Below are positions 1 to 32,839 of a DNA stretch of 32,839 bases, piece by piece. The DNA comes from Candidatus Uhrbacteria bacterium (GTDB taxonomy: Bacteria > Patescibacteriota > Patescibacteriia > JACQRZ01): the NCBI GenBank assembly GCA_016209345.1, contig JACQWH010000026.1:1-32839 (forward strand), given 5' to 3'. The first letter of the stretch is position 1. Each line of letters opens with the position of its first letter. The notes under the pieces were generated by a model. That model was not told where the DNA came from and searched no databases. It was given only the letters and a program-made list of their open reading frames with translations. The translations under genes and the position numbers were made by a program.

Positions 1-122
1 TCCGGCTCATTTCCAGCCAATTTCGCCCCAAAAATGCGCTGAACTCGTCGGAATACAGCAAGTATTCCTTCTCATTCATCATCATTTTTGGAACAAAATT
101 GTCATGGAACTGACCGGGAAGC
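1..122. repeat. Degenerate, edge-truncated copy of the MITE found complete at 23674-23843
   Basis: The blocks TCCGGCTCATTT, TTTCGCCCCAAAAA, GCGCTGAACTCGT, a CATCATTTTTGGAACAAAA block and TGACCGGGAAGC occur here in the same order and spacing as at 23706-23826. The middle part and the right end differ. The 16-bp terminal repeat that closes the complete copy is not found after position 122. The left terminus would lie outside the window. It could be a decayed copy, or part of a longer relative of the element. Confidence 0.7.
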
Positions 123-165
123 TATTTTTCACCACTCTCAAAAGTACTTTATCATAGTAAAGTAA

Positions 166-195
166 TTGTGTCAAGGGGCTGCGCTGGTTTATGAT
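166..195 (+). promoter_or_regulatory. Possible promoter (TTGTGT, 18 bp, TATGAT)
   Basis: A TTGTGT at 166-171 and a TATGAT at 190-195 are spaced 18 bp apart, ahead of a small ORF at 225. The -10 matches the consensus at five of six bases; the -35 is weak. A 16-bp perfect palindrome begins two bases after the -10. Confidence 0.35.
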
Positions 196-196
196 A

Positions 197-212
197 TTCT
201 TGACGTCAAGAA
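197..212. promoter_or_regulatory. Operator-like perfect palindrome TTCTTGACGTCAAGAA
   Basis: This is a 16-bp perfect inverted repeat with no spacer. It sits between the putative -10 (190-195) and an AAGGGG ribosome-binding site (211-216), where a dimeric repressor would block initiation. No repressor gene adjoins it in the window. Confidence 0.35.
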
Positions 213-224
213 GGGGTTCGTATC

Positions 225-386
225 ATGTCGAAGGAAAAGGTCTTCTCATGGAATGATAAGAAAATCCATTCAGTGCGTAAAACATGCTATAGCATGTTTT
301 ACGCACTGAAACACTATCCAATCACTATTCACGATGAACCGATGGGGAAATTGGTGTCAGAAATTGGTGTCAAGTCCGAATTTTGA
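225..386 (+). CDS. Possible 53-residue protein, unknown; may be a gene remnant
   Basis: An ATG at 225 opens 53 codons ending at TGA 384-386, starting MSKEKVFSWNDKK. In its favour are an AAGGGG Shine-Dalgarno at 211-216 with 8 bases of spacing, a plausible promoter at 166-195 and an operator-like palindrome at 197-212. Against it, codons 15-29 are made by the 42-bp palindrome at 269-310, and the last residues run into the hairpin repeat at 361-412. The ORF may therefore be a truncated gene into which repeats have inserted. I do not recognise a family. Confidence 0.3.
   Translation: MSKEKVFSWNDKKIHSVRKTCYSMFYALKHYPITIHDEPMGKLVSEIGVKSEF
269..310. repeat. 42-bp perfect palindrome, copy 1 of a dispersed family
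   Basis: The left half-site is TTCAGTGCGTAAAACATGCT followed by A, and the right half is its exact reverse complement, with no spacer. A second copy lies at 16731-16766. It shares the AGTGCGTAAAA outer arm and the ATGCTATAGCAT centre but carries a symmetric C/G to T/A change in both arms. There is no T-tract after it, so it is not a normal intrinsic terminator. Confidence 0.9.
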
Positions 387-412
387 ACAAAATTCGGACT
401 TGACACCAATTT
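347..412. repeat. Tandem 13-mer followed by a hairpin with a 24-bp perfect stem
   Basis: GAAATTGGTGTCA is repeated directly at 347-359 and 360-372. The second unit begins the left arm of a hairpin (361-384) that pairs perfectly with 389-412 across a GAAC loop. The arms contain AATTGGTGTCAAGTCCGAAT. A T-rich stretch (416-423) follows after a short gap, so weak terminator activity is possible. REP-like or IS-end-derived repeats have this shape, but I cannot assign a family. Confidence 0.85.
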
Positions 413-447
413 TGCCCTTTTTTAATCTTCTTGATACACTGTATTGA

Positions 448-524
448 CTGGATCTCCCCGATGGTCCGATGACTCCGCTGAGGATGCATAGCGGATTCCT
501 TCGGAGCCAGCGGGGGAATGACAT
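448..524. repeat. Imperfect palindromic repeat of the GGAT-CCCCG...CGGGG-AATGACA type
   Basis: The outer arms CTGGATCTCCCCG and CGGGGGAATGACAT pair imperfectly, with an inner CCGCTGAGGA...TTCCTTCGG portion. Similar arms occur inside mutY (4129-4208) and, in reverse orientation, inside rsmE (3149-3241). The right arm's GGGGG (512-516) lies about 10 bases before the ATG at 527, so the repeat supplies the only Shine-Dalgarno-like sequence of the next gene. Confidence 0.55.
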
Positions 525-526
525 AT

Positions 527-1201
527 ATGTTTCACAAAAAAAAACAGAAAAAGATATACCCACTTCTCATCGCGCTGTGTGCTTTCATAATCGGGGCGGG
601 ACTTTTTTTTGTTTTCCAAGAGCGGGAAGCGCCTCAGGCGGCTGAGCAGAACAGCGCTCCGCAAGAACGTACCGCGCAAGATGAGAATAAGCCGATCATC
701 AACGAGCACGATGGTATTACTGAAATTTCACTGGCAAACGCGGAGAAAATCGTCAATAAGCCATCTTTGGAGCAGCTCAAGGAGTTTCGCAAGCGAAGCG
801 AGGAGCTGGTAAAAGAGGCCGCGGAAAGTAGAGAGAAAAAAATCGTTCATTTGCGAGACGCAGAATTAGAGGTGCTCCCTCTCTATACCTTTGAAGAGCA
901 AAAAAGAGGATTGATTGGCGTTGATTTTTTACCAAAGGATTCCGGAATGCTTTTTGTATTTCAGATGGACGATGCGGGACGCGGATTCGGTACAAAAAGC
1001 ATGAAGTTTCCACTTGACTACATCTGGATGAACAGCGATCTGACGGTGGTCCATTTGACAAAAAATGTTCCACCTGATTTTCCCGGTACTATTATGAGTA
1101 TATGGCCCGCGAGATATGTCATCGAGGCAAACGTCGGATTTATCGACGCGAATGGCATTGCCGTGGGGGATGTCGCCACATTTGAACATATCCCCCATTA
1201 G
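527..1201 (+). CDS. Membrane-anchored DUF192 domain protein
   Basis: The 224-residue product has a basic N-terminus, one hydrophobic segment (about residues 11-30), a polar Gln/Glu/Lys-rich linker with helical character (30-105), and a C-terminal DUF192 domain (about 117-221). Diagnostic DUF192 features are an RGL start, LPKDSGMLFVF, a PLDYIWM segment that replaces the usual WMKNTLIPLDIIF, and ARYVIEANVGF followed by a GDV turn. The domain is small, beta-rich and often exported; its biochemical role is unknown. The topology predicts that it faces outward. I chose ATG 527 over ATG 518 because the GGGGG at 512-516 is better spaced for 527. A palindromic repeat runs right up to the start codon. 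Confidence 0.85.
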   Translation: MFHKKKQKKIYPLLIALCAFIIGAGLFFVFQEREAPQAAEQNSAPQERTAQDENKPIINEHDGITEISLANAEKIVNKPSLEQLKEFRKRSEELVKEAAESREKKIVHLRDAELEVLPLYTFEEQKRGLIGVDFLPKDSGMLFVFQMDDAGRGFGTKSMKFPLDYIWMNSDLTVVHLTKNVPPDFPGTIMSIWPARYVIEANVGFIDANGIAVGDVATFEHIPH

Positions 1202-1208
1202 AGGAGGC

Positions 1209-1297
1209 AGTAGCTTGTAGCCAGTAGGTTATAGTAAAAGCACGCCACCCCTACCTTCTACCAGCTACCTTCTACCTTCTACAAGCTACCAGCTACT
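1209..1297. repeat. Intergenic inverted repeat of CTACC/GTAGC units
   Basis: AGTAGCTTGTAGC (1209-1221) pairs with GCTACCAGCTACT (1285-1297) at 12 of 13 positions. Between them are several degenerate CTACCTTCTACC-type units. It fills the gap between two forward genes and could fold into a long imperfect hairpin. No gene or T-tract is present. Confidence 0.6.
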
Positions 1298-1306
1298 TCT
1301 TAATAT

Positions 1307-2254
1307 ATGGTTGTTTCCGCCTTCATCATCGCACTGTTTTTTCTTTTCTATCTTTTGGGTAAAAGTGCGGATGTTGTTGTCAAGCGTGTTCGGATTATCA
1401 GCGAACGGCTTGGCATCCATGTTTTTTTCATGGGGATTATCCTGGGATTGTTTACGACGCTGCCCGAGATCACCATTGCGGTCAACTCGCTTATCAACAA
1501 CATTCCCGATATTTCACTGGGGAACCTCATGGGGGGATTTATTGTTTTGCTTGGGCTTATCTTGGGAACGAGTTTAATAGCGAGCCGGCGCGTGCATACG
1601 GACGGGAATCTCATGCATTTTGCGCCCATGCTCTGTTATTTTTTTCTCCCATTCCTTTTTTTGACCGACGGAGAGATGTCGCGCATTGAGAGCTTCGTTC
1701 TCGTTGTCGCATATTTTGTCGTCCTTGTGCACGTCTATCGTTCGTATAAGAACGATATCACGAAAGACAAGCAGATTGTTAAGATTCGCACCGCAACGAT
1801 ATTGAAAGATATTTTCATCATTTTTTTTGGTATCGTATCGCTGGCCCTCCTTTCCACGGGAATCATTCGTCTGACTGAAGGGTTCTTGCTCGAAGTACAC
1901 GTCTCTCAGTTTCTTATCGGCGTGCTGCTTTTTAGTGTCGGGACGAATTTGCCCGAGATTATCGTGGCATTTCGCGCATGGCAAAAGTCGATGAAAGAGC
2001 TTACGCTGAGTAATCTGGCAGGGTCTGCATTGGCCGATCCGTTGGTCATTGGCATCATGTCGTTCATTCAGCCCTACCATCTTCAGGTCAATGCCGTGTA
2101 TTATATTTTTATGGCATTCAATGCTTTGCTTTTCATCCTTGTCGGTATTTTTTATAAAACAGGGAAAGTATTGAGCAGAAAAGAGGGGATTGCGCTCCTC
2201 GCAATGTATGGTATCTTTCTTAGTGCAGAGCTCGCATTTGGACTTAAAATTTAA
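1307..2254 (+). CDS. CaCA-superfamily sodium/calcium (cation) exchanger
   Basis: The 315-residue product is very hydrophobic, with about ten membrane segments, the usual size of YrbG-like exchangers. It has two internally homologous alpha-repeats, the ion-binding signature of the family. Alpha-1 (about residues 47-80) contains TTLPEITIAV and LGNLMGG, with E54 as the likely ion ligand. Alpha-2 (about 203-242) contains SVGTNLPEIIVAF and LSNLAGSAL, with E217. Alpha-1 has TTLPE where many relatives have GTSLPE. The family exchanges Ca2+ (or other cations) against Na+ or H+ across the cytoplasmic membrane; which ion is used here cannot be told. No clear Shine-Dalgarno precedes the ATG. The next gene starts 12 bases downstream, so co-transcription is likely. 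Confidence 0.85.
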   Translation: MVVSAFIIALFFLFYLLGKSADVVVKRVRIISERLGIHVFFMGIILGLFTTLPEITIAVNSLINNIPDISLGNLMGGFIVLLGLILGTSLIASRRVHTDGNLMHFAPMLCYFFLPFLFLTDGEMSRIESFVLVVAYFVVLVHVYRSYKNDITKDKQIVKIRTATILKDIFIIFFGIVSLALLSTGIIRLTEGFLLEVHVSQFLIGVLLFSVGTNLPEIIVAFRAWQKSMKELTLSNLAGSALADPLVIGIMSFIQPYHLQVNAVYYIFMAFNALLFILVGIFYKTGKVLSRKEGIALLAMYGIFLSAELAFGLKI

Positions 2255-2266
2255 CCACGCGCATTT

Positions 2267-2638
2267 ATGATCAACGAAGGAGAAAAGAGAGAAGAAGATG
2301 ACGGGATCGATAGGGTCGTTCGTCCAGAGCTCGATTCATTCCTTACGGGGCTGCGCGATGCCATTCGCGGCGCAAACGCGGCCGTACAGGCGCGGAAGGA
2401 TGAGCTGGATTCCCTGCTTGACAAGCTTGCGCAGGCGGAAAGCAATCTTGCGGCGCTTGAGCACGATTCGCGACGCAAGTATGAACAAGTGCAGGCCCTT
2501 GCGGAAATGGAAAAAACGCTGAGAGAGATTCAGCACCTCACGAACCAAATGGGGACTCAGAATGCGGAGCAGCGTATGACCATACAGGCGATGGTTCAAA
2601 GTATTGAAGAGATTCTCGAGGCGACGGAGGAGAAGTAA
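2267..2638 (+). CDS. Small coiled-coil protein of unknown function
   Basis: The 123-residue protein is acidic at the N-terminus and then almost entirely heptad-like helix (about residues 25-120), rich in Ala, Glu, Gln and Leu, for example DELDSLLDKLAQAESNLAALE. It has no signal peptide, no membrane segment and no cysteine. It lies 12 bases after the exchanger gene and 3 bases before rsmE, whose Shine-Dalgarno (GGAGGAG) is inside the end of this gene, so the genes are probably in one transcript. I do not recognise a family; a scaffolding or oligomerising role is only a guess. Confidence 0.75.
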   Translation: MINEGEKREEDDGIDRVVRPELDSFLTGLRDAIRGANAAVQARKDELDSLLDKLAQAESNLAALEHDSRRKYEQVQALAEMEKTLREIQHLTNQMGTQNAEQRMTIQAMVQSIEEILEATEEK

Positions 2639-2641
2639 TCC

Positions 2642-3406
2642 ATGCGGCGCCATCGATTTTATCGTAAAGATTTTGTATCGACACATACCCTGCTTGAGGG
2701 TCGTGATATCACACATCAAGTCAGTCGAGTGCTCAGAATGAAAACGGGGGAGGAGATTGTGATATGGAATGGGGACGGGAAGGAGTATGTGTTTATGGTA
2801 GAAACCATAAGCGCAAAAGGGGTTCGCGGGCGCGTTGCGCGCATTGAGGAAAATACTTCCGAGCCCTCTGTACGCGTGACGCTGTATTGCGCGTTGCTCA
2901 AACGCGAGAATTTTGAGACCGTCTGCCAGAAGGCGACCGAAGCGGGCGTGTCGGGTATCGTACCGTTGATGACCGAGCGGACCGTCAAGGTGAAGATACA
3001 TTCTGATCGTGTGAGAAAAATAATACAGGAGGCCGCAGAGCAGTCCGGTCGGGCGCGCATTCCGGTATTATGCGACGCAATGAGTTTTTCCGAAGCGCTC
3101 AAGACGTGCGAAGGGATTGAGAGAGTTATTTTTTTTGATACGGCACAAAATGACATTTCGCATGACAGGTGCTTGCCCGGTCCTCAGGCGGGGAGAAAAC
3201 CCGATGTGATACGGGATCCTTTGGCCCAAGGTCTCGGGATGGCAGAAATTATTCACATATTCATCGGCCCTGAAGGCGGATGGAGCGATACGGAGCGTGC
3301 GGCCGCACAAAAGGCCGGACTCGATACTCGGTCACTGGGTCCGTTAACGCTTCGCGCTGAAACCGCGGCAATTGTTGCCTCATATCTGGCGGCGCATGGG
3401 TTATAG
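2642..3406 (+). CDS. rsmE: RsmE, 16S rRNA (uracil-1498-N3)-methyltransferase, with an insertion
   Basis: RsmE methylates N3 of U1498 in 16S rRNA using S-adenosylmethionine and is a SPOUT-fold enzyme. The 254-residue product has the N-terminal PUA-like part (HRFY, then VLRMKTGEEI and a VWNGDG-like turn) and the SPOUT knot with KRENFETVCQKATEAGVSGIVPLMTER, the conserved EQSGR, FIGPEGGWSDTE and SLGPLTLRAETAAI. A GGAGGAG Shine-Dalgarno (2628-2634) fixes the start. Residues 170-200, between VIFFDTAQ and IHIFIGPEGG, look like an extra segment: the family normally has a short loop there, and the DNA resembles a palindromic repeat in reverse orientation. Confidence 0.95.
   Translation: MRRHRFYRKDFVSTHTLLEGRDITHQVSRVLRMKTGEEIVIWNGDGKEYVFMVETISAKGVRGRVARIEENTSEPSVRVTLYCALLKRENFETVCQKATEAGVSGIVPLMTERTVKVKIHSDRVRKIIQEAAEQSGRARIPVLCDAMSFSEALKTCEGIERVIFFDTAQNDISHDRCLPGPQAGRKPDVIRDPLAQGLGMAEIIHIFIGPEGGWSDTERAAAQKAGLDTRSLGPLTLRAETAAIVASYLAAHGL
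3149..3241 (-). repeat. Palindromic repeat apparently inserted in frame within rsmE
   Basis: On the minus strand this segment reads GGATCCCG, spacer, CGGG, then CCCCGCCTGAGGACCGGG and ends near TGTCAT. This resembles the mutY insertion (GGATCCCGCC...GGCGGGATGACA) and the inner CCGCTGAGGA of the repeat at 448-524. It encodes about 30 residues (170-200) in a loop of RsmE without breaking the frame. Confidence 0.45.
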
Positions 3407-3416
3407 GGATCTCTTT

Positions 3417-3668
3417 ATGAAAATTTTTGTTCAGGTAAAACCAGGCGCACGCGAAACGAGCATCAAAAAAATCAATGAAACGTCCTACGCGGTTGCCGTC
3501 AAGGAGCGTCCCCAAGAGGGCAAGGCAAACGAAGCGGTCATCAAGGCGCTTGCAGGGCATTTCGATATGCCAAAGTCGCGAATCGATATTGTTCGGGGCC
3601 ATTCATCGTCGAGAAAACACGTGAATATCGATATGGAATATGCCAAACACGGAAAAGAAAAAAATTAA
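3417..3668 (+). CDS. DUF167 / YggU-family protein
   Basis: The 83-residue protein matches the small YggU/DUF167 fold: an N-terminal strand with VQVKPGARET, then VAVKERPQEGKANEAVIKALA, and DIVRGHSSSRKHVNI. Function in bacteria is not established. The open frame extends upstream to 3372, but I prefer ATG 3417 because the family begins with this strand and the upstream codons overlap rsmE; a GGGAT before the ATG could serve as a weak ribosome-binding site. Its 3' end overlaps the start of the mutY-like gene by 29 bases, so the two are probably translationally coupled. Confidence 0.85.
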   Translation: MKIFVQVKPGARETSIKKINETSYAVAVKERPQEGKANEAVIKALAGHFDMPKSRIDIVRGHSSSRKHVNIDMEYAKHGKEKN

Positions 3669-4575
3669 AACATTTCAAAAAATAATCCTTGAGTGGTTTA
3701 CAAAAAATGGCAGGCATGATTTGCCCTGGAGGCAGACGCAGAATCCTTATCGGATTTTGGTGTCCGAAGTGATGCTCCAGCAGACGCAGGTGGACAGGGT
3801 AAAGGAGAAATATAGCGTGTTTTTAAAGCATTTTTCGACGCCTAAGAAACTTGCCGCCGCCAGCCCGGCAGAAGTGCTGACAGTATGGAAAGGGCTTGGG
3901 TACAATCGCCGCGCACTATATCTCAAGCGCGCGGCAGAGGCGATTATTCGCGACCATCACGGACGATTCCCGCGTGCTGTTTTGGACATTGAAAAGCTTC
4001 CCGGCGTTGGTCCTTATACCGCCCGCGCGGTTGCCGTGTTTGCTTTCAACGAACCCCATGTTTTTATTGAGACCAATATCCGGCGGGTGTTTATTTATTT
4101 TTTTGGAGATGTTATTCCGCCGGAGGCCATCGGGGGAATCCAGAAAAAGAATAATTATGGGCTGGATCCCGCCCTTCGGCGGGATGACAAGGGGCGCGAG
4201 AATGACATATCAGATAAAGAGCTTTTACCCATTATTGAAAAAGCGCTGTATAAAAAAAACCCGCGACTGTGGTATAACGCGCTCATGGATTATGGCGCGC
4301 TCGCGCTTGGAGATATTCCTAATCCTAACCGGCGCAGCCGCCACTACGCGAAGCAGTCGCGCTTTGAGGGTTCGCGCCGCTATGCGCGGGCGAGCATACT
4401 GCATTATCTTCTCAAAAAAAAAGCAACCGTCCGCGAGCTGCACCGTTTCTTTTTGTCCGATCCGCATCTTGAACGATATGCGGACACACATTCTATTACG
4501 GATATCCTCACCTGTCTTAAAAAAGAGGGGTTTCTCGATGTATCACACGACAGGTGGAGCGTGAGTACAAAATGA
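3640..4575 (+). CDS. mutY: MutY-family HhH-GPD DNA glycosylase without Fe-S cluster
   Basis: MutY removes adenine mispaired with 8-oxoguanine. The 311-residue product has LPWRQTQNPYRILVSEVMLQ with catalytic E43, and the helix-hairpin-helix LPGVGPYTARAV (about 120-131). Three differences from standard MutY stand out. The residue matching the catalytic Asp is Glu (FIETNIRRV, E144). The four-cysteine Fe-S loop is replaced by PNPNRRSRHYAKQSRFEGS, and the protein has only one cysteine (C292). There is no Nudix-like 8-oxoG domain; the end (250-311) looks like a winged helix. Clusterless MutY-like proteins of this type are known, and this may be a divergent HhH-GPD glycosylase whose substrate is uncertain. 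Residues about 164-189 are an extra segment encoded by a palindromic repeat. The stop codon lies inside a hairpin. Confidence 0.85.
   Translation: MPNTEKKKIKTFQKIILEWFTKNGRHDLPWRQTQNPYRILVSEVMLQQTQVDRVKEKYSVFLKHFSTPKKLAAASPAEVLTVWKGLGYNRRALYLKRAAEAIIRDHHGRFPRAVLDIEKLPGVGPYTARAVAVFAFNEPHVFIETNIRRVFIYFFGDVIPPEAIGGIQKKNNYGLDPALRRDDKGRENDISDKELLPIIEKALYKKNPRLWYNALMDYGALALGDIPNPNRRSRHYAKQSRFEGSRRYARASILHYLLKKKATVRELHRFFLSDPHLERYADTHSITDILTCLKKEGFLDVSHDRWSVSTK
4129..4208 (+). repeat. Palindromic repeat inserted in frame within mutY
   Basis: ATCCCGCC (4166-4173), loop CTTC, and GGCGGGAT (4178-4185) form a perfect 8-bp hairpin. It is followed by GACAAGGGGCGCGAGAATGACAT; the GAATGACAT end is shared with the repeat at 448-524. 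The segment encodes about 25 residues (near 164-189) between the glycosylase core strand FIYFFGDV and DKELLPIIEKAL, which are close together in relatives. Rickettsia palindromic elements behave like this; any relation is by analogy only. Confidence 0.6.
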
Positions 4576-4598
4576 GTGACATTTGGATGTCACTCATT
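4571..4598. terminator. 12-bp perfect hairpin over the mutY stop codon
   Basis: AATGAGTGACAT (4571-4582), loop TTGG, and ATGTCACTCATT (4587-4598) pair perfectly. The TGA stop of mutY (4573-4575) is inside the left arm. No T-tract follows on the plus strand, so it may stabilise the mRNA 3' end rather than terminate by itself. Confidence 0.6.
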
Positions 4599-4649
4599 AG
4601 AAAAGGAAGTTATGCACAGCACTGGGGCTTTTCTTTTTTTTATTGGTGC

Positions 4650-4655
4650 TATAAT
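4650..4655 (+). promoter_or_regulatory. Likely -10 box (TATAAT) for the giant surface-protein gene
   Basis: A perfect TATAAT lies about 100 bases before the ATG at 4753, in an AT-rich intergenic region. The -35 region (near 4627-4632) is T-rich and does not resemble TTGACA. Transcription would start near 4662 and give a leader of about 90 bases containing the hairpin at 4708-4730. Confidence 0.5.
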
Positions 4656-4707
4656 GCAAATATGAAGAAATATTTCTTTTCTCCATATTTTAATAATACA
4701 AATACGG

Positions 4708-4741
4708 TGAAGACGTGTTCGGCGTCTTCATTTTATTTTTT
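4708..4741 (+). terminator. Intrinsic-terminator-like hairpin in the leader of the giant gene
   Basis: TGAAGACG (4708-4715) pairs with CGTCTTCA (4723-4730) across a TGTTCGG loop, directly followed by TTTTATTTTTT. The shape is that of a rho-independent terminator, but it lies downstream of the TATAAT and only 12 bases before the ATG at 4753. It could be an attenuator, or it could end transcription entering from upstream. The T-tract occupies the place of a Shine-Dalgarno sequence. Confidence 0.55.
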
Positions 4742-4752
4742 AACATAATTTT

Positions 4753-7700
4753 ATGAGGCATATATTTCGCAAAGCTCGACGGTGTGTTGAGAGGGTCATG
4801 TACATTACGACGATAGCATCAACAGTCCTCTGGACGCTCGGTCCGGCAGCACTGCCGGCCAATGCGACAATTAGCATACTTACATCAGTCTCAAGCGCAA
4901 CAAGTGCGCAGACCATCGGGCCGTCGAGCGTACCAACGGCAATATTCGGCATTAACGCGGTTGGGGACGGCGGTGAGAATTTTACTTCATTTTCTCTTGC
5001 TATTACTCCGTCAGCCGGTTTTGTGATGAGCGACCTCGCTGCGCTTGGCACCGGTGCCAGCTCGGGTATTGCTCTCTATCGCGACGATGGGGCAACCCAA
5101 GGATCGTTTGATGCCGCTACTGACGCAAATATCGCCCTGGGTCTTCCGCCTATCATAACTGACGGATCAACTCGCATTTCAAAGTTGATGCCCAGCGATT
5201 CGGTCGGCGTGAGCGCGACAAATCAGGTGGTGGGTTCGGCCGGACGAGACATGAATTTTGTGGTTGGTGATCTTATTTTTGGCAACACAACGGCAAATTC
5301 AGCATCCCTCAACACCTATGATTGGCACGTTGTGACGACAGCGGAAAATATTACGACTGATGCTGCGCCAACAACCTTGCGCCTTGACGCAAACGCAGGG
5401 GGCGCGCCGACATTTGCGGCAAGCACCAGGATTTCGCAATTGACACCCGCATCAACCGGCTCGTACGTCATTAACGGAACGAGCAATACTACAACGCCCG
5501 CATTGACAACCGGCGACATTATTTTTTATCAAACCGGAGCAGGCGCAGGAACATGGGGAATGGTGACCGGTAATTTTACCGCAGCAGCGTCTCCGGTGAA
5601 TGGAGCAAATCTTGGAAATGCAACCTATCGCATTAGCAAGTTGTCCGCGCTCACGGGTTCGTTTGTTGTTTCGGGAACGGATACGATTACGGCCCCGGGA
5701 ACAGGATATACCACGCCAGTTGTTGGAGATATCGTTCTGTATCGTTCTGGCGGACAGGCACTGTGGGGCATTGTGACAAACGCAACCTTGACCAGCGGAA
5801 CGTTTGCCGTTAATAACGCGGCTCTTCCGCCGGGGACCTATCAAATTAGCAAAGTGAATGCCTATACTCCCTCAAGTGCCTTGACATCCGCCATTCCCAC
5901 AGATCAAAACGCTTTTAATACCAGTGATCTCGTCTTTGGCATGCCGACGCAAAATCCGATAACAACTTCATATAATTGGCATATCACAACTGGCGATTCA
6001 TCCGGTAATGCAGCTAATTTTCGTCTTGATGATCGCATGAGCGCTCCGGCGTTTGGATTCTCCGCAATGATTGCGACCGGTGGCGCAGAGCCGGTTCCGG
6101 CAAACAATACCGGTACTAACGAGGGGTCAGATTATTATGTTGCGCTTCGCACCTCGGCATCCGCAGTCAATGGCCACGCTTTTACCGCGGGACTTGCACC
6201 GGGGACATTTGTGCTGACGGGCGGCGTTGCGGGATTACCGACAGAGACGCCTTCACAAACCTATACCATTGCGACAACCGCTCAGCAGTCGCAGTCGGCA
6301 GGGGCAAACACCACGGTCATGGACATGACCAACGGGTTTCTCAAGCTCAAACAGAGCAGTAACTTTAAGGCGGTTGCGCGTGTTCAGTTTGGCAGTACTG
6401 AAAATACAAAAACATTGACATCCATCGCGATTTCTTTTGCCACTGCAAACAGCACAACGCCGACATGGACCGCAAGCGGTGCAGTATCATCAGAACTTCT
6501 TGACCTTGCCGCAACCGGCGGCGGTATCTCGCTATGGAAAGACGGGGGAACCGCAGGGTTTGGCTTGAACGGCGCCGGCGATACGCAAGTTACCCTGGCC
6601 GCAAGTCCGGTATATGGCGCAAGCAACGCGTTTACCATTACTCCGGCAACAGCGCCAACTATTGCGTCGGATGATGTGTACTTTATCGTACTGAAATCCG
6701 ATACGTCCGGTGTGGCAAACAATAATGCATTTACCGTGAACATGGCAACAACCGCCATTACGACCAGCGGCACATCGCCGACAATCGGTGCGTTTCAGAC
6801 ACCGCCGATCGTTATGGATACCACGGTGCCGACGATTGCAAGCGTGTCAGATGTTCCAGGCCAGACAACAAAACTCAGTGTTCGATTCAGCGAGCCGGTG
6901 CGGAAGCTTAATGATGCAGGAGCTCTTACCACATCCGATTTGACCTATACCAATGATGCAACAAACGGATCAGGACGAACCGTGAGCTCGATTTCCCATA
7001 GTCCGGGCGCGGATATTGCAGAACTCACCATGAGCGGCGCTCTAGCGGCCGGTGATTTTGACGGCACACCGTCTCGGTTGGCGGCTTCCGGAGCAGATAA
7101 AATAGAAGATATGGCAGGCAATGCCATGGCAACAACGGCAACAAATCTTGGCAGCCCCTTGATCATTACAACCTCGGTTATTCCGGCAACCTATGTGGCA
7201 GCAGTTTATGATGCCACAACACCGCTTGTCACGTTTGCGGCTCAAGGCGGGGCAGGAACCTATACCTTTGCGGGAAACACACAAGCTGATACGGATGCGC
7301 TTGTCGCGCTTTTGGGCGCAAGTCCCCTTGCCGGCGCCACAGGAAAGCTCACCGGTACGGTTCAGGCAAATACCGCAGGAACCAGGAACGTCACGATAAA
7401 AGTGACCGACGGCGCAGCCGCAACCGCAACAAAACAATTTACGATTAACGTCGCGGCAACGCAGGGAGGCGGTGTTCCCGGATTGACAAATGTCACGCCG
7501 CCATCAGGTGCGCAGAGCGCAACAAATCTGTCAATCGCTATTACCGGCACGAATACGAGTTTTACCAGCGCCAGCACCGTCGCATTCCTACTGAACGGAA
7601 CAGCCGACACCAATATTACCGTCGGAACAGTGACGGCAAATAGTGCAACATCAATCACGGTTCCCATCACTAGCATTGCGGCGGGCGCGACCGCAGGCGC

Positions 7701-10700
7701 TCGGGATGTAAGAGTGACGAGCGGCAGTCAGGTTGTCACCATGCCGGGTGGATTTAATGTCACCGGAACGGTCGCGGCTGGGCTCAATCTCGTGTTTCCA
7801 ACCGCATCGGCAACGGGAATCCAGTTGCCTACGCCCGGATTTAATTTTAATCCCTCAACAAACACCACATTTACCCATTACCGTATTGTATTGAGCGCGA
7901 CGCAGGATTTTGCAACCGCGCTGTGGAACTATGTTTTTCCAAAGCCGGATGCGCAAGGTACGAATGGAAGTCATTGTACCGCGACTTCATGCAATGTGAA
8001 TTATTCAGCGGGAAACTTTCTCACAATCACCCCCGCGTCGACGCTGACGTCAAACACAACATATTACTGGAAAGTGGAGACCTATCAGGATCCCACACCA
8101 ACAACACAGTTTGCATCATCGGATGTAATAGATCAAAACAGGAAGGAAAACACGCCGGTTCGCAGTTTCACCACCTCGGCATCAGTGACGGATGTCCAGC
8201 CGCCGCAAATAGAACATCGTCCGGTTGTCCAGGCGCGCGCAAACGCGTTGGTTACCGTGTACGCGCGCGTGCTTGACAATATCGCAAGCGCGAGCACGAC
8301 GCCGGCCCTTTCCACGACATTGTCTGCCTGTGCAGGTTCCGGATGCACGCCCTCAACATCAACACTGCCAAGCGCGGATGCAAATGACGGCGTTGTTGCC
8401 GGAACGCATGCGCAGAACGGATACTATAGCTATGTTCTCCCGTCGGCGTTTATTACCGCAACCGTAGGAACTATTGTACGGTATTATATTACCGCCACTG
8501 ACGGCACCAATACGAACAATTTTTATCAGCCGGGCGGAACAACGCCGTTTCAGTTCGCAACAACGGCGGCTATCGCATCGAGCGGCGTGACCATTACCGG
8601 TACGGTAAAAGACACCAGCGACGCATGTCCTGCCGGTGTGCAGGGATCGCTTGTGTTTGCCGAAGGCAGCGGTTTTAGCGCGACGACAGGAGCGGATTGC
8701 GCCTATACATTGGGTGCGGCAAATAACGGATTGGCCGTAGGATTCCCCTATGACCTTGTTGTGGCAAAAGACGGATACTCAACCCAACGAAGAGATGCCG
8801 TTCCGGCAGGGTCAACAAGCATTGCTGTTCAACTGGGGCAGGGCGCTACCGGCGGATTTGGCGGAGACACGACGCGGCCGCGTGTACTGCGCTCAATGCC
8901 CGGTGACAAGATGCAGAATGTGCCGGGGAATGATTCAAACATGAGGATTTTGGTGGTGTTTGACAAACCAATGAGTCAGACATCGGTACTGACAAGTGGC
9001 AATATGGTGGTCAATTCCGTGAATGTTCAGACAGGGGTCCTTACCAACATTACCGCAAACGGGTCATGGGCGTATTATTCAACCTATACCATGCCGTTTG
9101 GTGGAACAGAATCAAATGTCGCGGTATGGTCGTTTTCCGGCACAAATACGTTTGGCGATAGCAAGACGATCGCGGTAAAGGTGACGCCAAGCGTTCTTGA
9201 CACATCAGGAAACGCCGTGCAGGGAAATTTGACTGACGGGAGTTATTCATTTTCGTTCACGACCGGCTCAAGTGCAACATCCGTTGGTTTCAACACGGCA
9301 ACCGGAACGTTTGCTGACGGTGGAGTGTTCGGTCAAGGCACAAACATTGCACCGCACGTGACAACAACGGCACCGTCCATGGGTTCGCCCAGCGTACCGC
9401 GCAATACGAAGATCATGATTAACTTTGACACCTCCATGGCCGATGATGCTGTGGGTACGTATACGCTCGCAAGCGGCGTGAAGCTGTTTGAGGTGTCCTC
9501 GGCAGGTGTCGAGACAGATGTCACGTCATTGGCAGTAAACGCCGTCACGCTGACATCTGATAAGAAAGCCGCAACCGTCACGCTTAAAACCACCTATCCA
9601 AGCGAATGCACCGGCGTGGCCTGTGGCGTATTTAAGGCAACCACTCGTTATCGCCTGAAGGTGCTCGGGTCGGCAAAAGCCGCAAACGGAATGACCATGC
9701 GCGCCCCGGGACAGGAAACGCAAGTGGCGTTTATGAGCGACTTTACAACATCCGCCTCTTCTGACACTGTTGCGCCGACCATTGTCGGATCTGATCCGAC
9801 GACGAATGCGGCCGATGTTCCTTCGATGCTTGGGTCGGTGAGCGTGTCGTTTGATAAGGACATGGATTCTTCATCAATTACGACCTCAACCATGACCCTG
9901 ACGACCGGCTCAACAGCGGTCACCGGCACGGTTGAGTATCGGCCGATGGAGCGCACCGCGTATTTTATTCCGTCGCGCGTATTGACGCCGACCACGCAAT
10001 ACACGCTCTCTCTTACCGCCGGAGTTCGGGGAATCAACGGTACGGCAATAGCGGCGGCAACGCGCGCGTTTACCACCGGCTCTGCCGACACGTCCGCGCC
10101 CACTGTGACGTCGCTGACAGCGGATGACACAAACATCTCAATATCATTCAGCAAACCGATGAACTCATCACCGGCAACCGATACGACAAACTTTACGTCC
10201 AGCGTACTGCGCGTTGCCAACTATACGGTGAAATACGGAACAGCGGGGTTTAACGCGGCAACCGCGGGTACAACACTTACACTTCCCGCGACTGCGCAGA
10301 TTACCTATGATGGGAAGAACAATGCGGCGATGATTTCCGGATACCGTCCGACGAGCACGACTGCGGCGCAAGTTCAGGGACAACAGCTCTATGTCGCGGT
10401 TGCAAACGCAAAGGACATCGGAGGAAACGCAATCAGCACCTCCGGGACCGCTCCGGATACCGCAAATACCAGCCGTGCAACCGTGCAGAACAGCGCGACC
10501 ACCCAAGGACAACTCGGGCCGATGACCATTACCAATGACATGATGAAAGCGGTTGGTGATTTTAAGCCAACCACATTTTCCTCTGCAACATTCGGATTCG
10601 CGCCGCAAACGGAAGTACGGCCGTTCAATATGATGACCGGCACCACCACAATTTACGGCGTACATTTGTCTCTCTCGCGGCAGATACCGGATGGAGGCGC

Positions 10701-13700
10701 CATCGTGCTTACCTTCCCGCAAGGGTTTAATGTATCCGGCGCAAAACAGGATATCAACTCTCCGAAACGCCGCGACATAAACGGGCCGGGCACCGGCACC
10801 GTCACGTTCAAGTGCCAGACGAACGTCGCGGGAATGTCCGGCGCGAAGTCCTGCGGAGGCGGCGCGGCAAATGCCGATGATACCGGAACCGCGCAAGGAG
10901 GTCTTGCCGATGACGGGGTTGTGGTAAACGCGAATGCGCGAACCATCACCATTTATGTGAGCGGGGCAACCAACAGCGAAGGACATGATGTGCTTGATTT
11001 TGACATCGGGGGCATCGTCAACTCAACCGTTCCAAAGGATTTCAACACGAGCGGATATACCGTGAGCATCGCGACAAAGAACGGTACGACAAATCTTGAA
11101 ACACTGAGCTCAGTGCCATTCTTTATCCAGTCGGCGGGGACCACCACCTATACGCTTACCGGAACGATTACCGCGACAAACAATAATCAGAGCGGAACGA
11201 TTTCGGTATTCCTTGACTCGCCAATGACCGGCCCGCTTGAGGCAACATCTGCGGATTTTGGCGGCGGACAAACGGCAACGTATTCTTTCTCCAATCTCCC
11301 GCCCGGTGATTATGGATTGAGAACAGAACCGTACGTAAAGATTAATGACACGACTGAATTTCTCGGGAAATTTCCGGAGCGCGTGATGATGAGCGCAAAC
11401 ACCGTGCGCAATTTTACGCTCTCAAGCGCGACCGCGGCAGGTACGGGAACCTCGGTAACGGTTTCCGTTGACGGACCGTCAAGTGAGCCCATTGATATTT
11501 TCGCAAATGGTCCGGCCGGATTCCGCGTGATGCAAAAAACGCTTGACACCAATGCCGGTGCTGAAAACTTTACGATTCGCCTGTCAGACGGCGACTGGTT
11601 CCTTGGGGTTGGTCCCCAAATGCCAAAAGGACAGATGTCCGGCCCGCCGCCTTCGCCGAGCTATCTCCCGCCGCGGCCGGTCAATATCCGTATCAGCGGC
11701 GCTACTTGTGTGATTGAGGGAACCACGACGTGTACCAAAGCATTTACTCTCACCGCATCAACGAAGGAAATACGCGGTATCGTGAAAGATCTCGCAAGCA
11801 AAGTTATAGCAAACGCCAATGTGTTTGCGTACTCACCGTCCGGAACATCAATGGGAAACTTTGCGAAAACAGACACCACCGGAACGTTTATTCTCAATGT
11901 CACCCAAGGAGTGTTTAATGTCGGCGCGGTTATTGAAGGCATGCCCCAATCAAAGGAAGTGCCGGTTGAGGTGGTAAATGACGTGACTACGGGCGCGAAT
12001 ACAAACCTCAAGATTGACGGTGCCGCAACAGCAGTCACGGCTACCGCGGCCGCAACATCTTTTGTGTTGAAGTTGGCAAAACCAGATTATACGATTTCCG
12101 GAAAAGTGACTGACGGGACCAATGTTATCAACGGCGCGTCTGTCTATGCATATAAGCAGGGTGCGCCCGGACGATCCGGCGCCGCAACAGACAGTTCCGG
12201 AAATTATTCCCTCTTTGTGTCAGCTGGTACATGGAGTGTCGGCGCCTTCTTGCCCCAATACGGAAATCTGACTGAACAGACCGTCATCGTCACAACGGCA
12301 AACGCGACGGATATCAATTTCTCGCCAGGGACATCCTACGCGGTCTCCGGAACCGTCACTGTTGGCGGCACCGCGCGGGAAGGAGCCCGAGTGCGCATTA
12401 AGAACAGTTCATACTTTAATGAAACATTTACCGATACACTCGGAGCGTACAGCTTTAATGTGCCGCAAGGAAACGGCTATGTCGTTGACGGATTCGTGCC
12501 GGGTTTTGGAGATATCGCGCCATTAGCCGCGTTTAATGTATCGGCGGCTGTACCGAACAAAGATCTTACGGTCGCGACCCTGCGCACTATCACGATGACG
12601 TTTTCCTCATCGGTTGCAAGCGCGTTTGTTGAACTCCGTTCAACAACAGGGGCGAATATCCGGAAGAAAATTGAGAATTCAACCACCGGAACGCTTTCGG
12701 CGCCTGACGGCAGTTATATCGTAAATATTGATATGCAGGGAGCGCCGATTCCGTTTACCGCCGTTGCCGCAACCGATGGAAGCACGACCTATGCGAGCGC
12801 GACAGGTATTATGACGGTTGCCGACGGTAATGAAGGACTTACCGTCACCGTTCCAACATTGCGAACGATTACGGTTACCGTTCGCGACGGAGCAAGCGCA
12901 TTATTGGCAGATGCGTGGGTTGAACTTATGAATCCGACCAGCGGTGAGCACTTCGGGAGCAAAACGGGCACAAACGGTCAGGCGACGTTGCGCGCGGCTG
13001 ATGGTTCATACTTTATCAACGCAATGAAGCCCGGGTATTACCGCGTGCCGACCTCATTGACAGTCAATGCGGCTGTCGGGACGCAGGCGCTTGTTCTTAC
13101 GGCAGCAACGAAAACAATAGCGGGTACTGTGCTTATCGGCACAACAGGCGCGGCAAATGCGTTTGTGAGAGCCGAAAAGCAGGGCGGTGGATTTGCCGGA
13201 GCAATGACTGATGCAAATGGGCAGTATACGCTCTCTGTGGCGGAAGGCATCTGGAGAGTATTTGCGCGATCCGACGGATATGCAGAGGCGGAACTGAGCG
13301 CCACTGTTGATACGACAACCGCATCGGCGATCGGTAAAGATATTACCCTTACCACAACTGTCACGGTGTCAGCACCGAAGTCAAAGCCGATGACGCCGTC
13401 AACGGGCGGCAGCATTGAAGATACATCGGCAGGTATTAAGGTGAACGTGCCGGCAAACGCGCTGGGCAGCTCATCGTCAGCCGGAAATATGCAGGTGAAG
13501 AAGACGACGAATTATACGCAGACAGAGACCGCGCGACCGGTCGCCGCAGTTGAGATTAGCGCGACTGACGCAAATGGCACCCCCATTAAAACATTGACAG
13601 AAAGCGTGACGGTTGAGCTCACCTATACGAAGTCAGAGCTTGCGACAACAGCATCCTCATCGGATTCGTCCATTAACACAATGTCAGAAATTGAAAAACT

Positions 13701-14904
13701 CGATGTTGGTTTCTGGGATGAATCGGTATCAAACTGGACGACATTGTCCACGACAACGACCTATGTTGACTCAACAGGAGCAGTCGTCACGAGTCCGTCC
13801 GAAGATCTTTCCAATGTTGCGAGTGTGAAATTGAGCGCCCTGACCGATCACTTCTCCTTGTTTGCGCCGGTAGTTCCAACCGATCCGTCAGCACCATCAG
13901 CGCCGACTAACTTCGTCACAGGCACATCGACGACCAGCACAATCAACTTGCAGTGGACCGCAGTAAGCGGCGCGACCGGTTATGACATCTATCGCAGCAC
14001 ATCGTCGGACGGCACCTTTAGCCGTATTGGTTCCGAGCCAACCGTGTCGAGCGGATCAACGGTCACCTATCAGGATACGGGACTGAGTGCCGGCACGGCG
14101 TACTTCTATAAGATTTCCGCGTTGAACAATAACGGCGAGTCAGCCGCGTCAAGCGCAGCAACAACGTCAACGGCATCTTCAACGTCGAGCAGCAGTTCAA
14201 GCAGCTCCGGAGGCGGAGGAGGAAGCAGCTATGTGGCGGCGGCATCGGCAGCAACAACAACCGCAGCAGCAAAGACGGAAACAGCGACAGCAGGCGCAAC
14301 AGCCGTGACGAGCGTCGGTGCTGGCAAATTTGAGATTACTGTCCCGGCAACGGCGGCAAAAGCATCCGCAACTCCCGCAACACCGGCAACTCCAGCTGTT
14401 CCGGGCGTCTCAGCGGCACAAGCAGCAGCACCGGCAACGCCCGCCCTTGCGGCAGAAAAAGTACTCACCGCTGTTCCTGATGCGAAAATTATCGCCCTTC
14501 CGTCGTTCTCACGCTATCTTGCGCAAGGAGCTCGCGGAAAAGATGTCGAAGCGCTCCAGCTTATCTTGCAGGCGAACGGGTACTATAAAGGAAAAGTATC
14601 AGGTATCTTGAATGCGGATACAGTCAAGGCGGTCAAGACGCTTCAGACCTCGGCAAAGATTGCCACGGCAAAGACGGCAGGATACGGCGATGTCGGTCCC
14701 AAGACGCGAGCGTTCCTGAACTCACTGGTTAAGGAAGCAAAGGCAGAGGTGAAGGCGGAGCAGCAATCCATAGACGCAAAAGCCCCGGCAAAACAAGAGA
14801 CGAAAAAAGAGACGGCGGCGCATTCCGTAAAAACAGAACAGCCATCATCATCCTCGTCGGGTGGGACGGCGCTTGATCTTCTAAAGAAATTGCAAAAGCA
14901 ATAA
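4753..14904 (+). CDS. Giant secreted multidomain surface protein with peptidoglycan-binding domain
   Basis: The 3383-residue product opens with a basic, hydrophobic signal peptide (about residues 1-38, Ala-X-Ala-like end). Domains in order: four degenerate repeats beginning RISKL/RISQL/QISKV (about 140-380); Ig-like and cadherin-like modules; an IPT/TIG-like domain (about 906-1006); SbsA-type Ig domains starting with (D)T..P.V (about 1372, 1530, 1672, 1779); a run of about seven carboxypeptidase-regulatory-like beta-sandwiches (about 2131-2859); a ZU5-like domain ending TDHFSLFAP (about 2875-3040); a fibronectin III domain (about 3046-3138); a Ser/Gly linker; and a PG_binding_1 domain with GKDVEALQLILQANGYY (about 3250-3328), then a Lys/Ala tail. 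There is no LPXTG motif or C-terminal membrane helix. The likely role is a wall-attached adhesin or sheath component. Mature cysteines are only twelve, in six local pairs. No Shine-Dalgarno is visible. Confidence 0.95.
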   Translation: MRHIFRKARRCVERVMYITTIASTVLWTLGPAALPANATISILTSVSSATSAQTIGPSSVPTAIFGINAVGDGGENFTSFSLAITPSAGFVMSDLAALGTGASSGIALYRDDGATQGSFDAATDANIALGLPPIITDGSTRISKLMPSDSVGVSATNQVVGSAGRDMNFVVGDLIFGNTTANSASLNTYDWHVVTTAENITTDAAPTTLRLDANAGGAPTFAASTRISQLTPASTGSYVINGTSNTTTPALTTGDIIFYQTGAGAGTWGMVTGNFTAAASPVNGANLGNATYRISKLSALTGSFVVSGTDTITAPGTGYTTPVVGDIVLYRSGGQALWGIVTNATLTSGTFAVNNAALPPGTYQISKVNAYTPSSALTSAIPTDQNAFNTSDLVFGMPTQNPITTSYNWHITTGDSSGNAANFRLDDRMSAPAFGFSAMIATGGAEPVPANNTGTNEGSDYYVALRTSASAVNGHAFTAGLAPGTFVLTGGVAGLPTETPSQTYTIATTAQQSQSAGANTTVMDMTNGFLKLKQSSNFKAVARVQFGSTENTKTLTSIAISFATANSTTPTWTASGAVSSELLDLAATGGGISLWKDGGTAGFGLNGAGDTQVTLAASPVYGASNAFTITPATAPTIASDDVYFIVLKSDTSGVANNNAFTVNMATTAITTSGTSPTIGAFQTPPIVMDTTVPTIASVSDVPGQTTKLSVRFSEPVRKLNDAGALTTSDLTYTNDATNGSGRTVSSISHSPGADIAELTMSGALAAGDFDGTPSRLAASGADKIEDMAGNAMATTATNLGSPLIITTSVIPATYVAAVYDATTPLVTFAAQGGAGTYTFAGNTQADTDALVALLGASPLAGATGKLTGTVQANTAGTRNVTIKVTDGAAATATKQFTINVAATQGGGVPGLTNVTPPSGAQSATNLSIAITGTNTSFTSASTVAFLLNGTADTNITVGTVTANSATSITVPITSIAAGATAGARDVRVTSGSQVVTMPGGFNVTGTVAAGLNLVFPTASATGIQLPTPGFNFNPSTNTTFTHYRIVLSATQDFATALWNYVFPKPDAQGTNGSHCTATSCNVNYSAGNFLTITPASTLTSNTTYYWKVETYQDPTPTTQFASSDVIDQNRKENTPVRSFTTSASVTDVQPPQIEHRPVVQARANALVTVYARVLDNIASASTTPALSTTLSACAGSGCTPSTSTLPSADANDGVVAGTHAQNGYYSYVLPSAFITATVGTIVRYYITATDGTNTNNFYQPGGTTPFQFATTAAIASSGVTITGTVKDTSDACPAGVQGSLVFAEGSGFSATTGADCAYTLGAANNGLAVGFPYDLVVAKDGYSTQRRDAVPAGSTSIAVQLGQGATGGFGGDTTRPRVLRSMPGDKMQNVPGNDSNMRILVVFDKPMSQTSVLTSGNMVVNSVNVQTGVLTNITANGSWAYYSTYTMPFGGTESNVAVWSFSGTNTFGDSKTIAVKVTPSVLDTSGNAVQGNLTDGSYSFSFTTGSSATSVGFNTATGTFADGGVFGQGTNIAPHVTTTAPSMGSPSVPRNTKIMINFDTSMADDAVGTYTLASGVKLFEVSSAGVETDVTSLAVNAVTLTSDKKAATVTLKTTYPSECTGVACGVFKATTRYRLKVLGSAKAANGMTMRAPGQETQVAFMSDFTTSASSDTVAPTIVGSDPTTNAADVPSMLGSVSVSFDKDMDSSSITTSTMTLTTGSTAVTGTVEYRPMERTAYFIPSRVLTPTTQYTLSLTAGVRGINGTAIAAATRAFTTGSADTSAPTVTSLTADDTNISISFSKPMNSSPATDTTNFTSSVLRVANYTVKYGTAGFNAATAGTTLTLPATAQITYDGKNNAAMISGYRPTSTTAAQVQGQQLYVAVANAKDIGGNAISTSGTAPDTANTSRATVQNSATTQGQLGPMTITNDMMKAVGDFKPTTFSSATFGFAPQTEVRPFNMMTGTTTIYGVHLSLSRQIPDGGAIVLTFPQGFNVSGAKQDINSPKRRDINGPGTGTVTFKCQTNVAGMSGAKSCGGGAANADDTGTAQGGLADDGVVVNANARTITIYVSGATNSEGHDVLDFDIGGIVNSTVPKDFNTSGYTVSIATKNGTTNLETLSSVPFFIQSAGTTTYTLTGTITATNNNQSGTISVFLDSPMTGPLEATSADFGGGQTATYSFSNLPPGDYGLRTEPYVKINDTTEFLGKFPERVMMSANTVRNFTLSSATAAGTGTSVTVSVDGPSSEPIDIFANGPAGFRVMQKTLDTNAGAENFTIRLSDGDWFLGVGPQMPKGQMSGPPPSPSYLPPRPVNIRISGATCVIEGTTTCTKAFTLTASTKEIRGIVKDLASKVIANANVFAYSPSGTSMGNFAKTDTTGTFILNVTQGVFNVGAVIEGMPQSKEVPVEVVNDVTTGANTNLKIDGAATAVTATAAATSFVLKLAKPDYTISGKVTDGTNVINGASVYAYKQGAPGRSGAATDSSGNYSLFVSAGTWSVGAFLPQYGNLTEQTVIVTTANATDINFSPGTSYAVSGTVTVGGTAREGARVRIKNSSYFNETFTDTLGAYSFNVPQGNGYVVDGFVPGFGDIAPLAAFNVSAAVPNKDLTVATLRTITMTFSSSVASAFVELRSTTGANIRKKIENSTTGTLSAPDGSYIVNIDMQGAPIPFTAVAATDGSTTYASATGIMTVADGNEGLTVTVPTLRTITVTVRDGASALLADAWVELMNPTSGEHFGSKTGTNGQATLRAADGSYFINAMKPGYYRVPTSLTVNAAVGTQALVLTAATKTIAGTVLIGTTGAANAFVRAEKQGGGFAGAMTDANGQYTLSVAEGIWRVFARSDGYAEAELSATVDTTTASAIGKDITLTTTVTVSAPKSKPMTPSTGGSIEDTSAGIKVNVPANALGSSSSAGNMQVKKTTNYTQTETARPVAAVEISATDANGTPIKTLTESVTVELTYTKSELATTASSSDSSINTMSEIEKLDVGFWDESVSNWTTLSTTTTYVDSTGAVVTSPSEDLSNVASVKLSALTDHFSLFAPVVPTDPSAPSAPTNFVTGTSTTSTINLQWTAVSGATGYDIYRSTSSDGTFSRIGSEPTVSSGSTVTYQDTGLSAGTAYFYKISALNNNGESAASSAATTSTASSTSSSSSSSSGGGGGSSYVAAASAATTTAAAKTETATAGATAVTSVGAGKFEITVPATAAKASATPATPATPAVPGVSAAQAAAPATPALAAEKVLTAVPDAKIIALPSFSRYLAQGARGKDVEALQLILQANGYYKGKVSGILNADTVKAVKTLQTSAKIATAKTAGYGDVGPKTRAFLNSLVKEAKAEVKAEQQSIDAKAPAKQETKKETAAHSVKTEQPSSSSSGGTALDLLKKLQKQ

Positions 14905-14926
14905 TACTATTTATATCCTTACGCGT

Positions 14927-16429
14927 ATGATATACAGATATGTCATTTCGGCGCTGATTTTTTCTTTCTTGTTTCTTACCGGCGCGGTATCTGCCCAAGA
15001 GCAGAATCAGCAGCAAGATCAGGCGATTGGAGGCCAGCAGCAGAACATGCAGCAGGGCCAGCAACAGAATATACAGGGTCAACAGAAAGATATGCGGAGG
15101 GTGGACGGTGATATGCGAAAAGATATAAAAAATCCCCGCGAAGATGTTCAAGGGGGCAAAGATATGAGGCGCGATGGCGACAAGATGATGGACAATCAGG
15201 GAAAGACGAACCAGCTTCAGAATAAGCAGCAGCGCCAAGGTGCTCAGATGAAGGGGCAAGAAAATCAGAATCGCGGGAAGGAAGGCGAAATGATGATAGA
15301 TGAACAAGATCAAAATGGATGCGCCGAGGGAACAACCTGTGATGGTCCCAGCGAGGAAGAGATGGCAGAGCAAGAGAAACGTATGGAAGAACAAGAAAAG
15401 AAGCGCGATGAACAGCGGTTCAAACAGATGAAGCAGGGGATGAAGCAGTTTACCGGTGGCGTGAAAAGAATGAAATCAGAGCTATCAAAGCTTGAAAAAA
15501 AGCTTGCAAAATGCGGTGCCGGAATCCCCGAAGAGTTAAAGACGGCAATTGCCGCGAGCGAAGCGGCGGTGCCCAAGATCGAAGCGGCAAAGACCGCCGA
15601 CGAGCTAGAAGAGGTCATGGACAGTATTGGCGAGAATGGCGAGATGATGCGCGAGTGGGGCCCGAAAATGGGAGACCTTCATCGAGGATGCGACATGCTG
15701 AAACGAGCGGATCAGGATCTCAAGAAGATGAAAAAGGAAGTGACCCGACTCGGAAAAAAAGTAGCGGCACAAAAAAAGTTCGATCTCTCGGAGCTTCTGA
15801 ATGACTTGAAGGTTGAGTTTGACAAAATTGCTGCTGCCTTGCAGAAAGCAAAGGATCTCGCGAAGACCGATCCGGAGGGCGCGCTTGAAGCGCTCGACGA
15901 TGAGTTTTTCGACGGGTCATCCGATTTCTATCTTACACGCGAGGCGCTTGACATGGCACTCAATGTGACAAAGGGACTGAAACAATCCGACAGCGAAATC
16001 AAACGCTATACTCGGCTCATTACCCAGCTTGAGAAGCAGAAAAAAGATGTCGGAGAGCTTAAAGATCTTCTCGCCCAGCTCAAAAGCAAGCAAACGGAAA
16101 TCACCGCCCTTGTGAAACAGAAGAAGTTTGACCCCGAAGATCTCGTATCGCTTATAGAGGAGGCATTCGATGTGCGCGATGAGCTTGTCAATGCATTGGA
16201 AGGTCTCGGCGCGATCAAGGATTACATGCCGCAATTCAAGAGCGGACCGGGAGTCAAGTTTGATCTCCCGCCCGGATTCGAACGCCAACAGCAAACGCCA
16301 CAGCGGGAACAATTTCAGAACGATGAAGGCGAGCGACAGGAAAGGGGGCTGCAGAATATGGAATTTGACATGAATGATATTCAGTCCTTCTTCCAGAAGA
16401 CAGAGAATAAAACAGTTGCCTCGCTCTAA
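14927..16429 (+). CDS. Secreted Gln-rich and coiled-coil protein
   Basis: The 500-residue product begins with a clear signal peptide (MIYRYVISALIFSFLFLTGA, then VSAQ; cleavage near residue 24). A low-complexity zone rich in Gln, Asn, Met, Lys and Asp follows (about 25-120, units such as QQQNMQQGQQQN), then an acidic stretch with a close cysteine pair (NGCAEGTTC), and long charged helices typical of coiled coil (about 145-440). It ends with another Gln-rich tail. Two further cysteines lie at KKLAKCGAG and HRGCDML. It starts 22 bases after the giant gene and is followed by a strong terminator, so both are probably expressed together and may form one surface structure. No known family was recognised. 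Confidence 0.9.
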   Translation: MIYRYVISALIFSFLFLTGAVSAQEQNQQQDQAIGGQQQNMQQGQQQNIQGQQKDMRRVDGDMRKDIKNPREDVQGGKDMRRDGDKMMDNQGKTNQLQNKQQRQGAQMKGQENQNRGKEGEMMIDEQDQNGCAEGTTCDGPSEEEMAEQEKRMEEQEKKRDEQRFKQMKQGMKQFTGGVKRMKSELSKLEKKLAKCGAGIPEELKTAIAASEAAVPKIEAAKTADELEEVMDSIGENGEMMREWGPKMGDLHRGCDMLKRADQDLKKMKKEVTRLGKKVAAQKKFDLSELLNDLKVEFDKIAAALQKAKDLAKTDPEGALEALDDEFFDGSSDFYLTREALDMALNVTKGLKQSDSEIKRYTRLITQLEKQKKDVGELKDLLAQLKSKQTEITALVKQKKFDPEDLVSLIEEAFDVRDELVNALEGLGAIKDYMPQFKSGPGVKFDLPPGFERQQQTPQREQFQNDEGERQERGLQNMEFDMNDIQSFFQKTENKTVASL

Positions 16430-16440
16430 GAGCTGATAGA

Positions 16441-16470
16441 AAATCCCCCGATTCCAATCGGGGGATTTTT
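16441..16470 (+). terminator. Rho-independent terminator after the surface-protein pair
   Basis: AAATCCCCCGAT (16441-16452), loop TCCA, ATCGGGGGATTT (16457-16468), continuing into TT then GTGTTTT. The stem is 12 bp, perfect and GC-rich, 11 bases after the stop codon. Confidence 0.95.
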
Positions 16471-16514
16471 GTGTTTTCCCTCCGTTCAAGCACACGAACA
16501 TTATTGATACACTT

Positions 16515-16671
16515 AGGGCTTGGAAACAAATAATCACTCAAATCTCATCTCATCTTCAGATCATCTTTACGTAAAAAAATCCTCAAAATATGACTATAGT
16601 ATTCATATTTTTTAACATAAATCTGATATAAATCTGAGCGAACTTGGAGTGATAATTTATTTCCAAGCCCT
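16515..16671. mobile_element. MITE-like element with 25-bp imperfect terminal inverted repeats
   Basis: AGGGCTTGGAAACAAATAAT (start of the left arm, 16515-16539) pairs with GAGTGATAATTTATTTCCAA (start of the right arm, 16647-16671) at 23 of 25 positions. The 107-bp interior is AT-rich and has no ORF. I see no convincing target-site duplication. The termini differ from those of the element at 23674-23843, so it belongs to another family. Confidence 0.55.
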
Positions 16672-16730
16672 TACATACTCCCCGTTGATTTTCAGTTGGG
16701 CTCATCTTGGAAGGGGATTGGATAGAGTCA

Positions 16731-16766
16731 AGTGCGTAAAATATGCTATAGCATATTTTACGCACT
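16731..16766. repeat. 36-bp perfect palindrome, copy 2 of the dispersed family
   Basis: The left half AGTGCGTAAAATATGCTA is followed directly by its exact reverse complement. It matches the core of copy 1 at 269-310 except for one base in each arm, changed so that pairing is kept. GAA follows both copies. Confidence 0.9.
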
Positions 16767-16796
16767 GAATGAACCTTTTTATCATTTTATTCAAAG

Positions 16797-16880
16797 ACCT
16801 CTACACACCATGGGTCATTCCTTAGCGGAACCTATACCGCGGATCGGCTCATCCCATCCCATTGTGTAGGTGGGTTTTTT
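16797..16880 (+). ncRNA. Candidate structured RNA or leader ending in a terminator
   Basis: CTACACA (16801-16807) pairs with TGTGTAG (16863-16869). After a CC bulge, ATGGG (16810-16814) pairs with CCCAT (16858-16862). Inside, GCGG (16825-16828) can pair with CCGC (16837-16840). GTGGGTTTTTT follows. The whole is a closed multi-part fold with a U-tract, about 80 bases before the next gene. I do not recognise a known riboswitch. It may be a small RNA, a cis-regulator or a plain complex terminator. Confidence 0.45.
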
Positions 16881-16961
16881 GTGATATACTTAAATCTATA
16901 AGCAGGTTTGTTCTGTCATGTTTTGTTTTAACCAAAACTCCTAACTCCTAACTCCTAACCC

Positions 16962-17735
16962 ATGTCAGATTTTTACAAAGGCAGACGGACGCGAAATATC
17001 TACGATCCGGAATCAACGGCTCCGTTTAAAGTATCCCGATCAAAAATTGAGCTGTTTACGAATTGCCCTCGTTGTTTTTATATTGATGTCCGCCTTGGCG
17101 TGGGGCAGCCCCCGGGATTTCCCTTTAATTTGAATTCGGCCGTTGACATATTGCTTAAGAAAGAATTCGATATGCATCGCGCGGCAAGCACGGCGCATCC
17201 TCTTATGGAGCATTACGGCGTTGACGCGGTTCCGTATCAGCACGCGAGGATTGATGAATGGCGCGATACGTTCAAAGGAATCGCGCATCATCATACTGAT
17301 ACGAATTTTTTGGTATACGGCGGCGTTGACGATGTGTGGGTAAATCCTGCAGGTGAACTTATTGTGGTTGACTACAAAGCGACAAGCAAGGATGCGGAGG
17401 TGACCATTGATGCGGAGTGGCAGGGCGGATACAAACGCCAAATGGAAATATACCAATGGCTTTTTCGACGGAATGATTTTGCCGTTTCCCCGACAGGATA
17501 TTTCGTGTACTGTAACGGAAAGCGCGACCGGCAGGCGTTTGACGGCAAGCTGGAGTTTGATGTGAAAATCATTCCCTATAACGGAGATGATTCCTGGGTG
17601 CACGATACGCTGTTAGCCATGAAGCGAGCGCTTGACACGACAGCGGTACCCGAGCCGGGCAGAAGTTGCGACTTTTGCACCTATCGACGGGATGCGAGGG
17701 ATGTGCTGACGGAAAATGCAAAACGCAAAGCGTAA
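16962..17735 (+). CDS. PD-(D/E)XK superfamily nuclease (RecB/Cas4-like)
   Basis: The 257-residue product shows the RecB-type nuclease motifs: SRSKIELFTNCPRCFYIDVR at the N-terminus, GGVDDVWV with D123/D124, ELIVVDYKAT giving the D137-x-K139 pair, and QMEIYQW giving Q160 and Y164. Such domains cut or trim DNA with a metal ion. Relatives with an Fe-S cluster have one N-terminal and three C-terminal cysteines; here there are CxxC pairs at both ends (C35/C38 and C236/C239), which could bind an Fe-S cluster or zinc. No helicase or cas gene adjoins it. The start is preceded by three tandem ACTCCTA units (16937-16957), not by a Shine-Dalgarno; a TATACT at 16885-16890 is a possible -10. Confidence 0.85.
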   Translation: MSDFYKGRRTRNIYDPESTAPFKVSRSKIELFTNCPRCFYIDVRLGVGQPPGFPFNLNSAVDILLKKEFDMHRAASTAHPLMEHYGVDAVPYQHARIDEWRDTFKGIAHHHTDTNFLVYGGVDDVWVNPAGELIVVDYKATSKDAEVTIDAEWQGGYKRQMEIYQWLFRRNDFAVSPTGYFVYCNGKRDRQAFDGKLEFDVKIIPYNGDDSWVHDTLLAMKRALDTTAVPEPGRSCDFCTYRRDARDVLTENAKRKA

Positions 17736-17873
17736 AAGGGCAAGAGTAAATATCAAATAACAAAGCCCAAATGTCAAATCAAGATCAAAATTCAAAGTCA
17801 AAAGGAGCAGTCATTTGGATTTAGGATTTGATTTGATATTAGGATTTTGACATTAGGTTTTATTATATATCCC
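17736..17873. repeat. AT-rich long imperfect inverted repeat (copy 1 of 3)
   Basis: The left part is A-rich (CAAATGTCAAATCAAGATCA) and the right part is T-rich (GGATTTGATTTGATATTAGG), forming a long imperfect hairpin across the whole intergenic gap. Similar elements fill 25348-25530 and 32655-32839. Confidence 0.55.
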
Positions 17874-18869
17874 ATGGCCCTCCTAAAACTTCTTCTCATC
17901 TTCACGTCAATCGCCGGTTTTTTTCTGACGCTGTATATAGCGCGCAAGAAGCATGCGCACGAAAAGATGCTCTGCCCAATCGGCGGCAGATGCGAGCACG
18001 TCATGCATAGCGAGTACGCACGTTTTTTCGGCATGCCGCTTGAGCATATCGGCTTATCGTATTACGCGCTTATTTTTGTCGCGTATACGACGTTTTTCAT
18101 TGCGCCTGATTTTTCGCACCCTCTGGTATTGCTTGCTCTGATCGGGATCACGATCAGTGCTTTTTTGTTTTCCGCATACCTTACGTTTATCCAGGCATTT
18201 ACCCTCAAGGAGTGGTGCGCGCTGTGCCTTGTCTCGGCGGGTTTCTGTACGGTGCTATTTGCAACCGCCGTCATCACTTCGGACGGATCGCTTCTGCCAC
18301 TGCTTGCGGCATACGAACCGCTTATTGATACCGCGCATTTGTTCGTGCTTGCCGTCGGACTTGGGACAGCGACTGTTGGCGATATTTTCTTCTTCAAATT
18401 TTTAAAGGATTTCCATATTTCCGAATGGGAACACGATGTGCTGACGACTATATCGCAGGTTACGTGGTTCACGCTTGCCGCTATCATTCTTTCCGGCGCC
18501 GGACTTGCGTTGGCGCGGGTGGAGGATATCGGAGCACCATCCGCCATGCAGGTTTCCTGGATAGCGCTTGCGGTCATCATCGCGAACAGCGCCGCCGTTC
18601 ATTTGAGCATCCTGCCGCGACTCATCCATATCAGCATGGGGGAAAAACATCGGCATACCCCCGGCGAATTGCATTCAATACAGCGTTTTATTTTCACCTC
18701 CGGAGCGGTTTCGCTCGTATCATGGTATGTCTTATTTCTCTTGGCAATCGCGCGCGACATCTCGCTCTCATTTCAGGCGCTTCTGGTCACCTATGTTGGT
18801 GTTCTTGTATGCGCGGCGATAGGCGGACGCATGATGGAACATATTCTTTCAAAACAGCAGCACCGGTGA
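17874..18869 (+). CDS. Vitamin K epoxide reductase (VKOR) family membrane oxidoreductase
   Basis: Bacterial VKOR homologues reoxidise DsbA-like proteins and pass electrons to quinones, driving disulfide formation outside the membrane. The 331-residue product has the four redox cysteines: C34 and C40 in MLCPIGGRCEHVMHSEY and the membrane-embedded C115-A-L-C118 in EWCALCLV. The conserved Ser and the MPLEHIGLSYYAL segment follow the loop pair as in the family. About four helices make the VKOR core (1-130), and a further set of membrane segments follows (about 145-325), not typical of single-domain VKOR. I start at ATG 17874 because the frame upstream (to 17847) is repeat DNA. No thioredoxin-fold partner lies in the window. 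The ileS gene starts 23 bases downstream. Confidence 0.9.
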   Translation: MALLKLLLIFTSIAGFFLTLYIARKKHAHEKMLCPIGGRCEHVMHSEYARFFGMPLEHIGLSYYALIFVAYTTFFIAPDFSHPLVLLALIGITISAFLFSAYLTFIQAFTLKEWCALCLVSAGFCTVLFATAVITSDGSLLPLLAAYEPLIDTAHLFVLAVGLGTATVGDIFFFKFLKDFHISEWEHDVLTTISQVTWFTLAAIILSGAGLALARVEDIGAPSAMQVSWIALAVIIANSAAVHLSILPRLIHISMGEKHRHTPGELHSIQRFIFTSGAVSLVSWYVLFLLAIARDISLSFQALLVTYVGVLVCAAIGGRMMEHILSKQQHR

Positions 18870-18892
18870 TACTAATTCAGCATCCTCGTTTT

Positions 18893-21853
18893 ATGTCCGA
18901 CATATCGAAACGCGAAGAGAAACTCATAGCATTCTGGGAGAAGAACAGAATTTTTGAAAAATCCGTCGACCAGCGGCCCGAGGAAAAGCCGTATGTGTTT
19001 TATGATGGTCCGCCGTTTGCGACCGGTTTGCCGCACTATGGCCATATATTGAGCTCGGTTATAAAAGATGTTGTTCCGCGGTATTGGACCATGAAGGGGT
19101 ATCGCGTGCGCCGGCGCTGGGGCTGGGATTGCCACGGCCTTCCCATTGAGAATCTCATCGAAAAACAGCTTAAGATTTCCGGAAAAAAAGAAATCAATAC
19201 GTATGGCATCGAGCAGTTTAACAATGCATGCCGCTCGGCTGTTTTGACCTACACGCAGGAATGGAAAAAAATGGTACGGCGCATCGGCCGCTGGGTGGAG
19301 TTTGACACCGCATACAGGACGATGGATACCTCCTACATGGAAAGCGTGTGGTGGGCGCTGAAAACGATTTGGGATAAAGGATTGATTTACGAAGGGAGAA
19401 AAGTGCTTTTGTATTGTCCTCGCTGTGAGACACCGATATCAAAAGCGGAAGTTGCGATGGACAATAGTTATCAGGACGTCACCGAGGAGGCGGTGACGGT
19501 AAAGTTCAAACTGGCAAACGCACATAAAAAACTCGGTATTGTCGGAGATGTCTATTTATTGGCGTGGACGACAACACCGTGGACATTGCCGGGGAATGTC
19601 GCGCTTGCAGTAGGGAGCGATATTGATTACTCGCTACTTGAAACGGAAGGGGGTCAGATTCTTGCTGCAAAAGAACGCATCGCGACGGTTCTTGATAAAA
19701 AAGCATACACGATGGTTAAAGAATATAAGGGTTCAGAGATCGTCGGATGTGAATATGAGCCATTGTTTGACATGCCGGCTGTTCGTGAAACAGGCAAGAA
19801 GGCATACTATGTTGCCGCAGCTGATTTTGTCACAACTGATGAAGGCACCGGCGTCGTTCACACGGCGGTCGTGTATGGCGAGGACGACTACAATCTGGGG
19901 CTTGCGTTGGATTTGCCTGTCGTGCCGATGCTCAATGAACGCGGAGAATACACCGACGTTGTTCCCGAATTTTTGCGAGGGCGCGCTATCAAACAAGCGG
20001 AGAAAGATATTAAAAAGAATCTGACTGAGCGAGGATTGATGTTTGCGTGCAATCAGCACACGCATTCCTATCCGCGCTGCTGGCGGTGCGAGACCTTCCT
20101 TATTTACAACGCGATATCGGCATGGTTTATCAATATTCAGAAAATTAAATCGCGCCTGATTGAACTGAACGAAAAAATATCGTGGTATCCGAATCATTTG
20201 AAACACGGTCGTTTTTTGCATATTTTAGAAACGGCTCCCGACTGGAATATCTCGCGCAATCGATATTGGGCAACACCGCTGCCGTTTTGGCGGTGTACAA
20301 ATAGCGATACCGACTGCAAGGAAACAGTGTGCATCGGGAGCGTTCGCGAGCTGAGAAACAAAGCGCTTAATTTTGACGAGGTCTATGGAAGCGATGCGCT
20401 TGATGCGATTGATCTGCATAAACACACGGCGGACAGAGTGCTCGTGAAGTGCGATGCCTGCGGCGGGACAATGGAGCGCATTCCCGAAGTCATTGATTGC
20501 TGGGTGGAGTCCGCATCCATGCCGTTTGCCGAGTTTCACTATCCGTTTGAAAACGAGAACGTATTCAAGAGCCGTTTTCCGGGGCAGTATATTGCCGAAT
20601 ACATCGCGCAGACCCGAGCGTGGTTTTATTATATGCATGTGATGGCTGTGGTGCTTTTTGATAATATCAGCTTTGAACATTGCGTGACGACCGGCACGAT
20701 TCTCAACGAAAAAGGCGAAAAGCTTTCAAAATCAAAAATGAACTATACCGACCCCTGGGTGGTTATCGAACAGTATGGCGTTGATGCGCTGCGCTATTAT
20801 CTCCTGACAAGCGTGGTCATGGATGCCGAGAATTTGTTTTTTAACGACCGTGAAGTGCGCGACGCGTATAACAAGGTGGTCAATATACTTCGCAATGTGT
20901 TTGAGTTTTATACCACTTATGCACCGGATGCGGGCGAGCAGGATGACGTTTCCAAAAACCCGCTTGACGCATGGATTCTCTCCCGGCTTCACTCCCTTGT
21001 CCGCGACGTCACCCTGCATATGGATACCTATGCTACGGTAAAAGCGGGCCGGCTGATGAAGGCATTCATCGATGAACTTTCGACATGGTATCTCCGCCGG
21101 TCGCGCGATCGGTTCAAGAGCGATGATATGCGCGACAGACAACAGGCATGCGCGACAATGCGGGAGGTGCTCGTCACGCTCTGTAAAATCATTGCGCCGT
21201 TCACACCCTTCATCGCCGAGGAACTATATCAAGGAATCACGCGCAAGGAATCAAAAAACCCGAAATGTGAATCGGTGCATTTGGAATCATGGCCGACCGT
21301 TCATGAAGCGCTCATTAACACATCATTGGAAGAAGATATGGCTCTGGTGCGGCAGATCGTTGAAATGGCGCACTCGTTACGCGCAGAGTCGGGTATCAGG
21401 GTTCGCCAACCGCTTATGACCCTCCAGCATACAGGGAAGATTTCCGATGAATTGAATGAGCTTATAGCGGAGGAGGTGAACGTTAAAATGGTTCAAAATG
21501 TTTCGATGACAAACGGAGAAGCATATTGTATAGAGAAGCAGTATGGCGATTTGCGCGTTGCGCTGAACACAACCCTGACACCCGAACTCAAGGAGGAGGG
21601 GATTGTTCGCGAGCTTGTTCGGCATATCAACGCTCTGCGCAAGGAGCAAGGATTGACGCCGAAGGATATCATAGCCCTGCAGTGGGATACGGATAGTACC
21701 GACCTCATTCATATAATTGAAATTCATAACGAAGAGATTGCCGCAAGCGTTATTGCCGGTACACTCCTGCGGGGAGCAACAGGGGGCATGCAGGCCGTGC
21801 CCCTTGGAGGACGGGAGATACGTTTTAAGCTTGACGTTATTTCAGTACCTTGA
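18893..21853 (+). CDS. ileS: Isoleucyl-tRNA synthetase
   Basis: IleRS charges tRNA-Ile and edits valine. The 986-residue product has the class I signature H48-Y-G-H51 (GLPHYGHIL) after YDGPPFATG, the editing-domain motif WTTTPWTLPGNVALA, the tRNA-synthetase core DWNISRNRYWATPLPFW, and K610-LSKS614 (GEKLSKSKMNY). The anticodon-binding domain follows (about 680-850), then a C-terminal extension. The HYGH plus KLSKS pattern and length suggest the eukaryote-like type, which is often less sensitive to mupirocin; this is an inference. The frame is open to 18425, but those codons overlap the VKOR gene; the family begins with a SKREEKLIAFWEK-like helix, so ATG 18893 is the start. The stop codon lies inside the -35 region of the next gene. 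Confidence 0.97.
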   Translation: MSDISKREEKLIAFWEKNRIFEKSVDQRPEEKPYVFYDGPPFATGLPHYGHILSSVIKDVVPRYWTMKGYRVRRRWGWDCHGLPIENLIEKQLKISGKKEINTYGIEQFNNACRSAVLTYTQEWKKMVRRIGRWVEFDTAYRTMDTSYMESVWWALKTIWDKGLIYEGRKVLLYCPRCETPISKAEVAMDNSYQDVTEEAVTVKFKLANAHKKLGIVGDVYLLAWTTTPWTLPGNVALAVGSDIDYSLLETEGGQILAAKERIATVLDKKAYTMVKEYKGSEIVGCEYEPLFDMPAVRETGKKAYYVAAADFVTTDEGTGVVHTAVVYGEDDYNLGLALDLPVVPMLNERGEYTDVVPEFLRGRAIKQAEKDIKKNLTERGLMFACNQHTHSYPRCWRCETFLIYNAISAWFINIQKIKSRLIELNEKISWYPNHLKHGRFLHILETAPDWNISRNRYWATPLPFWRCTNSDTDCKETVCIGSVRELRNKALNFDEVYGSDALDAIDLHKHTADRVLVKCDACGGTMERIPEVIDCWVESASMPFAEFHYPFENENVFKSRFPGQYIAEYIAQTRAWFYYMHVMAVVLFDNISFEHCVTTGTILNEKGEKLSKSKMNYTDPWVVIEQYGVDALRYYLLTSVVMDAENLFFNDREVRDAYNKVVNILRNVFEFYTTYAPDAGEQDDVSKNPLDAWILSRLHSLVRDVTLHMDTYATVKAGRLMKAFIDELSTWYLRRSRDRFKSDDMRDRQQACATMREVLVTLCKIIAPFTPFIAEELYQGITRKESKNPKCESVHLESWPTVHEALINTSLEEDMALVRQIVEMAHSLRAESGIRVRQPLMTLQHTGKISDELNELIAEEVNVKMVQNVSMTNGEAYCIEKQYGDLRVALNTTLTPELKEEGIVRELVRHINALRKEQGLTPKDIIALQWDTDSTDLIHIIEIHNEEIAASVIAGTLLRGATGGMQAVPLGGREIRFKLDVISVP

Positions 21854-21878
21854 CTTTATAATCGTATTCGTGTATACT
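21850..21878 (+). promoter_or_regulatory. Sigma70-type promoter of the RRM gene (TTGACT, 17 bp, TATACT)
   Basis: TTGACT at 21850-21855 and TATACT at 21873-21878 are separated by exactly 17 bp. Transcription should start near 21885, giving a leader of about 127 bases. The ileS stop overlaps the -35. Confidence 0.85.
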
Positions 21879-22011
21879 TATATCAGAGTTAAGTAAGTGT
21901 CTCGTGTAATGACTTGCTGTGCTATGCGCCTCAAAAAGCGTGAGCGAGGAGGTCAAGAGGAGAGAAAGAAGGTCGCCTTACGCTCATTAATAGAAAGGAA
22001 TAGTTTCGAGT

Positions 22012-22347
22012 ATGGCATATAAAGTTTTCGTCGGAAGCTTGTCCTGGGACACCACGGACGACTCACTCCGACAGGCGTTTTCTCAAGCGGGAAACGTGCT
22101 CACGGCAAACGTCATTACCGATCGTTTTTCCGGACGATCGCGCGGCTTTGGTTTCGTTGAGTATGAGACTGAAGAGGAAGCAAACAAAGCGATCGAACTG
22201 TGGAACGGCAAAGAGCTTGATGGACGTCCAATCGTCGTCAACATGGCCCGACCGCAGGGAGATCGCGACGATCGTCCCCGACGTTCTTCGGGTGGATATG
22301 GCGGCGGCAATCGCGGCGGCCAGTCATCCGGCGGCAGTCGTTGGTAA
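22012..22347 (+). CDS. Small RRM RNA-binding protein with Gly-rich tail
   Basis: The 111-residue protein is one RNA recognition motif with RNP2 (VFVGSL, residues 5-10) and RNP1 (RGFGFVEY, 44-51), followed by an Arg/Gly/Ser-rich tail (about 82-111). This is the layout of cyanobacterial and other bacterial Rbp proteins, which bind RNA and are often cold-induced. AAAGGAA at 21994-22000 is an acceptable Shine-Dalgarno. The gene has its own promoter (21850-21878), a long leader in which TGAGCG (about 21950) may pair with CGCTCA (about 21981), and an intrinsic terminator, so it is a monocistronic unit. Regulation through the leader is possible. Confidence 0.93.
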   Translation: MAYKVFVGSLSWDTTDDSLRQAFSQAGNVLTANVITDRFSGRSRGFGFVEYETEEEANKAIELWNGKELDGRPIVVNMARPQGDRDDRPRRSSGGYGGGNRGGQSSGGSRW

Positions 22348-22372
22348 TCGATTTCTTGCCAAAATAAAAAAG

Positions 22373-22400
22373 CAGCTCCCGAAAGGGAGTTGTTTTTTTA
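22373..22400 (+). terminator. Rho-independent terminator after the RRM gene
   Basis: CAGCTCCC (22373-22380), GAAA tetraloop, GGGAGTTG (22385-22392), then TTTTTTTA. The stem has one G-T wobble. AAAATAAAAAA before the stem could also help end transcription of the convergent tgt gene. Confidence 0.93.
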
Positions 22401-22425
22401 TTGATATCTCTCACGCATGGGGCTC

Positions 22426-23550
<1,125 letters not shown>

Positions 23551-23669
23551 CTACAAATTACGAATATGCGAATACTATAGCAGAAATATCTATTTTTTCA
23601 TACTTTGTATGTGAATCGAGGCACGGCATCATTCTTGTCCACACGCACAATGAAATAACTATGCTATAC

Positions 23670-23847
23670 TTAAGAGACCTCTGCAAAAGTCCATTGTGTA
23701 TTTCTTCCGGCTCATTTTTGTCCAGTTTCGCCCCAAAAAAGCGCTGAACTCGTTGCTCGGCCACGGCCGGGCTCCTCATCCATCATCTTTTTTGGAACAA
23801 AACCGACTCAAAAATGACCGGGAAGCCCTTTTGCAGAGGTCTCTTAA
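23670..23847. mobile_element. Complete MITE with 16-bp perfect terminal inverted repeats and TTAA target duplication
   Basis: GAGACCTCTGCAAAAG (23674-23689) is matched by its perfect reverse complement at 23828-23843. TTAA flanks the element on both sides (23670-23673 and 23844-23847). The body is 170 bp and encodes no transposase. IS5-group elements duplicate YTAR targets and can have similar GAGACC...TTTGCAAAA ends, so an IS5-family transposase elsewhere in the genome is a reasonable mobiliser; this is inference. The interior matches 1-122. Confidence 0.88.
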
Positions 23848-23879
23848 TGCATTATTCTTGATTCGTAATTCGTTTATCT

Positions 23880-23975
23880 ATGGCACAAAAGAAACATCAG
23901 AAGCAGCGAGTCGGCGTGAAGCTTCCAAAGCTGAAATGGCGGCAGAAGGATAAAAAGCTCACTAAGAAGAAATAG
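23880..23975 (+). CDS. 31-residue basic peptide
   Basis: An ATG at 23880 opens 31 codons ending in TAG at 23973-23975. The product starts MAQKKHQKQRVGVKLPKLKW and ends in Lys, with about half of its residues Lys, Arg, Gln or His and no acidic residue except one Asp. The composition is like a small ribosomal or nucleic-acid-binding peptide. It sits four bases before the glycosyltransferase-like gene and just after the MITE. There is no Shine-Dalgarno; a weak TAATTC (23866-23871) would place the transcript start close to the ATG. It may be a real small gene or chance. Confidence 0.45.
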   Translation: MAQKKHQKQRVGVKLPKLKWRQKDKKLTKKK

Positions 23976-23979
23976 CGGT

Positions 23980-25347
23980 ATGCCAAAGGAAAAAAATCCG
24001 GCACATGGAAAAGCGTGGGTCATTACGGTGGATATGGGATATGGACATCAGCGCGCCGCTTACCCGCTGCATGATATTGCGTATAAGGGTATTTTGGCAA
24101 TGAATGATTATAAAGGGTTGCCAAAAGCAGAGCGCGATCTGTGGAAGCAGAGCCGTGAGGGGTACGAGATGGTATCACGCCTTCAGGCGCGATCCATCAT
24201 TGGGAAATATATATTTGAAGTGTTCGACAAAATTCAGGAAATCCCGCGGTTCTATCCCCGCAGGGATCTCTCCCGTCCGAATCTTCAGCTTCTCCAGACC
24301 TATGCCCTTATTGAAAAGAAAGGTCTTGGGAAGCATTTGTTTACAAAAGTACTGACGGAGAATCAAAGATTGCCGCTGATCGCAACATTTTTCCTTGCCG
24401 CGTTTGCGGCCGAGTTTTACGGGTACGAGGGTGAGATTTATTGTCAGGTGTGTGATGCGGATGTCAGCAGAACATGGGTTCCCAAAGACCCCAAGCGAAG
24501 CCGTATAAAATATCTTGCGCCAAACCGACGCGTTGTTGAACGGTTGAAGCTGTATGGCGTAAAAGAGGAGAACATATTTTTTACCGGGTTTCCGCTTCCA
24601 AAGGAAAATATCGGCGGACCCGGTATGGCTGCGTTGAAACATGACCTTGGATCGCGACTTATCAATCTTGATCCCAAAAAGCTCACGCTGCATAAGTTCG
24701 GACATATTATCAATTATCATCTTGGCAAGAAACATGTGCCAAAACGCGCCGGCCATCCTCTCACGCTCGTGTTCGCGGTAGGGGGAGCGGGGGCGCAAAG
24801 CGATATAGGCCAGGCAATCATAAAGAGCTTGCGGCAGCGCATTTTGGGCGGTGAGCTCTGCCTTCACCTTATCGCGGGAAGCCGGAAAGAAGTAAAAGAA
24901 TTTTTCGAGGAGGAGATAAAAAAGAATACGCTCACCGAGGAACTGGGGCGCGGTATCCATGTCCTATACCGCAAAACGAAATTTGAATACTTCCAGGCGT
25001 TCAATGCGCTCCTGCGAAAAGCCGATATGCTTTGGACCAAGCCATCGGAACTTTCTTTTTACACCGGTCTTGGGCTGCCCATTATTATGGCGCCCTCCGT
25101 CGGATCGCAAGAGGACTTCAATCGTACCTGGTTGAAAACGGTCGGAGGCGGTATTACGCAAGACGATCCGCACTATGCCGACGAATGGCTGTTCGACTGG
25201 CTGGAAAGCGGTTGGCTGGCTCGTGCCGCGCTGAACGGATTTATTGAAGCGCCGATTATGGGGGCGTACGCGGTGGAAAAGCTCGTATTGGCCGCGCATG
25301 ACCACGAAGCAGAGGCATTCGAAGAAAAATCACCTTTGGCGGTATAA
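23980..25347 (+). CDS. GT-B fold glycosyltransferase-like protein (family 28 / MGDG-synthase-like)
   Basis: The 455-residue soluble protein begins with a strand and the loop VDMGYGHQRAAYPL (about 17-30), like the glycine-rich GHxxAA loop of MGDG synthases and MurG. A middle part has ICQVCDADVSRTWVPK-like text (YCQVCDADVSRTWV) and a NIFFTGFPLPKEN segment. The C-terminal half has a second Rossmann start, LTLVFAVGGAGAQ, and a donor-binding-like TKPSELSFYTGLGLPIIMAP (about 350), typical of GT28 proteins. A sugar-transfer role in lipid or wall glycan synthesis is likely; the substrate is unknown. No signal peptide is present. The next gene is a membrane-anchored glycoside hydrolase, which fits an envelope role. 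Confidence 0.75.
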   Translation: MPKEKNPAHGKAWVITVDMGYGHQRAAYPLHDIAYKGILAMNDYKGLPKAERDLWKQSREGYEMVSRLQARSIIGKYIFEVFDKIQEIPRFYPRRDLSRPNLQLLQTYALIEKKGLGKHLFTKVLTENQRLPLIATFFLAAFAAEFYGYEGEIYCQVCDADVSRTWVPKDPKRSRIKYLAPNRRVVERLKLYGVKEENIFFTGFPLPKENIGGPGMAALKHDLGSRLINLDPKKLTLHKFGHIINYHLGKKHVPKRAGHPLTLVFAVGGAGAQSDIGQAIIKSLRQRILGGELCLHLIAGSRKEVKEFFEEEIKKNTLTEELGRGIHVLYRKTKFEYFQAFNALLRKADMLWTKPSELSFYTGLGLPIIMAPSVGSQEDFNRTWLKTVGGGITQDDPHYADEWLFDWLESGWLARAALNGFIEAPIMGAYAVEKLVLAAHDHEAEAFEEKSPLAV

Positions 25348-25530
25348 ACGAACAAAGCACTAAGCACCAAATCAAAAATTTCAAATCACAAATAAATCAC
25401 AATTCATAAAATCCAAAACAACACTACCCGCCTTTTGAATTTTGGATTTGAAATTTATTTGGAGCTTGGAGTTTAGAATTTGTGATTTGTGTCGTGTGTT
25501 TTTGTTTTGGTGTTTTTGTATCCCCTAGGA
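25348..25530. repeat. AT-rich long imperfect inverted repeat (copy 2 of 3)
   Basis: CAAATCACAAATAAATCACA on the left and ATTTATTTGGAGCTTGGAGT with AGAATTTGTGATTTG on the right form a long hairpin filling the gap. Copy 3 (32655-32839) shares the AAATCACAAATAAAT and ATTTATTTGGAGCTT words. No gene is seen. Confidence 0.6.
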
Positions 25531-25534
25531 TTAC

Positions 25535-26533
25535 ATGCATCTCAAGAAATTGTTATTCGTATTCGTTATTATTATCGGAGCGATCTTCGCTATTTTTTTA
25601 TTTCTGTTGAATCTCCCCGGTACTCCTGCGAACAACGACACAAAGTTTGGCGTCACATTCAGTCCCGCGTACGCGGAGTCGTTTGGTGTTGACTGGCGCG
25701 CGGCATATCGCGCCATACTAGACGATTTGGGTGTGCGGTATGTTCGTCTATCTGCGTATTGGAATACGACTGAACCGGAGGACGATTATTTTACTTTTGA
25801 CGACCTCGATTATCAGCTCGACTGGGCTGCGCGCCGGAAAGCCCATGTAGTGCTGGGGGTTGGCAGGAAGCTTCCTCGGTGGCCGGAGTGCCACGACCCT
25901 GAGTGGGTAAAGGGTTTTCCAGCACCCCAATTCGATGAGAAAGTCCTGGACGCTGTGCGAGCGGTTGTTGAGCGCTACAAAGACCATCCCGCACTTTCCC
26001 GTTGGCAGGTGGAAAATGAGGTTTTGTTTCCCTTTGGCCGCTGTTCTCGGCCATATAATCTCGGCCTCTTGAAAAAAGAAATTGACCTGGTTCGATCGAT
26101 TGATCCGGGCCATGAGATTGTCGTAACGGATTCAGGGGAGTGGACCGTATGGATGCCGCTTGCTTTTTACGGCGACGTGCTGGGAGTCAGCATGTATCGC
26201 GAAGCATGGAACGATTTTTTCAATACGCACATCCCGTTTCCCATTAAGGAAGGATGGTATCAGTTCCGCGCACGACTCATCAGTCCATGGAGAAAGACAA
26301 TTATTGTGACGGAGCTGCAAACAGAACCATGGGCCGGCAAGCCCGTCGAGAGCATGGGGCCGGATGAAAGCATGCTTTTGATGCCGCTCGATAAAATCAA
26401 AGATAATGTGCGTTTTGCGCGCAATGTCGGCTTCCCTGAAGTGTATCTGTGGGGGGTGGAGTGGTGGTATGCGCTTCGGGAACAAAATCTGCCGGAAATT
26501 TGGGACGGGTTGAAAGATATTTTTGGAGCATGA
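25535..26533 (+). CDS. Membrane-anchored clan-A glycoside hydrolase-like protein
   Basis: The 332-residue protein has an N-terminal hydrophobic anchor or signal (about 4-26) and then a TIM-barrel domain. Barrel strands can be followed: KFGVTFSPAYAE, DLGVRYVRLSAYWNTTEPE, AHVVLGVG, and LSRWQVENEV with the N161-E162 acid/base pair on strand 4. Strand 7 reads TIIVTELQTEPW, with E260 the likely nucleophile, and strand 8 ends VYLWGVEWW. This two-glutamate pattern is that of retaining clan GH-A enzymes (GH5/GH42-like). Two cysteines (C119, C170) could form an external disulfide. The target glycan cannot be named. TAGGA before the ATG is a weak ribosome-binding site. Confidence 0.85.
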   Translation: MHLKKLLFVFVIIIGAIFAIFLFLLNLPGTPANNDTKFGVTFSPAYAESFGVDWRAAYRAILDDLGVRYVRLSAYWNTTEPEDDYFTFDDLDYQLDWAARRKAHVVLGVGRKLPRWPECHDPEWVKGFPAPQFDEKVLDAVRAVVERYKDHPALSRWQVENEVLFPFGRCSRPYNLGLLKKEIDLVRSIDPGHEIVVTDSGEWTVWMPLAFYGDVLGVSMYREAWNDFFNTHIPFPIKEGWYQFRARLISPWRKTIIVTELQTEPWAGKPVESMGPDESMLLMPLDKIKDNVRFARNVGFPEVYLWGVEWWYALREQNLPEIWDGLKDIFGA

Positions 26534-26534
26534 T

Positions 26535-27380
26535 ATGAAAACGCCGCTGCATATATTTTTAGACACCGTACATGCGCTTGGAAAGCGCCCCTTTCATTTT
26601 TTTGATAAAAAAATACAGCAAACGATTTTGTCCGAAACACGGCAAGCGTGCGTAAGGTTGAAAAACACCCTTGTAAAACAAAATCTTAAAGACACCCATG
26701 CATATCGAGTGCTTGAAATGATAGAGTCAAGCATACTGCCAAAAGAAATAAATGAGGTTATGTTTATTCAAGCGCTCGGGAATCTCATTGAGGTCTATCA
26801 GCATGGCACCCTCGATGCAAAGACAAAAAAACTTGTTCAGGAACTCCAGAGCGCAGTGCAGAGCGCGAAGAAAGGCGTTCTTGAGTACCACCTCATCATT
26901 GAATCCGTACACAAAAAAGGAGCAACGATGAGCGAGGAACAGAAGAGGAGCGCCGATCTCAACCATCTTCAGAATGTCGGCGTGTTTTATGTCCTTGAGT
27001 ATACCCTGCAGGTCCTGTACGAGTTTTCCCATCTTTCGGATGCAGACAAGAAAAAACTTCTTCAAGAGGGACTGCAAACAAAGGCGGGAAGTTTGCCGGC
27101 ATACCTTCCACTCGAAGATACGTTTCGCAAGGATTTATGCCTAAAATTACACGATTCCACGCTTCGTGAGCGGTTGCTTTGGGCATTTTACAATTTTGAA
27201 GAAGTGTTGTATGCTGGGAACATAAAAAAGATCGGCTCTGCCTTGAAACACTTTAACAGTGAGCTTTTGCATGCTTATGAGGAAAAGGGACTTACAACGT
27301 TTAAAGCATTGCTGTATAAGCCGTTTGGGAGTAATGTGTTATTAAAAGATGTTATTTATTTGGTAGAAAAGATACCGTAA
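26535..27380 (+). CDS. Alpha-helical protein of unknown function
   Basis: The 281-residue product is predicted mostly helical and soluble, with no signal peptide and one cysteine. It has recurring amphipathic helices such as NEVMFIQALGNLIEVYQ and VGVFYVLEYTLQVLYEF. It starts one base after the stop of the glycoside hydrolase, with GGAG (26525-26528) seven bases before the ATG, so the two are co-translated. The frame could also begin at TTG 26523. I do not recognise a family. Confidence 0.8.
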   Translation: MKTPLHIFLDTVHALGKRPFHFFDKKIQQTILSETRQACVRLKNTLVKQNLKDTHAYRVLEMIESSILPKEINEVMFIQALGNLIEVYQHGTLDAKTKKLVQELQSAVQSAKKGVLEYHLIIESVHKKGATMSEEQKRSADLNHLQNVGVFYVLEYTLQVLYEFSHLSDADKKKLLQEGLQTKAGSLPAYLPLEDTFRKDLCLKLHDSTLRERLLWAFYNFEEVLYAGNIKKIGSALKHFNSELLHAYEEKGLTTFKALLYKPFGSNVLLKDVIYLVEKIP

Positions 27381-27387
27381 CTATATT
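27360..27387 (+). promoter_or_regulatory. Possible promoter (TTGGTA, 16 bp, TATATT)
   Basis: TTGGTA at 27360-27365 and TATATT at 27382-27387 are spaced by 16 bp, 20 bases before the ATG at 27408. The -35 overlaps the end of the upstream gene. Confidence 0.5.
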
Positions 27388-27407
27388 ATTTGTAACCATT
27401 TATCACT

Positions 27408-28073
27408 ATGGCACACGATCGTCCAGATGATTTAGAGGAAGGATCTGAACAGTCCGCACAGCAACAAAATGAACCGGGGGTAGCCGGTATCCCTTCGGAT
27501 GAACAACGAGCCGCGCATGCGCTCGCGCAGGCCGAAACCGGAGGAGATCGGCATGAGCGCGCAGCGCTTGAAGTATTACAGAATAGCCCCCTTCTTATAA
27601 TTGAGGATGATAAGGAGAATATTGAGAGTATCCAAGTGGAACTCAATAGGGTAAATAAAACCGACGCCGTTTTTGCAGATTCAGTGCCTGGAGTGGGGAC
27701 AAGAATTGCGGAGATGTTGAAGAATAAAGAAGGAGGAGAGCGCCTATTGGTGATTTCAGATTTACAGATTTTTAACCAAGATGGTGATGATATTGCAGAT
27801 GAACGTGCGGGGATTCGCGCGATAGCGAATGTTCAGAAAGAGGTTGAAAAATGGAATACTGCACATCCGGGCGTAGAACCAATCCGCCTCGAAATTATCG
27901 TGAATTCAAGTATGCTTAATAGTCAGCAAGACCTCGACGATTTCATAAAGGAAAATTCAGATAGATTTAAGCTACCCGAAACAATCGTTGCAGGTAATCA
28001 TGGACGTAAGGCGGAGGCCGTAGATACTTTTCTTTCCTATTTGAAAGCGCAGGAAGAACAAAAAGAACAGTAA
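27408..28073 (+). CDS. Receiver-like (CheY-fold) domain protein
   Basis: The 221-residue protein has a disordered, acidic Gln/Glu-rich N-terminus (1-58) and then a receiver-like domain (about 60-212). The key positions of a receiver can be matched: an acidic cluster after strand 1 (LLIIEDD, 63-68), D118 after strand 3 (LLVISDLQ), a Ser pair after strand 4 (IIVNSS, S167/S168) and K201 near strand 5 (IVAGNHGRK). The second part has an insertion relative to a 120-residue receiver and no output domain follows. No histidine kinase is in the window. It may be a phosphorylatable single-domain regulator or a degenerate pseudo-receiver. Its own promoter is likely at 27360-27387. Confidence 0.65.
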   Translation: MAHDRPDDLEEGSEQSAQQQNEPGVAGIPSDEQRAAHALAQAETGGDRHERAALEVLQNSPLLIIEDDKENIESIQVELNRVNKTDAVFADSVPGVGTRIAEMLKNKEGGERLLVISDLQIFNQDGDDIADERAGIRAIANVQKEVEKWNTAHPGVEPIRLEIIVNSSMLNSQQDLDDFIKENSDRFKLPETIVAGNHGRKAEAVDTFLSYLKAQEEQKEQ

Positions 28074-28123
28074 ATAATAGAATGGACTTCAGGCAAAGAA
28101 AAGGAACCGGGTATTTTGTGGTA

Positions 28124-28152
28124 TTGAAAAAATGAGTCGAATATGGTATACT
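28124..28152 (+). promoter_or_regulatory. Sigma70-type promoter placing transcription start on an ATG (TTGAAA, 17 bp, TATACT)
   Basis: TTGAAA at 28124-28129 and TATACT at 28147-28152 have a 17-bp spacer. Six bases after the -10 is the ATG at 28159, the usual distance to +1. The mRNA should therefore be leaderless. Confidence 0.8.
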
Positions 28153-28158
28153 GTCTGT

Positions 28159-28479
28159 ATGAAGAAGATCAAAAAAATGAAAAATACAGCGCAAAAACAG
28201 CGCCTTCCGGAATCGTTCCGCCCGATGTTTTGGTCGTATCCTTTCAGAGATCTCAATAAGGATGAGGACGCCTCTCTCATCATCAAACAAATTTTATCCT
28301 ACGGCGATTTGTTCCAATGGAAATGGATGATGCGGCAGTATGGGACACGAAAAATTAAGGGAATACTTTCACGAACCCCAAAAACCGCCGTTCGACCAAG
28401 TTTGGTTGAACTTTCAAAAACAGTTTTCAATGTAACTTCAATGCCTCATGCACGACGAGTGCCTCACGGGAGAAGCTAA
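28159..28479 (+). CDS. Small partner protein of a nucleotidyltransferase module (DUF6922-like)
   Basis: The 106-residue protein has the pattern RLPESFRPMFWSYPFRDLNKDEDASLIIKQILSYGD, then WKWMMRQYG and ILSRTPKTAVRPSLVELSKTVF. Small proteins of this type commonly precede AbiEii-like nucleotidyltransferase genes in Patescibacteria and are thought of as antitoxin-like partners (family name from memory). I start at ATG 28159 and not at 28132, because the promoter's -10 (28147-28152) lies between them. It overlaps the next gene by 32 bases, as is usual for such pairs. The lack of any Shine-Dalgarno fits leaderless translation. Confidence 0.75.
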   Translation: MKKIKKMKNTAQKQRLPESFRPMFWSYPFRDLNKDEDASLIIKQILSYGDLFQWKWMMRQYGTRKIKGILSRTPKTAVRPSLVELSKTVFNVTSMPHARRVPHGRS

Positions 28480-29078
28480 ACGATTGTTTCCGCGTCTCGC
28501 GAACTTTCGCGGCTATCACTTAGTCGGCGGTACTGCTTTGGCGCTCCAGATCGGACATCGTGTTTCCTACGATTTTGATCTTTTTACGGAACATGCGCTC
28601 GCTCCAAACCTTCACGCAAAAGTAAAAAAAGTATTTTACGGAGAACGAGTCAAGCCGGTTTTTCGTATGACAGAACAATATGATATTTTCGTATCTGACA
28701 TCAAAACGACATTCCGTTATTACCCCTATCCGCCGGTACACCCGCTAAAAAAACATCATGGCGTTCCTGTACTCTCAATAAAAGATATTGGTGCATCAAA
28801 GACATTTGAAATCGGTCAGCGAGCGGCATATCGCGATTACGTTGACGTCTTTATTTATACTCAATGAACGGTACGCAACGCTTGACGAGCTGATACGGCT
28901 TTCGGAGAAAAAATACGGAGATGATTTTAACGGCCGGCTCTTTCTTGAGCAACTGGTGTATCTTGGTGACATCAGTGATAGAAAGGTTGAATTTCTTCGT
29001 TCACCATTGACGGAAAGGCAATTGATGTCGGGATTAAAAAAAGAAGTGAGGCGCTATATAAAAGCATTTGCTGTATGA
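28448..29078 (+). pseudogene. AbiEii-like nucleotidyltransferase gene split by a +1 frameshift
   Basis: The first frame (28448-28867) gives the nucleotidyltransferase core YHLVGGTALALQIGHR then SYDFDLF, which holds the GG and DxD-like residues of the AbiEii/MNT superfamily, up to YRDYVDV. The frame then ends FIYTQ-stop. The expected continuation, ILNERYATLDELIRLSEKKYG and LFLEQLVYLGDI, is in the +1 frame and runs to 29078. Skipping one T of the TTT at 28850-28852 restores a roughly 209-residue protein. This may be a real mutation, a sequencing or assembly error, or programmed frameshifting. The stop of the second frame overlaps the xseA start (ATGA), so the second frame may couple translation to xseA. 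Confidence 0.8.
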
Positions 29079-30328
29079 TCGAGAATACAGAGGTTCCTGT
29101 TTTTTCCGTTTCTGAATTCGTCGAGTACGTTAACATCGCGCTGGGTCAGCGGCGCGTCAGTGTTGAAGGCGAGATTTCGGGATACCGCCTTAATCAGAAC
29201 AAGTGGATTTTTTTTGATTTGAAAGATGAGAACAGTATCATCGGCTGTTTTGCGGCCGCATGGAATCTTCACGCCGCGCTTGAGGACGGCATGCAGGTCG
29301 TCGTACACGGTGTTCCGCGCGTGTACGGCAAGAGCGGAAAGTTTTCGATTACCGTTGATGCCGTTGAGTTAAGGGGTGAGGGTGCTCTGCGCCGCGCCTA
29401 CGGGATCACGAAGAAAAAACTTGATCAAGAGGGACTCTTTGATCCTGCTCGGAAGCGGGGACTCCCGCGCTTTCCGGAAAAAATCGGTGTGATTGCATCA
29501 CGGGAGTCAGCCGCGTACACGGATTTTATGAGAATCGTCAATGCTCGATGGGGCGGACTTGAGATTTCTCTTTTTCACGTGCAAGTGCAAGGGCATCGAG
29601 CGATCAGGGATATTGTCAGCGCTTTTGAGTGGTTTAATACGGATGGAATACAGCAGGGTATTCAATCGCTCGCGCTCATTCGCGGCGGTGGCTCTCTTGA
29701 AGATCTCCAGGCGTTTAATTCTGAGTCAGTTGCCCGCGCGGTGTTTGGTTCAAAGATTCCGATCATCTGCGGCGTAGGCCATGAGCGCGACGAGAGTTTG
29801 GCAGATTATACGGCGGATGTGAGGGCCGCAACGCCGACCCATGCGGCCACGTTGATGGTTCCCGACAGGGAGGAGGTGGGCGGAGTGGTGAGCGATTCAC
29901 TATCGTCTTTAAGCCGGTCGCTTGAGTACGCGCTTGAATGGTACGGCGGTCGCATTCATACATCTACGCTCTCCATCCACGCATCTGTGCGTGATACCGT
30001 TGCCCCCATTGGCGCGCTGATGCATCGGTTTGACGTGGCTGGCGGGCAGGTACATGCGACGATAGCCACGCTTCGCCATACGTGCGCGCAGAATGCTCTG
30101 CGTCTCGCAGATTACCTCGCTTCACACGTATCGTCCGCTCGGCAGTCGCTGGCGTTTATGGATCGTACGCTCGGACACATGAATCCATTGACCGTCCTTG
30201 CGCGCGGGTATACAATCGTTAAAAGAAACGGCGCGCTTATCACGAGAAAAGCACATCTGAAAAAAGGAGATGAGCTTGCGCTGACATTTGCCGATGGCAG
30301 TGCGCTAACTGAAGTAAAACATCTATGA
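29075..30328 (+). CDS. xseA: Exodeoxyribonuclease VII large subunit
   Basis: XseA with XseB degrades single-stranded DNA from both ends. The 417-residue product has the N-terminal OB-fold (about 8-100, with SVEGEISGYR and WIFFDLKD), a linker with GLFDPARKRGLPRFPEKIGVI, and the catalytic core with LIRGGGSLEDLQAFN (201-215) and CGVGHERDESLADYTADVRAATPTHAA (in two parts from 232). A C-terminal coiled-coil region follows (about 265-390), then the conserved end RGYTIVKRNG. ASRESAAYTDF replaces the more usual TSPTGAAIRD. The start overlaps the previous frame by ATGA and its own end overlaps xseB the same way. Confidence 0.96.
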   Translation: MIENTEVPVFSVSEFVEYVNIALGQRRVSVEGEISGYRLNQNKWIFFDLKDENSIIGCFAAAWNLHAALEDGMQVVVHGVPRVYGKSGKFSITVDAVELRGEGALRRAYGITKKKLDQEGLFDPARKRGLPRFPEKIGVIASRESAAYTDFMRIVNARWGGLEISLFHVQVQGHRAIRDIVSAFEWFNTDGIQQGIQSLALIRGGGSLEDLQAFNSESVARAVFGSKIPIICGVGHERDESLADYTADVRAATPTHAATLMVPDREEVGGVVSDSLSSLSRSLEYALEWYGGRIHTSTLSIHASVRDTVAPIGALMHRFDVAGGQVHATIATLRHTCAQNALRLADYLASHVSSARQSLAFMDRTLGHMNPLTVLARGYTIVKRNGALITRKAHLKKGDELALTFADGSALTEVKHL

Positions 30329-30546
30329 CTTTGGCAAAAACAAAAAAAGACCAATCGTTTCAAGAAGCATTTGATGAACTTGAAAAAATCGTCAAAAAAT
30401 TTGAAGAAGGGAAACTTGATCTTGATGAGAGCATCTCACTCTACGAGCGCGGACTCGAGCTTGCCGCGGTATGCAAAAAACGTCTTGCCGCTGTCGAGAA
30501 TCGCGTGCAGGAAATCAAGAAAAAATTCGGCGACCTTGATGATTAA
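30325..30546 (+). CDS. xseB: Exodeoxyribonuclease VII small subunit
   Basis: The 73-residue acidic/basic helical protein matches XseB: SFQEAFDELEKIVKKFEEGK, then LDLDESISLYERGLELAAVC and a final EIKKKFGDLDD. XseB helices bind the coiled coil of XseA. The normal length and the ATGA overlap with xseA (30325-30328) show translational coupling. Confidence 0.96.
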   Translation: MTLAKTKKDQSFQEAFDELEKIVKKFEEGKLDLDESISLYERGLELAAVCKKRLAAVENRVQEIKKKFGDLDD

Positions 30547-30549
30547 TGC

Positions 30550-30666
30550 ATGATTTATTTCGTCCTTCTCGCAAATGGCAAAAAATTATTTTTTTCGAAG
30601 CGCGAGAGATATGGGGAAGTACGACCATTTGACAATCACCCTCGCACAAATAATTATGATGAGTAG
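30550..30666 (+). CDS. Possible 38-residue peptide between xseB and the next gene
   Basis: An ATG at 30550 opens 38 codons (MIYFVLLANGKKLFFSKRER...) with no Shine-Dalgarno, three bases after the xseB stop. A TTGACA (30629-30634) with TAATTA or TATGAT downstream, probably a promoter of the next gene, lies inside it. It may be a real small peptide, but chance is at least as likely. Confidence 0.2.
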   Translation: MIYFVLLANGKKLFFSKRERYGEVRPFDNHPRTNNYDE

Positions 30667-30680
30667 AGGAATACAACTAT

Positions 30681-31673
30681 ATGCATCCGGACGGAAATGA
30701 AAAAAATATAAAAATTGAGCTCGGAACACAGGAAGCTGTTCTCAGTCATTTTTTGGCGGCTGCAACGCGCGTCGGGCTTCCAAATCCTGAAAAATATATC
30801 AAAGATACTGCCGGAATCCCCGCGCTTAACCTGCCCCCAGGAAAAGAAATTGATTGGAGCGCTGTTGCATTTTCACTTTCTGGGATTCCTCACACGCACA
30901 GCCGCAATGCGGTGGGTGAATTTTATCGCGATTTTTTTTCACCGTATCCGCATGGAGACGAGCTTGCTACGTTTATGGACCGTCTAAACATCGCGCCCTG
31001 CTTTAGGGTGTATGGACCTGTTTCGGAAGATCAAAATAGCGCACATTGGCAGATTGTAGGCGCACAGGAAGATGCCGAGGATTGTATCGCGATACTTCAG
31101 CGACAATACGATATGGAAAGAGATCTGCAGGTGAAAATTGTTTCATCACTGGATGAGATTTCAGGATGGCGTTCCACCTCGAGCTTGTGCATGCTTGAAG
31201 CGGGAGAGTTGCTCCATGATAGAATGAAACAAGTAATGGGTGAGCACGCAACAGATGCGTTGGTGGGCATAGCAATAGGGGCGGGGAAAATCCATGTCTT
31301 AGGCGAACTTGTTGCTGCCCCTGATGATGTTTTTCATGACGCTATGGCTCAGATTCGGCGTGTTGAAAAAGTGCGGCGAGCGACAAGCGGTACGGAAACG
31401 CGCGATCTTTTGACAGCGTTGCTAAAAAATGCCGCTGAGGTACACGATTGGGCTGCTGCTTCGGCATTGGGGAATAATGCAGCTTATCACGTCCTCTATC
31501 TTGCCGGGCAGGAGATATTTGCGCGGGATGGCAAGACAGAAGATCCATTTATAAAAATTATCAATCTTGCGTATGAGCGAGGAACATTTTTAATGGGAGT
31601 GTATGAAAATCCGCAAACTGATGAAGATACCCTGGTCTTTCGTATGCTGTCGGCAGGAGCTCTCCCGGAGTAA
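30681..31673 (+). CDS. Cytoplasmic protein of unknown function
   Basis: The 330-residue protein has no signal peptide or membrane segment and is acidic. The first half has an IELGTQEAVLSHFLAAATR helix and the segment AHWQIVGAQEDAEDCIAILQ; the second half contains ALVGIAIGAGKIHVLGELVAA and helices ending in AYHVLYLAGQEIF. GAGGAA at 30666-30671 is a good Shine-Dalgarno for the ATG at 30681, and a TTGACA at 30629 could belong to its promoter. It is convergent with the Nudix gene, 17 bases away. I do not recognise a family. Confidence 0.8.
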   Translation: MHPDGNEKNIKIELGTQEAVLSHFLAAATRVGLPNPEKYIKDTAGIPALNLPPGKEIDWSAVAFSLSGIPHTHSRNAVGEFYRDFFSPYPHGDELATFMDRLNIAPCFRVYGPVSEDQNSAHWQIVGAQEDAEDCIAILQRQYDMERDLQVKIVSSLDEISGWRSTSSLCMLEAGELLHDRMKQVMGEHATDALVGIAIGAGKIHVLGELVAAPDDVFHDAMAQIRRVEKVRRATSGTETRDLLTALLKNAAEVHDWAAASALGNNAAYHVLYLAGQEIFARDGKTEDPFIKIINLAYERGTFLMGVYENPQTDEDTLVFRMLSAGALPE

Positions 31674-31690
31674 AATAGGCAGTAGTTCGT

Positions 31691-32086
31691 TTAATGCGAT
31701 CGGAGATAGTCCTCAATCACGGGCCTGATATTCGGCGCGCAGTCGGATGGGAGGTTATGAATATCGTGCCATGCCCACTGTGTTGTGTCGCCACTGGCGA
31801 CTACCTCGCCAATACGACGTGAAAGCCAATGGATAAGCACGATTATTGTGGAGTCGTCCTTTTTTATCATCATCGGTTTGAGCGGTCGGATGATTTCAAT
31901 ATCAATTCCCATTTCTTCCTTTACCTCTCGACGCGCCACTTCCTCCAGTGAACTCTCCCAGTCGGAAAAATCGCAGAGCTCCCATTTTCCTCCTGGAAAT
32001 TTCCAAAAAAAATCCACCACGTCCTTATTGAGCAGCACGGTATCATGTTCAATAATCACCGGTCCGGACGCAATGATATATTCCAT
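31691..32086 (-). CDS. Nudix hydrolase
   Basis: The 131-residue protein is the size of a single Nudix domain, which hydrolyses nucleoside diphosphates linked to another group. It shows FPGGKWELCDFSDWESSLEE followed by VARREVKEEMGI, the Nudix helix with the metal-binding REVKEE. The Gly-to-Glu part of the box is longer than the consensus because of an inserted segment CDFSD and one extra Ser. The substrate cannot be predicted. It starts five bases after the stop of the P-loop kinase gene upstream, so the two form a minus-strand operon. Confidence 0.9.
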   Translation of the reverse strand: MEYIIASGPVIIEHDTVLLNKDVVDFFWKFPGGKWELCDFSDWESSLEEVARREVKEEMGIDIEIIRPLKPMMIKKDDSTIIVLIHWLSRRIGEVVASGDTTQWAWHDIHNLPSDCAPNIRPVIEDYLRSH

Positions 32087-32091
32087 ATACC

Positions 32092-32649
32092 CTAGATACC
32101 TTTCTGGAAAAAATGCAAGACGCTGCTGATTTTTTCCTCGACAGTGAGAAGCTCTGAATTCAGCGTAATATGATACCCGCTGGCGTCGCGATAGTCATAG
32201 TCCGTTCCGTATAGCTTCTTTGCCAGCGCAAGCTGTCTTTCCTCGCGCTCATTGAGCAGTGCTTTGACTTCGTCAAATGTTTTTCCCGCAATTTCCTTTT
32301 TGTCGGTGTTCATGCCGCGCCGCGCGCGAATATCAAGGGGAGCAGTGATGAAAACGCGCAAGATAGGAAGTCCCTCGCCAATGATACCGTGCCACATATC
32401 GCCGATAATGGTTCCCTGCGCCAGCATGTCGTGAGCACGCCGGTCCATTGCACGATCTTCTTCCAAAGTAATTGAGCGAATAAAATTTTCAAATGAGACC
32501 TCGCCATCGGGATATTTTTTTGTCCACTCTTCCCGCCACAGGCCGCCAACATAAAAAACCTGCCAGCCAAGCTTTTCTGCAAGTTGCCGTGACGTTGTCG
32601 TCTTACCCGACCCGGGAAGACCGGAGAAGAGAATACCGTTGAAACGCAT
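32092..32649 (-). CDS. P-loop nucleotide kinase-like protein (cytidylate kinase-like)
   Basis: The 185-residue product begins MRFNGILFSGLPGSGKTTTS, with the Walker A motif at residues 10-17. It continues with a LAEKLGWQVFYVGGLWREEW segment, as cytidylate-kinase-like proteins have after the P-loop, then RAMDRRAHDMLAQGTIIGDM and FITAPLDIRARRG, a strand plus arginine lid as in small nucleotide kinases. The substrate is uncertain because the NMP-binding residues are not clear; canonical Cmk is longer. The frame is open to 32682, but I place the start at 32649 because the P-loop strand begins there and the upstream codons belong to a repeat. Confidence 0.8.
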   Translation of the reverse strand: MRFNGILFSGLPGSGKTTTSRQLAEKLGWQVFYVGGLWREEWTKKYPDGEVSFENFIRSITLEEDRAMDRRAHDMLAQGTIIGDMWHGIIGEGLPILRVFITAPLDIRARRGMNTDKKEIAGKTFDEVKALLNEREERQLALAKKLYGTDYDYRDASGYHITLNSELLTVEEKISSVLHFFQKGI

Positions 32650-32654
32650 AGAAA

Positions 32655-32839
32655 TAATAAAATCGCAAATTCGAAATCTCAAAGCTTGAATCTCAAAGCA
32701 CTAAATTCAAAATTCCAAATCACAAATAAATTACAATCTCAAAATTCAAAAAATGACGCTCATCTGTTTTGTTTTAGATTTGTGATTTATTTGGAGCTTT
32801 ATGATTTTGAATTTGTAATTTGAACGATTGGTGTTTGCA
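32655..32839. repeat. AT-rich long imperfect inverted repeat (copy 3 of 3), runs to the window end
   Basis: CAAATCACAAATAAATTACA near 32720 and AGATTTGTGATTTATTTGGA near 32775 are nearly complementary, and more A-rich and T-rich segments flank them. The words AAATCACAAATAAAT and ATTTATTTGGAGCTT are shared with copy 2. No gene is seen here. Confidence 0.65.

Follow-up and report, generated by a model that had tools for sequence, protein, structure and literature searches.

Patescibacteria are mostly uncultured, and large attachment-type surface proteins have already been reported among them. In Ca. Peribacter riflensis, large exported proteins that vary between strains, some of them very rich in cysteine, have been proposed to serve both attachment and rigidity, and the genome encodes one disulfide-formation protein (PMC4736985). 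Similarly, proteins above about 1,400-1,500 aa that bear FN3 as well as other adhesion domains have been proposed to attach Vampirococcus lugosii and Strigamonas methylophilicida to their hosts (PMC8080830, PMC13059738). Here we describe a giant surface protein encoded in a 32,839-nucleotide stretch of DNA (the window) from a member of Ca. Uhrbacteria. Its size, export signal and paired cysteines make it a candidate for the large exported cysteine proteins of Patescibacteria; like the Peribacter proteins it is very large, exported and cysteine-bearing, with homologues in Peri-/Peregrinibacteria (L049, L051), but the Peribacter cluster proteins contain about 7% Cys, whereas the giant contains 0.4%, as sparse single pairs in a conserved family of Ig-like arrays (PMC4736985). 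The Vampirococcus and Strigamonas giants belong to other classes, have other domain sets and are likened to it by description; the word 'disulfide' is absent from both texts (PMC8080830, PMC13059738). The giant is a new family among proteins of a known kind, and what it adds is that cysteines come and go in pairs, that anchors are exchangeable and that the shaft is apparently mosaic.

Two further groups invite comparison. Gram-positive Ig-array proteins and pilins of the TIE, SdrD, BcpA, RrgB and SpaC type carry isopeptide, ester or thioester cross-links and are anchored by sortase through LPXTG motifs. The giant resembles them as a surface string of beta-sandwiches with internal covalent bracing (putative disulfides in its case), but differs in its Cys pairs and its PG_binding_1 domain. 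The S-layer proteins SbsC and Sap (SLH/Ig-type) also combine an Ig-like array with a wall-binding module, and from these the giant differs in its patchy distribution, very great length and variable N-terminus. In our judgement, the giant is probably a wall-anchored, disulfide-stapled stalk or adhesin made of an Ig-like array, borne by a cell of the Ca. Uhrbacteria type.

The 3383-residue reading frame reported in the first-pass annotation is real, and its gene occupies about 1% of the 1.06 Mb genome. Its nearest homologue lies in G006 (JACQSC010000001.1, labelled Ca. Uhrbacteria). The features of the window gene are as follows.

4753..14904, + strand: giant surface protein gene, 3383 aa (open frame, ATG start, homologues along most of its length)
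4753..4872, + strand: N-terminal export signal (residues 1-40 approximately), with a TTxxLW(S/T)(L/M)G motif common to giant homologues (sequence, alignment)
4873..6327, + strand: N-terminal region of residues 41-525, variable, Cys-free and presumably distal (36-64% identity and pS 0.57-0.78 against G006)
6328..13977, + strand: conserved shaft (residues 526-3075) of Ig-like, Big_5 and CarboxypepD_reg-like domains (identity to G006, Pfam, AF2 models)
8866..9264, + strand: Big_5 Ig-like domain (residues 1372-1504; Pfam PF13205, E 4.6e-11)
9763..10077, + strand: Big_5 Ig-like domain (residues 1671-1775; Pfam PF13205)
11770..13332, + strand: carboxypeptidase-regulatory-like domain array (residues ~2340-2860; PF13620), no Cys, modelled as a beta-strand array
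13897..14163, + strand: fibronectin type III domain (residues 3049-3137; Pfam PF00041)
14164..14532, + strand: Ser/Gly/Ala-rich linker, largely predicted disordered (pLDDT < 50, model residues 935-1036)
14533..14712, + strand: PG_binding_1 wall-binding domain (Pfam PF01471 match at residues 3261-3304, E 2.7e-7)

Altogether, the Pfam matches comprise CarboxypepD_reg (PF13620, in six stretches), Big_5 (in three), a single FN3 domain and the C-terminal PG_binding_1 domain. The N-terminal 1,000 residues are free of Cys beyond the signal, within which C11 is the sole Cys, and are almost without Pfam matches; residues 41-525 have none, and no ligand-binding domain was recognised in the N-terminal region. 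The possibility that the LWSxG motif is a genome-wide sorting signal was ruled out, as the giant was the only match to the motif profile in the genome. Structure models (AF2) of residues 1003-2112 and 2210-3383 both predicted strings of beta-sandwich domains (mean pLDDT 77 and 71, respectively), with a disordered linker preceding the wall-binding domain in the second. In Foldseek searches, the top matches of the C-terminal half included TIE, PitA, SdrD, BcpA, RrgB and SpaC, which are surface proteins and pilins of Gram-positive bacteria, and those of the core model included SbsC and Sap, both S-layer proteins. For both models the TM-scores were very low (<=0.27) because flexible arrays fail to superpose, and it is therefore the fold class alone that these matches support. 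A sequence search of solved structures with a profile of residues 1003-2112 gave no match. Taken with the Big_5, CarboxypepD_reg and FN3 domains, the low-TM Foldseek matches place the protein among Ig-like/CnaB-like domain arrays.

The first-pass annotation had called the protein wall-bound, and the C-terminal PG_binding_1 domain, which scores 31-37 bits against a Pfam cut-off of 23 and is the sole copy found in the genome, is consistent with that description. The C-terminus (ending ...PSSSSSGGTALDLLKKLQKQ) lacks the LPXTG motif and the membrane segment that sortase anchoring, along with a basic tail, would require, and Pfam found no SLH domain in the window protein. Across the family, the C-terminal modules vary. 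PG_binding_1 ends the window protein and its counterparts in G006, L053 and L063; three SLH repeats form the C-terminal end of the Peri-/Peregrinibacterial homologues L049 and L051; an 'LRWV/LRWI' module is found in L048 and L064; and six homologues (L047, L050, L061, L062, L043 and L037) share an unnamed two-repeat module ending '...WDxVRAIAYSGAxR'. Alignment of these six C-termini gives the last module a length of about 125 residues; Pfam did not recognise it in L047 (FN3 aside) or in L061, nor did NCBIfam in L047, and it is likely to be a Patescibacterial surface anchor. Because the same type of array is joined to differing wall or surface modules, an anchoring role for these modules is supported. 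A set of shorter homologues (L038, L039, L042 and L044; 1,391-1,559 aa) has a C-terminal membrane segment in place of the wall-binding domain and six mature Cys, or three pairs, with one extra Cys inside the membrane segment of L044. G006 carries both the long giant and a shorter homologue with a membrane segment.

The SLH repeats of the Peri-/Peregrinibacterial homologues, the appearance of SbsC and Sap among the matches of the core model and a composition rich in Thr, Ala, Ser and Gly would all suit a main S-layer protein, with the Ig array tiling the surface and the C-terminal module pinning the lattice to the wall. We regard this reading as unlikely, though worth weighing, given how the family is distributed. 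A core homologue was present in only 16/57 genomes of relatives within the class, other families included, and none was found in the family members G005 and G009; furthermore, homologues are between about 2,100 and 4,823 aa long, with a variable N-terminus. Codon bias was no stronger than in a housekeeping gene (ENC 50 vs 49 for IleRS) and thus gave no hint that the giant is very highly expressed, which is weak evidence in slow growers, and ribosomal protein S12, the intended yardstick of expression, gave no match in this incomplete genome. Core homologues were also identified in 25 named public contigs from Uhr-, Magasanik-, Falkow-, Jackson-, Wildermuth-, Peri-/Peregrini- and other Patescibacteria. 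One contig with a giant of Patescibacterial type, L055, is labelled Nanoarchaeota and is probably mis-binned. ECF sigma factor-like genes lie near, or divergent from, the giant in G020 (L036 3290-3793), G027 (L041 4068-4640) and G029 (L035 1613-2173), where the adjoining gene may encode an anti-sigma factor.

The first-pass annotation had described twelve cysteines in six local pairs; both the count and the pairing are borne out, with three of its positions shifted by one residue (1081 is 1080, and 2318/2326 is 2319/2327). The pairs and their occurrence in relatives are listed here.

7975..7992, + strand: Cys pair 1 (1075/1080); shared as a pair by 11 relatives, half-pairs in none
8329..8346, + strand: Cys pair 2 (1193/1198); shared as a pair by 9 relatives
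8626..8700, + strand: Cys pair 3 (1292/1316), in a CarboxypepD_reg-like domain; shared as a pair by 9 relatives
9607..9624, + strand: Cys pair 4 (1619/1624), in an Ig-like domain loop; in the window protein and G006, at neither position in G042, G049, G002 or G001
10813..10854, + strand: Cys pair 5 (2021/2034), in a low-confidence model loop; pair in 6/6 close homologues
11707..11733, + strand: Cys pair 6 (2319/2327), in a predicted beta-hairpin; pair in 5/6 close homologues, Val/Val in G002

The gaps within pairs (5, 5, 24, 5, 13 and 8 residues) are set against gaps of 94-397 residues between pairs, and when 12 Cys were placed at random 1,000,000 times, six neighbouring pairs with gaps <=24 never arose. 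Pair 6 falls on modelled strands 109-112 and 119-123 of the 2210-3383 model. The proposal of one disulfide per domain stands in so far as a second one is not apparent in any domain; as a general rule it fails, since most domains of the array have none, and the Cys-pair domains are six within a longer array.

The same pattern was found in relatives. In 26 homologues, 286 of the 288 core Cys have a partner within 45 residues, leaving two unpaired where random placement gave 172 +/- 9 (minimum 142 in 2000 trials). At 12 of the 13 pair positions compared, both Cys occur in exactly the same sequences, with no half-pair. The remaining position, 2319/2327, shows two apparent half-pairs (L054, L057), each with two Cys four residues apart at that place, and these are probably misalignments. 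The number of Cys is even in 22/26 near-complete homologues. These counts come from related sequences and are not independent events, but structural disulfides would be expected to leave such a pattern. As Cys pairs have been gained and lost as units in relatives, local disulfides in the giant family, as first proposed for the window protein, are strongly supported by these comparisons. From the pairing, which evolution attests, we infer that the bonds are actually formed and that they brace the loops mechanically.

Paired presence and absence would be expected of metal-binding or redox-active sites, and it is the details of the pairs that make this second reading highly improbable. Their spacings differ widely, both among pairs and among relatives, as do their positions among relatives; the window protein has no CxxC pattern; His is scarce (0.4%); and DsbA-like proteins are nearly universal in carriers, having been found in 33/34 giant-bearing genomes. 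The giant has what a substrate of the DsbA/VKOR pathway would have, namely an even number of paired Cys in an exported protein of a genome with DsbA and VKOR.

The first-pass annotation had linked the giant to a VKOR homologue 3 kb downstream, and the genes concerned are these.

14927..16429, + strand: secreted Q-rich/helical protein, the giant's downstream neighbour in four family members (beside the giant in G001, G002 and G008)
17847..18869, + strand: long VKOR homologue (340 aa), a locus neighbour (PF07884, E 5e-23)

The long VKOR matches the VKOR profile and keeps the CPIGGRC and WCALC motifs and the loop cysteine pair. In favour of a dedicated pair of substrate and oxidase, the giant and the long VKOR keep their order in the close relative G006, and in G042, of another family, a VKOR-thioredoxin fusion immediately follows the giant. 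However, we hold such a pair to be very unlikely, because each gene occurs without the other. In G004, the MutY-Qrich-PDDEXK-VKOR order is present with no giant, and in G010 the PDDEXK-VKOR genes lie away from its giant homologue; conversely, G001, G002 and G008 have a giant and a canonical DsbA-VKOR pair only, with no long VKOR. In the window's own genome a further VKOR directly adjoins a DsbA-like gene on a different contig (contig C33, L085 2687-3809), as is usual for genes of this pathway. A specific link between the giant and its downstream VKOR is therefore unsupported.

Nor did relatives with the giant always carry VKOR, as the link would have predicted: VKOR was found in 11/16 giant-positive vs 16/41 giant-negative genomes (Fisher p 0.075), and VKOR or DsbB in 13/16 vs 22/41 (p 0.073), an enrichment that is confounded by kinship and suggestive at most. 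DsbB as a substitute for VKOR fits G003, G029 and G073, where it occurs in place of VKOR, and fails for G016, G020 and G049, where profiles found neither although the homologues keep paired Cys. The one weak match to VKOR in G049 proved to be a membrane protein of 148 aa that has no CxxC. Nothing on VKOR in Patescibacteria was found in the top-ranked open-licence literature.

Several other features of these loci may be recorded. The L085 DsbA-like/VKOR pair adjoins DoxX-like and HtrA-like genes, and in G042 (L031 5581-7146) the fusion is followed by two DoxX-like genes and a polytopic membrane protein that on inspection looks like CcdA, although its best NCBIfam match, a weak one, is ArsG. The Q-rich protein has two conserved Cys about 60 residues apart, and its relative in G004 occurs without a giant. 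Finally, two perfect inverted repeats lie near the start of the window, in a part that appears to be non-coding, at 269-310 (21 bp arms, no spacer) and 361-412 (25 bp arms, 2 bp spacer).

Comparison with G006, which is labelled as a different genus of the same family, also suggests how the gene has evolved. Residues 526-3075 are 80-100% identical (pS 0.16-0.65), whereas identity falls to 36-64% in residues 1-525 (pS 0.57-0.78), to 35-74% in the C-terminal 300 residues (pS 0.57-0.83) and to 51-72% in the neighbouring genes (n=5; pS 0.68-0.82). Set against L030/L046, the central 2,550 residues of the window protein are thus far closer to another genus, synonymous sites included, than the ends or the neighbour genes. 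Codon bias was ruled out as the cause of the low synonymous divergence of the shaft, ENC being about equal across all giant segments and IleRS. Purifying selection that acts on the protein cannot reduce divergence at synonymous sites in this way, so that, with the five neighbour genes taken as background, the likeliest explanation is that recombination has exchanged the central segment. Furthermore, in a tree of the core the Peri-/Peregrinibacterial and Uhrbacterial sequences fall into one fully supported group, which suggests transfer of the giant core between classes, in one direction or the other. A plasmid search with the IleRS region gave no match. We offer, tentatively, the idea that Patescibacteria swap stapled fibres as mosaic cassettes, the shaft recombining at the same chromosomal site while tip and anchor are replaced. 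If this is true, cassette exchange would alter specificity for a host or neighbour, and the fibre would not have to be rebuilt.

In summary, the sequence and models point to a fibre that would be exported through its N-terminal signal and, once across the membrane, would fold into an extended series of beta-sandwiches of the Ig-like, CarboxypepD_reg-like and FN3 kinds, as Pfam and AF2 predict. The C-terminal peptidoglycan-binding domain, behind its flexible linker, would hold this fibre on the cell, and the variable N-terminal domains, taken as distal from the position of the anchor, would face outward and contact other cells or surfaces. One short disulfide staple in each of six domains may fasten a loop or hairpin so that it resists unfolding and attack by proteases, and these staples would most likely be made by the general DsbA-like machinery with VKOR or DsbB and not by a dedicated neighbour gene. 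A role in contact with a host or neighbour, as first proposed, is plausible. The family offers a defined and widespread fibre, with a conserved shaft, a variable tip and an exchangeable anchor, that bears on how these bacteria attach to their partners, and it leads to the prediction that disulfide formation, by DsbA with VKOR or DsbB, is important to the surface of these reduced cells.
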